This document shows positions 1 to 49,046 of a stretch of DNA of 49,046 nt, piece by piece. How positions within the stretch are numbered: position 1 is the first letter of the stretch; each line of letters begins with the position of its first letter. The translations under genes were made by a program, and so were the position numbers. Under the pieces are notes generated by a model that had not been told where the DNA came from, did not search any database, and saw only the letters and a program-made list of their open reading frames with translations. Origin of the DNA: a virus; IMG/VR virus record IMGVR_UViG_3300048908_000126, positions 1-49,046 of that record; one strand, 5' to 3'.

Positions 1-526
1 GACGGCTGGAAGCACGCTCAAGGAAATTGGCGACGAACTGGGACGGGATTTTCACGTCGTCCACCGCCATGCGAGGAAATTGCGCGCCGAGGGCAAGATT
101 CCGCCCCGCAAGCGCGGCATGAGCCAATCGCATATCGCGAGCGTCCAAGCCGAGCAGGCCGAGCGCAGCGAGTGGCCCTTAATCAAGCTGCGGGAAACCT
201 TCCATTCGGGGCCGGTGACGGATCGCAAGCGCGAGGTCGCGCAGACGCTCCACGCTGGCGGGCACCACTTCAAGCACATCGCGCAGACGCTCAAGATGAC
301 GCCGGAGCAACTGGCCATCGTCCTGCGCGTTCCGGCGCCGCAGGGGCCGCATCTCGACGTCGGCCTTGCCAATTCCATGCACCGGCTAGACCTCCTGCTG
401 ACGGGCCGCTCTGGCTATCCAGAGTACGACATCCCGCCCGAAGACAACGTGGTGCATTTCCCGATGGAGCGCGCGCTGCTGTCCTGCGTCGGATCGCAGG
501 CCGCGCTCTGCGTCGATAACGGTTAA
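1..526 (+). CDS. Helix-turn-helix DNA-binding protein, early regulator; gene crosses the window ends
   Basis: The frame is open at base 1 and continues in frame from an ATG at 49036, giving a 178-residue protein if the map is circular. Residues about 8-38 (TLKEIGDELGRDFHVVHRHA and the following basic stretch) look like a winged or simple HTH. A second helix-rich segment with HIAQTLKMTPEQLAIVLR lies further on. The start overlaps the stop of the preceding gene as ATGA, which suggests translational coupling in the rightward early operon. It probably regulates early or replication genes, but the family is not certain. An antisense frame of 109 codons is also open here and was judged a shadow. 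Confidence 0.75.
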   Translation, partial: TAGSTLKEIGDELGRDFHVVHRHARKLRAEGKIPPRKRGMSQSHIASVQAEQAERSEWPLIKLRETFHSGPVTDRKREVAQTLHAGGHHFKHIAQTLKMTPEQLAIVLRVPAPQGPHLDVGLANSMHRLDLLLTGRSGYPEYDIPPEDNVVHFPMERALLSCVGSQAALCVDNG

Positions 527-620
527 GGGAGGCGGGCGCGATGATGTGGAAAACGGGCGGAAATTCGCAGCAATCGCAAGGCTTTCGCGCCGGATTGTGC
601 TACATTTCGAGCGAACCGAC

Positions 621-639
621 GCGGTGTTATCAGCACCGC
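621..639. promoter_or_regulatory. Inverted repeat in the leader of the 676 gene
   Basis: GCGGTG and CACCGC form a perfect 6-bp inverted repeat around a 7-base loop in the 149-base gap between the HTH gene and the next start. There is no T-tract, so it is not a convincing terminator. It could be an operator or an mRNA structure; nothing decides between these. Confidence 0.3.
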
Positions 640-675
640 GCCAGTTCTGACCAAGTCGATCGAACGAGGATCAAA

Positions 676-867
676 ATGGCTAGAGATGACATTACCCGCC
701 AAGGGCGGACTCCCGCAACTGGAACGAACGAAGAATATGGGCCATCCACAATGGTTCATATTAGCGTAGCCATACGCATGGTCATTGAAAAGGCCACGCA
801 AATGAAGGCCATGCGGGAAGCCGCCTATTCGCGCAAGGTGCTGGACAAGAAGGGGTTCGCCCCATGA
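676..867 (+). CDS. Small hypothetical protein (63 aa) in the replication operon
   Basis: The frame is open further upstream, but the ATG at 676 is preceded by GAGG at good spacing, and the sequence before it does not look coding. The product is basic, begins MARDDITRQG and ends in a helical, lysine-rich segment. No family was recognised. Its TGA overlaps the ATG of the DnaB gene as ATGA, so it is probably translated together with the helicase. Confidence 0.55.
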   Translation: MARDDITRQGRTPATGTNEEYGPSTMVHISVAIRMVIEKATQMKAMREAAYSRKVLDKKGFAP

Positions 868-2294
868 ACGCCCACGTCCCACCGGCGCCAGTGCGCGACC
901 TCCCCAAGAACATCGAAATCGAGCAAAACGTCCTCGGCGCCCTGTTCGAGAATAACGCGGTCTTCGCCCGGGTTGGCGGCTTTCTCGAAGCCCGGCACTT
1001 CTCGGAAGAACTGCACCAGCGGATTTATGAAGTCGCCTCGTCGCTAATCAAGGACGGCAAGACCGTCACCGTCGCTTCGGTCAAGACGTTCCTGCCGGAT
1101 ATTGATCTTGGCGGCGTCTCGGTCTGGAAATATCTGGTCCACCTCTACACGAATGCGCCTGGCGTCCTCATCGCCGAAGATTACGCCCGCATGATCGTGG
1201 ACTTGCATTGCCGCCGGTCCTTGATCGAGGCCGGGACCGCGATGGTTGACCGCGCCTATGATTTGCCGGTCGGAACGCGGCCCGGAGAAATCGCCATCGG
1301 CGCCATTGGGGCCATTCAGGCGATCACCGAAGGCGCGCAGGAAAAGAACTCCCGCCGCGACGCCGGCGCGTCCGCGCTTGGCCTCATGGATCACGTCAAG
1401 CGGGCGAGGGCGGGCGAAATCGCGCGCTCTGGCGTCACCACCGGCATTCCTGAGATTGACCGCGACACGGGCGGCTTTATGCCTGGGACGCTGTGGGTCG
1501 TCGGCGCGCGGCCTGGCATGGGCAAAACCGTCCTGTCCTGTTCTGGCGCGCTCACCGCCGCGAAATCCGGCGCCGGGGCGATCCTGTTTTCGCTTGAGGT
1601 ACCGGAAGATCAAGTAAACGCCCGCGTCCTGTCCGCCCTGGCCTATTCAGGACGCCAGCCAATCCAGTTCGGGCGCATCCTGCGGGCCGATATCGACGAT
1701 CAGGAGGAATGGCGGCTGGACGAGGCGCAACAGCGCCTGGCGGCTCTCCCTCTCGTTTTCGACGTGGCGCCGCGCCTCTCGATCACGGAAATCGCCTTGC
1801 GCGTGAAATCCGAGAAAGAGCGCATGGCGAAGAAGGGTGTGGGCCTCGGCGTGGTGTTCCTCGACTATCTGAAATTCATCAAGGCGTCGGATCGCTATCG
1901 CGGCCAGCGCGTCTATGAGGTTGGCGAAATCAGCGCGGGCCTCAAGGAATTGGCCAAGAGCGAGGGCGTTTGCGTCGTCCTGCTGGCTCAGCTCAACCGC
2001 GCGCTGGAAAACCGCGACGACAAGCGCCCGATGCTGTCCGACTTGCGCGAATCTGGCGACCTCGAAGCCGACGCCGATGTCGTCGCGTTCATCCACCGCG
2101 AGGCCTATTACCTCCAAGCCTCCCCCGAATTTAAGGCCGGGCAAGGCGACGTTCTCAGCCGCTTTGCGGAGCTTGAGAACGTCGCGGAAATCGCCATCGC
2201 CAAGAACCGCGCCGGGGCCGTGCGTTCGCATGAAATCTGGTGCGACGTGTCTTGTTCTAAACTTGCGCCCAAGGTTGTGAGGTACGCCCCATGA
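864..2294 (+). CDS. dnaB: Replicative DNA helicase, DnaB family
   Basis: This is a 476-residue ring helicase that would unwind DNA at the phage fork. The N-terminal domain (about residues 15-120) matches the DnaB N domain, starting NIEIEQNVLGALF. The RecA-like C domain follows, with Walker A GARPGMGKT at 214-222, Walker B VVFLDYL at 330-336 and the DnaB signature LSDLRESGDLEADADVV at about 391-407. Length is normal for the family. It overlaps its neighbours by four bases on both sides and is followed by a replication-initiation-like protein, forming a helicase and probable loader pair. Confidence in family is very high. Confidence 0.96.
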   Translation: MNAHVPPAPVRDLPKNIEIEQNVLGALFENNAVFARVGGFLEARHFSEELHQRIYEVASSLIKDGKTVTVASVKTFLPDIDLGGVSVWKYLVHLYTNAPGVLIAEDYARMIVDLHCRRSLIEAGTAMVDRAYDLPVGTRPGEIAIGAIGAIQAITEGAQEKNSRRDAGASALGLMDHVKRARAGEIARSGVTTGIPEIDRDTGGFMPGTLWVVGARPGMGKTVLSCSGALTAAKSGAGAILFSLEVPEDQVNARVLSALAYSGRQPIQFGRILRADIDDQEEWRLDEAQQRLAALPLVFDVAPRLSITEIALRVKSEKERMAKKGVGLGVVFLDYLKFIKASDRYRGQRVYEVGEISAGLKELAKSEGVCVVLLAQLNRALENRDDKRPMLSDLRESGDLEADADVVAFIHREAYYLQASPEFKAGQGDVLSRFAELENVAEIAIAKNRAGAVRSHEIWCDVSCSKLAPKVVRYAP

Positions 2295-3115
2295 GCGTTG
2301 CCGCCGCAATCCGCCAAATGCTCGCGGCTGGCCTCACGGTTGAGCAAGCCCTTGTCGCCGTGGAAGCGATGGAGCAAAGTGCCGCGAGCGAAAAGCAGCG
2401 TTCGTCTGGAGCTGTTCGCCAAGCGCGCTATCGCGAGCGCAAAGCGTTACTTGTTACGTTACAAGCGTCACAAGTGACAGAAAGCGTAACAAGTGACGCC
2501 TGTGCCGTTGCCGAGCAAAAAGAAAAATCCCCCACACCCCCTATAAGAAAAACTACTACCCCTAATCATCCTTCGGATGATCTTCCCCTTTCGCCGGAAA
2601 CCGCGCCTCGCAAAGCGAAGCGCGCCAAACCCAGAACTTCAATCGATCAGAACGCCCAGCCGATCGACAAGGATCGCGCCGCCGCTGCGGAATACGGGCT
2701 AACGACCGAGGCGTTTCGCATCGAATGGCGCAACTTCCGGGATCACCACATTTCGCGCGGAACCCTGATGGCGGACTGGCCTGCCGCCTGGCGGACATGG
2801 CTGGCCAAGAGTGCAGAATTTGGCCGCATCAAGCCGCAGGGCGCCGGTTTGGTTATCGGCTCGGCGGCCCCTGACTGGCGCGTCATGCTCGATATTTTCT
2901 GCAAGACCAGGAATTGGTCATGGGCCAAGGCGTCGCCGGAACCCGGCCATCCGGATTGCAAAATCCCGGCTGACATCATCGCGGAATTTGCCGGGAGGCT
3001 TCCCCCAAACCCTTTTGCGGCGAGGGCGCCGGAATGGACCCGTCCTTTGCCGAAATGCGGGAAATCATCTGACGCCCCCACCGCATTCCCCCAGGCAGAC
3101 GAGAGGGCGGCATGA
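2291..3115 (+). CDS. Replication-initiation-like or helicase-loader-like phage protein
   Basis: The 274-residue product has a helical N-terminus, a Lys/Pro/Thr-rich linker at about 75-120 and a C-terminal block around residues 140-175. That block has the pattern EWRNFRDHHISRGTLMADW followed by AAWRTWLAKS. This Trp-rich segment is typical of phage replication proteins of the O/DUF1376 type, where an N-terminal DNA-binding part is joined to a helicase-contact tail. Position directly after dnaB supports a loader or initiator role. The N-terminal DNA-binding domain is not obvious, so the exact role is inferred. The start overlaps the dnaB stop as ATGA. Confidence 0.65.
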   Translation: MSVAAAIRQMLAAGLTVEQALVAVEAMEQSAASEKQRSSGAVRQARYRERKALLVTLQASQVTESVTSDACAVAEQKEKSPTPPIRKTTTPNHPSDDLPLSPETAPRKAKRAKPRTSIDQNAQPIDKDRAAAAEYGLTTEAFRIEWRNFRDHHISRGTLMADWPAAWRTWLAKSAEFGRIKPQGAGLVIGSAAPDWRVMLDIFCKTRNWSWAKASPEPGHPDCKIPADIIAEFAGRLPPNPFAARAPEWTRPLPKCGKSSDAPTAFPQADERAA

Positions 3116-4818
3116 TGCGCTATCTGTCCGTTTGCTCTGGAATTGAGGCCGCATCCGTCGCGCTCGACGGCATGGGCTGGCACCCGGTTGGATTCTCGGA
3201 ACTGGACCGCGCGGCTTCGCATGTGCTGGCGCATCGGTTCGGCTCAAATCTTCCCGGCGAGCCGCTTGCGACGAATGGCGTCCCGAACTTTGGCGACTTC
3301 ACGCAAATCGACCTGTCGCAGATCGGCCCGGTCGATGTGCTGATCGGCGGCACGCCCTGCCAAGCCTTTTCCATCGCTGGCAAGAGACTATCTCTTGCCG
3401 ACGCCCGCGGCAATCTCACTCTGGCTTATGTGGCCCTTGCTCATGAACTTGCTCGATCTCATGGATTGCGAAACGCCTGGTGGGAGAATGTCCCCGGCGT
3501 CCTCAATACTCCCGACAACGCCTTCGGCTGTTTCCTGGGAGCACTTGTCGGCGCAGATGATCCCCTGTGTACGCCAGACGGGGAAGGATGGCCCGACGCG
3601 GGTATGGTTGCCGGGCCACGGGCACGGGCGGCATGGCGGGTTCTCGATGCACAATATTTCGGACTGGCCCAACGCCGCAAGCGTGTGTTCGTTATCGTCG
3701 ATTTTGGAAATGGGGCCGATCCCGCAGCGGTATTATTTGAGCGCCAAGGCCTGCGCGGGAATTCTGCGCCGCGCCGAGAAAAGGGGCAAGGCGCTGCCGC
3801 CGCTGCTCAAGCAGGCGCTGGAATCGGTTTTGGGGGGGGCAACTGTAGCGGACCAATCGACCAAGCCGCCTGTCTGACGGCGAAGGGCCAGCGGCTTGAT
3901 TTCGAGGTCGAGACGTTTGTCGCCCAGCCCGTCGCCAATACGCTCGGCGCCAAGAAGGACGGCGGCTGGCGCGGCGATCTCGATAACGACACCTATGTTG
4001 CCCATTCCTTGCGCGGCGAAGGCTTCGACGCCAGCGAGGATGGCACGGGGCGCGGAACGCCGATTGTGCCGGTGCCTCTGGCGTTCTCCTGCAAGGACCA
4101 CGGCGCTGATGCGACCAACGATCTCGCGCCGACGCTCCGCAGCATGGGACACGCCGAAAGCCACGCCAATGCGGGCGGGCAGTTGGCCGTTGCTTGGGCG
4201 ATCCAAGCGGGCGCCCTTCGTGAAAACCCGGACAGCGGCCCCGATGGCGTCGGCGTCCAACAAGATCACGCCTACACGCTTGAGGCGCGGGCCGAAGTCC
4301 AAGCGGTGGCGTTTGCGCAGAACACCCGCGATGAGGTTCGCTTCCTGAACGGCGACGGTTCGATTGCGGGAGCTCTCGCCGCCGAGCCGGGCATGAAGCA
4401 GCAGACCTATGTGGCGTTCCAGACGCATGGATCAAACATCGAGCATAGCGGCGATGTTTCAGGAACGCTCCAAACGAACAGCGACCGCGCCTCTGGCTCG
4501 GCCCCGATGGTCGCCCAAGCCTTCGACCTTCGCGGACGCGAGGGCGGCGCCCAATTCGAGGGGCCGCACGACACGGCGAATATCCGGGCAGCAAGCGGCG
4601 GGTCGTCGCGGTCTTATGTCGCGCAGCAATGGGCAGTGCGCCGGCTGACGCCACGGGAATGCGAGCGCCTACAGGGATTTCAAGACGACTGGACGCTTGT
4701 GCCTGACGCCCGGGGGAAGCCCCAAGCAGATGGGCCGCGGTATAAGCAATTGGGGAATTCGATGGCTGTAAATTGCATGTCCTGGATCGGGCGCCGTCTT
4801 ACGGAGGCGATGCCATGA
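3112..4818 (+). CDS. dcm: DNA (cytosine-5-)-methyltransferase
   Basis: The 568-residue enzyme methylates cytosine C5 in DNA. Motif I SVCSGIEAA is at residues 6-14, the catalytic motif IV GGTPCQAFS at 79-87 with Cys83, motif VI ENV at 125-127, motif VIII QRRKRVF at 187-193, motif IX RRLTPRECERLQGF at 510-523 and motif X RYKQLGNS at 543-550. Between VIII and IX lies a very long region of about 315 residues, far longer than in compact Dcm enzymes; it should hold the target-recognition part. Tandem ATG codons at 3112 and 3115 both follow GAGAGG. In a phage it probably protects DNA from host restriction or regulates packaging or expression. Confidence 0.93.
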   Translation: MMRYLSVCSGIEAASVALDGMGWHPVGFSELDRAASHVLAHRFGSNLPGEPLATNGVPNFGDFTQIDLSQIGPVDVLIGGTPCQAFSIAGKRLSLADARGNLTLAYVALAHELARSHGLRNAWWENVPGVLNTPDNAFGCFLGALVGADDPLCTPDGEGWPDAGMVAGPRARAAWRVLDAQYFGLAQRRKRVFVIVDFGNGADPAAVLFERQGLRGNSAPRREKGQGAAAAAQAGAGIGFGGGNCSGPIDQAACLTAKGQRLDFEVETFVAQPVANTLGAKKDGGWRGDLDNDTYVAHSLRGEGFDASEDGTGRGTPIVPVPLAFSCKDHGADATNDLAPTLRSMGHAESHANAGGQLAVAWAIQAGALRENPDSGPDGVGVQQDHAYTLEARAEVQAVAFAQNTRDEVRFLNGDGSIAGALAAEPGMKQQTYVAFQTHGSNIEHSGDVSGTLQTNSDRASGSAPMVAQAFDLRGREGGAQFEGPHDTANIRAASGGSSRSYVAQQWAVRRLTPRECERLQGFQDDWTLVPDARGKPQADGPRYKQLGNSMAVNCMSWIGRRLTEAMP

Positions 4819-5024
4819 ACACCTTCACCGATCGCCAGAACCCTACGCTCTCCCGCATCATGGACGAGGCCTATTGCGAATACATCCGCCGCTTCTGCGC
4901 CGCTCGCCAGATTCCATGGCGGGACGAATACGCCGAGCCGCTGGATGGGCCGCCAATGGGGCCGATCGCGCGGGCGCGGCAGGATCGCGCGCTGGCCAAG
5001 ATTTCACAGGAGACGCGGAAATGA
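4815..5024 (+). CDS. Hypothetical phage protein (69 aa)
   Basis: The start ATG at 4815 overlaps the methyltransferase stop as ATGA. The product begins MNTFTDRQNPTLSRIMDEAY, is charged, and has a central RRFCAARQIPWRDEY segment. No family was recognised. Its TGA in turn overlaps the next ATG, so it belongs to the coupled early operon. Confidence 0.6.
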   Translation: MNTFTDRQNPTLSRIMDEAYCEYIRRFCAARQIPWRDEYAEPLDGPPMGPIARARQDRALAKISQETRK

Positions 5025-5374
5025 CGCTATTTTCATGGTGCCCTGATTGCGGCGCGCGGAACGATCAGGCGCACTATTCGGGCTGCGGGGCGAAAGCGAT
5101 TGCGCCTGACAACGGCTGGCGCCCGATTGAGACGGCGCCGAAGGATGGGACCACGATCCTCGTTTATGGCCTGCCGCAAAGCATCGAAGGCGTTTCGTAC
5201 CACCGGCCCGCTGCATATACGGCGGCGTGGGATACAATCGATGACGCATTCTGTTTGAGCGGCGGCACTTGGGTGGGGCCTTTCATAGACCCAGCCTACT
5301 GGATGCCGGTCCCCCCGCCTCCCACTCCCCCGTCCGTTGCGTCAAGCGTCCCCTCAACCAATCAGGAGCCATGA
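5021..5374 (+). CDS. DUF551-like phage protein with a possible zinc motif
   Basis: The 117-residue product starts MTLFSWCPDCG and has a second Cys pattern GCGAK, which could bind zinc. The core NGWRPIETAPKDGTTILVYG, then AAWDTID, ending PAYWMPVPPPP, is the DUF551 pattern common in phages, whose function is unknown. A second DUF551-like protein is encoded at 42490-42909 in the leftward operon. Both ends overlap neighbours by four bases. Confidence 0.7.
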   Translation: MTLFSWCPDCGARNDQAHYSGCGAKAIAPDNGWRPIETAPKDGTTILVYGLPQSIEGVSYHRPAAYTAAWDTIDDAFCLSGGTWVGPFIDPAYWMPVPPPPTPPSVASSVPSTNQEP

Positions 5375-5922
5375 ACATGGGACGCCGTGGGCCAAAGCCG
5401 CAAAAGGGCAAACGCGAAGCCAATGGGAGACTTGATCGGAAGACAACCATGGCTCGCCTCAACGAAATGAACGCCGAGAAAGAGGCGAACGTCGTCGCGA
5501 TCGCGCTGCATCAGCCGCACCGGCGCGGCAACGATTCGACGTGGTGCGAAAATGCGGTTGGGCGGTTTTGCCTTGAATACGGGCTGAGCGCAGAAGTTTA
5601 CAACGCTGCTCACACCTATGGCGATGTTAGAAGGCGATGGAGAGCCGCCAAGGGCGCTCCGACGATGCTCAGGCTATCCGAGGGCGTCGGAACCGGAGAA
5701 GGGCCGTCAGCGTCCACCGTAGCGGATTGGACGCGGCGGTTAGCAAGCGCGCTGCATTTCTGTGTCGCCGTCGCCGGGGCGGAAGGATGGCTATCGGCGG
5801 AAATGCTGATTATTGACAACGCCGATATTCCCGACCGATACCATACCGGCGCGCGCAATGCGCTGGCGGCGCTCGCCACGGCAATGGGAGAAATGCCTAT
5901 GCAAAAGAGGGCGTTCGCGTGA
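5371..5922 (+). CDS. Hypothetical early protein, basic N-terminus
   Basis: The 183-residue product begins MNMGRRGPKPQKGKREANGR, a basic tail, followed by helical segments. The start at 5371 has AGGAGC upstream and overlaps the previous stop as ATGA. It is the last gene of the rightward early operon before the 6039 terminator. Its basic N-terminus and position would fit a late regulator or nucleic-acid-binding protein, but no family is recognised and this is inference. Confidence 0.6.
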   Translation: MNMGRRGPKPQKGKREANGRLDRKTTMARLNEMNAEKEANVVAIALHQPHRRGNDSTWCENAVGRFCLEYGLSAEVYNAAHTYGDVRRRWRAAKGAPTMLRLSEGVGTGEGPSASTVADWTRRLASALHFCVAVAGAEGWLSAEMLIIDNADIPDRYHTGARNALAALATAMGEMPMQKRAFA

Positions 5923-5985
5923 CCTGTGGAAATTCCCGGCGAAGGCTTGACAAGCGCAAGCCCAACCGTCACACTTTCCACAGTC

Positions 5986-6002
5986 CACAAATCTGATTTG
6001 TG
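5986..6002. promoter_or_regulatory. Perfect 17-bp palindrome, candidate operator
   Basis: CACAAATC-T-GATTTGTG is a perfect 8+8 inverted repeat upstream of the early terminator. The sequence TAGAAT follows at 6003-6008 and resembles a -10 box, though no good -35 box is present. It differs from the TTGGACAATTTGTCCAA immunity operators, so a different dimeric regulator is implied. Confidence 0.45.
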
Positions 6003-6038
6003 TAGAATGCGCCTCGCGCTCATGTGCAGGCGCACAAG

Positions 6039-6066
6039 GCCCCGCACCGGAAACGGCGGGGCTTTT
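6039..6066 (+). terminator. Intrinsic terminator of the rightward early operon
   Basis: GCCCCGC (6039-6045) pairs with GCGGGGC (6056-6062) and is followed by TTTT. It lies 116 bases after the last early gene. Confidence 0.7.
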
Positions 6067-6234
6067 CGATTCAAGTTTCCCAGTTACGGGCCGCATAGGT
6101 TCAACCAAAACCTGCCTTGCGGAAGGGCGGCCCGTTTCAAGTTCGTGCAAAAAATGCACATACTCAGTTTCGAGTGGCGGCGTTGAAGGAAACGCAAGAA
6201 ACCCTCTTCCTGACCTGTCCCGACTGAGAGCAAT

Positions 6235-6264
6235 TTGACGGATGAAAGCCGAGCCGCATATGTC
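6235..6264 (+). promoter_or_regulatory. Candidate late promoter
   Basis: TTGACG at 6235-6240 is followed after 18 bases by TATGTC (6259-6264). The -35 box is good and the -10 box is poor. It sits about 90 bases upstream of the first late gene, in the right place to drive the late operon. If late transcription uses an activator, the weak -10 would be expected. Confidence 0.35.
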
Positions 6265-6351
6265 GGTAGAGCAAATCCCGTATAGCATCGGACATTCAGG
6301 CCAGCTGGTATCAAGCCCGGCCCGCTCGAATCCCTTCCCCATGAGGCCCGC

Positions 6352-6531
6352 ATGTCGCAACCGGCATCCTTCACGCTGGCCAAAGCCTTGCGCGATATCG
6401 ACAAGTTCAAGCCGCTGACTGAAACGGAACATGACGAGCTTGTCGCGCTGCTGATGGCATGGATGGACCGGGTTCGCACCAATCGCGGCGACGTCGTGGA
6501 AAGCCAAGGGCAAGGCGAGCTTCTGAAATGA
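6352..6531 (+). CDS. Small hypothetical protein (59 aa), first late gene
   Basis: ATG at 6352 opens a frame beginning MSQPASFTLAKALRDIDKF and ending GQGELLK. It is helical and moderately acidic. The stop overlaps the next start (ATGA at 6528). No family is recognised. Good codon use and the coupled junction support it as real. Confidence 0.6.
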   Translation: MSQPASFTLAKALRDIDKFKPLTETEHDELVALLMAWMDRVRTNRGDVVESQGQGELLK

Positions 6532-6794
6532 GTATGGACACGATGCGCAAGATCGATAGCAAGGTGCCCCTGCACGCCAAGCTTGAACCGATCGCCGTTG
6601 ACATCGCCTCACTCTTGAAAACGCGCAGAACGGACATGCTGCGCCAATCGACAAAAGCCCTGGAGAGCGCATTGGCAAGCGTCGAGGCTGCTCTGGCCGC
6701 AGAGAAGCAGGCCGCGCACCGTACCGTGTTCAATGAGGCCGCAAAGGGGCAATTGGCTCCCCGTCCCTCGATAAAAATTGTCTATGAGGACTAG
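6528..6794 (+). CDS. Small helical hypothetical protein (88 aa)
   Basis: The start at 6528 overlaps the previous stop as ATGA. The product is almost wholly helical, with SLLKTRRTDMLRQ and an Ala/Glu-rich segment ALASVEAALAAEKQAA that could form a coiled coil. Function is unknown. It lies in a run of four small genes just before terminase. Confidence 0.6.
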   Translation: MSMDTMRKIDSKVPLHAKLEPIAVDIASLLKTRRTDMLRQSTKALESALASVEAALAAEKQAAHRTVFNEAAKGQLAPRPSIKIVYED

Positions 6795-6799
6795 CCATC

Positions 6800-6976
6800 A
6801 TGGGCGATCTTGTGAGCATGTCGGAAGCCCGCACCGCCCGCCAGCGGCGCAAGCAGGCTGAGATTTTCAACCCGGCGCCGTTCATCGAAATGCATCTCGC
6901 ATTTGCCGAAATGATCATTGCGAACATCCGCGTCGGAATGGCGATCTGTTTCAGCGCCACGCGCCGCGAGAATTGA
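6800..6976 (+). CDS. Small hypothetical protein (58 aa)
   Basis: ATG at 6800, five bases after the previous stop, encodes MGDLVSMSEARTARQRRKQA and then a hydrophobic-helical segment. No family is recognised. It is too short to be certain, but it fits tightly between coding neighbours. Confidence 0.5.
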   Translation: MGDLVSMSEARTARQRRKQAEIFNPAPFIEMHLAFAEMIIANIRVGMAICFSATRREN

Positions 6977-6979
6977 TCC

Positions 6980-7186
6980 GTGCATCCGCGCATGGGGACG
7001 CCGGAAAGTTTCGGGTTTGTCCGCTGTCGCGCAAGAGACACTGACGCCAGCCTTGCGTGGGAACGGCCAGACGGCTTTATCGTCCACGCCCCGCGCTATG
7101 ATCCGATTTGCGTCTGCCGCATTGGCTCAGAGCCGCCGTTTATCAAGATCATGAAAGCCAAGGCGCGGAAAGAGGGCTGGGGTTGA
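6980..7186 (+). CDS. Small hypothetical protein (68 aa)
   Basis: A GTG at 6980 or an ATG at 6992 could start this frame; the two differ by four residues. The product contains FGFVRCRARDTDASLAW and PICVCRIGSEPP, with several Cys residues, and ends KARKEGWG. It ends three bases before terS. Function is unknown. Confidence 0.5.
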   Translation: MHPRMGTPESFGFVRCRARDTDASLAWERPDGFIVHAPRYDPICVCRIGSEPPFIKIMKAKARKEGWG

Positions 7187-7189
7187 ATT

Positions 7190-7828
7190 ATGCCGGTTCT
7201 CTCTAACCCGAAGTGGGAGCTGTTCGCTCAAGAGGTTGCGAGCGGGACTTCTGCTTCCGAAGCCTATGTCAAAGCGGGCTTCAAGCCGAATGATGGCAAC
7301 GCTAGAACGCTTAGAGCGAAACAAGCGGTTAATACGCGAATTCAAGCAATCCTTAATGAGCGGGAACATATCCACGCCAAGGCCATCGAGAAGGCCATAG
7401 AGGACACTGGAATATCGATCGGGCGCGTTCTGACTGAGTTGGCGAAGATCGGGTTCTCCGACATCCGCAAAGCGGTCAAATGGGGCGATGGCGTCGCGGT
7501 CTTCGATGAAAGCGGCAATGTCCAGATATCGAACGGCGTTGCGCTTGTTGGCTCCGACAGCATCGACGATGAGACGGCCGGGGCGATTGCCGAAGTTTCC
7601 CAGACCAAGGACGGCTTGAAGGTCAAGCTTCATGACAAGCGCGGCGCGCTGGTGGACATCGGCCGCCACCTTGGGATGTTCAAGGACAAGCTCGAAATCG
7701 AAGCGAAGGTAGAGGTTTCCGCTGATGACGCTTTCGCCGAGCTTGTCGGCAAGTTGGAAGGCGTTGCCCGCGTTGCAACGGCGAATACTCCAGCGTCGGA
7801 CGGATTGGCTGGCGACAGCGAGGCGTGA
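7190..7828 (+). CDS. terS: Terminase small subunit
   Basis: The 212-residue protein starts the packaging module; it would bind the pac site and present DNA to TerL. The N-terminal pattern FAQEVASGTSASEAYVKAGF followed by ARTLRAKQAVNTRIQAIL is typical of the Terminase_2 family. An oligomerisation-like middle and acidic tail follow. The stop lies 104 bases inside terL. Confidence 0.88.
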   Translation: MPVLSNPKWELFAQEVASGTSASEAYVKAGFKPNDGNARTLRAKQAVNTRIQAILNEREHIHAKAIEKAIEDTGISIGRVLTELAKIGFSDIRKAVKWGDGVAVFDESGNVQISNGVALVGSDSIDDETAGAIAEVSQTKDGLKVKLHDKRGALVDIGRHLGMFKDKLEIEAKVEVSADDAFAELVGKLEGVARVATANTPASDGLAGDSEA

Positions 7829-9020
7829 GCAGATTGCGCCGCATGATGGCGATGAATGGTCCTATTGGCTCGTTCTCGCGGGCCGTGGCTTCGGCAAGAC
7901 GCGCCTAGCGATGGAAGACGCCTGGTGGTACGGCGCGACGAACAAGGCTTCTCGCATTGCGCTGATTGCCGCGACTTATGCCGATGCTCGCGATACAATG
8001 GTCGAGGGCGAAAGCGGGCTGTTGAACCTTTTGCCGGATGGTTGCCTTTCGGCGTGGAACCGCTCGCTCGGCGAGTTGACGCTTTACAACGACACGAAAT
8101 TCAAACTGTTCGCCGCGACGGAGCCGGATCGCCTGCGCGGTCCCCAGCATCATCGGGCTTACGCCGACGAATTGGCGGCATGGGAAAAGCCGGACACTTG
8201 GGACCAGATGCTGTTCGGCCTGCGTCTCGGCCAAAGCCCAAAGGTTGTGATTGCGACGACGCCTCGGCCGGTTCCTCTGGTCAAGCGCATCGCGGCCGAC
8301 AAGCATACGGTCATAACGCGCGGCTCGACGTTCGACAATTCCGCCAATCTGGCGCCGTCGGCTCTGGCGCAGTTGCGCGCGAAATACGAAGGCACCCGCT
8401 TAGGCCGCCAGGAACTAAACGCCGAAATCCTCGATGACGTTCCGGGCGCGCTCTGGACGCGGGAGATGATCGATGCGGCGCGCAAGCCGGTCAATCTGCC
8501 GGACATGTCGCGGGTTGTGGTTGCAGTCGATCCTTCGGGCACGCGCGGCGGCTCTGACGATGGTGACAGCATCGGCATTGTGGTTGCAGGCAAGGGTGTG
8601 GATGGCCGCGCCTATGTGCTGGCTGACCGCACATGCAAGCTTTCGCCGAATGGCTGGGGCCGCAGGGCGATCGAAGCCTATCGGGAATTTAGGGCCGACC
8701 GATTGGTTGCAGAACGAAACTTCGGCGGCGCAATGGTCGAGCATGTCGTTCGCACTGCCGACCCGAATGTCGCTTATGGCGAGGTTGTGGCGTCACGCGG
8801 CAAGGTGATCCGGGCGGAACCAATCGCCGCGCTTTATGAGCAGGGCCGCGTTTCGCATCTCGGCTCGCTGGCTGATCTTGAAGACCAGATGTGTCAGATC
8901 GCGCCGGACGGCTATCTCGGCGAAGGCTCGCCGGACCGCGTGGACGCGCTTGTTTGGGCCTTGACTGAGGTGATGTTGGGTTACGAGCCGGCGAAAGTAC
9001 AGAAGCCAAGAGGGTACTGA
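7725..9020 (+). CDS. terL: Terminase large subunit (packaging ATPase and nuclease)
   Basis: The 431-residue motor protein has Walker A GRGFGKT at 53-59, a Walker B region ending YADE at 146-149 and coupling motif ATTP at 177-180. Its C-terminal RNase H-like nuclease has acidic residues Asp269 (AVDPSG), Glu330 (VAERNFGG) and Asp404/407 (SPDRVD). Length is typical. The start at 7725 lies inside terS; no later in-frame start precedes the needed Walker A region comfortably, so a long overlap appears real. Compact TerL enzymes of this type often go with headful packaging, which agrees with a circularly permuted map. Confidence 0.93.
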   Translation: MTLSPSLSASWKALPALQRRILQRRTDWLATARREQIAPHDGDEWSYWLVLAGRGFGKTRLAMEDAWWYGATNKASRIALIAATYADARDTMVEGESGLLNLLPDGCLSAWNRSLGELTLYNDTKFKLFAATEPDRLRGPQHHRAYADELAAWEKPDTWDQMLFGLRLGQSPKVVIATTPRPVPLVKRIAADKHTVITRGSTFDNSANLAPSALAQLRAKYEGTRLGRQELNAEILDDVPGALWTREMIDAARKPVNLPDMSRVVVAVDPSGTRGGSDDGDSIGIVVAGKGVDGRAYVLADRTCKLSPNGWGRRAIEAYREFRADRLVAERNFGGAMVEHVVRTADPNVAYGEVVASRGKVIRAEPIAALYEQGRVSHLGSLADLEDQMCQIAPDGYLGEGSPDRVDALVWALTEVMLGYEPAKVQKPRGY

Positions 9021-10396
9021 TGCCGATTGACAGCCCGCATCCGGCATACAGCGCCAATATCGACAAATGGAATCGTTGCCGTCACGCCTATGATGGCGAG
9101 GACGCCGTAAAGGCCGCTGCGACCGATTATCTGCCCATGCTTGGCGGTCAGACCGCACAAGAATACCAGGCCTATAAAACCCGCGCGCTGTTCTATGAGG
9201 CGGTCGGGCGCACGATTGATGGATTTACGGGCGCCGTCGCCCGCAAGGAGCCTTTGGTCAAAGTCCCCGCGAAATTCCAGCCGGTGATTGACGACATCAC
9301 GGCGGACGGCGTTGATCTGCTCGAATTCGTCAAGCGCATTTGCGCTGAAAACCTTCTCATGGGGCGCATGGGGCTGCTTGTCGATTTCGATGAGAAGCGG
9401 CAGCGGTCCTATCTCTCGCTCTATACCGCCGAATCCATCATCAATTGGTTCGACGGCGGCAAGAGTGGCGTCATCCTGCAAGAAACGGTCTATGTCGCCG
9501 ATCCGAAGGACAGGTTCAAACTCGCGGCCGTGACGCAATACCGTGAATTGCTGGTCGAAAACGGCGTGTACACGGTCAATTTCTGGCGCAAGAAAACCGG
9601 CGCCGGCGTGACTGACCCTTCCGGGGAATGGCAGATTGTTGAAAAGCGCGTTCCGCAGGTTCGCGGCGCGGCGCTGACGGAGATCCCGTGGTTCTGGCTG
9701 ACGCCAGCCGGTTCGACGCCGGCCGTGGACAAGCCTCCGCTCATTGGCCTCGTCAATGTGGCGATGTCGCATTATCGCTCAAGCGCTGATCTGGAGCATG
9801 GGCGGCATTTCACCGGCTTGCCGACACTGTGGATCAGCGGCGACCGTGGCGATGAGCCGATCCATATTGGCGCCGCGACCGTGCTCCGGTTGCCTGACCC
9901 TGCCGCGAAATGCGGCTATGCCGAGTTCACAGGCCAAGGCCTCAGTTCGATTGAAAACGCGCTCGAATCGAAAGAGCGCATGATGGCGGCATTGGGGGCT
10001 GCGATCATTGGCGACCGCCGCAAGGGCGTTGAAGCGGCCGAGACGGCGCGCATCCGATCGAGCGGCGAGACATCGCTTTTGATGGGCGTCGTCAACACCG
10101 TCGAGGAAGTTATCGAGGCGGCGTTGCAGAAAGCCGCCGAATGGATGGGCGTTTCGGACAAGATCGAAATCGAGATCAACCGCGACTTTGTCGATATCCA
10201 GCTCGCGCCGCAACAGATCATCGCTTTGCTGCAATCCTGGCAGACCGGCGCGATTTCGCTTGAAACCTTCCTCTACAATTTGAGCCAGGGCGAAATTCTC
10301 CCGCCTGAAATCGACTTGAAAGCCGAGGCGGCTTCCTTGCAGTCGAAGGCGGACAAGAAGGCTGCGGCCGAACAGATGACTGTTCGCCCGGCATAA
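9020..10396 (+). CDS. Portal protein, DUF4055 family
   Basis: The 458-residue protein would form the dodecameric portal at one capsid vertex. The N-terminus HPAYSANIDKWNRCRHAYDG and the block EEYQAYKTRALFYEAVGRT-like (about 45-68), then GFTGAVARKEPL, match DUF4055 proteins that sit between TerL and the coat gene. The start overlaps terL as TGATG. A helical C-terminus rich in Ala/Lys follows. Confidence 0.88.
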   Translation: MPIDSPHPAYSANIDKWNRCRHAYDGEDAVKAAATDYLPMLGGQTAQEYQAYKTRALFYEAVGRTIDGFTGAVARKEPLVKVPAKFQPVIDDITADGVDLLEFVKRICAENLLMGRMGLLVDFDEKRQRSYLSLYTAESIINWFDGGKSGVILQETVYVADPKDRFKLAAVTQYRELLVENGVYTVNFWRKKTGAGVTDPSGEWQIVEKRVPQVRGAALTEIPWFWLTPAGSTPAVDKPPLIGLVNVAMSHYRSSADLEHGRHFTGLPTLWISGDRGDEPIHIGAATVLRLPDPAAKCGYAEFTGQGLSSIENALESKERMMAALGAAIIGDRRKGVEAAETARIRSSGETSLLMGVVNTVEEVIEAALQKAAEWMGVSDKIEIEINRDFVDIQLAPQQIIALLQSWQTGAISLETFLYNLSQGEILPPEIDLKAEAASLQSKADKKAAAEQMTVRPA

Positions 10397-10424
10397 CCAG
10401 AGGCCCCGCGCGGCGCGTGGGTTC

Positions 10425-10441
10425 ATTGACCGGAGGTCAAT
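10425..10441 (+). promoter_or_regulatory. RBS stem-loop before the scaffold gene
   Basis: ATTGACC (10425-10431) and GGTCAAT (10435-10441) form a perfect 7-bp stem around GGA. The Shine-Dalgarno GGAGG (10432-10436) is in the loop and the 3' arm, eight bases from the ATG at 10445. Folding would hide it, so translation of the scaffold gene may be controlled here. Confidence 0.55.
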
Positions 10442-10444
10442 CAA

Positions 10445-11179
10445 ATGGCGTTGAAGGCCCGTATCAAATCGATCGATGAAGCGCCGGAGGCGTTGCGCGA
10501 GTTTTATACCGAAAAAGACGGTTCATTCGTCCTTTCGGTCGAAGGCGCGGTTCCGAAAGACCGGCTTGACGAATTCCGCGATTCCAACATCGCCTTGAAA
10601 AAGCAGATCGATGATCTGACCGTGAAATTTGGCGACGTGGACCCGGCCAAATATCGTGACCTGCTCGACAAGGAGCAGCAGCAGCGCGAGAAAAAGCTGA
10701 TCGACGCCGGCAAGGTCGAGGAACTTCTCGCCGAGCGCACAGGCGCCATGAAGGCGGAATTCGAGAAGCAGACCAAGGCGCTCGAAACCGATCGCGCCAC
10801 GCTGACCCGCCAGCTTGAGGGCCTTGTGATCGACAACGGCTTGCGCGACGCGGCGGCGAAAGCTGGCGTGCGCCCGACTGCCATCGACGACGTTCTCCTG
10901 CGCGGCAGGGCTATCTTCCGATTGCAGGACGGCCAGGCGGTCCCGATGGACGGCGACAAGCCCGTCTTTGGCAAGGAGGGCAACCCGATGGCCATTGGCG
11001 AATGGGTTGGCTCTCTCGTAGAGAAGGCCCCGCATCTGTTTGAGCCGTCCATCGGCGGCGGCGCCCCGAAGGGCGTGCAGCAGGGCGGTGTGAACAACGG
11101 CAAGATCGCCCGCGATGACAACGCCGCGTTTCTGAAAAACATCGACGCTATCGCCTCCGGGCAAGCGCAGGTCGTCTAA
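10445..11179 (+). CDS. Capsid scaffolding protein (probable)
   Basis: The 244-residue product lies between portal and coat, the usual place of a scaffold. It has a long charged coiled-coil segment (about 48-135: LKKQIDDL, KEQQQREKKL, FEKQTKALETDRATLTRQLE) and a C-terminal Gly-rich region followed by a helix ending IDAIASGQAQVV. This matches the phage scaffold-like family in architecture. Its RBS lies in a stem-loop. Confidence 0.75.
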   Translation: MALKARIKSIDEAPEALREFYTEKDGSFVLSVEGAVPKDRLDEFRDSNIALKKQIDDLTVKFGDVDPAKYRDLLDKEQQQREKKLIDAGKVEELLAERTGAMKAEFEKQTKALETDRATLTRQLEGLVIDNGLRDAAAKAGVRPTAIDDVLLRGRAIFRLQDGQAVPMDGDKPVFGKEGNPMAIGEWVGSLVEKAPHLFEPSIGGGAPKGVQQGGVNNGKIARDDNAAFLKNIDAIASGQAQVV

Positions 11180-11180
11180 C

Positions 11181-11195
11181 CCGCTCGGTGAGCGG
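11181..11195 (+). terminator. Weak hairpin between scaffold and coat genes
   Basis: CCGCTC-GGT-GAGCGG is a 6-bp hairpin just after the scaffold stop, followed by ATCGTCTTT rather than a clean T-run. It may cause partial termination or stabilise an mRNA end; confidence is low. Confidence 0.3.
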
Positions 11196-11264
11196 ATCGT
11201 CTTTCCCATGATCGCCGGCGGGGCTGGCGCAACCTAACCCAACAGCTCCGCTGGAGAATTTACC

Positions 11265-12425
11265 ATGACTGTCTCGAACACGCTTTCTTCCGTCATCCCG
11301 AGCCTGTTTGCGCAGGGCCTCAAGTCGCTGCGCCGCAACTCGGTCATGCCCTCGCTCGTCAACAATGACTACGGCACCGAAGTCAAGCAGAAGGGCGACA
11401 CCATCACCATCCCGGTCCCGTCCGCGATCGCCGCGACGGACGTTGTCCCGGCCGCCTATGCGCCGGATTCTGGCAACATCGCGCCGACCACCGCCACCAT
11501 CCCGCTGTCGAACTGGAAGGAAGCCCCCTTCACCCTGACGGAAAAGGAACTGGCGCAGGTCGTGGACGGCATCGTTCCGATTCAGCTTTCGTCCGCTGTC
11601 GAAAGCATCGCCGACGCCATCAACCAGTCGATCTTCACCCTTTATAAGGGCGTCTATGGCTATGTCGGCACCGCCGGCACCACGCCGTTCGGAACCCCCG
11701 GCATCGGCGACGCGACCTCCGTTCGCAAGGTGCTTGGCAAGCAGTTGGCGCCGCTCAATGAGCGCCGCATGGTCCTCGACCCCGACGCCGAGGCCGCCGC
11801 TCTCGGCCTGACCGCGTTCTCCTATTACCTCAATTCGGGTGATAAGGAAGTCATGAAGGAAGGCCAGATCGGCCGCAAGTTCGGCTTTGACTGGTTCATG
11901 GATCAGCGCGTTCCGACCCATACCGCCGGCACCATCACCACCGGCCTGATCGCCAAGGCTTCGACCGTCCAGGCCGCCGGCCTGACGTCGATTGTCTGCA
12001 CCACGGCGGCTTCGACCGGCGCTTGCGCGCTCAAGAAGGGCGACGTCATCCTGTTCGGTTCGGACACTCAGACCTATGTGCTGACCGCCGACGCGACCCA
12101 GGCTTCCGCCGCCACCGACGTCACCATCACCATCTCGCCCCCCAAGGTTGTCGCCCTGGCGGGTTCGGAAGCGGTCACGGTCAAGGCCGCCCATGTCGTC
12201 AACATGGGCTTCCACCGCGACGCCTTCGCCTTCGCCAGCCGCCCGATGACCCAGAACAACCTCACCATGAACAAGGACCAGTCCTTCATGGTGGCGGACC
12301 CGGTTTCGGGTATCACCATGCGCCTGTCGTATCGTGAAGAATTCCACCGCACCCGCCTGGCGTTCGATGTCCTTTGGGGCGTCGGCCTGATCCGCCCCGA
12401 ACTGGCCTGCCGCCTCGCCGGCTGA
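11265..12425 (+). CDS. Major capsid protein, P22 coat (gp5) type
   Basis: The 386-residue protein should build the icosahedral shell with an HK97-like fold. The N-terminal segment ends in IPSLFAQGLKSLRRNSVMPS. The C-terminal block has FHRDAFAFASRPM, DPVSGITMRLSYREEFHRT and FDVLWGVGLIRPELACRLAG, the pattern of P22-type coat proteins. It follows portal and scaffold and has GGAGA at good spacing before the ATG. Residues about 225-300 look like an inserted beta-rich domain, as is usual in this family. Confidence 0.9.
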   Translation: MTVSNTLSSVIPSLFAQGLKSLRRNSVMPSLVNNDYGTEVKQKGDTITIPVPSAIAATDVVPAAYAPDSGNIAPTTATIPLSNWKEAPFTLTEKELAQVVDGIVPIQLSSAVESIADAINQSIFTLYKGVYGYVGTAGTTPFGTPGIGDATSVRKVLGKQLAPLNERRMVLDPDAEAAALGLTAFSYYLNSGDKEVMKEGQIGRKFGFDWFMDQRVPTHTAGTITTGLIAKASTVQAAGLTSIVCTTAASTGACALKKGDVILFGSDTQTYVLTADATQASAATDVTITISPPKVVALAGSEAVTVKAAHVVNMGFHRDAFAFASRPMTQNNLTMNKDQSFMVADPVSGITMRLSYREEFHRTRLAFDVLWGVGLIRPELACRLAG

Positions 12426-12444
12426 TTTTGGTCAAGACAAGTTC

Positions 12445-12470
12445 TCCCGTCCGGGTTCGCCCGGGCGGGA
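12445..12470 (+). terminator. Very stable hairpin after the coat gene
   Basis: An 11-base arm (12445-12455) pairs with 12460-12470 around TTCG, with only one G-T pair. No T-tract follows (ATTACCAGG), so it is more likely an mRNA-stabilising or partial-termination element that raises coat expression over downstream genes. Confidence 0.5.
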
Positions 12471-12487
12471 ATTACCAGGGGCGGCTT

Positions 12488-12682
12488 ATGGCAATCTGCG
12501 AAACCGTCAAGATCGCCAGCGAACATTTCGCGGGCGGCTTTGTCATCATTAACGCCGACGAATTCGATCCGTCCGTTCACCAGTTGTTTGTCGAGGCGGC
12601 GCCAAAACCTGTTGCCCCGCCCGCCTATCGCGTCCGCGCTCCGAAATTGAAAGAGGCTGACGATGGCTCTTACAACGGCTGA
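12488..12682 (+). CDS. Small hypothetical structural-region protein (64 aa)
   Basis: ATG at 12488 follows GGGGCGG. The product MAICETVKIA... contains GGFVIINADEFDP, which resembles small proteins after coat genes that have an 'INxxDF/EFDP' pattern, and a Pro-rich part. It overlaps the next gene by 20 bases. Role unknown; possibly a head-completion accessory. Confidence 0.6.
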   Translation: MAICETVKIASEHFAGGFVIINADEFDPSVHQLFVEAAPKPVAPPAYRVRAPKLKEADDGSYNG

Positions 12683-13028
12683 GCGCGTCGATATCCGCAG
12701 GTTCTGCGGGTTCCCGGCGTATGCTCACTTCGGATGGGTGTTTGAGGCCGAATACGCCACGCTCGAATTGCGCATGGACAATTTCGCCGACGAAGAACTC
12801 GCCGTGATCCGCATCAATCACCTGCCGGACCTCTACACGCTCGAAAGCGCGATTGTGACGGCGTCCAGCAATCTCGATACCGACGCGGCGAGCGTTTGGA
12901 CCCATAACAAGAACGAAGTGGCTGACAGGTTCGGCCTCTACAACCGCAAGCGCCGCGAGTTGTGCGCCTTTATCGGCGTCAGGCCCGGGCGCGGCCTTGG
13001 CTCATCGTCCAGCGTCGTGCGCTGCTAA
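12663..13028 (+). CDS. Head-tail connector or head-completion protein (probable)
   Basis: The 121-residue product MALTTAERVDIRRFCGFPAY has a helical bundle look, with FADEELAVIRINHL and LPDLYTLESAI. Position after the coat gene and size fit an adaptor that binds the portal. Family assignment is by position and general pattern only. It converges with the minus-strand gene at 13025 and overlaps it by four bases. Confidence 0.6.
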   Translation: MALTTAERVDIRRFCGFPAYAHFGWVFEAEYATLELRMDNFADEELAVIRINHLPDLYTLESAIVTASSNLDTDAASVWTHNKNEVADRFGLYNRKRRELCAFIGVRPGRGLGSSSSVVRC

Positions 13029-13480
13029 TCCTTCGCTTTCAACAGCCGCTCAAGTTCTTCGATCTTTTCATGGGCTTTTTTGAGATCAGCGACTGGATCT
13101 CCACTAGGCATTTCGCGGCCAATCTCGGCGAATAGTTCTCTGATTGATGTCAGCCCGAAGTTTGGGGTTTTAATCAAATCATCGAACGGCGTCCTTCTCG
13201 CATCTCCTATGGTTTTGATGCCGCCGATGTTCATGGCGTTCTCGCACCTGACTGAAAGCGAGAGAGCGGAAATCGGAGTGTCATCGGTTCTTTCTTTGGG
13301 CGGAATTTTGCCGACGCCAGAGTCGTAGGCTTGTTGGCGGGATCGTTCCGCCTCCGCGATTTTGATGTTCCGATGGTACGCCGCGCGCCCAATTCCGAGC
13401 GCTTCGCATATCTCTTTCGCGCCTTTCCCTTGGGCTTTCATGTCGAAGGCTTCATCGCGGCGTGCTTTCCAGTCAGTCAT
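13025..13480 (-). CDS. HTH protein with an RNA polymerase alpha-CTD-like domain
   Basis: The 151-residue protein is encoded against the late operon. Residues 11-42 form an HTH (MKAQGKGAKEICEALGIGRA). Residues 69-123 match the C-terminal domain of the RNA polymerase alpha subunit: LSLSVRCEN, then IKTIGDA, then KTPNFGLTSIRE. Arg78, Asn81, Asn107, Gly109, Ser112 and Glu115 align with E. coli R265, N268, N294, G296, S299 and E302 with identical spacing; the K298 equivalent is Thr. A short coiled coil ends the protein. It may bind UP-element-like DNA or contact polymerase partners. The start has GGTGAGG upstream. Confidence 0.85.
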   Translation of the reverse strand: MTDWKARRDEAFDMKAQGKGAKEICEALGIGRAAYHRNIKIAEAERSRQQAYDSGVGKIPPKERTDDTPISALSLSVRCENAMNIGGIKTIGDARRTPFDDLIKTPNFGLTSIRELFAEIGREMPSGDPVADLKKAHEKIEELERLLKAKD

Positions 13481-13538
13481 AGCGCCTCACCAAAAATAGA
13501 AACATTCACGTTTTTACTGCGACGGCGGGACAATGTAA

Positions 13539-14195
13539 ATGGACGGCGTCACGCTCCAAGCCAAGGTTTACGCGGGCTATGCGAAGGCCGCGCAGCGCAT
13601 CGGCCTGCCCTATGACATATATCGTCCGACCAGCTTTGTTGAACCGCTTGGCGGCATGAAAATCGCGACGATCCCCGCGGCGTTCACCCAGCACGGCGCC
13701 GGCAATTTCGATTTCTCCAAGCCGTCCGATTACGCCAAGCCATTGTTTCACGCCCTGCTCGACGGGACGCAGGTGCAGGTTGGTGATTATCTCGTCAGCG
13801 AAAACAACCCGCAAGGGCCGTTTTTCATCGCGGCGAAGGATGCGGGCGTTCCTATTCTCGCGGTGCAATGCAATCGCACCATTACCGCATTCAATCCCGG
13901 CCCTGAACTCAGCATCGGCGCGAATGTCTATAGCGGCACGACATTGGCAAACGAAGCCGTAATCATGCTCGATTGGCCGGCAAGCGTGCTGCTCGGCTCG
14001 CGTGGCGTGCGTGACCAGCAATTGCCGGAAGATGCTGGCTACGGCTCCTGGCGCATATTGATGCCAGCGTGGCCCGGCGTGGTTATCCGCCCCGGCACGA
14101 TCCTAAATGACGATGTAGGCAACCGTATGATTGTCGTCTCGGCGGAATTGCAAGACCTCGGCTGGCGCATCGACGCGACGCAGGCGGTGACGTAA
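13539..14195 (+). CDS. Hypothetical virion or neck protein (218 aa)
   Basis: The beta-rich product MDGVTLQAKVYAGYAKAAQR contains GPFFIAAKDAGVPILAVQCN and ends DLGWRIDATQAVT. It resembles alphaproteobacterial and betaproteobacterial phage structural proteins between head and tail genes, but the exact role is unknown. Its TAA overlaps the next ATG (TAATG), giving coupling. It resumes the late operon after the minus-strand guest gene. Confidence 0.6.
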   Translation: MDGVTLQAKVYAGYAKAAQRIGLPYDIYRPTSFVEPLGGMKIATIPAAFTQHGAGNFDFSKPSDYAKPLFHALLDGTQVQVGDYLVSENNPQGPFFIAAKDAGVPILAVQCNRTITAFNPGPELSIGANVYSGTTLANEAVIMLDWPASVLLGSRGVRDQQLPEDAGYGSWRILMPAWPGVVIRPGTILNDDVGNRMIVVSAELQDLGWRIDATQAVT

Positions 14196-15070
14196 TGGCT
14201 GACGTCGCCGATGTTTCCGCCGCAATTGTGACGCTGATTGCGGGCGCACTCTATCCGAACGGCACCGGGCAGGCCTCCGCGATCACGGCGCCGTGCAAGG
14301 TGTTTCCCGGCTGGCCCAATTCAACTAGCCTCGACGCTGATCTGCGCGCCGGGACGGTTCAGGTTTCGGTCTATCCGCAACCCAATATCGAGCGGGTGAC
14401 AACGCGCTACCCGCAGGCGTGGCAGACACAAACCACCACGACGCCGACGCTCACGGCGACAGTCAACGCCAACACGGTCACGATCGGCGGGACGGTCACG
14501 GTCGGCCATTACGTCACGCTGATCGTCAAGAACCTCGCCTACAGCTACGCGGCGCAGGCTGGAGACACTCTTGCGACCGTCGCGGCGGCTTTGGCCGCGC
14601 TCATCAACCCGACCACGCCAGCGAGCGCCGTAGGGGATGTAATCACGCTCTCGGCCACGGCAAACGGCCGCATCGTCGCGCGCACCGGCGCGCCGGGAAC
14701 CATCATGCGCGAATTGCGCCGGCAACAGCGCGGGTATCAGATCATCATATGGGCGTCGTCGAACGCTTTGCGCTCTGCCGCGGCCAATGTGATCGATCAG
14801 GCGATGTCCGCGACCGATTTCGTCACCATGCCAGATCAAACCGCCGCATGGCTGGTCTATCGGTCCTCGAACGATAGCGACCAGCAAGAACGCGCTCTGC
14901 TCTATCGCCGCGATATTTTCTTCTGGGCCGAATACGCCACCACGCAGGTCATCACCGGCTATCCCGTGACGTCGTTCAAGACGCAGATTGAACTCGATCC
15001 GGCGAGCCAGCCCGATTTCACCTCCGCCGCATGGACGGGCTTTGCTCCCGTCATCAACCCTGTGAGCTGA
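14195..15070 (+). CDS. Hypothetical neck or tail-terminator-region protein (291 aa)
   Basis: The product MADVADVSAAIVTLIAGALY has a conserved-looking N-terminal half and an inserted beta domain at about 85-165. The insert contains TVTVGHYVTLIVKN and the pattern YSYAAQAGDTLATVAAALAALI, seen in many phage tail proteins. The C-terminal part has LLYRRDIFFWAEYATT. Position before the sheath suggests a neck or tail-completion role, which is inference. Confidence 0.55.
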   Translation: MADVADVSAAIVTLIAGALYPNGTGQASAITAPCKVFPGWPNSTSLDADLRAGTVQVSVYPQPNIERVTTRYPQAWQTQTTTTPTLTATVNANTVTIGGTVTVGHYVTLIVKNLAYSYAAQAGDTLATVAAALAALINPTTPASAVGDVITLSATANGRIVARTGAPGTIMRELRRQQRGYQIIIWASSNALRSAAANVIDQAMSATDFVTMPDQTAAWLVYRSSNDSDQQERALLYRRDIFFWAEYATTQVITGYPVTSFKTQIELDPASQPDFTSAAWTGFAPVINPVS

Positions 15071-15074
15071 CCCC

Positions 15075-15275
15075 ATGCAGATCGTCCTCGTTGTCCTCCA
15101 CTCGTTCCTTGGTCATGCCGTTGGCGAAACCATCACCGACGCCGAGGCCATCGCTGTGGCGCTCGAAAGCTACCCGGCGCATGTCGTGCGCAAGTTGATC
15201 CCCGCCGCCGAACCGGCGCCGGCCCCCGTTCCCGCGTCCCTTGAACTGCCCGAAACCCCTGCGCTCAAGGCCTGA
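15075..15275 (+). CDS. Small hypothetical protein with Pro/Ala tail (66 aa)
   Basis: MQIVLVVLHSFLGHAVGETI is followed by DAEAIAVALESYPAHVVRKL and a Pro-Ala-rich C-terminus. This is the common pattern of a short phage protein before the sheath gene. Function is unknown. Confidence 0.6.
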   Translation: MQIVLVVLHSFLGHAVGETITDAEAIAVALESYPAHVVRKLIPAAEPAPAPVPASLELPETPALKA

Positions 15276-15280
15276 GGCCA

Positions 15281-15586
15281 ATGCGCCATCTCCTCGAAAG
15301 GTTGCTTGAAATGGCTCTCGATGTCTCCCCGCTCGCCAATAATGTGGAAGCCCTGACCGCTTCGATCCAGGCCCTGGTCGATCTCGCCTCGGCCAAGATC
15401 GCCGAAGCCGACGCTTCCGCCGCCGCCAATGCGCAGGCCGTCGCCGCCGACGAAGCTTCCGCCGTCGCCGCGCTCGGCCAGTTGTCCGACCATCTCGCCG
15501 CGCTGAAAGCCTCGGTTGACGGCTTTGTCGCCGCGCATCAGCCGGCGCCCGCCGCTCCGGTTGAACCGGCCGCTCCCGCCGCCTGA
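15281..15586 (+). CDS. Ala-rich helical protein (101 aa)
   Basis: The frame starts at ATG 15281 or, equally likely, at ATG 15311 (MALDVSPLANNVEALTASIQ), which has GAAAGG upstream. The product is a long Ala-rich helix with heptad-like spacing, ending in a Pro/Ala tail. It may be a coiled-coil accessory of the tail. It lies just before a terminator. Confidence 0.6.
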   Translation: MRHLLERLLEMALDVSPLANNVEALTASIQALVDLASAKIAEADASAAANAQAVAADEASAVAALGQLSDHLAALKASVDGFVAAHQPAPAAPVEPAAPAA

Positions 15587-15615
15587 CGCCAACACTTCAC
15601 CGCGCAATTTCACAA

Positions 15616-15641
15616 GGCCGTCCCTCACCGGGCGGCCTTTT
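15616..15641 (+). terminator. Intrinsic terminator before the sheath gene
   Basis: GGCCG-CCC (with a bulged T) pairs with GGGCGGCC around TCACC and is followed by TTTT. It would end or attenuate the head transcript upstream of the sheath. Confidence 0.65.
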
Positions 15642-15657
15642 CATTTAGGAGGCAAAT

Positions 15658-17628
15658 TTGCCCATTTCCCAACTTGGCGCGGTGAACATTTCCGCCCTCT
15701 CCGTTCCGCAGGCGCTCGTCCAGATCGTGCCGCCGCAGTTCCTCTTTGGCGGCGTCGCAACCAACACATCCGGCGTTGTCGGAACTGCCGCATGGGGGCC
15801 GGTCAATACGGCCATGAACTTCGGCAACTACGCCCAGTTCGCCTCGATCTACGGCCCGACCGTTCCCCGCACCTATGACATGGGCGGCCACGTCATCCTG
15901 GCCGATGCGCAGGGCGCTGGCTATTTCGTCGGCGTGCGCGTCACCGATGGCACCGATACGGCGGCCTCCGTCGTCGTCGGCTCGACCGGCGTCACGCTGA
16001 CCGGCAAATATACCGGCTCGCTCGGCAACAGCGTCAAGGCGACGTTCTCGGCCGGCACCAAGGCCGCATCGCAGAAGGTCGTCATTTCCGCCCCCGGCCT
16101 CGGCTCGGAAACCTTCGACAATATCTTGCAGGGCGTCTCGACCGTCACCACGGTTGCTGGCACAACCTACACCTCCGTCCCGGCCTGCGCGGTCGCGGCA
16201 GCTCCGGCCGGCGGCGTCAACGCTGTGGTCAACGCCACGCTGACCACTTACGGCGCTGGCACTCTTGGCGCTCCCGGCACCGGCTACGCCGTCAACGACC
16301 TGATCTATCTCGCCAACGGCGTGGTCATCAAGGTTCTGACGCTCGCCACCACGGCCGTAGCCACGTTCTCGATCCAGACGCAGGGCACGCTTCTTGCCGG
16401 CGCCATTCCCACCCAGCCGATGGCGCAGGTTTCGACCTCCGGTTCCGGCTCGGGCGCGACATTCACCCTGACCTGGTGCCTCGGCATTCCGCAGATCCTC
16501 AACCCCGGCGCGGGCTATGTCTCGGCCCCGACCATCACCCTGACGGGCGGCGGCGGCACCGGCGGCAGCTATACCGCGGTTGTCTCCTATTGGGCCGGCA
16601 TTGCGTGGGCCATCAATAACGGCTCGTCTTCGATCCGCCCGGCGTCGAACATCGTCGTGGCCACGGTTGGATCGTCCACGGCTGTCCCGACTGCCGCGAC
16701 GTCCACGCTTTCGGGCGGCACGGACGGCGCGCAGAACATTTCCACCTCCGTCCTGCTGGGCGCAGACACCGTGCCGCGCACCGGCATGTATGCGCTGCGC
16801 AATCAGGCCGTCGCTCAGTTCGATCTCTGCGACCTCTCGGACGTGTCCTCGTTCTCGACCCAGATCGCCTTCGGCATCGATATCGGCGCCTATGCGATCA
16901 CCACCACGGCGGCCAGCGACACGATCAGCAATGCGCAGACCGAATTGTCGCTCAACGGCGTGGATAGCTTCGTCTGCAAGTGCTGCTTCGGTGATTGGAT
17001 CATCTGGAACGACACCATCAATCAGGTGCCGACCCGCATCACCTCGCCACAGGCCATCGCGCTCGGCTTGCTTGGCAACCTCTCCCCGCAGAATAACGTC
17101 CTGAACAAGCCGATTCAGGGCATCATCGGGACGCAATCGAGCGTCCTCGGCAAGGTCTATTCCTACTCGGATTTCCAGACGCTCGCCGCGGCGCGTATGG
17201 ACCTGATCGCGCTCGACAAGACGATTTCGAACAACTTCGTGTTCCGCCTTGGCCTCAACACATCGTCCAACCCGGTCACGTTCGGCGACGAATATACCCG
17301 CGTCACCTTCTTTCTGGCGAAGTCGATCCAGATCATTGCGGCGCAGTATATCGGTCAGGTGCAGTCGCCAGACGAACGCCGCCGCGCCAAGGTCAGCTTG
17401 CAGCAGTTCCTGCAATTGCAGCAGATCAACGGCATTATCGGAACGGCTGACGGCTCGCAGGCCTATCAGGTCGTTCTCGATAGCACGAACAATAGCCAGA
17501 TGACCGCCGCGCTTGGCTTCCAGTATGCCTATGTCAAGGCGGTCTATTTCGGAATCGTCCGCTATTTCATCGTCAACCTCGAAGGCGGCGCGTCGGTCAC
17601 GATCAGCAACACGCCTCCCGGCCAATAA
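15658..17628 (+). CDS. Contractile tail sheath protein
   Basis: The 656-residue protein forms the contracting outer tail layer, so the phage is a myovirus. It starts with TTG at 15658, fixed by AGGAGG at 15647-15652. N-terminal FLFGGVATNTSGVVGTAAWG and PVNTAMNF, and the C-terminal block from VYSYSDFQTLAAARMD through DEYTRVTFFLAKSIQIIA fit sheath proteins. Residues about 190-310 contain GTGYAVNDLI and GAGYVSAPTITLTGGGG repeats typical of fibre or decoration domains, an insertion that should project from the sheath surface. Confidence 0.85.
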   Translation: MPISQLGAVNISALSVPQALVQIVPPQFLFGGVATNTSGVVGTAAWGPVNTAMNFGNYAQFASIYGPTVPRTYDMGGHVILADAQGAGYFVGVRVTDGTDTAASVVVGSTGVTLTGKYTGSLGNSVKATFSAGTKAASQKVVISAPGLGSETFDNILQGVSTVTTVAGTTYTSVPACAVAAAPAGGVNAVVNATLTTYGAGTLGAPGTGYAVNDLIYLANGVVIKVLTLATTAVATFSIQTQGTLLAGAIPTQPMAQVSTSGSGSGATFTLTWCLGIPQILNPGAGYVSAPTITLTGGGGTGGSYTAVVSYWAGIAWAINNGSSSIRPASNIVVATVGSSTAVPTAATSTLSGGTDGAQNISTSVLLGADTVPRTGMYALRNQAVAQFDLCDLSDVSSFSTQIAFGIDIGAYAITTTAASDTISNAQTELSLNGVDSFVCKCCFGDWIIWNDTINQVPTRITSPQAIALGLLGNLSPQNNVLNKPIQGIIGTQSSVLGKVYSYSDFQTLAAARMDLIALDKTISNNFVFRLGLNTSSNPVTFGDEYTRVTFFLAKSIQIIAAQYIGQVQSPDERRRAKVSLQQFLQLQQINGIIGTADGSQAYQVVLDSTNNSQMTAALGFQYAYVKAVYFGIVRYFIVNLEGGASVTISNTPPGQ

Positions 17629-17649
17629 CCCCACCCCATCCTCGTCTTG

Positions 17650-17674
17650 AAGGCTCGCTCGCGCGGGCCTTTTT
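17650..17674 (+). terminator. Intrinsic terminator between sheath and tube genes
   Basis: A 9-bp stem AAGGCTCGC/GCGGGCCTT with one G-T pair and loop TCGC is followed by a T-run. It lies in the short gap after the sheath stop. Confidence 0.65.
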
Positions 17675-17689
17675 CTTTTGGAGGCCTCT

Positions 17690-18124
17690 ATGGCGAATTT
17701 CAACCTCGGGCATGATATCGCCATCGATATCCTCGACCAATCCACCGGCCAAATTCTCGTCACGTTCTCGAATTTCACCCATTTCGAGAGCAAGCCAATC
17801 ACCAAGGCGGTTTCGAGCGAACCCGTCAACGGGCCGCCGCTGTTCGATGACGTCGAGAACGGCTGGGATGGCTCGTTTGAATATGACCGCGCCTCGAACG
17901 ACATCGAAGCCTATTTCGCCAACCGCGAGCAGGGCTATTTTTCGAACGGCGCCCGCCCCGTGGCGACGATCACCCAGACCATCCAGGAAAAGAACGGCAC
18001 CGTCACGCAATATTCCTATACCGGCGTGGCCTTGAAGCTGGATTCCGCGGGATCGTGGAAGGCCGCCGACAAGGTGAGCCAGAAGGTGTCGTTCAAGGCT
18101 TCGCGCCGCCGCCTGGTGGTGTGA
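17690..18124 (+). CDS. Tail tube protein
   Basis: The 144-residue protein MANFNLGHDIAIDILDQSTG is placed directly after the sheath, as tube genes are. It has FTHFESKPI, a GWDGSFEYDRAS block and a C-terminal TQYSYTGVALKLDSAGSWKA, fitting the tube fold of myoviruses. GGAGG before ATG 17690 fixes the start. It would polymerise inside the sheath. Confidence 0.85.
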   Translation: MANFNLGHDIAIDILDQSTGQILVTFSNFTHFESKPITKAVSSEPVNGPPLFDDVENGWDGSFEYDRASNDIEAYFANREQGYFSNGARPVATITQTIQEKNGTVTQYSYTGVALKLDSAGSWKAADKVSQKVSFKASRRRLVV

Positions 18125-18133
18125 TTTGCGTCA

Positions 18134-18233
18134 GGAAGTTGTATAAAACTTCCAAATCTTGGGCTATACTAGCGAAGCCGCCAATCCCGGCAAGGATCAG
18201 CGGCTTCTAACCACAAATCCGAAGGAACCGGAT
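18134..18233 (+). promoter_or_regulatory. Structured leader of the HNH gene
   Basis: Three inverted repeats are packed into 100 bases: GGAAGTT/AACTTCC (18134-18153), GAAGCCGC/GCGGCTTC (18174-18207), and ATCCG/CGGAT (18217-18233) whose loop holds the SD AAGGA. TATACT at 18165-18170 resembles a -10 box. The leader may limit translation from late read-through while allowing a local transcript. Confidence 0.5.
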
Positions 18234-18235
18234 CG

Positions 18236-18850
18236 ATGGCTAAAGATACTGATACCACGCCGACATATGCCAAGCCAATCCGCTCTCGCTCTGGCTCGTA
18301 TAAAGTGAACCAGATGCCTGCACTTAGCAGGCTTTATCAGATATTTGATCTGAACCCGGTTTCTGGCGAACTCAGATGGATGAGGCGTGACCCTTCCGAA
18401 TTTGGCGCTACAGCGAAACGTACCAGTTCGGAATTGTGCGCCGCGTGGAACGATAAGTTCGCAGTGAAATCGGCGGGTTATGCCTGTCGTGGCGGATACA
18501 AGACGGTAAAAATCGACGGGCTATACTATCAAGCCCACCGCATCGTCTATGTGATGTTCTACCAAGAACATCTTGGGGATTCTCAGGTAGATCATATCGA
18601 CGGGGACAGGGCGAATAACAGCCCCCGTAATCTGCGCCGCGCAACGTTTGCCGAGAATGCCCAAAATCGCGGCGTCCGCAATAGTTTCGGCCTAAAGGGC
18701 GTCAAGCCCAAGAGAGGGAAATTCCAAGCCAGAATTAAGATTTCTGGTAAGGAAACTCACCTTGGGACATTCGAAACGGCGGAATTGGCACATGCGGCTT
18801 ACCAAAAAGCTGCGGTAGCCGCCTACGGGGAATTTGCGCGGTTCGAATGA
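18236..18850 (+). CDS. HNH endonuclease with AP2 domain (homing type)
   Basis: The 204-residue protein has an HNH core (His101 of QAHRIV, DHIDGDRANN at 119-128, NLRRAT at 132-137) followed by an AP2 DNA-binding domain at about 153-204 (FGLKGVKPKRGKFQARIKI, HLGTFETAELAHAAYQKA). Such free-standing homing nucleases cut phage DNA lacking them and spread by repair. It splits the tube and chaperone genes and brings its own leader. A related gene is at 41428-42069. Confidence 0.92.
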   Translation: MAKDTDTTPTYAKPIRSRSGSYKVNQMPALSRLYQIFDLNPVSGELRWMRRDPSEFGATAKRTSSELCAAWNDKFAVKSAGYACRGGYKTVKIDGLYYQAHRIVYVMFYQEHLGDSQVDHIDGDRANNSPRNLRRATFAENAQNRGVRNSFGLKGVKPKRGKFQARIKISGKETHLGTFETAELAHAAYQKAAVAAYGEFARFE

Positions 18851-18871
18851 CCGCCGAATGGAGACTAGGAC

Positions 18872-19258
18872 ATGGTAAAGGTTTCGAATATCCGCACCGA
18901 CGACGCGCCCACGCCGTCGCAACAGATCGTCGCCAAGGCGAATGCCGGTGTGACATTCACCGACAAAAAGGGCCGCTCGATCACCTTGCGCCAGATCAGG
19001 GGCGCGCTGCGGATGCGCTTCATTCGCCTTGTGGGCGGTGACGGCGTCGAAAATTCGGCTTATGTGGCCTATGCGACCCTCGCGGCGTGCATCGCCTCCG
19101 TCGATGGCGAGGCGGTTTCTTTCCCGACCACGCAATTGCAGCTCGACGCGATTGTCGAACGGTTCGATGACGGCCTGCTTGAAGAAGTCGGCACGCATTA
19201 CCGCGACGCCTTCATGTCGGACAGCGAAAATTCTGTCGAGGACGACGCAAAAAACTAA
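18872..19258 (+). CDS. Tail assembly chaperone, upstream frame
   Basis: The 128-residue protein MVKVSNIRTDDAPTPSQQIV lies between tube and tape measure, the conserved place of gpG-type chaperones that coat the tape measure during tail assembly. It ends DDAKN at a slippery heptamer, and the next frame is -1. Length and acidic tail fit the family. Confidence 0.75.
   Translation: MVKVSNIRTDDAPTPSQQIVAKANAGVTFTDKKGRSITLRQIRGALRMRFIRLVGGDGVENSAYVAYATLAACIASVDGEAVSFPTTQLQLDAIVERFDDGLLEEVGTHYRDAFMSDSENSVEDDAKN
19249..19255 (+). promoter_or_regulatory. Slippery heptamer for -1 ribosomal frameshift
   Basis: A-AAA-AAC in the zero frame ends at the codon just before the TAA of the chaperone. A -1 slip continues CTA AGC ATG..., in frame with the 19261 gene, and would give a 185-residue fusion. 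This is the arrangement expected for G and G-T tail chaperones. Confidence 0.8.
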
Positions 19259-19260
19259 GC

Positions 19261-19428
19261 ATGGACGCCGAGCTTTCGGGGAACCTCTACCTCGTTAGCA
19301 AAGGCGTCCCGTTCGACGTGGCGTTTTCGCTCGAACCGCATGAGCGCATGGCCTATTGCGTCATTCTTGGCGAACAGGCTGGCGGAAGTTTCAATTGGTC
19401 GGTCATGCGGTGGGACGAGCGCAAATGA
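19261..19428 (+). CDS. Tail assembly chaperone, downstream (T) frame
   Basis: The 55 codons starting MDAELSGNLYLVSKGVPFDV and ending WSVMRWDERK lie in the -1 frame relative to the upstream chaperone. The part may be made mainly as the C-terminal extension of a frameshift fusion rather than from its own ATG. Its stop overlaps the next gene (ATGA). In known phages the T part recruits tube subunits. Confidence 0.7.
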   Translation: MDAELSGNLYLVSKGVPFDVAFSLEPHERMAYCVILGEQAGGSFNWSVMRWDERK

Positions 19429-19901
19429 TGGAATTTACGCCATCGCAGATGGCCGTGCATCTCATGAAACTGGCCGCCGCCCTGCCGATGGCGACGCATG
19501 AAGCCTTGGAACAGGCGGCTGCGCTCGTTCTGAAGCAGGCGCAGAGCGAACCTGGCGAATATCAGTCTGGCGCAGGGCCGTTCGCCTCATGGGCACCGCT
19601 CGCGGTATCCACGCTGGCCGACAAGGCGCGCAAGGGGCTTCCGTCGCCTTCGCCTGAACTGCGCACGGGCGAATTGCGCGATTCCTACGAAAAGACCGTT
19701 GGCGCACGCGAGGCGCAGGTCGGCTCCAATTCCGACATCGCCGTTTGGCAGGAACTCGGCACCTCGAAAATGCCGCCGCGCTCCATCGTCGGACTCGCGG
19801 GGGCCAAGAAAGAAAATGAGATCCACGAAATCACGGGCCGGCTGTTTTATGGCCTGCTGACGAGTGGAAGCACGAAGATCAAGGTGGGCGAAGGCTCTTA
19901 A
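19425..19901 (+). CDS. Tail completion / HK97 gp10-like protein
   Basis: The 158-residue protein MMEFTPSQMAVHLMKLAAAL has ELRTGELRDSYEKTVG and AVWQELGTSKMPPRSIVG, typical of virion-morphogenesis and HK97-gp10-like proteins. The start at 19425 overlaps the previous stop. Its position after the chaperone is unusual for gp10, which is more often before the tube, so the function is tentative. Confidence 0.65.
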   Translation: MMEFTPSQMAVHLMKLAAALPMATHEALEQAAALVLKQAQSEPGEYQSGAGPFASWAPLAVSTLADKARKGLPSPSPELRTGELRDSYEKTVGAREAQVGSNSDIAVWQELGTSKMPPRSIVGLAGAKKENEIHEITGRLFYGLLTSGSTKIKVGEGS

Positions 19902-20524
19902 CCGAACTTGGCCAACACCGGCAGCAGGATCGCCGCCGCAACGCCGTTGCCAATCAGCAGCGGCACAAGGCTTTCGTCGCCCATCATCCGGTATTCGCCA
20001 AACGCCATCAGGACGAGCGCCCCGGCGCTGATATAGACCAAAGGCGGCAACCCTCGCTTGGCTCGCGCCGGCGGGGCGCTCGCGGCAATCCGCAAGATTT
20101 CCTCGGCCTGTTCCGGGGTTACGCGCAAAAGGTTCTGATTGAGCCGAAAGGACGCGGTTTGAACCGCAGCGACGGCCATATCGGCGGGAACGGCGAACCA
20201 TTCGCCGCTTTGCCGATGGCTGGACAGGATGGCGTGAGCCGCTTGTTCGATCTCATAGCCTGACGCCGGCGTGACGCCGATAAAGGCGAACTCAAGCGGG
20301 AACGCGGAAGCGGTGCGCAATTGCGCCATCCTGGCGCTTGGATTGGTGGAGACGCCGATTTTGACGCGGCCATGGTCGCCAGTCACGACATAGACGAATG
20401 AACCTTCTATCGGTTCTTTGCCGGGTTCCTGCTGGCGTTTCCGCAACAATTCATCGGGCCGGAAACTGACGCCGGGCCGAATCAACCCACCGAAAAGCCT
20501 CGGTCCAGCAAGCCAAATCCGCAT
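19898..20524 (-). CDS. GIY-YIG (T5orf172/MUG113-like) nuclease-domain protein with two membrane helices
   Basis: The 208-residue protein is encoded against the late operon. Residues 43-112 match the T5orf172/MUG113 branch of GIY-YIG: FVYVVTGDHGRVKIGVSTNP, Arg65, Glu91/93 and GEWFAV. The C-terminus has two hydrophobic segments (about 161-176 and 186-205), which suggests membrane anchoring. The combination is unusual; it may act at the membrane, for example on incoming DNA, but this is inference. It overlaps the tail completion gene by four bases. Confidence 0.75.
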   Translation of the reverse strand: MRIWLAGPRLFGGLIRPGVSFRPDELLRKRQQEPGKEPIEGSFVYVVTGDHGRVKIGVSTNPSARMAQLRTASAFPLEFAFIGVTPASGYEIEQAAHAILSSHRQSGEWFAVPADMAVAAVQTASFRLNQNLLRVTPEQAEEILRIAASAPPARAKRGLPPLVYISAGALVLMAFGEYRMMGDESLVPLLIGNGVAAAILLPVLAKFG

Positions 20525-20585
20525 CGTTCCCCGCAGCGTGAAAAGTTAAAACGCCGCAATGCTACCACATTTCTGAGGGCTGCGC

Positions 20586-22532
20586 ATGGACGCCTATAAA
20601 ATTGGGATGTCTATCGTCCTCTCTGATGGCGTTTCCGCCGTTCTTGGCCATATCGCCGCGCAGATGGCTGGCATTGAGGGCAAAGCCAAGCAGGTTGAAA
20701 AAGGGCTTGCTGGCTGGAACAAGGCGATTGTCGGCGGCGTCGCGATTCTTGGCGGCGCGGCTGTCCTTGGCGGCTTGAAAAACATCGCTGACCACGGCGA
20801 CAAGTTGCTCGACCAACAGGACAAGCTGCAACGCAATGGCGTCAGTTACAATGAAGTTCTGCGCCTGCAAAAGCAGTATTATGACAGCATCGCCAAAGCC
20901 GTTCCGACTTCGACTGTCTCGGACTATCTGAAGCAATATAATGAGCTTCGTTCGGTCGTCGGGGCGCAGGAAGCCGAGCATGTTGCGCCGTGGTCGATGA
21001 AACTTGAAGCCATCATTGCGAACGCTACCGGCAAGAAAGCCGAGGGCGAAGGCTTCAAGATGTGGCGTGCGATGGAAATGACTGGGCGGACCATGTCAGA
21101 CCCCGCAGGGGTGGAAAGACTGGCGGATGCTTTGGCCAAGAATATCGTTGGCTCGGGCGGCAAACTCGACGCCGGCACCTATCAAACAATGGCGAAGCGC
21201 GGCGGTACGGCATGGGCTAACGCCAGCCCTGAGTTTCTAGCTGGCCCGATGTCCGTCGTTGGGGCAGATCTTGGGGGCGACACCGCAGGTACGGCGATGA
21301 TGTCGGCCTATATGTTCATGACGGGCGCCAACACCCTGTCAAAGCAGCAATATGGCGTGCTGAAGAAAGCAGGGTTGATCGACCCGAATAAAGCACATGC
21401 CGACGCCGGAGGTCGGGTTAACGTCGATGCAGGCGGCATTGTCGGGTCTGGAAAATACACCGGCAACGGCAAGTTCGACATGTATGGCTGGACGCATGAA
21501 TTTCTTGAGCCGGCGTTGACGAAACTGTCCAAGGGCGACCGCGCTGTCTTCGACAGTTTTATCGCCAAGGTTGGCCGCAATCGTAACGTGATGCGGATGC
21601 TGACGATGTTCTCTGATCCAGGGTTCATCGAACAGATCGACAAGGATCTGGAACAGTGGAAGCAGGCGCATGGCGTCAATCAGTCCTATGACGAAGGCGT
21701 TGCGCGCAACCCGAAAATGACGAAGAAAGCCTTCGGGGACCAATACGACAGCATGATGGAATCGATTGGCGCTCCGATGATGCAAGCCGCCATCCCGGTC
21801 ATGAAAAGCGTCACTGACATGTTTACGAAAATTGGCGGCCTCGCCAATTCCAACCCTGACGCTGTAAAGTCGATTGGGGAAGGCATCGCGGCGCTGGGCG
21901 CTGGCCTCCTTGGCGCGGGCGGCGTTGCTTTGCTTGCGGCGATTGGACCGGCTGGTTGGCTCGTTGCCGGTATTGCCGCATTGGGCACTGCCGCAGCAAT
22001 GCATAAGAAAGGCGATTGGCTCGATCAACTTGACGATATGGCAGGCGTCAATAAGGTTCGGGAATGGGGCGAGAAACTGCGGGCAATGATGCCGTCCGGG
22101 CAAGACATTCATAACGCCATGATGAAAATTGGCAAGGCGATGGATGACGCCATTGCGGCGATCCCCGGCATGGTATCGGGCGCCATTAGCAGCATGGCCT
22201 CCGCTATCGGCAGCGCGATCAGTTCCGCACTGGCCGCCATCCCCGGGATGATTAAAGGCGCGATCAAGGGCGCCATCGGGGCGGGCACGCCATCCTCCGG
22301 CGTTGGCGACGGCGGCGAAGACATGGGCGCCAACGTCAAGAAGCCTGAGAAGCATTCCAGCTATGTCCCGCCTCCGCCGTCCAACAGCAACACGCGCACG
22401 GCATCAGTCTATCTCGACGGCCGCAAGGTCGGCAAGATCGTCGAGCACGGCATCGGCGCGAACAACCGCACCGTGACCGCTTCCAACGGCTTCGACAGCG
22501 CAGCACAATGGGCCGCGCCAGAGGTAGGATAA
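20586..22532 (+). CDS. Tail tape measure protein
   Basis: The 648-residue protein sets tail length; at about 0.15 nm per residue it predicts a tail near 95-100 nm. It is helical, with Ala/Gly-rich hydrophobic segments at about 48-66 and 435-480, and a Gly/Ala/Ile-rich segment AIAAIPGMVSGAISSMASAI repeated as ALAAIPGMIKGAIKGAIGA. The C-terminus has TASVYLDGRKVGKIVEHGI, common at tape-measure ends. Position after the chaperones supports the call. Confidence 0.88.
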   Translation: MDAYKIGMSIVLSDGVSAVLGHIAAQMAGIEGKAKQVEKGLAGWNKAIVGGVAILGGAAVLGGLKNIADHGDKLLDQQDKLQRNGVSYNEVLRLQKQYYDSIAKAVPTSTVSDYLKQYNELRSVVGAQEAEHVAPWSMKLEAIIANATGKKAEGEGFKMWRAMEMTGRTMSDPAGVERLADALAKNIVGSGGKLDAGTYQTMAKRGGTAWANASPEFLAGPMSVVGADLGGDTAGTAMMSAYMFMTGANTLSKQQYGVLKKAGLIDPNKAHADAGGRVNVDAGGIVGSGKYTGNGKFDMYGWTHEFLEPALTKLSKGDRAVFDSFIAKVGRNRNVMRMLTMFSDPGFIEQIDKDLEQWKQAHGVNQSYDEGVARNPKMTKKAFGDQYDSMMESIGAPMMQAAIPVMKSVTDMFTKIGGLANSNPDAVKSIGEGIAALGAGLLGAGGVALLAAIGPAGWLVAGIAALGTAAAMHKKGDWLDQLDDMAGVNKVREWGEKLRAMMPSGQDIHNAMMKIGKAMDDAIAAIPGMVSGAISSMASAIGSAISSALAAIPGMIKGAIKGAIGAGTPSSGVGDGGEDMGANVKKPEKHSSYVPPPPSNSNTRTASVYLDGRKVGKIVEHGIGANNRTVTASNGFDSAAQWAAPEVG

Positions 22533-22536
22533 GCCC

Positions 22537-22971
22537 ATGTCGTCTGTCATCCTCGGCGGGTTCGTGTTTCAGGGCTTTGAAGTCCCGGCCCGCATCCCGT
22601 TTGGCGGCCGTCACATGGTCGTCCCGCATCGCCTGATCGGCGGCCAGCGCGTCATTGACGCCAATGGCCCTGACGAGGAAGAGATTTCTTGGGCCGGCCG
22701 CTTTCGGGGCCAGAACGCGCTTTCCCGCGCGCAGGCCGTGGACGCCATGCGGATCGCCGGCCGCAAAGTGGACCTGACCTGGCTCGGGCTGCATCGCTCG
22801 GTCGTCGTGACGCATTTCCGCGCCGATCCTGAAAAGGCTTGGGAGGTGCCCTATACCATCTCCTGCATGGTCGTGGACAATCCGGGCGGCTCGATTGGCG
22901 GCGCGCTCTCGACGCTCGATAGCCTTATCGGCGGCGATCTGTCGTCGCTCTCCTCCATCCTGGCGCGGTGA
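22537..22971 (+). CDS. Tail protein, P2 gpU-like
   Basis: The 144-residue product SSVILGGFVFQGFEVPARIP has the 'FGGRHMVVPHRLIGGQRVID' style block split by a loop, then ISWAGRFRGQ and ALSRAQAVDAMR. This matches the gpU-like tail proteins of contractile phages that bind the tape-measure end or baseplate hub. It follows the tape measure. Confidence 0.75.
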   Translation: MSSVILGGFVFQGFEVPARIPFGGRHMVVPHRLIGGQRVIDANGPDEEEISWAGRFRGQNALSRAQAVDAMRIAGRKVDLTWLGLHRSVVVTHFRADPEKAWEVPYTISCMVVDNPGGSIGGALSTLDSLIGGDLSSLSSILAR

Positions 22972-22974
22972 CGC

Positions 22975-23295
22975 ATGGCCCTTCCGTCCGGATCAACAGC
23001 CGCCGTGCTGGCCTTTGAGGCTGCATTGGCGAACGCTGGCACATTGCAGGGCGCGTCCATCTCGGTCCTGAACCCGGTCGCCTTCGCGGCGCAGGCGATG
23101 GCTCTGGCTGTGGCTGCTGACATGAGCGCGAACGAGCCTTCGCTTTCGGTTTCCTCGCCGGATGGCGCGGACCCGGCCATTCTGGCGTCGTGGCTTTCTT
23201 CGGTCGCGGCGGCCTTCGCCACGCAAGCCGCTCTGGCCGAAGCCAAGGGCTATGCCGGGCGGATCGCGGTCAATTTGGCGAACGGGGGCGCATGA
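22975..23295 (+). CDS. Hypothetical tail-region protein (106 aa)
   Basis: The Ala-rich helical product MALPSGSTAAVLAFEAALAN has no recognised family. It lies between U-like and X-like genes, three bases after the former, so a tail or baseplate assembly role is likely. Confidence 0.6.
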   Translation: MALPSGSTAAVLAFEAALANAGTLQGASISVLNPVAFAAQAMALAVAADMSANEPSLSVSSPDGADPAILASWLSSVAAAFATQAALAEAKGYAGRIAVNLANGGA

Positions 23296-23525
23296 TGGCC
23301 AACGTCCCGTCAGTCCTCGTCCCGGTCGTCGCCAAGCAAATCACGCTTCCGGCCGGCAACTGCTTCGATCTCGCGGGGCGCTATCTTGGGGACGCGACGC
23401 AGATCGACCGCATTATGCGATTGAACCCGCAACTCAATAACGATCCTTTTTTCATCGGCGTCACCACGATCAATCTGCCGCCGGTCAATGCGAATAGTGG
23501 AAACGGGGGCATCATAAACCTCTGA
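23292..23525 (+). CDS. Tail protein X-like (LysM-like fold)
   Basis: The 77-residue product has KQITLPAGNCFDLAGRYLGD and IMRLNPQLNN, then TTINLPPV, the pattern of P2 gpX-type LysM-like proteins that join the hub. Two ATG codons (23292, 23295) are in tandem; the first overlaps the previous stop. It is followed directly by the gpD-like gene, as in P2-like tails. Confidence 0.75.
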   Translation: MMANVPSVLVPVVAKQITLPAGNCFDLAGRYLGDATQIDRIMRLNPQLNNDPFFIGVTTINLPPVNANSGNGGIINL

Positions 23526-24532
23526 TGGGCGTCCTGCGCAATCCTACGGCCCTGCTGATCACCAAGCAAGGGCCGCTCCAGCTTGAGGAATGGGAAGTCC
23601 ACCAGTCCAAGACGAAAAAGGGCGACACCTTCCACGCCAAGACGGCCATCAATGCGCCGGGCTGCAATGTCGCCTTCTGGGCCTCCGCATCCGGCGACGA
23701 TCTCGACGTTCAACTCGTCATCAACGGCTCAGTTCTGTTCGACGGATCGGTCGATCATGCTGACATCGCATGGCGCGAGACGGGCATTTCGTTCTCGGGG
23801 CGCGACAAGGGCGCCAAGCTGATCGACAAGACCACAAGCGAAAAATTCCTGAACCAGACGCCGGACCAGATCGTGAAGACCATCGCCGGTCGGCATGGCC
23901 TCTCGACCGAAACGGACAGCGGCGACAAGAGCGGCAAGGCGTTCAGTGACGATTGGGACGCCATTTCGCACCGCGGCTCCGAATGGTCCTATATCCAGAA
24001 CCTGGCCGATCATTTCGGCATGAACGCCTACATGACCGGCGGGAAAATCTATTTCAAGGACATTGACGAGCAACTGCCGCCCTTCATCGTCTGGTATCGC
24101 CCGCCGACGACGGCGAGCCACGCGGACGGCAGTTTCATCGAATTGCACACCTCGCGTAACATGATCCTGTCGCGCCCGGTCAAGACCAATGTGCGGTCGC
24201 ATAATCACAAGCAAAAGAAGCTGATTTCCGCGCAGCATAGCAAGGGCGGCTCGGGCGACGCGCTGGTTTATGATTACGTTCTGCCGGGGCTGCGGAAAGA
24301 TCAGGCCGAGCGCATCTGCAAAAAACGGCACCGCGAAAACACCAAGCATGAGTTTTCCGTCACGGTCGATCTGCCGGGCGACGAAACCGTAAACGTGCGC
24401 CGCTCGCTGCAATTGCAGGGCACCGGCACCGCGTTTGACCAGTCCTATGAGATCGACGGCATTGAACATCGTGGATCATGGGGCGAGGGCTACCGCATGA
24501 CCATTACCGCCAAGGCCGGAAAGGGTTCCTGA
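23525..24532 (+). CDS. Baseplate hub protein, gpD-like (late control D family)
   Basis: The 335-residue protein has the tail hub pattern: an N-terminal beta domain with LEEWEVHQSKTKKGDTFHAK, FSGRDKGAKLIDKT in the middle, and C-terminal RRSLQLQGTGTAFDQSYEID. DQIVKTIAGRHGL and SYIQNLADHFGMNAYMTGG are typical of gpD/gp27-like hubs. Its start overlaps the X-like stop as TGATG. It should sit under the tube and hold the spike. Confidence 0.85.
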   Translation: MGVLRNPTALLITKQGPLQLEEWEVHQSKTKKGDTFHAKTAINAPGCNVAFWASASGDDLDVQLVINGSVLFDGSVDHADIAWRETGISFSGRDKGAKLIDKTTSEKFLNQTPDQIVKTIAGRHGLSTETDSGDKSGKAFSDDWDAISHRGSEWSYIQNLADHFGMNAYMTGGKIYFKDIDEQLPPFIVWYRPPTTASHADGSFIELHTSRNMILSRPVKTNVRSHNHKQKKLISAQHSKGGSGDALVYDYVLPGLRKDQAERICKKRHRENTKHEFSVTVDLPGDETVNVRRSLQLQGTGTAFDQSYEIDGIEHRGSWGEGYRMTITAKAGKGS

Positions 24533-25092
24533 TGGGGATTTCCAATCTGATGCGCCGGGAAATCGGCCGCGCCGACAATTCATCGGCCCGTTCGATGGTC
24601 GGGATCGTGGACGCCTACGACCCGAACGAGCACGCCGTCAAGGTCAAATATCTGACCGAAGTTGACGACGACGACAAGCCGCGCATTTCCGGATGGCTGC
24701 GGATCAAGACCGCCTCGGGCGGCGCGGGCGGCTCTTTCGTGATCGGGCCGAGCGTGGGCGATCAGTGCATGGTCCATCATAGCGAGGGCGACGCCGAAGG
24801 CGGCCACGTCTCCGGCTTCATCCACAATGACACCGACCGCCCGCCAGTTGTTCAGTCCGGCGAGGCCGTGATTACAACCAAGGCCGGCGTCGCGATCAAG
24901 ATCGACAAGGACGGCAATGTGTCGATTGCGACCACCAGCGGCAATGTCGCCATGACGGCGCAGAATTTCACCTTCACCGGCAACGTGGCGTTTTCCGGCG
25001 GCACGTTGAAGCACAACGGCCATGACGTCGGCTCGACGCATGAGCATTCCGGCGTCACGACCGGCGGCGGCAATACCGGGGCGCCGCTGTAA
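24532..25092 (+). CDS. Baseplate spike protein, gpV-like
   Basis: The 186-residue protein has an N-terminal OB-like domain (MVGIVDAYDPNEHAVKVKYL, GGSFVIGPSVGDQCMV), then a beta-helix region with TTKAGVAIKIDKDGN. The C-terminal tip has His170-Glu-His172 (STHEHSGV), the HxH motif that binds iron in central spikes. It would puncture the outer membrane. It overlaps neighbours at both ends. Confidence 0.88.
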   Translation: MGISNLMRREIGRADNSSARSMVGIVDAYDPNEHAVKVKYLTEVDDDDKPRISGWLRIKTASGGAGGSFVIGPSVGDQCMVHHSEGDAEGGHVSGFIHNDTDRPPVVQSGEAVITTKAGVAIKIDKDGNVSIATTSGNVAMTAQNFTFTGNVAFSGGTLKHNGHDVGSTHEHSGVTTGGGNTGAPL

Positions 25093-25457
25093 TGAGTGAA
25101 CTCAGCCATACGTGGGGCAATGACATCGCCTTGTCGCCCTCTGGCGATCTGGCCGTGGTCGATGGCCTCCAGCGCGGCCTCCAGCGCGTTATCCGCCGCC
25201 TGATGACGGCGCAAAGCGAACTGATCATGCACCAGGACTACGGCGCCGGCGTGCCGCAGCGCATCGGCCAGACGCTTGATGTCGATCTGATCAATTCCGT
25301 GGTGCGGTCGCAGATTTTCAACGAGGACGCTGTGGCCAAGACGCCGGCCCCGGTCATCGGGATCACGCCATTTTTAAACGGCGTCGTCGTCTCGATCCAA
25401 TATGCCGACGCCGTCACCGGCGCGCAGCAGTCGCTATCCTTCGACGTCAAGAACTGA
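25092..25457 (+). CDS. Baseplate wedge protein, gpW/gp25-like
   Basis: The 121-residue protein has LVVVDG-like N-terminal DIALSPSGDLAVVDG, then VIRRLMTAQSELIMHQDYGA and a C-terminal VVSIQYADAVTG, the gp25/W family pattern. It links hub and wedges in contractile tails. It lies between V and J genes as in P2. Confidence 0.82.
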   Translation: MSELSHTWGNDIALSPSGDLAVVDGLQRGLQRVIRRLMTAQSELIMHQDYGAGVPQRIGQTLDVDLINSVVRSQIFNEDAVAKTPAPVIGITPFLNGVVVSIQYADAVTGAQQSLSFDVKN

Positions 25458-25464
25458 GGTTGCC

Positions 25465-26598
25465 GTGGCCAGTTTGAATTTGAAGGGCATCGTGCAACTG
25501 GTTCAGGACCAGGCGGCATCGATGCAGGCCGGCGCAGCGTCCATCCTAGATTTCTCGACGGGTTCGGTCCTGCGCGCCTTTGTTGAGGCTAACGCCATGA
25601 TCGGCGTCTGGCTGCAAGGGCTGGTCCTCGGCGTCCTGAACATCACCCGGCTGGCGACGTCGTTCGGCGCGGACGTGGACAGCTTCGTCGCTGATTTCGG
25701 GCTTTCCCGGCTCACCGCGACCTCTGCGGCCGGCTCGGTCACGTTCTCGCGCTTCACGCCGACCAATGCCGCCGTGATCCCGCTTGGCGCGCAAGTGCAG
25801 ACGGCGGACGGCACGCAAACGTTTCAGGTCATCATGGACGCGACCAATCCGACATGGAACGCGGGGTCGAACGCCTATATTCTGGCCGCGACCATCTATT
25901 CCGTCACGGTCCCGGTTCAGGCGATCACGTCAGGAACAACCGGCAACGCGGGGGCGGGCACCGTCAATGCCCTGCTCACCTCGATTTCCGGCGTGGACAC
26001 CGTCTCCAATGCGCTGGCCTTCGCGGGTGGCTCGGCGGGCGAAAGCGATGCGGCGCTCAAGGCCCGTTTCGTCCTGTTCATCCTTGGTCTGTCGCGCGGC
26101 AACCATTATGGGCTGGCGTCGGCCATCGCCAACACGGCTTTGACGGTCCAATATACGCTCACCGAGAATTACACCTATGGCGGCGTTTATCAGCCGGGGT
26201 TTTTCTATGTTGTGGCCGATGACGGCACCGGCGCGCCGTCCTCCCCGTTCCTGACCTCGATCACCAACGCCGTGCAGTCCACGCGCCCGCTCGGCATTCA
26301 GGCGGCGGTGTTCGCCCCGATCATCACCACGGCCAACGTCTCGATGACGATCACGACGGCAACGGGCTATGACCATGCAACGGTCGTCGGTCAAGTCGGC
26401 GTCCTGATCGCGGCGAACATCAATGCGCTGGGGCTTGGCGTCGGCCTGCCGTTCTATGATCTCACGACATGGGCGATGTCGGTTCCCGGCGTCTCGAACG
26501 TCGCCGGCGTGCTGCTGAACAGCCTTTCTGGCGACGCGGCGACAATCGCCGCCAATCCGAAGAACGTCCTAAAATCCGGCACGGTCGCCATTTCGTAA
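25465..26598 (+). CDS. Baseplate J-like protein
   Basis: The 377-residue protein starts with GTG at 25465 (VASLNLKGIVQLV). The family pattern is seen in SVLRAFVEANAMIGVWLQ, DSFVADFGLSRLTATSA, SGTTGNAGAGTVN and GGSAGESDAALKARF. It forms the wedge arms of the baseplate. The frame is open upstream, but the upstream part overlaps the W gene and does not look coding. Confidence 0.88.
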   Translation: MASLNLKGIVQLVQDQAASMQAGAASILDFSTGSVLRAFVEANAMIGVWLQGLVLGVLNITRLATSFGADVDSFVADFGLSRLTATSAAGSVTFSRFTPTNAAVIPLGAQVQTADGTQTFQVIMDATNPTWNAGSNAYILAATIYSVTVPVQAITSGTTGNAGAGTVNALLTSISGVDTVSNALAFAGGSAGESDAALKARFVLFILGLSRGNHYGLASAIANTALTVQYTLTENYTYGGVYQPGFFYVVADDGTGAPSSPFLTSITNAVQSTRPLGIQAAVFAPIITTANVSMTITTATGYDHATVVGQVGVLIAANINALGLGVGLPFYDLTTWAMSVPGVSNVAGVLLNSLSGDAATIAANPKNVLKSGTVAIS

Positions 26599-26610
26599 GG
26601 AGGTTACGAC

Positions 26611-27330
26611 ATGGCCGATAGTGACATTGGCGATTTTGAAATCGGCGTCAGCGCGATTGAGATTGACCCGATCTATATCGTTGGATCGACTGAAAATATT
26701 GCGGCGCGTCTTTTCAACCTCTTGCCGCCGTCTTGGTTCCCGAACCCGGCACCGAATGTCTCGACCGTTCTGCAAGGCTTCGCCAATGTCGGCGCTTTCG
26801 CCTATGGGCTGATTTCCTTCGCCAAGCTGCAAACACGCATTTCGACCGCGAGCGGGTTCTTTCTCGATCTGGTCGCGGTCGATTATTTCGGGCGGTTCAT
26901 TCGTCGGCGCGTGGCGGAAGCCGATTCCACTTTCATGGCGCGGATCAAGAAAGAACTGGTCCGCGAGCGCGTCACCCGCAAGGGAATGATCCAAGCTCTG
27001 ACCGATCTGACCGGCAAAGCGCCGATCGTGTTCGAGCCGTGGAATACGAGCGACGCGGGTGGCTATGGCACGCATTGCGGCTATGGCGTCGCGGGCGGAT
27101 GGGGTTCGACGCTGCTGCCGGCGCAAGTGTTCCTGACGGTTTACCGCCCCGGCCTGCAAGGCGTGCCCGGCGTCGATGGCTATGGCGGCGGCCTTGGCGG
27201 CTATGGAGTTGGCGCGATCGAATATGTCGGGCCGAGCATGATCGCCGGCACCGTCACGGATTCGGACGTCTACGCCACGATCGAAGCCACCAAGCCATCC
27301 GGCGTGATTTGTTGGACAAAACTGGTCTGA
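26611..27330 (+). CDS. Tail protein I-like, baseplate wedge
   Basis: The 239-residue protein follows J as gpI does in P2. It has AARLFNLLPPSWFPNPAPNV, a GFFLDLVAVDYFGRF segment and RKGMIQALTDLTGKAP, with a Gly/Tyr-rich C-terminal region (DGYGGGLGGYGVGAI). AGGAGG precedes ATG 26611. A strong terminator follows. Confidence 0.78.
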   Translation: MADSDIGDFEIGVSAIEIDPIYIVGSTENIAARLFNLLPPSWFPNPAPNVSTVLQGFANVGAFAYGLISFAKLQTRISTASGFFLDLVAVDYFGRFIRRRVAEADSTFMARIKKELVRERVTRKGMIQALTDLTGKAPIVFEPWNTSDAGGYGTHCGYGVAGGWGSTLLPAQVFLTVYRPGLQGVPGVDGYGGGLGGYGVGAIEYVGPSMIAGTVTDSDVYATIEATKPSGVICWTKLV

Positions 27331-27355
27331 TCTTAGCGCTCTTCCGCCCCTTTCA

Positions 27356-27379
27356 CCCGCCCTCGCCGGCGGGTTTTTT
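27356..27379 (+). terminator. Intrinsic terminator between baseplate and fibre genes
   Basis: CCCGCC-CTCGCC-GGCGGG followed by TTTTTT is a textbook terminator. Confidence 0.85.
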
Positions 27380-27394
27380 CATGGGAAATCCTCA

Positions 27395-28852
27395 ATGGAT
27401 CGTCAATTCGCTTATACCGGCGCCATCCCGCAGAACACCGACATCCTGAGCAGCGCGAAAAACGCGCTCTATGGCATCGGTCATCTGATCGAGGCGGCGA
27501 TCGGCTCGAATGTCGGCATTGCCGGGCTAGCGATCGCGCCGACCGGCCCAGCGTCCCTGTCCTGCACCATCGGGCGCGGGTCGATCTATCAGGTCGGGAC
27601 CGCCGATGCGTCGGCCTATGGCGACCTCGGAACAGACGCCAATTCGCTCGCGAAACAGGGCATCAATCCGGCGCCCGTGACTTTGACGGTCACCGCCCCC
27701 GGCACATCCGGCTATTCGCAATATTATCTCGTTCAGGTGTCCTATACCGACACCGACGGCGGCGCGACCGTGCTGCCCTATTTCAATTCGGCCAACCCAA
27801 GCGCGCCCTACGCCGGCCCCGCCAATGCCGGCACGTCGAACAACACCGTTCGCAAGGGCGTCTGCAATGTGGCCCTCAAAGCGGGCACCGCGGCGGCCAC
27901 CGGCTCGGAAACCATTCCGGCACCCGACGCGGGCTATTCCCCGGCTTATGTGATCCACGTCACCAACGGCCAGACGACGATCACCAGCACGAACTGGTAT
28001 ACGCATCCGAGCGCGCCGTTCTTCCCCAATCTTGAAAGCCTGAAATCGCTTTTCTTGCCGCTTGCGCCGGCCAACACATTCTACGTCAACGCCTCGACTG
28101 GCAATGACGCGAATGATGGTCTTTCCGCAACGGCCAGCGGCTCGCACGGACCTTTCGCGACGATTCAGGGCATCGTCACTTACCTCTCCGGCTACACCAG
28201 CACTGGAGCCATCACGATCAATGTCGCGGCCGGAACCTATGGCGGCGTCACCATCCCGTCGTCGTTCATTTCGTCATGGAAATTCGTTGGCGCCGGCGTC
28301 GGGTCTTGCACCATCTCGTCCACATCCAGCGGCGTCGCGCCGGGCCGTGGCTTCATCGCCGGCTACGGTTGCAATATGGAAGTCAGCGGGTTCGCGTTCG
28401 CGTCCTATTACGAAAATATCAACATTCAGCCCAACGCGACGGCGCTGATCCATGATTGCAACTTTTCCGCGCCTGTCTCTGGAACCGTCCCAGCTGTGGC
28501 GGCCTATGGCGGGTTTTTCCAGCTTTACGGGACGATTGTTTTCGCCACCGGAACCTATTCCGCGTTCATTGCTGCGACAAATGGCGGCTATATCGAAGTC
28601 GCTTATTTTGACGTGTATGTCACCCGAACCACGTCGATCAATTTCGGGACTTCGACTGTGACGAATGCAACGGTTGTTTCGTCCTCAAGTTCGACCGTTG
28701 TCCTGCACCCGACCTATCTAACGCTGACGGGAACTGTGACCGGCGTCCGGTTCAACTGCACCTATGGCGGCGCGATCAACACGTCTGGCTCTGGCGTGAA
28801 CTACATCCCCGGATCGTCTGCTGGCACTGCGACGACCGGCTATTATTCCTGA
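27395..28852 (+). CDS. Tail fibre / beta-helix spike protein
   Basis: The 485-residue protein MDRQFAYTGAIPQNTDILSS begins like fibre proteins that attach to a baseplate. The middle has FYVNASTGNDANDGLSATAS then PFATIQGIV, the usual entry to a right-handed beta-helix as in tail spikes and pectate-lyase-like folds. Ser/Thr/Gly-rich strands fill the C-terminus. It probably binds or degrades a surface glycan; no catalytic site was identified. Confidence 0.8.
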   Translation: MDRQFAYTGAIPQNTDILSSAKNALYGIGHLIEAAIGSNVGIAGLAIAPTGPASLSCTIGRGSIYQVGTADASAYGDLGTDANSLAKQGINPAPVTLTVTAPGTSGYSQYYLVQVSYTDTDGGATVLPYFNSANPSAPYAGPANAGTSNNTVRKGVCNVALKAGTAAATGSETIPAPDAGYSPAYVIHVTNGQTTITSTNWYTHPSAPFFPNLESLKSLFLPLAPANTFYVNASTGNDANDGLSATASGSHGPFATIQGIVTYLSGYTSTGAITINVAAGTYGGVTIPSSFISSWKFVGAGVGSCTISSTSSGVAPGRGFIAGYGCNMEVSGFAFASYYENINIQPNATALIHDCNFSAPVSGTVPAVAAYGGFFQLYGTIVFATGTYSAFIAATNGGYIEVAYFDVYVTRTTSINFGTSTVTNATVVSSSSSTVVLHPTYLTLTGTVTGVRFNCTYGGAINTSGSGVNYIPGSSAGTATTGYYS

Positions 28853-28867
28853 GACTGAGGGTCAACC

Positions 28868-29317
28868 ATGTACAATCCCACCAACTGGTATTGGGAAGGC
28901 CCGCAGGGCGTGTTTTCCTCGGCTCAAGGCAAGATCGTTCCTACGGACGATGCCGCCTATGAGGCATGGCGTGCGGGCGGGGCCGCCCCCACGCCGTGGC
29001 CGAAGGACGCTCTCGGCGCGCAGACAGCGGCGGCGCTCGACGCCGTTCTCGCGCCCTATGGCGTCAAGACCGGGATTGGTCCTGCGGCCGTCCCCGCGTC
29101 CGTCTCCGATCTGCAATTCCGTCTCGCGCTCAATGCGTCCGGCCTGCGCGAACATGCCGAAGCCTATATCGCGACCGCCTCGCAGGACGTGAAGGACTGG
29201 TGGGACCGCGCCACGCGCATCAACCGCGACAATTCGATGCTGGCCGCCGCCGTCACTGCGATCGGCAAAACGCCGGCCGATCGCGACGCGCTGTTCATTC
29301 TCGCCGCGACGCTCTGA
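28868..29317 (+). CDS. Fibre-associated hypothetical protein (149 aa)
   Basis: MYNPTNWYWEGPQGVFSSAQ and PTDDAAYEAWRAGGAAPTPWP are typical of a short phage protein encoded after fibre genes. The C-terminal half is helical (EAYIATASQDVKDWWDRATR). It may be a fibre assembly factor, by position. Confidence 0.65.
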   Translation: MYNPTNWYWEGPQGVFSSAQGKIVPTDDAAYEAWRAGGAAPTPWPKDALGAQTAAALDAVLAPYGVKTGIGPAAVPASVSDLQFRLALNASGLREHAEAYIATASQDVKDWWDRATRINRDNSMLAAAVTAIGKTPADRDALFILAATL

Positions 29318-29345
29318 CCGCGCTCTAATTTTCAAGAGGCTCCCC

Positions 29346-29678
29346 ATGCTGAAAAACCTCGCTCTCGCGGGCGCTTTGTGCTGCGCGCTCGCTGGCCCTT
29401 CGCTGGCGCAAAGCTCCGTTGCGCCCTTCGCCGGCGTCCAGACCGCCACGCTTTCGGCCGCGGCACTGCCCTATCAGACGATGTTCTATGGCGTCGTTCT
29501 TAAGGCCGATTATTCCAATACCGGCATCATCTACATCGGCCCCTGCGCGACGCTCACGACCGCCAACGGCTACCCCTTGAAGGCGGGGGAGGCGATCTCC
29601 TACGGCGCCCATCCGATGTCGCTCGCCTGCATGATCGGCCAGAACACCACCGACATCCTGCACTTCACGGGGAATTGA
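29346..29678 (+). CDS. Secreted small protein with Sec signal peptide (110 aa)
   Basis: The N-terminus MLKNLALAGALCCALAGPSL then AQS has a positive n-region, hydrophobic h-region and SLA cleavage near residue 21. The mature part (VLKADYSNTGIIYIGPCATL, LKAGEAISYGAHPM) resembles small beta-sandwich proteins in fibre loci. A signal peptide is unexpected for a virion protein. Confidence 0.7.
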   Translation: MLKNLALAGALCCALAGPSLAQSSVAPFAGVQTATLSAAALPYQTMFYGVVLKADYSNTGIIYIGPCATLTTANGYPLKAGEAISYGAHPMSLACMIGQNTTDILHFTGN

Positions 29679-29681
29679 GCG

Positions 29682-31445
29682 ATGAAAAAGCTTCTCTCCG
29701 CCTTCCTCGCCGCGCTGTTTTGCGCCACGCAGGCTCTCGCCGGCGGCCCGCCGCCGATCCCGCCGCCCTATGTCAGCGTTCCGGCTGTCGTGCGCGCGGC
29801 GACCGGGACGAGCATCACCTTCTTTGGCGACTCGACCGAGCAAAACGGCTCCGTCAGCGTCCCGCCGACTGCGGCGTTCCCCTTCACGGCGGCGCCGCAA
29901 TACGCCACAGGCTCGCAGGCGCAGTCCACACAGGGATGGCTTCTCGCCTTCGCTAATGGCGGCTTCACGACCGATTACGTCGCCTTCGGCTATCCCGGAT
30001 CGGTCAATGGCCTGCGCAACGTCACGGTTTTGACCGCGGGCAATTGTACGCCATCCGCTACGCTCACCTTCACGCCCAACGCTCCGACCGGCACGCCCGC
30101 CAATACGGCCGGCGCCATCTCGATCCCGTTCAATGCGGCGGGACAGGCCACAATCGGCCAGCAGATCGCTTTCGGCAACGGCGGCTCCGGCTATACCGGC
30201 TCGCCCACCTATACCGTCTCGGGTGGCTCCTGCACCACGCAGCCCACGCTTGGCTATACGCTGACCGGAACCGGCAACTTCGGCGTCGCGGGCGACCAGA
30301 CCGCCAACATGATTTTCCGCGCCGCGCAGGACGTTTGCCCGGCCAAGCCCGATATTGTCGTCGCCTCGATGGGGACGAACGACATTAACAACAATGTGCC
30401 TGTCGCGACAGTCGAAGCCAACATTCAAGCCATCGTCTCGACGCTGCAAGCCTGCAACATTCGCGTCGTCCTCGAAGCGATCCAGCCGCGCACCAATGGC
30501 GTTTCGGGCTGGACGCTGACGATGGACAAGATTCGCCAGCGCGTGAACAATTTCGAGCGGTCGATTTGCCAAGCATCCCGGATCGCCAACCCGGCTCCGT
30601 CCGTTGTCTGCGTCGATGTTTCCAAATATTGGACCAATCCCGCCGACGCCAACGGCTCGGTACAGGCGACGATGGTTTCGGATGGCGTCCACCCTGGGCC
30701 GGGCGGCGCCATGGCGCGGGCTTTGGTGATTTGGGAGGCGATTTCCAGTTGGGCGACGCATGGCCCGTTCATCCCCAATTCGCAAAGCGACATTTACGAC
30801 GCCACCAACAACCCGGCAGGCAATCTGCTTGGCACGGCTGGGCTGTTCCTTGGCACCGGCGGCACGGCGACCGCGCCTTGCACTGGAACCGTGGCTTCGT
30901 CTTGGACCATCGACACCAACTCGACCGGCACCGTCTCTTGCGTCGGCTCGATTGAGAGCGCGCGCACGGATGGCAAGCCAGGCCAGCGCCAGGTTGTCAC
31001 CATGTCCGTCACGGGCGGCGGCGCGAACGAACGCTTCCGGCTGATCTACAACCTCGGCACCGGCAATTTGACGCGCGGGACCGATGGCCTGATGGGGCAG
31101 ATTTACCTCGACCTGTCCAACCTGTCGAACGTGCTTTCGGCGGGATGCGAGATTTTCGAGACGGCGACCAATAACCAGGGGAGTTTCGGCGTTTTCCAAG
31201 GCTCGACTGGCGCGGCGTTCCCGATGCTTTCGAGCGCACAGCTCGCGAAGATGGAGGAAACCGTCCTGATCCCGGATTCCGGGCTGACGGCGGCGGGAAG
31301 CTTCCTCCTGCCCTGCACCATGCCGCCGATCACCACGCAGGCCGCCGCGTCCGCCTACAACGTTTACGTGTACGTGACTGGCAACGCCAATTGGACGGCG
31401 ACGCTCAAGGCCGGCAACGCCCGCGTGACCAAGACCGCGCTGTAA
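29682..31445 (+). CDS. SGNH/GDSL-type hydrolase with Sec signal peptide
   Basis: The 587-residue protein starts MKKLLSAFLAALFCATQALA with cleavage near residue 20. Block I FFGDST gives Ser51, block III GTND is at 231-234, and block V DGVHPGPGG gives Asp334 and His337, the SGNH catalytic set. Residues about 110-205 are an inserted beta-rich part with GSGYTGSPTYTVSGG. The C-terminal 230 residues look like a beta-sandwich. It probably deacetylates or cleaves esters on a surface glycan; export would place it in the periplasm or outside. Confidence 0.85.
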   Translation: MKKLLSAFLAALFCATQALAGGPPPIPPPYVSVPAVVRAATGTSITFFGDSTEQNGSVSVPPTAAFPFTAAPQYATGSQAQSTQGWLLAFANGGFTTDYVAFGYPGSVNGLRNVTVLTAGNCTPSATLTFTPNAPTGTPANTAGAISIPFNAAGQATIGQQIAFGNGGSGYTGSPTYTVSGGSCTTQPTLGYTLTGTGNFGVAGDQTANMIFRAAQDVCPAKPDIVVASMGTNDINNNVPVATVEANIQAIVSTLQACNIRVVLEAIQPRTNGVSGWTLTMDKIRQRVNNFERSICQASRIANPAPSVVCVDVSKYWTNPADANGSVQATMVSDGVHPGPGGAMARALVIWEAISSWATHGPFIPNSQSDIYDATNNPAGNLLGTAGLFLGTGGTATAPCTGTVASSWTIDTNSTGTVSCVGSIESARTDGKPGQRQVVTMSVTGGGANERFRLIYNLGTGNLTRGTDGLMGQIYLDLSNLSNVLSAGCEIFETATNNQGSFGVFQGSTGAAFPMLSSAQLAKMEETVLIPDSGLTAAGSFLLPCTMPPITTQAAASAYNVYVYVTGNANWTATLKAGNARVTKTAL

Positions 31446-31483
31446 ACGCTCCCCCGCACGATTCCATATCGCGAGACCTCTCC

Positions 31484-31555
31484 ATGAACCTCCGGCCTTT
31501 GCTGGCGGGCGCGCTGGCGCTTGCCTTTTCGAATGGAAAATCACATGGGCAATAA
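31484..31555 (+). CDS. Tiny signal-peptide-like ORF (23 aa)
   Basis: ATG at 31484 encodes MNLRPLLAGALALAFSNGKS then HGQ and a TAA that falls inside the start region of the next gene (31545). The peptide looks like the n- and h-regions of a signal peptide. It may be a leader for translational coupling or a remnant of a secreted protein gene. Confidence is low because of size. Confidence 0.35.
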   Translation: MNLRPLLAGALALAFSNGKSHGQ

Positions 31556-31787
31556 CCCAGGCTGGGTCACGGGCCAAAAGCCCTCCGCCGCCGAATGGAA
31601 CGCCGAATGGGCGTCAAAGCAAGACGACCTCGGCGGGAATTTCGTGGCCTCTCTGCTCGGGCTGCATGGCGCCGTGACGCAGGCGCAATTGACGGCCGCG
31701 ATCACGGCCAGCCTGCCGACCTCCGATCCGCATGTCGTCGGCGCATGGTGGCTCAACGGCGAAGCGATCTGCATTTCGCAAGGGTGA
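31545..31787 (+). CDS. Hypothetical fibre-locus protein (80 aa)
   Basis: ATG at 31545 (MGNNPGWVTGQKPSAAEWNA) is preferred over the upstream TTG and ATG at 31521 and 31533. The motif QKPSAAEWNAEWASKQD is common in short proteins or fibre N-termini of phages. The protein ends five bases before the next fibre-like gene. Function unknown. Confidence 0.6.
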   Translation: MGNNPGWVTGQKPSAAEWNAEWASKQDDLGGNFVASLLGLHGAVTQAQLTAAITASLPTSDPHVVGAWWLNGEAICISQG

Positions 31788-31792
31788 AATCA

Positions 31793-33286
31793 ATGAAAAT
31801 TCTGAGCCTTTTGGCGGCGCTGCTCATTGGCGGCGCAGCGCCCGCGCTTGCGCAATCGCCGACGACGTTCAAGAGCCTGTCGGTCACGAATACGCTGTCT
31901 CTCCCGAGCGCATCGATTACGGCCTCGATGCTGGCGACCGGCGCGGCGGCGGCCAATCTCTCGACCATGCTGCCGAACCTTTCCGCCTCCGTCGAGGGGA
32001 CTGGCGTTCCGGGTCTGGACGGCGGCCATTGGTTCATCTGGAATAAGCCGAACACCTACGACGGCACAGAGAATTTGCGCGTTACACGCAACATGCCGAA
32101 CGGCTCCGGCTCAAGCGGCGGAACCTATAAGTCGATCTGGGGAACCAGTTCTGGGAACCCGTCCAATCTCGGCTATGAGTGGACGATTGTTGGCGAGCAG
32201 ACGCATTACGCCAACGTCTCGACCGGGGCGCAGAATGTCGCCGTCAACGGCACGATTCACCGCAATGTCCCCTTGACCTGGGCTAGCGCCACGACAGGCG
32301 CGAGCGGCGACGGGACGACGGCGACAATCACTTTCGCCGGCGGCGCGACGATCCCGGTTGGACATGCGGTCAATATCGCTGGCATGACGCCTTCTGGCTA
32401 CAATGGCACATGGAAGGTAACGGCATCGTCCGCAGGCTCCGTTTCCTTTCTGAACGCCACCACGGGCGCGCAGACCGTCGCTGGAACGGCTGTTGACACA
32501 TCGTTGTCCTATTCGGCGGGCATGAACGGCAATTGCACCGACAGCACGGGCGAGGCTGATCCGACTGGCCCCTGTATCGGGGCTGAGTTCGACGTAACGG
32601 TCAATTCAGCCACGACCGACGTGAACAGGCAGCGCGTCGGCGTCCAGATCAACGCCAACGGCACGTCAGGAATGCACGCTGGGCGCGGCATTCTGTTGGG
32701 GGCTGGCGGCGGCATAACTTGGGACCGTGGCGTCGAGTTCAGCGGGAGCTATGGCATCGGCGCAGATTTTTCGGGAGCGACGATTTCTGGGAACGCCGTC
32801 AAGCTTGCCCAAGGCCAGACGGCCGCATTTGACACCAATTGGACGCTTTCCAGCGTCGCCGGAACGATGGCGATGCGCTATGGCGGGTCCAATAGGTGGA
32901 CCACTGACAGCTCAGGCAATTTCAACGCCACCGGCAACATCTCCAGTTCAGCCAACATCTCCGCGAACGGCAAGGTGACGGCTGGAACTCTCTTCCTGAC
33001 GACAGCCGCGCTTCCGACCATCTCGACCTGCGGCACATCCCCGCCTGTCGCCACGGCGGGCTCGTCCAACAATGGCGGACAATTCACACTTGGCACCGGC
33101 GCGACGGCGGCCTGTACCGTGGCGTTCGCCACGGCCTACCCGACCACGGCGTTTTGCACCGTGACGCCCGCGAGCGCCTACACCGGAACCTACTACATCT
33201 CGGCGCAGTCAAAAACCGCGTTCACGGTGACGCTCGGGACCGGGACGGCCTCCGCCGTCTTCAACTATGCCTGCAACGGCAACTGA
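31793..33286 (+). CDS. Tail-fibre-like protein with Sec signal peptide (497 aa)
   Basis: The N-terminus MKILSLLAALLIGGAAPALA ends in ALA then QS, a clear signal peptide. The rest is Thr/Ser/Gly/Ala-rich beta structure with SASITASMLATGAAAANL, repeated 'TGNIS' strands near 400 and a C-terminal domain with paired Cys residues (STCGTSPP, ACTVAF, FCTVTPASAY). Phage fibres usually lack signal peptides, so export to the periplasm or lysogen surface is possible. Confidence 0.75.
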   Translation: MKILSLLAALLIGGAAPALAQSPTTFKSLSVTNTLSLPSASITASMLATGAAAANLSTMLPNLSASVEGTGVPGLDGGHWFIWNKPNTYDGTENLRVTRNMPNGSGSSGGTYKSIWGTSSGNPSNLGYEWTIVGEQTHYANVSTGAQNVAVNGTIHRNVPLTWASATTGASGDGTTATITFAGGATIPVGHAVNIAGMTPSGYNGTWKVTASSAGSVSFLNATTGAQTVAGTAVDTSLSYSAGMNGNCTDSTGEADPTGPCIGAEFDVTVNSATTDVNRQRVGVQINANGTSGMHAGRGILLGAGGGITWDRGVEFSGSYGIGADFSGATISGNAVKLAQGQTAAFDTNWTLSSVAGTMAMRYGGSNRWTTDSSGNFNATGNISSSANISANGKVTAGTLFLTTAALPTISTCGTSPPVATAGSSNNGGQFTLGTGATAACTVAFATAYPTTAFCTVTPASAYTGTYYISAQSKTAFTVTLGTGTASAVFNYACNGN

Positions 33287-33290
33287 CGCC

Positions 33291-33374
33291 ATGACCCTCG
33301 CCCCGATCAGCGGCGCGCTCGCGATCGCCTACGTTTTCGCCGCGTTTGCTGTCTGGGCGGTCTTCTATCCCTGA
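33291..33374 (+). CDS. Tiny membrane protein (27 aa)
   Basis: ATG at 33291, four bases after the fibre stop, encodes MTLAPISGALAIAYVFAAFA then VWAVFYP. This is one hydrophobic helix just upstream of the endolysin. It could assist lysis as a small holin or pinholin-like peptide, but size and lack of homology keep this tentative. Confidence 0.45.
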   Translation: MTLAPISGALAIAYVFAAFAVWAVFYP

Positions 33375-33391
33375 AATCTGGAAGGAAAGCC

Positions 33392-33889
33392 ATGTCGTGG
33401 CCTCATGAAGATGTCGCCTCGCTCAACGCCTTTTATGGCGATCCGCGCGGGCCGAACGGCAAGGAAAACCCGACTTGGGCGGCGAAAAACCTCGTATCTT
33501 GGGCGCCGCCCTATCCAATGTTCTATTCGGACGGCCAGCGGACGCCGCTTCGCCATCTCCGGTTTCATAAGAAGTGCGTCGAAGCCTTCGACGCCGCATT
33601 CAAGGACGTGCTGGCGACGCTGGGGCAGGCCTATATCAGCGCGCACCGGCTCGATATTTCCGGCGGATCCTACTGCTATCGCGTCGAACGCGGCGGGTCG
33701 CGATTGTCAGTTCATAGCTGGGGGGCGGCCATCGATATGGATCCGAATCACAATCCATTTCCAGCGAAATGGACCGGCGGCCAGATGATCGACATCAAAT
33801 TCGCGGACATCCTGCGAAAGCATGGCCTTTGCTGGCGCGGCCAGAATGGCGACGTGGACGCAATGCATTTTCAGGCCGTGGCCCGATGA
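33392..33889 (+). CDS. Endolysin, M15-type peptidase
   Basis: The 165-residue protein is a zinc peptidase of the M15 (D-Ala-D-Ala carboxypeptidase or L-Ala-D-Glu endopeptidase) group. SVHSWGAAIDMDPNHNPF gives His108 and Asp115, and DAMHF gives His159; Asp154 or Asp156 may be catalytic. It would cut peptidoglycan stems at lysis. No signal peptide is seen, so a holin is needed. A 27-residue membrane peptide precedes it and holin and spanin candidates follow. Confidence 0.88.
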   Translation: MSWPHEDVASLNAFYGDPRGPNGKENPTWAAKNLVSWAPPYPMFYSDGQRTPLRHLRFHKKCVEAFDAAFKDVLATLGQAYISAHRLDISGGSYCYRVERGGSRLSVHSWGAAIDMDPNHNPFPAKWTGGQMIDIKFADILRKHGLCWRGQNGDVDAMHFQAVAR

Positions 33890-34188
33890 GCCAATTCCTC
33901 CGCGCCTTCGCGCTCTCTCTCGCCGCCGCCGCTCTGATCTTGGCGGCGTTTTCATTCCAGCGCCCGGCGCACGCGGCTGAGTTCGACGCCGGCCAGCATT
34001 GGTCCGTGATGATCCATGCTTGCGATGCGACGCATTGCGAAAACTTCAAGCGCCCGACTGAGGCCGATTCAGAAATCCAATGTCAGATGACGGTCGGAAT
34101 GATGGGCGCGATGCAATGGGGCGTCCAGCATCAAAGCTGGACGGTCAAGAAATGGCGATGCGCCAAGGATGGCGAAGCCGAGCTTTAA
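33886..34188 (+). CDS. Periplasmic small protein with signal peptide (100 aa)
   Basis: MSQFLRAFALSLAAAALILA followed by AFSFQRPAHAAEF is a long signal peptide with cleavage after AHA at about residue 30. The mature 70 residues have four Cys (HACDATHCEN, QCQM, WRCAKDG). The start overlaps the endolysin stop as ATGA. A role in lysis or exclusion is possible; family unknown. Confidence 0.65.
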   Translation: MSQFLRAFALSLAAAALILAAFSFQRPAHAAEFDAGQHWSVMIHACDATHCENFKRPTEADSEIQCQMTVGMMGAMQWGVQHQSWTVKKWRCAKDGEAEL

Positions 34189-34207
34189 CCACCGAAAGGA
34201 AAATCCC

Positions 34208-34402
34208 ATGAACACGATGATCTCCTACATTCTCGGCCGCCTCAAAGAGCCGTCCACCTATACCGGCCTCGCGACCCTGCTCTCCATGTTCGGCCTGAGC
34301 GTCCCGAACACCACCGTTCAGGCGATCTCGACGGTGGGCATCGCCGTGTCCGGCGCGCTCTGGACCGTGCTGCCGTCGAGCCTTGGCGGCGCCGCCAAGT
34401 GA
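34208..34402 (+). CDS. Holin-like small membrane protein (64 aa)
   Basis: ATG at 34208 follows AAAGGAAA. MNTMISYILGRLKEPSTYTG then LATLLSMFGLSV and TVGIAVSGALWTVLPSSLGG give two hydrophobic segments, the design of small holins next to endolysins. GTGA joins it to the next gene. Confidence 0.7.
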   Translation: MNTMISYILGRLKEPSTYTGLATLLSMFGLSVPNTTVQAISTVGIAVSGALWTVLPSSLGGAAK

Positions 34403-34614
34403 CCTGGCTCTCGATCCTGCTTGCGGGATTGAAGGCTTTCGCCGCCCTGCTAGGATTGATCCAGTCCGAGCAGGAGCGCGCGGCCGGACGATCCGAAGTC
34501 ACGGCCGCCGACGCCAAGGCCGATGCCGAGGCGCAGACGAAAATCTCCACCATTGCGACGCAGGGGCAGGATGATGCGCAAACGCTCTCTGATTTGCGCG
34601 ACGGCTCTTTTTAG
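34399..34614 (+). CDS. Inner-membrane spanin-like protein (71 aa)
   Basis: GTG at 34399 overlaps the holin-like stop. MTWLSILLAGLKAFAALLGL is one N-terminal membrane segment, followed by a charged, Ala-rich soluble coiled-coil-like tail (SEQERAAGRSEVTAADAKAD). The next gene starts inside its 3' end and encodes a lipoprotein, the Rz/Rz1 arrangement. Confidence 0.65.
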   Translation: MTWLSILLAGLKAFAALLGLIQSEQERAAGRSEVTAADAKADAEAQTKISTIATQGQDDAQTLSDLRDGSF

Positions 34615-34795
34615 CCTGGCGATGTCCGGCTGCGATCTCGATCGCGCCAAAACCATGTGCCCGGCCCTGAAAAGCTATTCCCGCGCGCAGCTCGCCCGCC
34701 TCGCCGACGAATTTGCGGCGCTGCCGGCCGACGTGCGCGGCCTCATCAACGATTACCGGCTGCTACGAAGAGAATGCGAGGCGATTGCGAAATGA
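34571..34795 (+). CDS. Outer-membrane lipoprotein, Rz1-like spanin
   Basis: Starting at ATG 34571 inside the previous gene, the product MMRKRSLICATALFSLAMSG then C has a lipobox ending at Cys21. The mature part (CPALKSYSRAQLARLADEFA) is short and helical. With the 34399 gene it forms a probable two-component spanin that fuses inner and outer membranes in the final lysis step. Confidence 0.7.
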   Translation: MMRKRSLICATALFSLAMSGCDLDRAKTMCPALKSYSRAQLARLADEFAALPADVRGLINDYRLLRRECEAIAK

Positions 34796-34980
34796 AAAAG
34801 CTTGCTCTTTTCCTCGCGCTCGTGCTGTCCGGCTGCAACACGGCCGGCGGCTATTACGGCAAGGGCGTCGATCTCGGCGGCAGGCCCGGCGCGGTGCTGT
34901 GCGCGACATCTGCTCGTTCCTACGCCCTTGTGGCCAGCGCGGCGGCCTGCCGTGGCCTCGGCGGCAACCCCACGAAATGA
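34792..34980 (+). CDS. Second small lipoprotein (62 aa)
   Basis: MKKLALFLALVLSGCNTAGG has a textbook lipobox LSGC with Cys15. The mature part contains two further Cys residues (VLCATSARSY, AACRGLGG). It overlaps the Rz1-like gene by four bases. It could be an alternative o-spanin or a lysogenic-conversion lipoprotein; a strong terminator follows. Confidence 0.65.
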   Translation: MKKLALFLALVLSGCNTAGGYYGKGVDLGGRPGAVLCATSARSYALVASAAACRGLGGNPTK

Positions 34981-34986
34981 CACTCG

Positions 34987-35016
34987 CGCCGGGGCATCCA
35001 CGCCCCGGCGTTTCTT
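34987..35016 (+). terminator. Intrinsic terminator after the lysis cassette
   Basis: A perfect 9-bp stem (CGCCGGGGC with GCCCCGGCG) around ATCCAC is followed by TTTCTT. Confidence 0.85.
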
Positions 35017-35055
35017 CAAGAGCGGCCAGCGTGTCGCCAAATGGAAAGCGAAATC

Positions 35056-35424
35056 ATGGCGGACGATATGGGCACAAATTCCTGGCTGGCCGCCTTTGGC
35101 ATCTTGGGCGGGGCCGGCGTCGTCGGCAAGGCTTGGGATTATTTCTTCAACCGCCATGAGCGCCGCTTGGAGGTGCAGAAGAAAATCCAAGAAATGATCG
35201 ATGCGCGCATCAAGATCGTCATCGATGAACAGCGCAATATGATGAACGATTTACGCGATGAAGTCGAGAAACAGTCGACCAAGAACGACCGGCTCGAAAG
35301 CAAGGTTGACGCGCTCCACGCCGCGATCGATCTACTGACCAGCCATGTTTCAACTCTGGAGGACGCCTTGCGGGCGAAAAAGCTCCCCGTGCCGCCGAGG
35401 CCGAGGCTTTCAATCGCAGACTGA
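35056..35424 (+). CDS. Membrane-anchored coiled-coil protein (122 aa)
   Basis: ATG 35056 is chosen because GGAAAG lies seven bases upstream; an ATG at 35041 lacks an SD. The N-terminal segment (NSWLAAFGILGGAGVVGKAW) may cross the membrane, and residues about 30-110 form a long charged coiled coil (RRLEVQKKIQEMIDARIKIV). This is similar in design to inner-membrane accessory proteins near lysis genes. Function unknown. Confidence 0.6.
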   Translation: MADDMGTNSWLAAFGILGGAGVVGKAWDYFFNRHERRLEVQKKIQEMIDARIKIVIDEQRNMMNDLRDEVEKQSTKNDRLESKVDALHAAIDLLTSHVSTLEDALRAKKLPVPPRPRLSIAD

Positions 35425-35470
35425 AAACCCCACGCGCCAGGGCATCAGCCCGCAGCCGGAAAGGCGACGC

Positions 35471-36733
35471 ATGACCGGAATAGCTCTGACTGACGATCAA
35501 GTCGAACAAACCATCGCCGCTGTCGCCAAGCACCGCAGGCCGGACGGCTCGATCAACTGGTTCGCCACTGCGAAGGAATTGGGCCTCGGCCGCTCCACAG
35601 TGCAGCATCGCGTCGCGTCCCTCGCCAAGCAGGGGCGGATGGGCTTCGAGCCAGTCTTACCTTCGTTCATCATTCGTCGCGTCTCGACACAGCACGATGA
35701 AACCGGCAAGGTCGTCAAGCGGTTCGTCCAGCAAGGCCCGGCGCCGGGGAAGGCGTTCTCTGTTCCGGCCGGTCACCAGATCAAAGGCGTATCTGCCCTT
35801 CTCGACGCTGATAACCGCATCGTCGCCCAATGGGTCAAGACTAACAAGGACGCTGAGCGGCAGGCCGAATTGATCGACGCGATTAAGGCGACGTTCGATG
35901 GCTATAAAGGCCGGGCGGAATTGCCGCCGAAGCCGCACCACGCCGAGCGCGATTTGCTGACCGTCTATAATCTGGGCGACCACCACCTTGGCCTTATGAG
36001 CTGGGGCGTTGAGACGGGCGCAAATTACGATCTCAAGATTGCCGAGCGGGTTTTGCTCGATACGATGTCCCGTCTTGTGGCGTCTGCGCCTTCTTCGGAA
36101 ACGGCGATCGTTCTCAACCTTGGCGACTTCGTCCACTCGGACAGCCAATCGAACCGGACGGAAAAGAGCGGCCATCCGCTCGACGTTGACGGGCGCTATG
36201 CGAAGGTGCTGCAAACCGGCGTGCGCCTTCTGGTCGATTGCGTCGAATTGGCGCTTGCGAAACACCAGCGCGTCATTGTCCGAAATCTCCCTGGCAATCA
36301 CGATTTTCACACATCGTTCGCCCTGACGGCGGCGATCGGCGCGTTTTTCCACGCCAACGACCGCGTGACGGTTGACTGCGATCCGTCCAAATTCTTCTGG
36401 CATGTCCACGGGCGCGTTTTCATTGGCGCCACGCATGGCGACATGGTCAAGCCGAATGAAATGCCCGGCGTTATGGCCTCCATGCGGCCACGGGAATGGG
36501 GCGATACCGATTTTCGCTATGCCTATTTCGGCCACGTCCACCATTCAAGCAAGGGCGGCGGCGAAAATCACGGCATCATCTGGGAGACGTTCCAGGTTCT
36601 CGCCGGCAAAGACGCCTGGCACCATGCCAGCGGCTATTCAAGTGGCCGCTCCATGACGGCGATTCACCACCACAAGGAGTTTGGCGAATATTCCCGCAAT
36701 ACGGTTTCGATCCCACCTCGCCCGGCAGGATGA
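35471..36733 (+). CDS. HTH-metallophosphoesterase fusion, SbcD-like
   Basis: The 420-residue protein has an N-terminal HTH at about 28-58 (WFATAKELGLGRSTVQHRVA) and a calcineurin-like phosphoesterase. Metal motifs are GDHHLG (169-174), GDFVH (218-222), GNHD (275-278), THGD (321-324) and GHVH (354-357). The set is complete, so it should be an active phosphodiesterase or nuclease, perhaps cutting DNA bound by its HTH. ATG at 35471 begins MTGIALTDDQVEQTIAAVAK. It lies after lysis, where accessory genes are common. Confidence 0.82.
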   Translation: MTGIALTDDQVEQTIAAVAKHRRPDGSINWFATAKELGLGRSTVQHRVASLAKQGRMGFEPVLPSFIIRRVSTQHDETGKVVKRFVQQGPAPGKAFSVPAGHQIKGVSALLDADNRIVAQWVKTNKDAERQAELIDAIKATFDGYKGRAELPPKPHHAERDLLTVYNLGDHHLGLMSWGVETGANYDLKIAERVLLDTMSRLVASAPSSETAIVLNLGDFVHSDSQSNRTEKSGHPLDVDGRYAKVLQTGVRLLVDCVELALAKHQRVIVRNLPGNHDFHTSFALTAAIGAFFHANDRVTVDCDPSKFFWHVHGRVFIGATHGDMVKPNEMPGVMASMRPREWGDTDFRYAYFGHVHHSSKGGGENHGIIWETFQVLAGKDAWHHASGYSSGRSMTAIHHHKEFGEYSRNTVSIPPRPAG

Positions 36734-37005
36734 CCGGCAATTCCAATAGGCAAGGCTCGGCCTCTGCCGGCGGGGATCTCATGAAAGACGGCGATGTTTT
36801 GTGGTTCAAATATGTTCGGCGGGCGGATGTTCCTGCCTATCTCGCGTTGGGTTGGATCGTTTGCCAGCTTCGGGCGCCGTGCCATCACGACGAGTATAGC
36901 TGCATCCTCGAATACAGCGGAACCGGCGAGCCTCCCGAAATGGAAGCCGGGCGACATGGTTCTGACCTGGCGGGCGCCGGGGCTGATCGGCCATGCCCGG
37001 ATTGA
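36730..37005 (+). CDS. Hypothetical protein (91 aa)
   Basis: ATG at 36730 overlaps the phosphoesterase stop as ATGA. The core MKDGDVLWFKYVRRADVPAY then LALGWIV and HHDEYSCILEYSGTGEPP is a recurring small phage protein pattern of unknown function. The last 18 residues run over the start of the next ORF in another frame. Confidence 0.6.
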   Translation: MTGNSNRQGSASAGGDLMKDGDVLWFKYVRRADVPAYLALGWIVCQLRAPCHHDEYSCILEYSGTGEPPEMEAGRHGSDLAGAGADRPCPD

Positions 37006-37150
37006 AACCACGATCATGCTGCGGGGGGACGAGCATTATATCGTCGTTTTCCGCGAAAGCCCAGATGTGATTTACGGACTGCGCGACGCCGGGACGCTGT
37101 GGTGCCTCGATGATGGGCCGCCAAAGCATGTCACGGCTGGCGCCGCCTAA
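36956..37150 (+). CDS. Hypothetical protein (64 aa)
   Basis: ATG 36956 is preceded by GGAAG. The product MVLTWRAPGLIGHARIETTI then HYIVVFRESPDVIYGLRDAG is beta-rich. The frame stays open upstream (SLPKWKPGD), so an earlier start or a +1 shift from the overlapping 36730 gene cannot be excluded. It ends the late operon before a terminator. Confidence 0.5.
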   Translation: MVLTWRAPGLIGHARIETTIMLRGDEHYIVVFRESPDVIYGLRDAGTLWCLDDGPPKHVTAGAA

Positions 37151-37203
37151 TCCCCCTTCCGGCCTTCGACAAGCCGGCAGATGCGCCTCGACTGGCGAAT
37201 GGA

Positions 37204-37232
37204 CCCCGCTGGCTTCGGCTGGCGGGGTTTTT
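37204..37232 (+). terminator. Intrinsic terminator ending the late operon
   Basis: CCCCGC pairs with GCGGGG across a 12-base loop and is followed by TTTTT. The truncated DUF3800 frame on the minus strand ends just beyond it. Confidence 0.75.
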
Positions 37233-37235
37233 GCG

Positions 37236-37652
37236 TCATTCGCTCACGCTACCTTGCTGGCCAATAGTTGTTTGCAGCCCAACTGCGCGCAAATCAGAAA
37301 CATATTTGATTTTCTCGCGCCCGTAATAAAAAATAAAACCTCCGCGTTGACGAATTTCGTCGATGACGCGGAAACCAGCCTGTCTAACTGATGGATATTT
37401 CTCAATTGACTTTTTAGTGAATAGATTGGTCCCTTTCTTCTCCCATCTGAAAGCTGGCTTTTCGCATGTTTCTAAATCTGCCTTGCAGACGTTTGATTTT
37501 AGCTGCAAAAAAAATGATGAGAATGACCTGATTTGAGTTTCGGGGATTGCGAAACCCGCGAAACCAAAAACTGGACTAGTGTTAAATTGGGGATGGTCCT
37601 TATCGAAATAAGGTCCGACATGCCCAAAATCATCGAGATAAACAAAGAACAT
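37236..37652 (-). pseudogene. DUF3800-family gene, 3' truncated
   Basis: The 138 codons start MFFVYLDDFGHVGPYFDKDH, then SPVFGFAGFAIPE, AFRWEKKGTN and FYYGREKI, the N-terminal half of DUF3800 proteins, which have an RNase H-like fold. Full members are roughly twice as long and carry a second set of acidic residues in the C-terminal half. Here the similarity ends near GLQTTI and a stop follows beside the late terminator. The stretch is AT-richer than its neighbours. It is probably an imported, broken gene. Confidence 0.7.
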
Positions 37653-37739
37653 TCTGTCATACTGCAAAAACGCGGAAGCCCGCGCTATCAGCACGGGCCC
37701 CGGAACGGGCGCGGTAAAAGCCACCGCCTCCCGACGTGG

Positions 37740-37768
37740 ACAATGACCCATGCAAGCATGGGCGTCAA
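37740..37768 (-). promoter_or_regulatory. Leftward promoter with a palindromic operator in its spacer
   Basis: On the minus strand, TTGACG (37763-37768) and CATTGT (37740-37745) are 17 bases apart. The spacer is a near-perfect palindrome, CCCATGC-TT-GCATGGG (37747-37762). It would drive the truncated DUF3800 gene and could be shut by a dimeric repressor. Confidence 0.5.
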
Positions 37769-37842
37769 CTGCTTTTCAAAAGGAAATGATATTTATTTCG
37801 GAGACATTTCCGCGCATTCAAAAGTTAACAAATATTTAAAAA

Positions 37843-38005
37843 TCAAATAGATGACCGCTGCCAGTAGCCTTTCCAAGAGCGCGAAACCGGATGCGCAGCC
37901 GAAGCGGCGGCGATCATAAGGAACTGCTCGCCATTGCTGACGCGTCGATTGTTCTCGCGCCAAGCCATTTCGCCGGCATAGGCGTTGAGATACGGGCCGG
38001 CGAGT
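37843..38005 (-). pseudogene. IS1595-family transposase, C-terminal fragment
   Basis: The minus-strand frame ending at 37843 reads LAGPYLNAYAGEMAWRENNR, then RVSNGEQF, HPVSRSWKGYWQRSS and stop. This is the C-terminal signature of IS1595 (ISXO2-like) transposases. No upstream catalytic part is present; the frame meets a tRNA-like segment near 38000. It is the remnant of an insertion sequence or of bacterial DNA picked up with one. Confidence 0.75.
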
Positions 38006-38070
38006 GGGGAGAGTCGAACTCCTGGGTGAGACGCTGCACAACGGCTCCTAGGCCCGGCCTAACCACCCCC
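37995..38070 (-). other. tRNA-like structured fragment
   Basis: On the minus strand GGAG-TTCGACT-CTCC looks like a T-arm and is followed by ACTCGCC like an acceptor end. The 5' part does not pair with that acceptor, and the anticodon arm is imperfect. GGCCGG and CCGGCC also close the region as a long-range stem. It is probably a decayed tRNA 3' part joined to the IS remnant, not a working tRNA. Confidence 0.3.
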
Positions 38071-38086
38071 ATTTATTTCTACCCAG

Positions 38087-38118
38087 AGGCACGGGCCAAA
38101 CCCCGTGCCTTTCTTTTT
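38087..38118 (+). terminator. Intrinsic terminator upstream of the second regulator
   Basis: AGGCACGGG pairs perfectly with CCCGTGCCT around CCAAAC and is followed by TTCTTTTT. It isolates the XRE-ImmA gene from upstream plus-strand transcription. Confidence 0.85.
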
Positions 38119-38177
38119 GCCTCCGATCCAATGCCATATGGCCACGATTCTGTTTTAACGTCAAGAATCATTCAACC

Positions 38178-38235
38178 AATTTGATAGAATCAAATTTCAG
38201 AATTGTTGAATTAATCTGGCGTATCGTGCTATTGT
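38178..38235 (+). promoter_or_regulatory. Palindromic operator and promoter of the XRE-ImmA gene
   Basis: AATTTGAT-AGA-ATCAAATT (38178-38196) is a perfect 8+8 palindrome. Ten bases on, TTGAAT (38206-38211) and TATTGT (38230-38235) form a promoter with 18-base spacing, predicting a start near 38242, about 30 bases before the ATG. Autoregulation is likely. Confidence 0.6.
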
Positions 38236-38272
38236 GCGCGGTACAGGACCGGGAGGCCCGAGGGAGAGCATC

Positions 38273-39169
38273 ATGTCTAAGCTCACGCCATTTGGCGCTG
38301 CGCTCCGCAAATTGCGCATCGACCATGAGATGCGGCTGTTTGATCTGGCGGAAAAGATCGGGAAAAGCACCGCCCTGCTTTCCGCCATTGAAACGGGCCG
38401 CAAGCAAATTCCAGATGGGTTCATGGCGGATATCGTTCGCGTTATGAGCCTAACCCCCGCAGAGCACAAAGAGCTGCGCGCGGCAAAAGACAAAACGAAG
38501 AAAGAAGTGAATGTCGGTCATCTTGCGGCCGATGAGCGGGAACTTGTCGCCGCATTTGCGCGAAATTCCGGCGAGATATCGCCTGACTTGTTGGAGCAAA
38601 TCCGAAAAGCCGTACTAAAATCAGGCGACGGAGAAATCCCGTTCAAGAGGAAGCGGCGCGGCATGTTGGTGCCCCCAACGTCTGGCCCAAAGTTGGAAAA
38701 ACTTGCCGGGAATGTTCGCGCGGTTTTTGGATGCGTCGATAAGGCGATGATTCCGATTATTGAAATTGTCGAATTTGGCCTGACAAAACTTGCCCCCGGC
38801 TACGTTTTCGACGTTCAAGATCGGGCGGCGATGGGAAATGATGAAGGTCGTGTGATTCCCGGTCGCAACACGCTAATTTTGAGGCAAGACGTCTACGACG
38901 ACGCTTGCCGGAACGGTGGGCGCGGTCGATTTACTGCGGCCCATGAGCTCGGGCATTATTTGATGCACCACGGCGTCGCGCTTGCTCGATCCGCATCAGC
39001 TAATGACCCAATTTATTGTGATGCTGAATGGCAGGCAGATGCTTTCGCTGGATATCTCATGATGCCGAGAAATTTGGCGGTGCAATTTGCAACCCCAGAA
39101 GCAGCGAGCGAAGCCTTTGGCGCAAGCTCACACGCCGCGCGTGTGATGTTGGCAAAATATAACAAGTGA
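38273..39169 (+). CDS. XRE repressor fused to ImmA/IrrE-type metallopeptidase
   Basis: The 298-residue protein has an XRE HTH at about 8-62 (LRKLRIDHEMRLFDLAEKIG, STALLSAIETGRKQIP) and a C-terminal ImmA/IrrE peptidase with HELGHYLMHH (224-233, zinc ligands His224 and His228) and the downstream acidic ligand in AEWQADAFAGYLMMP (Glu252). ImmA proteins cleave phage-type repressors; fused forms may cleave themselves or a partner and so switch state under stress. AGGGAGAG precedes the ATG. It stands alone between two terminators with its own operator. Confidence 0.9.
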   Translation: MSKLTPFGAALRKLRIDHEMRLFDLAEKIGKSTALLSAIETGRKQIPDGFMADIVRVMSLTPAEHKELRAAKDKTKKEVNVGHLAADERELVAAFARNSGEISPDLLEQIRKAVLKSGDGEIPFKRKRRGMLVPPTSGPKLEKLAGNVRAVFGCVDKAMIPIIEIVEFGLTKLAPGYVFDVQDRAAMGNDEGRVIPGRNTLILRQDVYDDACRNGGRGRFTAAHELGHYLMHHGVALARSASANDPIYCDAEWQADAFAGYLMMPRNLAVQFATPEAASEAFGASSHAARVMLAKYNK

Positions 39170-39176
39170 ACAAAAG

Positions 39177-39205
39177 GGCCGCTTTGAGCGGCCTTTCTCA
39201 TTTTT
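39177..39205 (+). terminator. Intrinsic terminator after the XRE-ImmA gene
   Basis: GGCCGCT-TTG-AGCGGCC is followed by TTTCTCATTTTT. Confidence 0.85.
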
Positions 39206-39249
39206 CGGGCTTAGGTGAGCTTGCTACCTAATACCGGTTTTTCTTGCGT

Positions 39250-39459
39250 CTAGAGCAAGTCCGCCGCCTTTTTCACCCAATCAGGAATCGCAACGTCTCG
39301 CCGCGTCGCCTTCTCATAGGCGTCGATGGCGGCGCGGGCGAAAGCTACGTCTTCGGCGCTAAGGTCGAGCATGTCATCGGGCGCCGGCCTATGGCCAAGC
39401 AGATCAATCCGGCGGCGCCTGATCGCCCGCGCGACCTTCTCAATCAAGCCATCGTCCAT
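39250..39459 (-). CDS. Hypothetical protein (69 aa), last gene of the leftward operon
   Basis: ATG at 39459 (minus) with AAAGG upstream encodes MDDGLIEKVARAIRRRRIDL then SAEDVAFARAAIDAYEKATR. This helical pattern is seen in small phage proteins whose function is unknown. It lies beyond attP relative to int, so it would be separated from int in the prophage and sit at the opposite prophage end. Confidence 0.6.
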   Translation of the reverse strand: MDDGLIEKVARAIRRRRIDLLGHRPAPDDMLDLSAEDVAFARAAIDAYEKATRRDVAIPDWVKKAADLL

Positions 39460-39580
39460 TGGGTTGCCTTTCCGTGAACGGACCATAAACGCGCTGTGCC
39501 GACTTTTGTATCGACACAAACCGCTGTCTAGAGTCGAAAATTCGGCGTTTTCGCACATTTCGCGAACGCTCATTGCATTG

Positions 39581-39602
39581 AATTTATTGCAATTTATTGA
39601 TT
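39581..39602 (-). promoter_or_regulatory. IHF-consensus site and direct repeats beside attP
   Basis: On the minus strand AATCAATAAATTG (39590-39602) fits WATCAANNNNTTR exactly. On the plus strand AATTTATTG occurs twice (39581-39589, 39591-39599). It lies about 30 bases from the tRNA-like core, as expected for a tyrosine-recombinase attP. Confidence 0.6.
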
Positions 39603-39630
39603 TTTCAAGCCGAATTGCGGTTTTGCCTAA

Positions 39631-39674
39631 GCGGTTTTCAAGACCGCTGCCTTAAACCACTCGGCCACCCTTCC
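39631..39674 (-). other. attP core: 5' half of a tRNA-Ser(UGA) gene
   Basis: The minus strand starts GGAAGGGTGGCCGAGTGG and reaches the anticodon arm GCGGT-CTTGAAA-ACCGC (anticodon TGA). Acceptor 5' strand, D-arm and anticodon arm are intact over 44 bases; variable arm, T-arm and acceptor 3' strand are absent. Beside int, this is almost certainly the host-identity core of attP. Int's stop is only 21 bases upstream of it on the same strand. Confidence 0.85.
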
Positions 39675-39695
39675 AACTCAATCAACTCTAGGCGC

Positions 39696-40748
39696 TCACG
39701 CCGTTTCGGCATCGTCAAACCGCCGTGGTGTGCCGTCTTTTTGTGCCAACCCCTGCTTGGCCCTCTGTGCCTCATCTGCGGTCAGGAAGTCCAGATAAAT
39801 CTCTGTGGTCTTCACGCTGGTATGCCCAAGCTGCTTGCTCAGGGTGTAAATGTCCATTCCGCCGCGGAGGGATTCGACGGCGTAAAGGTGGCGCAAATCA
39901 TGGAAACGGAACCGCGGGAAATCGCTTTTCGCCGCGGCGGCGCGCCGGAAATGGCAAAAGTCGCTGGCAGCCTGAGCGAAGGACTCGCCCGACTCACGGC
40001 AGAAAATTAGCTTGCTCCCGAGCGTCCGCGGATGTGCCGATATTTGTGCGGCCGCGGTGTCCGATAGTTCGATGGTCCGCCGCTTGTTCCCTTTGCCGAT
40101 AACGTCGAGCGTTTTCGCCGCGGCGCTGAACTGCGGCCACGTCACATTCACAAGCTCGTCTTGGCGGCAACCTGTCAGCCGCGCCGCGGTGATCATGGCA
40201 GCAAACCGATCCGACGCCGCGGACATGACCGCGGCAATCGCGGCATCCGTTGGAAGCTGGATCGGGTCGCGCCGCTCTTTCAGCAGGCGGCGCTTGCTCA
40301 AGGTGGGGTTGCCCTCCCGCCATTCCTGCGCCTCGGCATATTCCAGCACGCGGGAAACGGCGGTAAGGTCGCGGCGGATCGTCGCCGGCGTGGCGCCGTT
40401 CTTCCGCCTCGACGCGATCAGGGCGTTAATCACCTTGCCGTCGATCTTGGCTACCGGATAGGGCGAAAGGATCGGCTCGCATTGGGCGAACGATACGGAA
40501 TAGCGTTTGATCGTCGTCGCTGCGATCTGGCCTTGTTCGTGTTCGAACCATTCGGCAACGGCCTTTTTCCAACTGACTGCCTGCCTGCCGTCTCGTATCT
40601 CGTCCTTGATCTTCTTTAGCCGCGCGTCGCGTTTCCGCCTCGCATCCTTAACATCGCCCGTTCGTAGGCTTTCTCTGCACTCAATTCCGTTGATGGTCGC
40701 ACGGAGCCACCATACGTCACCGCGCTTGTAAAGGTTGTCTTCGGGCAT
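39696..40748 (-). CDS. int: Site-specific tyrosine recombinase (integrase)
   Basis: The 350-residue protein has an N-terminal arm and core-binding part and a catalytic domain with Arg195 (TGCRQDEL), Lys near 219-222 (GKGNKRRT), HDLRH (His283, Arg286), LGHTS (His309) and Tyr318 (TTEIYLDF). All catalytic residues are present. It would integrate at a tRNA-Ser gene through the 39631-39674 core. Its start lies inside the excisionase-like gene. Confidence 0.93.
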   Translation of the reverse strand: MPEDNLYKRGDVWWLRATINGIECRESLRTGDVKDARRKRDARLKKIKDEIRDGRQAVSWKKAVAEWFEHEQGQIAATTIKRYSVSFAQCEPILSPYPVAKIDGKVINALIASRRKNGATPATIRRDLTAVSRVLEYAEAQEWREGNPTLSKRRLLKERRDPIQLPTDAAIAAVMSAASDRFAAMITAARLTGCRQDELVNVTWPQFSAAAKTLDVIGKGNKRRTIELSDTAAAQISAHPRTLGSKLIFCRESGESFAQAASDFCHFRRAAAAKSDFPRFRFHDLRHLYAVESLRGGMDIYTLSKQLGHTSVKTTEIYLDFLTADEAQRAKQGLAQKDGTPRRFDDAETA

Positions 40749-40924
40749 TCCGATTCCTTCGCGCGGATGAATTTGGCGAGCTTTGCGGGGTCGAAGGTCC
40801 AGACCTTGCCAATTTTGGCGGCTCCTGGCAACTCGCCCCTATTGGCAAGGTTCTGCACCGTCCTCGCCGTCACGCCAAGCAGAGACGCGGCGGCGCGTGC
40901 TTGGATGCGCCGGGCTTCACTCAT
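40616..40924 (-). CDS. Excisionase-like HTH protein
   Basis: ATG at 40924 (minus) starts MSEARRIQARAAASLLGVTA then RTVQNLANRGELPGAAKIGK and WTFDPAKLAKFIRAKES, the MerR-like HTH_17 pattern of excisionases and small DNA-binding proteins. A basic C-terminus overlaps the int start by 133 bases. Position directly upstream of int supports a directionality role. Confidence 0.75.
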   Translation of the reverse strand: MSEARRIQARAAASLLGVTARTVQNLANRGELPGAAKIGKVWTFDPAKLAKFIRAKESECPKTTFTSAVTYGGSVRPSTELSAEKAYERAMLRMRGGNATRG

Positions 40925-41441
40925 GTCCCGCGTCCTCCGCAAGAGCGGCCTTGGCGCGACAGAAACTTGAACAGAGCGCCAGGGCGGCCATGTGCTTCCC
41001 CCGCCCGTCCAGCGACGTGCAAAATCCTTCATCGAACTCGGCCGCACCTTCAATCTCCGGCAAGCCCTTCGCCTGCGGGTCGTTGTAATCCGGCGCCAAG
41101 ATGGCGTGGGTTTTCAGCCGCCTCGGATTGAGCGCGCCGACATCGCCGTCGCCGGTCAGGTGGCAGGAGCCGCAGGACCACCACCACCCCGGCAACTCCC
41201 GCTCGATCATGGCGACAATGGCGTCGAGGCTTTCAGTGATAAGCCAGCCCTCGCGCCGATGCGGCATCCGCGCAAGCCTGTTAGGCGCATCATAGACACA
41301 CCACGCGCCATTGATCCGCGATTGCTCGACAAACCCGCCAGGCGCGAAAGTCGCCTGCATGATTTCGGCGGCGAGGCGTTCATCCGGCCCCGTCGCGGCT
41401 TCGCACCTTGCGGCTAAAATTTGCCATTCACTTCGCGTCAT
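40917..41441 (-). CDS. Hypothetical early protein (174 aa)
   Basis: ATG at 41441 gives MTRSEWQILAARCEAATGPD then ERLAAEIMQATF, a pattern common in phage early proteins that begin with a 'cEaATGPDxxLxxxI' segment. GWLITESLDAIVAMIERELP and WWWSCGSCHLTGDG follow. Function is unknown. It overlaps the HNH-AP2 gene by 14 bases and the excisionase-like gene by 8. Confidence 0.65.
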   Translation of the reverse strand: MTRSEWQILAARCEAATGPDERLAAEIMQATFAPGGFVEQSRINGAWCVYDAPNRLARMPHRREGWLITESLDAIVAMIERELPGWWWSCGSCHLTGDGDVGALNPRRLKTHAILAPDYNDPQAKGLPEIEGAAEFDEGFCTSLDGRGKHMAALALCSSFCRAKAALAEDAGHE

Positions 41442-42069
41442 CGCGCGCTCCCTTCTCAATCTCGGCAATGGCTTCGTTATCTTGACGTGCAAACTCACCC
41501 CAATATTTGATAGACGCCACCTCGTAAGCCTTTGCCGCATCGTCTTTATTGTTGAACATCCCTAAATGGACATGCTTGCCATTCACGCCTATCTTTGCGA
41601 TCCATTTATTAGTTTGCTTATGCCAGTGCACGCCCTTGACGCCTGATTTGTTTGCTTTGTTCGCACTCATATTCGCATTGTTCTGCGCGAATGTTGCGGG
41701 GCGCAAATTCTTAGGGTCATTATTCGATTTGTTCATGTCGATATGGTCTATGCTCGCAGGCTCCCACCCATAGAAGATCAGAAATACGATGCGGTGCGCC
41801 ATATACTTGCTATTCTCAATAGCGATATGGAAATAGCCGATTGGGTTGCAATGCCCGGCCTGGTCGCCTGCATGAGCCGCGTTCCATGAATTCCGGCTCC
41901 TAGCATCCTTGAAATGATGCAGTGGACGTTCGCGCCAAAAAAGCCGGCCGTCTTCACGCAAGTCGAAACACTCGATCAGGTAGTCTCGATGCGGGAGCAT
42001 CTTCCGAAACTTTCGGCCGTCTGAGCTAATTCTCCACGAAACGGAATTTACGTGCAAAGTCTCACTCAT
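41428..42069 (-). CDS. HNH endonuclease with AP2 domain, second copy
   Basis: The 213-residue protein has SKYMAHRIVFLIFYGW, DHIDMNKSNN (108-117) and NLRPAT of the HNH core, then an AP2 domain at about 142-194 (KSGVKGVHWHKQTNKWIAKI, KHVHLGMFNNKDDAAKAYE). It is related to, but clearly diverged from, the 18236 gene. A free-standing homing nuclease is likely, here inserted in the leftward operon. Confidence 0.9.
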   Translation of the reverse strand: MSETLHVNSVSWRISSDGRKFRKMLPHRDYLIECFDLREDGRLFWRERPLHHFKDARSRNSWNAAHAGDQAGHCNPIGYFHIAIENSKYMAHRIVFLIFYGWEPASIDHIDMNKSNNDPKNLRPATFAQNNANMSANKANKSGVKGVHWHKQTNKWIAKIGVNGKHVHLGMFNNKDDAAKAYEVASIKYWGEFARQDNEAIAEIEKGARDDAK

Positions 42070-42493
42070 CGCTCGCGCCTTCCTTTTTGATGCGGGCGCG
42101 AATGCGCGAAGCGATAGACGCCGAGGCCCCACACTTGTCTGTGTGGCTTGAGCCTAACGGCGTCCCTTTGCGAGTACTCGCGCTTCTCGCGTATGACTTG
42201 GCGCGGTCCTCCGCCACCTTCGCGCATTCCTCGTTCTCATCCCGGCGCCCGCGCTCGTAGGCGTCGGCTACCATCGTATCGGTAGGGTCCATTTCAGAGT
42301 AAAGTGCTTCGGCTTGTTCCCGCGTCATTTCAGGATGCGAGAGCATAGTCTCTCCGATAACCCACGATTTACGTTGGGCGTGGCGAAGCTCAGCCTGTCG
42401 TTCCTTTGGCAGGGCGTCGAAAGCTTTGATAGATTGCCGAACGAGGTCCATTAAAGCCGATCTGTCCGGAGATGGTGGTAGGCGCTCGCTCAC
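42062..42493 (-). CDS. Hypothetical helical protein (143 aa)
   Basis: GTG at 42493 overlaps the previous stop (GTGA) and has GGAGAGAA upstream. The product has MDLVRQSIKAFDALPKERQA, PEMTREQAEALYSEM and a C-terminus rich in Ser/Arg/Ala (SKYARSAS-like, ASIASRIRARIKKEG). No family is recognised. Confidence 0.55.
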   Translation of the reverse strand: MSERLPPSPDRSALMDLVRQSIKAFDALPKERQAELRHAQRKSWVIGETMLSHPEMTREQAEALYSEMDPTDTMVADAYERGRRDENEECAKVAEDRAKSYARSASTRKGTPLGSSHTDKCGASASIASRIRARIKKEGASDE

Positions 42494-42909
42494 TTCTTCT
42501 CTCCATTTGCGAGAGGCGGGACAGAAGGTTCGCACCAAAATTCTGGCGTGATGGCTCGGCATTCAATGACAGACGCGGGGGACGGTCGGCGCCAAAATGG
42601 GCGCGGCTTCTTTGCATATTGATCGCCATCCCATTGTGCGGTGTCCCATCCACGGTTCAACCAGATAGACGGAGCGACGATGATTTCACGATCCTTCGGC
42701 GCCGTCTCAATCGGTTGCCATCCCTCCGCTATCGGGGCTTTGGGCGCGGCGGCGAGAAGGGCGGCGCGATACATTTCCACGACAACCTTGCGTTCGGCCT
42801 CGTCGTAATCATCGGGCCATCTTGCGGCGAATGTTTCGTGTTTGCGCGCTGTTTCTGTCGCCGCCAAAATAGCAGCCTCGATCTGCGCCTCGGTGAATTG
42901 GTCAGTCAT
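42490..42909 (-). CDS. DUF551-like protein, second copy
   Basis: ATG at 42909 starts MTDQFTEAQIEAAILAATET, a common phage N-terminal module. EGWQPIETAPKDREIIVAPS and the end ITPEFWCEPSVPP are the DUF551 pattern, shared with the 5021 gene. Function is unknown. Confidence 0.7.
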   Translation of the reverse strand: MTDQFTEAQIEAAILAATETARKHETFAARWPDDYDEAERKVVVEMYRAALLAAAPKAPIAEGWQPIETAPKDREIIVAPSIWLNRGWDTAQWDGDQYAKKPRPFWRRPSPASVIECRAITPEFWCEPSVPPLANGEKK

Positions 42910-43327
42910 GGGATTGGCCTTCTTTGAGGGCGGCGCGGGCGGTGGACTGCGCGAACTGTGCGTAGAGGTGGTCGCTCTCGGTAACCGCCCGCTCCGCAAT
43001 TTCTGTCAATGCAGCCCTGATGGCGTCGCGTTCTTTGATAGTTTCAGTATGTGAGCGCATACCGTCGAGGCGCGCAGCGGCCATGCGCTCGATTTCCGCC
43101 TCAGCTTTCTCCGCGCGCGTGTTCCGGGCGTTCATTAGATCGCGGAGAGCTTTGTCATTCAGTTCAAAAGCTGTCCTCAGTTCCTCCCGTTCGATGATGA
43201 GGCGGGGGAGCGCAGTACGGGCGGCATTCGCCAAAGTCAGCAATGGTGCGCTCGCCCCATATTTTGCAACGTCTGCGTCTGCATTCTCGCACAGCCGCAG
43301 CAGTTCGTCGTCTGTGAGGTGGGTCAT
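42902..43327 (-). CDS. Coiled-coil hypothetical protein (141 aa)
   Basis: MTHLTDDELLRLCENADADV begins a helical protein with a long coiled coil (EREELRTAFELNDKALRDLM, RAEKAEAEIERMAAARLDG). Such proteins are common in phage early operons, with unknown roles. The start overlaps the HNH gene's end. Confidence 0.6.
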   Translation of the reverse strand: MTHLTDDELLRLCENADADVAKYGASAPLLTLANAARTALPRLIIEREELRTAFELNDKALRDLMNARNTRAEKAEAEIERMAAARLDGMRSHTETIKERDAIRAALTEIAERAVTESDHLYAQFAQSTARAALKEGQSHD

Positions 43328-43719
43328 TTTCCGGGTTCCTGACTTGCGCGCCACATCTGGGCGATTTGAGAATTGTTCGGAACGGGCTGCTTGACGATCC
43401 GTGGCGTTTTCTCGGACTTCCGAAACCCCGCGCTCTGGATCTTCGGGCCTTCGGATTTGGCGCCCAAGTCGCGAGCCTCACGCCTTTTGGCCTTGGCAAT
43501 GTCGCTCGTGTCCTTGGCGTTCTTTTCGAGGAAGCACGGCTCGCAAATGAGCATTGCATTCTCGATCACGGGCTTGCCGGTCAGCCCATCCGGGTTAACG
43601 TGGTCGACCTGGAATTTCTTCGCCAGAGCGCCGCACTTCTCGCAGAAGATCACGCCGTCGCGGGTAGCGCGCTTGATACACGCGACTTTGATGGCTTTTG
43701 GAAATTCTTTCCGGGCCAT
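43324..43719 (-). CDS. HNH nuclease-like protein
   Basis: The 131-residue protein has a zinc-ribbon HNH pattern: CEKCG at about 26-30, VDHVNPDGLTG, VIENAMLICEPCFLEKNAKD. The usual His of the CxxCHxxK end is Phe here, so activity is uncertain. It may act in recombination or packaging or be a selfish element. Basic N- and C-termini fit DNA binding. Confidence 0.75.
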   Translation of the reverse strand: MARKEFPKAIKVACIKRATRDGVIFCEKCGALAKKFQVDHVNPDGLTGKPVIENAMLICEPCFLEKNAKDTSDIAKAKRREARDLGAKSEGPKIQSAGFRKSEKTPRIVKQPVPNNSQIAQMWRASQEPGK

Positions 43720-43991
43720 CAGGCGTCAACCTCCGCGCTCGCAATGAACTCTTTTCCAGATCGGCTGATGCAATATCCGGCGCCGGCCGGTTCGCCGTCC
43801 TCGGTCCAAAGACCTTGGTGGAATTCCGCTAGGCCCTTCCTTTTCAGAAGGCGGCATAAGAAACGGACGCGCTTTACGGGCAAAAAGGTTTCGCGCGATA
43901 AGGCCGCGAAGTGCGCGCAATATTCGCCGTCCGGTTCGGTGATCTCACCCAGACAGAACAGAACGGCCATTTGATCCCCGTTGCCGCTCAT
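43719..43991 (-). CDS. Winged-helix-like hypothetical protein (90 aa)
   Basis: MSGNGDQMAVLFCLGEITEP is followed by LPVKRVRFLCRLLKRKGLAE, which suggests a recognition helix and wing. The N-terminal ATG overlaps the previous stop as ATGA. A regulatory role in the leftward operon is possible. Confidence 0.55.
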   Translation of the reverse strand: MSGNGDQMAVLFCLGEITEPDGEYCAHFAALSRETFLPVKRVRFLCRLLKRKGLAEFHQGLWTEDGEPAGAGYCISRSGKEFIASAEVDA

Positions 43992-44239
43992 TTCCGCCGC
44001 ATCCTTTCCGCGCGCTCGGCCGCCAGCTCAGCCTCACGCGCCCGTTTTTCCTGTTGCTCAGCCCACCACGCCACGGCTGCGGCAATCGCGCCATCTTGCG
44101 AGGCGGACCAAAAATTCATTGGCAGATGCCTTGGCTTTTTCTCCGCATGATCGCGGAACATCGAAACCCAGCGCCGCGCCGGGTGAGCGGTCGCGCATTC
44201 GTAGGCGTCGATCTGGGGACATGCGATATAGGTCATCAT
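43988..44239 (-). CDS. Hypothetical protein (83 aa)
   Basis: MMTYIACPQIDAYECATAHP is followed by WVSMFRDHAEKKPRHLPMNF and an Ala/Glu/Arg helix (EKRAREAELAAERAERM). Tandem ATG codons overlap the previous stop. No family is recognised. Confidence 0.6.
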   Translation of the reverse strand: MMTYIACPQIDAYECATAHPARRWVSMFRDHAEKKPRHLPMNFWSASQDGAIAAAVAWWAEQQEKRAREAELAAERAERMRRK

Positions 44240-44502
44240 GCAGCCCTCACCCAAAGCGCCCAGCCGGCCACGGCCAGTTCCGGCGCCGGAGCCAGACCGT
44301 CGCGCTGCGAATAAAATTCCGCGTCTCCCGCCCGATAGAGATAGGCGAACGGCGGGGAATACACGCCCCTGTCGTCGCGGAGCAAAATCCGCAACGGCGT
44401 GTCCGCGGGCGGCGGATCGTCGCGGTTGAACTCCTCCGCAGCGTGCGGGCGCAACAGCGAAACCCGGGCCGGCGCGTCATCGAAAATGAAATGTGCGGTC
44501 AT
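44236..44502 (-). CDS. Hypothetical protein (88 aa)
   Basis: MTAHFIFDDAPARVSLLRPH then PLRILLRDDRGVYSPPFAYL and VAGWALWVRAA. The beta-rich product has no recognised family. ATGA overlaps link it to both neighbours. Confidence 0.55.
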   Translation of the reverse strand: MTAHFIFDDAPARVSLLRPHAAEEFNRDDPPPADTPLRILLRDDRGVYSPPFAYLYRAGDAEFYSQRDGLAPAPELAVAGWALWVRAA

Positions 44503-44894
44503 GCTGCGGCTCCCGGTTCGAAAAACTCGACGCCGTGACGCGCGCCAAATTCCTGGATGATGGTGATCAGATCGGCCATTTCTTCCTTGCTCAGATCGGA
44601 GGAAGATCGGCCCAGGTTCACGAATCCCGTCCCATCGAGATTGGGCGCCATGCGGACCTCGCGCTTGAGGGCGTCGAGAAAGATCAGCTTCCAGTCCTCG
44701 GCGGACAGGCGCAGGCCGTGCCATGGCAATTGCGCGGCGACTTCTGAAAGCATCGCCCACATTTTTGAATTTTGGTCGAGACTGCGGCGCGGCGCCTTGA
44801 ACTCGACGCGGCTATCCTGCGGCAGGCCGTCGATCCAGCGTTTCGCCTTGGAGCGGATCGCGGGCGTATGGAGCACAAGCAATGCTCTGCTCAT
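44499..44894 (-). CDS. ninB: NinB-family recombination protein
   Basis: The 131-residue protein has EFKAPRRSLDQNSKMWAMLS, PWHGLRLSAEDWKLIFLDAL and SKEEMADLITIIQEFGARHG, the NinB (Orf/YbcN) pattern. NinB binds DNA and SSB and helps recombination-mediator steps in lambda-type systems. It lies beside the exonuclease and annealing genes. Confidence 0.88.
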   Translation of the reverse strand: MSRALLVLHTPAIRSKAKRWIDGLPQDSRVEFKAPRRSLDQNSKMWAMLSEVAAQLPWHGLRLSAEDWKLIFLDALKREVRMAPNLDGTGFVNLGRSSSDLSKEEMADLITIIQEFGARHGVEFFEPGAAA

Positions 44895-45529
44895 GCCGCC
44901 CTCCTGAACTTCTCGGTCAGGGACGCAATCTTGGCGTCGATCTCCGCGAGGAAGGCGCGAACTTCGTTTTCTGCCGTCTCAATAAAGGCGGCGTCGCGCT
45001 CAACCCGCTTGACGAACAGGCGCATTTCAGCCGGCAAGCGCGGATCGAACGAAACGAAATCGCACCACTGGCGGCCAAGGCAGGCCATCTGCCATTGCAT
45101 CTGCGTGTCGTATTTCGCCGGGACTTTCTCGGAAAGCAGCGTTTCAAGGTGGGTTGCCGTGTTGGGCGCTTTGATCTCAAGCAAGCCAACATCGCCCACG
45201 AGTCCATCCGGGCTGGCGCCGCTCATGGCGATCTCAGGGTGATGGGCGAACCCGATCTGTTCGACCTCGACGCCCGCGATAAATTCATAGAGCGCGCGGG
45301 CCTCCGGCTCATTGGCTGTTCCCCATTGCATTGCGGCGTTGGTGAAGCTGTCCTGCGCCGCGCCGGTCAGCCGTTCGCAAATCAATTCCGCCTGATAATT
45401 GGCGCGCGACGCCGAGTAGCCGGATTTTACGCGAGCGATCACGTCAGCCACGCGCGACGCCGTGACCTTGCCGAGACGAATAGCTTTCCAAGCCTCCGTG
45501 CCCTGTTCAATGCGTTCGATCATGTTCAT
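44891..45529 (-). CDS. YqaJ/lambda-exonuclease-like nuclease
   Basis: The 212-residue protein has QGTEAWKAIRLGKVTASRV (9-27), Glu74, GASPDGLVG with Asp108, LLEIKAP with Glu118 and Lys120, and DTQMQWQMAC (141-150). This is the full PD-(D/E)XK exonuclease set. It should resect double-strand ends to make 3' tails for the neighbouring Erf protein. Confidence 0.92.
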   Translation of the reverse strand: MNMIERIEQGTEAWKAIRLGKVTASRVADVIARVKSGYSASRANYQAELICERLTGAAQDSFTNAAMQWGTANEPEARALYEFIAGVEVEQIGFAHHPEIAMSGASPDGLVGDVGLLEIKAPNTATHLETLLSEKVPAKYDTQMQWQMACLGRQWCDFVSFDPRLPAEMRLFVKRVERDAAFIETAENEVRAFLAEIDAKIASLTEKFRRAA

Positions 45530-46290
45530 TTCCGCGCGCCCCGCTGTTTGATCAGGCCAATCGCTTCCGCGAGTTTCGCGGCGGGCAGTTCGTGCAGGCT
45601 CTCGATCTTGAAGAACCGCAGGAGCCGAGCTTCGTCGGCTTCACTGGCGCCGACGGTTTCCGCCACGCGCAGCAGCTCGGCATATTGGTCAGCGTTGATC
45701 GGGCCATCATCGCCGCCACCAGACGCGCGCCCGTCGTCATCGTTCGATGATGCGATGCCAAGCGCCAGCACGAGCGTATAACGCTGCAAATATGTCAGAG
45801 TGGATCCGATAGCCTGGATGGCGTTCTTGCTCCCGGTCGTGTCGGCAATGCCGGAAAGCGTGTTTTCTTCGCTGTGGCCGGCGACATGCGACAAAACGCA
45901 AGTCACGGTGATTTTGTCCGCCTGCGTGGCCTTGAACCGATAGGAAAGGCCATTCCTCGCCAAGATCGGGTCAATCGCCCGGGCAATGGCGCCAAAATCG
46001 GCATATTTCTTGTTATTGTGGCCGGTGGCGTTGCGCGTGATCGGCTCAATCTCGCCCTTCGCGGCAGACACAGCGGCGGAAAAAGCCACCTCTGCCGCGC
46101 GTCGCTCCGCCTTTTCGCGCATGGCGTCAACACGTTCGCTCATCGCCATCAGGCGCTCGAATTTGTCGATATCCACATTCGGGTCACGCGCCGCGCGCTC
46201 GATCATGGAGAGGATCGCCGCGCTCTCGCCAACGGCTTGCGCTGGCGCCGGAACCTGGACCTCATCCAATGTCATGACATCGTGTTTCAT
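45526..46290 (-). CDS. erf: Single-strand annealing protein, Erf family
   Basis: The 254-residue protein has the ERF core NKKYADFGAIARAIDPILAR at about 93-112, then NGLSYRF and a conserved IGSTLTYLQRYTLVLALGIA with SSNDDDG. It would anneal 3' tails made by the YqaJ nuclease. The C-terminal acidic and helical part may contact SSB. The pair overlaps by four bases. Confidence 0.92.
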   Translation of the reverse strand: MKHDVMTLDEVQVPAPAQAVGESAAILSMIERAARDPNVDIDKFERLMAMSERVDAMREKAERRAAEVAFSAAVSAAKGEIEPITRNATGHNNKKYADFGAIARAIDPILARNGLSYRFKATQADKITVTCVLSHVAGHSEENTLSGIADTTGSKNAIQAIGSTLTYLQRYTLVLALGIASSNDDDGRASGGGDDGPINADQYAELLRVAETVGASEADEARLLRFFKIESLHELPAAKLAEAIGLIKQRGARK

Positions 46291-46293
46291 GGT

Positions 46294-46494
46294 TCAAAAC
46301 CCCCTTTGAAGGCGCAAAAGCGCGTGTCTCTTGTCTTGCAGTTTCGCCGCGAGATGCGCCCTATGCCGATGCTGCGCGACGGCCTCGTTCCATTCTTCGG
46401 ACAGCGTGGCGATCTCGGCCTTAAGCCGCGCGATCTCGGCTTCGCGGGGCGGGTATTCACGGGGGGTGAACAGTTTGCGAAGGGCGGCGATCAT
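46294..46494 (-). CDS. Small coiled-coil protein (66 aa)
   Basis: MIAALRKLFTPREYPPREAE leads into IARLKAEIATLSEEWNEAVA, a coiled coil. It precedes erf by three bases. Function unknown; ATGA joins it to the upstream gene. Confidence 0.6.
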   Translation of the reverse strand: MIAALRKLFTPREYPPREAEIARLKAEIATLSEEWNEAVAQHRHRAHLAAKLQDKRHALLRLQRGF

Positions 46495-46685
46495 TTCCCC
46501 ACGTCCTCTTCCGCATCGATCGCGCGCGCTTCCCAATGGTCGCGTTCCTCGAAGAGGCTTCCGATCGCGATGCCGACGCACTCGCCGTAGGGCGTTTGTC
46601 CGAAAATAGGGCTTTTGATTTTCAGAATATCACCCTTGATAATCAGGGTGAAATATTCCGGGTCTGGCTTATAATCGTCGCTCAT
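46491..46685 (-). CDS. Hypothetical protein (64 aa)
   Basis: MSDDYKPDPEYFTLIIKGDI then LKIKSPIFGQTPYGECVGIA and an acidic end. Small, beta then helix. No family is recognised; coupled at both ends. Confidence 0.6.
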   Translation of the reverse strand: MSDDYKPDPEYFTLIIKGDILKIKSPIFGQTPYGECVGIAIGSLFEERDHWEARAIDAEEDVGK

Positions 46686-46846
46686 ATCGGCCTCGCTTCA
46701 TATTTGCAGGCGCGCTCACGCATTCCGCCGCGCAGAATGTCGTCGATGATCTCGGCGGCCATCTTGGAGCCGATGGCCTCGCTTTCCATGATTTGCATCT
46801 GGATCAGCACGGCCTCGTTGACTTTGGCCAGCAATGCGAATGTCAT
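46682..46846 (-). CDS. Hypothetical helical protein (54 aa)
   Basis: MTFALLAKVNEAVLIQMQIM is followed by ESEAIGSKMAAEIIDDILRG and a short basic tail. ATG at 46846 overlaps the previous stop. Unknown function. Confidence 0.55.
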   Translation of the reverse strand: MTFALLAKVNEAVLIQMQIMESEAIGSKMAAEIIDDILRGGMRERACKYEARPI

Positions 46847-46956
46847 TGAACAACCCTCCAAGCAGCGGCGGCAAGCGCCAGGATCGCGGCCCAAAGCGCA
46901 GCGGACGATCCAAGGATGATGAGCGCGCGAAGGCGCAGCGGGAGACGCTCGGTCAT
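46843..46956 (-). CDS. Tiny membrane protein (37 aa)
   Basis: MTERLPLRLRALIILGSSAA then LWAAILALAAAAWRVVQ gives one strong membrane helix with a basic N-terminus. ATGA overlaps on both sides support translation. Function unknown, perhaps exclusion or lysis timing. Confidence 0.55.
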   Translation of the reverse strand: MTERLPLRLRALIILGSSAALWAAILALAAAAWRVVQ

Positions 46957-47087
46957 TGCGGATAATCTCCACCAAGAAAAACAATCAGGATCACACCGAC
47001 AAAGCAGGCGCAGGCGATAATCAGCCATCCGGCGCGGGCCATGTCGTCGCGGGTGAGAAGGGGGGATGCGTGCGGGTTCGTCAGCAT
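46953..47087 (-). CDS. Tiny membrane protein (44 aa)
   Basis: MLTNPHASPLLTRDDMARAG then WLIIACACFVGVILIVFLGG is a single C-terminal membrane helix. Its stop over-lies the ATG of the next tiny membrane gene. Function unknown. Confidence 0.5.
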   Translation of the reverse strand: MLTNPHASPLLTRDDMARAGWLIIACACFVGVILIVFLGGDYPQ

Positions 47088-47092
47088 CGGCG

Positions 47093-47356
47093 TCACTCGG
47101 CGGCTTGCTGGTGGGCTTCGAACGCCACGCGGAACTCGTGATCGAGCAGCGCGGCGATCAGCTCGCATTCGCTGGCGATGGCGTCGAGCTTTCCGGCGCC
47201 GGCGTCCACAAGGCGCGCGGCGAAACGGTTAAGGCCTTCCGGGTCGCCCTCGGCGGCCTGCTGGATATGCGACATGGCGGCGCGGATATGCTCGGCGGCG
47301 CAGGCGAAACGATCTTCAAGGTACGCGCTATGCGCGGCGCAGCGGTCGTTGGTCAT
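47093..47356 (-). CDS. Hypothetical helical protein (87 aa)
   Basis: MTNDRCAAHSAYLEDRFACA then EHIRAAMSHIQQAAEGDPEG and a further helix. ATG 47356 has GAGGGGAA upstream. It is acidic and wholly helical. No family is recognised. Confidence 0.6.
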   Translation of the reverse strand: MTNDRCAAHSAYLEDRFACAAEHIRAAMSHIQQAAEGDPEGLNRFAARLVDAGAGKLDAIASECELIAALLDHEFRVAFEAHQQAAE

Positions 47357-47367
47357 GATAGTTCCCC

Positions 47368-47760
47368 TCACCAGCCCGTGCGGGCGTCTTCGCGGCGGGC
47401 CTCGGCGGCGCCGTCCGCGTCGTATTCGTCCTGATGGGCGAAATCATCGATCTTGCTCACGACCTGTTCGATCAGGCTCTTGTCGCTCTGGATCAGATCA
47501 ACCAAAGCGTCCGCAAAGGCCTCACCAATCACGACCGGCTCGCTCCCTCCCCCGCAGTCGAGGAACAGTTCCGGCGTTCCGGTCACTGACCATTCCGGGT
47601 CGGAGCCGGGGTCGTAATTCGTTGGGTCGGCCATATAGCTGCGCCCGGTTTCCGGCCAGCCTGAATGCTCGACATCGATCGTCGCCTTGATGTAAAAATC
47701 CGTTCCGAACGGGTTGCCAGACGGGAACAGCACGGCGTCGAAGGTGAACAGATGCGCCAT
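47368..47760 (-). CDS. Acidic hypothetical protein (130 aa)
   Basis: MAHLFTFDAVLFPSGNPFGT, then a beta-rich middle and an acidic helical end (SLIEQVVSKIDDFAHQDEYD). Acidic small proteins in early phage operons are often inhibitors or DNA mimics, but nothing specific shows this here. Second gene of the PL operon. Confidence 0.55.
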   Translation of the reverse strand: MAHLFTFDAVLFPSGNPFGTDFYIKATIDVEHSGWPETGRSYMADPTNYDPGSDPEWSVTGTPELFLDCGGGSEPVVIGEAFADALVDLIQSDKSLIEQVVSKIDDFAHQDEYDADGAAEARREDARTGW

Positions 47761-47762
47761 GC

Positions 47763-47888
47763 TCAGCCCTCCCGCGCAATGTCGGAAACCCGGCGATTGA
47801 TGCGGGCGTTGAAGCGGCGGCGGCGGTCAATCGCGTCCAGCGCCCAGAAGAACGCGGCGGTCGCGAGGAAGGTGACGAAGGTGAGCAT
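47763..47888 (-). CDS. Tiny membrane protein (41 aa), first gene of the PL operon
   Basis: ATG at 47888 (minus) encodes MLTFVTFLATAAFFWALDAI then a basic tail DRRRRFNARINRR. GGAG lies 10 bases upstream, about 26 bases after the predicted PL start. The membrane helix and basic tail are clear. As the first early protein it would be made soon after infection. Confidence 0.55.
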   Translation of the reverse strand: MLTFVTFLATAAFFWALDAIDRRRRFNARINRRVSDIAREG

Positions 47889-47897
47889 GAGCGGCTG

Positions 47898-47919
47898 GCT
47901 CCATCTGATTTGATGGAGC
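47898..47919. repeat. Inverted repeat across the PL transcription start
   Basis: GCTCCATC-TGATTT-GATGGAGC is a perfect 8-bp inverted repeat. The predicted PL start (about 47914) falls in one arm, so the RNA would hold only part of it; longer transcripts could fold and hide GGAG. It may act as a DNA operator instead. Confidence 0.4.
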
Positions 47920-47920
47920 T

Positions 47921-47949
47921 ATTATTGGACAATTTGTCCAAGCTGTAAA
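47921..47949 (-). promoter_or_regulatory. Leftward early promoter PL
   Basis: On the minus strand TTTACA (47944-47949), a 17-base spacer and AATAAT (47921-47926) make a good sigma-70-type promoter. The spacer is an immunity operator. It would drive the long leftward operon to int. Confidence 0.75.
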
Positions 47950-47964
47950 GGACAATTTGTCCAA
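47925..47964. promoter_or_regulatory. Immunity operators at PL (two sites)
   Basis: Site 1, TTGGACAATTTGTCCAA (47925-47941), is a perfect palindrome within the PL spacer. Site 2 (47948-47964) has the same GGACAATTTGTCC core and overlaps the -35 box. Centres are 23 bp apart, as at PR. Confidence 0.85.
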
Positions 47965-47995
47965 CTACCGCACATTTTTCGAACGCGGCCGAAAA

Positions 47996-48023
47996 CGAAA
48001 AAGCCCGGCTTGGCGGCCGGGCT
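47996..48023 (-). terminator. Terminator of the XRE repressor gene
   Basis: On the minus strand AGCCCGGC and GCCGGGCT form an 8-bp stem followed by TTTTTCGTTTT. It ends the repressor message before PL. Confidence 0.8.
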
Positions 48024-48084
48024 GGGGTCGATCTTTATGGATTATTCGCGCGCGTTATGTGCAGGCGCGCGAGGGATATCTGAT

Positions 48085-48363
48085 TTAGGCGCGCATCCTA
48101 GGGGCCTTGACCTGGGCCTCTAACTGCCTCGTGGTCCGCCCCGTCAGGATATATTCAATCGTGCAATCACAGATCGCCGCCAGGCGCGGAATGAGATAAT
48201 GCGGCAGAGGTGAGCGCATCTCATATTTGCGGTAACGCTCGGCCGGAACGCCGAGGGCGATGGCCATTTGCACCGCCGTCCAGCCCTTTTCATCCCGCAA
48301 AGCGCGAGTGCGGGCGCATAACGCCTCATTGAAAAGCAGCTCGTCGTTGGTCGGCTGGGCCAT
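48085..48363 (-). CDS. Short XRE-family repressor (cI-like role)
   Basis: The 92-residue protein has one HTH domain at about 18-60 (ARTRALRDEKGWTAVQMAIA, GVPAERYRKYEM) and a short tail with ICDCTIEYILTGR, common at the end of XRE domains. It lacks the C-terminal cleavage domain of lambda cI. It lies opposite the YdaS/Cro-like gene across the operators, with its own terminator, so it is the best candidate for the lysogeny repressor. Confidence 0.8.
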   Translation of the reverse strand: MAQPTNDELLFNEALCARTRALRDEKGWTAVQMAIALGVPAERYRKYEMRSPLPHYLIPRLAAICDCTIEYILTGRTTRQLEAQVKAPRMRA

Positions 48364-48383
48364 TCCATAAATTTGCCGATTTG

Positions 48384-48412
48384 AAAATTCCGCGCATTAG
48401 ACATTTTGTCAT
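48384..48412 (-). promoter_or_regulatory. Repressor promoter (PRM-like)
   Basis: On the minus strand ATGACA (48407-48412), 17 bases and AATTTT (48384-48389) suggest a weak promoter with a start near 48377, about 14 bases before the repressor ATG. Its -35 is covered by the weaker operator. Confidence 0.5.
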
Positions 48413-48436
48413 TGACGAATTGGACGATTTGTCCAA
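48397..48436. promoter_or_regulatory. Immunity operators at PR/PRM (two sites)
   Basis: TTGGACGATTTGTCCAA (48420-48436) has one mismatch and lies in the PR spacer. A degenerate site TTAGACATTTTGTCATT (48397-48413) covers the -35 boxes of both PR and PRM. Centres are again 23 bp apart. The graded affinity resembles the lambda switch. Confidence 0.8.
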
Positions 48437-48440
48437 TGAT
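48412..48440 (+). promoter_or_regulatory. Rightward early promoter PR
   Basis: TTGACG (48412-48417), a 17-base spacer and AATGAT (48435-48440). The predicted start is about 48447, the A of the ATG of the next gene, so its mRNA may be leaderless. Confidence 0.65.
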
Positions 48441-48446
48441 GGCGAC

Positions 48447-48644
48447 ATGACCAAATCAGCTCACCACACGGCCAAGCAGATTGAGGACCGCGCTCTCGCG
48501 TTGGGCGCATCGCCCGCCGCCGTTTACAAATGGCGCGAGCGCGGCGTCCCGTCGAAATGGCAGATCAAGCTCATCACGGAATCGAAAGGCGAAATTAAGC
48601 CGGAAGATTTCGGGGCGTTGAAAAGCGGCGGCGCTGCGCCATGA
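48447..48644 (+). CDS. YdaS/Cro-like DNA-binding protein
   Basis: ATG at 48447 begins MTKSAHHTAKQIEDRALALG. The 65-residue product has the YdaS/Cro pattern SPAAVYKWRERGVPSKWQIK then LITESKGEIKPEDFG. It stands opposite the XRE repressor over shared operators and should oppose it in the lysis-lysogeny decision. No Shine-Dalgarno is placed well upstream. The stop overlaps the next ATG. Confidence 0.8.
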   Translation: MTKSAHHTAKQIEDRALALGASPAAVYKWRERGVPSKWQIKLITESKGEIKPEDFGALKSGGAAP

Positions 48645-49039
48645 GCCGCCTTTACCCGATCCCCAGCGCCCCAGCGCCGCAAACGAAAACGGCGCCCACA
48701 ACGAGCGCCGACTTTCCGAGCGTCAATTCGATCCTTGAAAATTTCTGGTGCGGCGTCTCTGAAATGACCGACGCCGCCGAAGACTTCTATTCGCGGGTTC
48801 TCCCGCTCCTCCAATTCGACGCGTTATTCCTCCCCTCGCGTCGGATACCTGCGCTTGGCAGCGCATCCCAACTTGGCGAGCGGGTCTTGATGACTCGCTC
48901 GCCCTTTTTGGGTGAGTTGATCCACACGGTTGTTTGCACCTTCGGCGCGTTCGCATCGCGCCGTTCCGTCAGTCTTTCCAGCACTGCCTTTGACGCTTCC
49001 CCAAGCGTCGTCGTGAAGTCCTCGGGGCGCTTGCTATGA
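48641..49039 (+). CDS. Hypothetical early protein (132 aa) with an internal terminator
   Basis: ATGA overlaps at both ends (48641 and 49036) support this frame in the rightward operon. The first half (SVNSILENFWCGVSEMTDAA) looks coding; the second half is less typical and contains a strong terminator at 48875-48909. No family is recognised. The antisense strand is also open through the second half, so the true 3' boundary is less sure. Confidence 0.5.
   Translation: MSRLYPIPSAPAPQTKTAPTTSADFPSVNSILENFWCGVSEMTDAAEDFYSRVLPLLQFDALFLPSRRIPALGSASQLGERVLMTRSPFLGELIHTVVCTFGAFASRRSVSLSSTAFDASPSVVVKSSGRLL
48875..48909 (+). terminator. Strong intrinsic terminator inside the early operon
   Basis: GGCGAGCG-G-GTC pairs with GAC-T-CGCTCGCC (12 bp with one G-T) around TTGAT and is followed by CTTTTT. 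It lies between PR and the replication genes, inside a reading frame, like lambda tR1. Confidence 0.7.
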
Positions 49040-49046
49040 TCGACGC
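49036..49046 (+). CDS. First codons of the HTH gene that continues at base 1
   Basis: ATG ATC GAC GC at the right end joins G at base 1 to give the codons M-I-D-A, then runs in frame into the HTH gene. The ATG overlaps the TGA of the upstream gene (ATGA at 49036-49039), the same junction type seen throughout the early operon. This is the main evidence that the sequence is circular or circularly permuted. Confidence 0.75.

Follow-up and report, generated by a model that had tools for sequence, protein, structure and literature searches.

An RNA polymerase alpha-CTD homologue joined to a predicted HTH, encoded on the opposite strand by an insert in a phage late operon

A minus-strand gene (13025..13480) in the 49,046-nucleotide virus record IMGVR_UViG_3300048908_000126, the whole of which we call the window, encodes a protein of 151 residues that, judging by profile match and modelled fold alike, almost certainly carries a genuine C-terminal domain of the bacterial RNA polymerase alpha subunit (alpha-CTD), preceded by a predicted HTH and followed by a C-terminal helix. 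The phage domain is a homologue of the alpha-CTD, for which "mimic", the term used in the first-pass annotation, is a misnomer. On balance, we lean towards reading this HTH-alphaCTD protein as a two-handed DNA-binding regulator that would act at UP-like, A/T-rich promoter DNA and whose gene would be a moron-like element of a temperate myovirus.

The coordinates and strand of the gene are as first annotated, its own TAG stop overlapping the TAA stop of the opposite-strand gene g121. An alpha-CTD had been proposed as its central domain, with a profile search and a structure prediction named as checks, and both bear the proposal out. Residues 62-116 (13133..13297, minus strand) match Pfam RNA_pol_A_CTD (PF03118) at 43.6 bits (E 2.4e-11), the curated gathering cut-off being 23.8 bits, and this is the single alpha-CTD in the 49-kb record. 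The RpoA models of NCBIfam match the same stretch weakly; the RpoA equivalog TIGR02027 scores 33.1 against a cut-off of 227.8, and the protein is without the alpha-NTD. In a phmmer search of the PDB, all matches with E <= 0.14 were RNA polymerase alpha chains. The AlphaFold model has a pLDDT of 85, rising to about 90 in the alpha-CTD part, where helices span residues 77-85, 91-96, 99-103 and 110-120; its pTM is low (0.51), so that the model does not tell how the parts are arranged with respect to one another. The alpha-CTD helix-hairpin-helix fold was recovered, and the top Foldseek ranks are solved alpha-CTDs, such as 7vpd_S (TM 0.90 by target, 0.8 A rmsd over 54 columns, E 1.5e-3).

Aligned with the alpha-CTD of E. 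coli, from which the functional roles of the contact residues are known and whose numbering is used here, the phage domain runs without a gap through the contact region, and the equivalents of Arg265 (R78 in the phage protein), Asn268, Asn294, Gly296, Ser299 and Glu302 are all present with identical spacing, as had been claimed. These six had been presented as the UP-element-contact set, and they are listed correctly, but the list omits Cys269, which is Ala in the phage protein, and Lys298, which is Thr; six of the eight contact residues scored (265, 268, 269, 294, 296, 298, 299 and 302) are thus retained. The published alanine-scan set comprises 265, 268, 269, 296, 298, 299 and 302. Identity to E. 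coli amounts to 6/8 at the contact positions versus 12/47 elsewhere (Fisher one-sided p = 0.011). In the same alignment, Ala and Ser stand in place of Asp259 and Glu261, which contact sigma, and the activator patches have diverged, Lys271/Glu273 to Asn/Gly and Thr285/Glu286/Val287 to Pro/Phe/Asp. As judged from this alignment, the DNA face is better preserved than the sigma and activator patches.

This pattern bears on how such a protein could act. Capture of alpha-CTD partners, suggested in the first-pass annotation, loses ground because neither the sigma patch nor the activator patches are retained. We likewise regard as unlikely the more general proposal that the protein acts directly on polymerase or activators, its alpha-CTD either drawing off sigma or activators of the host as a decoy or tethering HTH-bound DNA to transcription factors as a bridge: the substitutions at 259/261, 271/273 and 285-287 and the better-kept DNA face argue against it, even though the alpha-CTD is commonly targeted by activators, phages have fusions of sigma region 4 to the alpha-CTD, and the alpha-CTD gene of Bacillus phage Goe8 lies at the genome end, where SPO1-like phages keep their host-takeover genes, and may itself have a takeover role.

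An HTH and a coiled coil had also been described as attached to the domain. The AlphaFold model does contain a tri-helical HTH with a long third helix at residues 4-53 (13322..13471, minus strand; helices 4-16, 21-28 and 32-53) and a C-terminal helix at residues 129-150 (13031..13096, minus strand), which from its sequence might form a dimerising coiled coil, but the Pfam HTH scores of the N-terminal part stay under cut-off (HTH_23, 15.6 bits). Modelled alone, this part is again a tri-helical HTH, nearest to those of DesR/GerE/NarL, resolvases, DeoR and sigma factors, with Foldseek E > 0.3. Pfam returned no Sigma70_r4 match in the protein, its likeness to sigma HTHs being structural only (E 0.7).

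Single-protein scans of viral_contigs, genome_contigs and INPHARED yielded no full-length relative. The INPHARED matches were rejected as relatives, as they look like RpoA genes, some apparently from bacterial contamination; MT835508.1 (L007) contains rpsD-, rpoA- and rplQ-like frames and OR851339.1 (L008) a bacterial rpoA, apparently host contamination. Plasmid matches, consisting of short alpha-CTD frames and one alphaCTD-sigma4 protein, were also set aside, as the architecture differs in all of them. On the Bradyrhizobium plasmids L093, L094 and L095, a conserved alpha-CTD frame is left unannotated, and the short "hypothetical protein" annotated on the opposite strand is probably a misannotation.

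Scans of viral contigs seeded with alpha-CTD alignments gathered 55 distinct alpha-CTD domains, the window's included, in non-RpoA phage frames of ~100-325 aa. The Pfam cut-off was passed by 20/20 sampled records, and 8/10 sampled loci had phage protein family matches among their neighbours, mostly to replication/recombination genes. Among the partners of the domain across the set are region 4 of sigma-70, other HTHs and coiled coils. Strong Sigma70_r4 matches precede an alpha-CTD in one chain in L080:2332-3222, L088:2500-3213, L163:3518-4186 and L085:2254-3204, and some of these proteins begin with a further HTH of Cro/C1 or MerR-like type. A coiled coil, recognised by eye, is joined to the alpha-CTD in L074, L075 and L131; the alpha-CTD comes first in L112 and L154, with a helical or other tail, and in L161, with a possible C-terminal HTH that scores under cut-off; and the order HTH then alpha-CTD is found in the window protein and in L150. 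The phage L150 has two different alpha-CTD genes one after the other (3215-4234, HTH-alphaCTD first), and L104 has two alpha-CTD frames on opposite strands. In larger alphaproteobacterial proteins, L092:1976-3289 on an Aurantiacibacter plasmid and L099:2649-4460, a sigma region 4-like HTH comes after the alpha-CTD, a domain order opposite to that of the phage Sigma70_r4-alphaCTD fusions.

Residue conservation at positions within a search pattern (Arg265/Asn268 or Asn294/Gly296) was counted only in rows that do not match the pattern concerned. In these rows Arg265 is kept in 41/42, Asn268 in 32/42, Asn294 in 11/13 and Gly296 in 12/13; at positions outside the patterns, Ser299 is kept in 45 of the 55 domains, Glu302 in 47 and Lys298 in 33. 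An acidic residue occurs at 259 in 39 and at 261 in 30 of the 51 rows with a residue there. The DNA face is thus the best-kept part of the domain, in the window protein and in the phage set. Alphaproteobacteria have a match in 136/142 genomes, nearly all RpoA-sized, with a second, non-RpoA frame in just four, so a free alpha-CTD module is no common chromosomal gene in this class. In a FastTree phylogeny of the ~55-residue domain, which is too short for its branching to be trusted, RpoA and phage copies interleave, and the window copy groups with the plasmid alphaCTD-sigma4 protein, L104, L079 and L103 (support only 0.81-0.87). The interleaving hints at several captures, and a direct host rpoA origin of the window copy is neither supported nor excluded.

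The neighbourhoods of the phage set bear on a further possibility, namely that the alpha-CTD is a mere general helix-hairpin-helix grip on DNA, an accessory to DNA maintenance, packaging or recombination with no promoter role. Most checked phage alpha-CTD genes adjoin RecE, SSB, exonuclease, helicase or polymerase genes, the window HTH also resembles resolvase HTHs, and terminase small subunits are among the weak viral structure matches. However, transcription modules (Sigma70_r4, Cro/C1 HTH, MerR-like HTH) account for many of the partners in the family, and the window protein retains most alpha-CTD contact residues, whereas the helix-hairpin-helix of repair proteins is usually sequence-unspecific. 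We consider such a role improbable.

The genomic setting is that of an insert between late genes. The gene is antisense within the late operon, as first described: terminase, portal, scaffold, major head, g121, g218, sheath and tape measure genes all lie on the plus strand around it. An inserted segment of 510 nt (13029..13538) separates g121 (12663..13028, plus strand; phrog_14539) from g218 (13539..14195, plus strand; phrog_14605), where the gap in the related records L002, L003, L004, L005 and L009 is -1 to +3 nt. GC content is 52% in the insert versus 63% in its flanks, and third-position GC is 0.58 in the HTH-alphaCTD gene versus 0.72-0.85 in its neighbours. None of ten related virus records, several of them fragments, has an alpha-CTD domain. 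The late-operon site is as described, but the setting departs from the one first assumed: the insert is absent from relatives, and most of the other phage alpha-CTD genes checked lie near replication or recombination genes. Over 11265-14195, g218 is 95% identical in L002 and 82% in L003, g121 46% and 41%, and the L003 major head protein 28%; with g218 at 95% but g121 at 46% in L002, the insert coincides exactly with a sharp mosaic boundary, and L002 does not represent a simple empty allele. No shared repeat of >5 nt was found at the insert ends. The sheath match identifies the phage as a myovirus, and the integrase, HTH-M78 and ERF genes in the record point to a temperate one. An extra gene of odd composition between genes that are adjacent in relatives is characteristic of a moron, and the gene, missing from the ten relatives, is accordingly moron-like, acquired by a temperate phage. 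Two HNH endonuclease genes elsewhere in the record, one among tail genes (18236-18850, plus strand) and another close to the integrase that includes an AP2 domain (41428-42132, minus strand), are possible homing elements.

Expression signals are sparse. A ribosome-binding-site-like GGTGAGG precedes the ATG (13485..13491, minus strand), and a weak promoter-like TTTACA-17-TAAAAA, identified by eye, might lie further upstream (13511..13539, minus strand; 9/12, the -10 without its final T), although this assignment is speculative. Morons have a promoter and a terminator of their own; a promoter scan around this gene gave nothing above threshold, and terminator-like sites there were no more than expected by chance. 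That the gene is a decaying or neutral passenger, inserted and unexpressed, is hardly credible, for although it is a singleton with an empty promoter scan and two changed contact residues, its frame is intact, a ribosome-binding-like site is present and its alpha-CTD is modelled at a pLDDT of about 90.

The promoter-binding regulator that we favour would be a 17-kDa transcription regulator encoded by an accessory, moron-like gene. The helix-hairpin-helix face of its alpha-CTD, with the six retained contact residues, would insert into UP-like, A/T-rich DNA from the minor-groove side, while the HTH might read adjacent DNA, adding specificity, and the C-terminal helix might pair two chains. Once bound to a promoter, the protein would contend with the host alpha-CTD for UP elements or take its place there. 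Transcription from some promoters, possibly including that of its own gene and those of prophage or host genes, would thereby be lowered or reset. We infer this from the PF03118 match, the fold at 0.8 A, the kept contact face and the lost sigma-contact residues, together with the HTH-alphaCTD order in L150, the phage fusions to Sigma70_r4 as a promoter-binding module, and the clean, low-GC, opposite-strand insertion in a phage with integrase and HTH-M78 genes. Against it stand the changes of Lys298 to Thr and Cys269 to Ala, the lack of a significant family match for the HTH, the empty promoter scan and the absence of full-length relatives from the three collections scanned; given the residues that remain, binding of UP-like DNA despite the missing Lys298 is plausible.

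Much of bacterial promoter control runs through UP elements and the alpha-CTD, a domain that phages are known to target, as T4 does by modifying Arg265. A phage alpha-CTD with most of the DNA face but no sigma face would compete for the DNA site, not modify the polymerase, and the 55 distinct domains in several architectures make such competition directly testable. The window protein is one case of a broader tendency of phages to join an alpha-CTD to diverse small proteins. Here we speculate further, and only tentatively, that phages might repeatedly capture the host alpha-CTD and fuse it to an HTH or to sigma region 4, giving single-chain proteins that occupy the UP element together with adjacent promoter DNA and redirect the RNA polymerase of the host, of which the window protein would be a prophage-expressed HTH-alphaCTD example. 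The literature searched, with most subscription journals outside its scope, yielded no paper on fusions of the alpha-CTD in phages, on the Sigma70_r4-alphaCTD proteins or on phage alpha-CTD proteins as a family.

Among known systems, the bacterial RpoA C-terminal domain (PF03118) shares its fold and six of eight DNA-contact residues with the window protein, which differs from RpoA in having no alpha-NTD, the part used for dimerisation and beta/beta' binding, in its added HTH and C-terminal helix and in its diverged sigma and activator patches. An alpha-CTD-like domain on a non-polymerase protein has also been described in the BREX kinase PglW (PMC12839542, 2026); PglW, however, is a large defence kinase, and the window protein matches its NCBIfam model weakly (E 0.077). 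The fusions L080, L088, L163 and L085 likewise combine an HTH-type module and an alpha-CTD in one chain, but theirs is a recognisable Sigma70_r4. Closest in architecture is L150:3215-3670 (IMGVR_UViG_3300043409_000379; PF03118 59.5 bits), which has the order and size of the window protein, is co-linear with it in BLASTP (23% identity, E 4e-6 in one comparison) and has an HTH that leans to Sigma70_r4 and Mor, both under cut-off; unlike the window gene, it is followed directly by another alpha-CTD gene in the same orientation. BFVD, with its UniProt-derived names, labels proteins of uncultured Caudovirales phages and of Mycobacterium phage Mithril "RNA polymerase, alpha subunit, C-terminal", and these, together with Goe8 c00050 and Microbacterium phage Mazun gp26, are small phage alpha-CTD carriers like the window protein, with unlike N-terminal parts. 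The Goe8 gene (L166:1959-2591) belongs to a row of small genes almost at the end of its Bastillevirinae genome. Both it and the Mazun gene point in the same direction as the genes around them, whereas the window gene is an antisense insert in a late operon. Phage alpha-CTD proteins have therefore already been annotated by name, and the HTH-alphaCTD form reported here is a variant of them.
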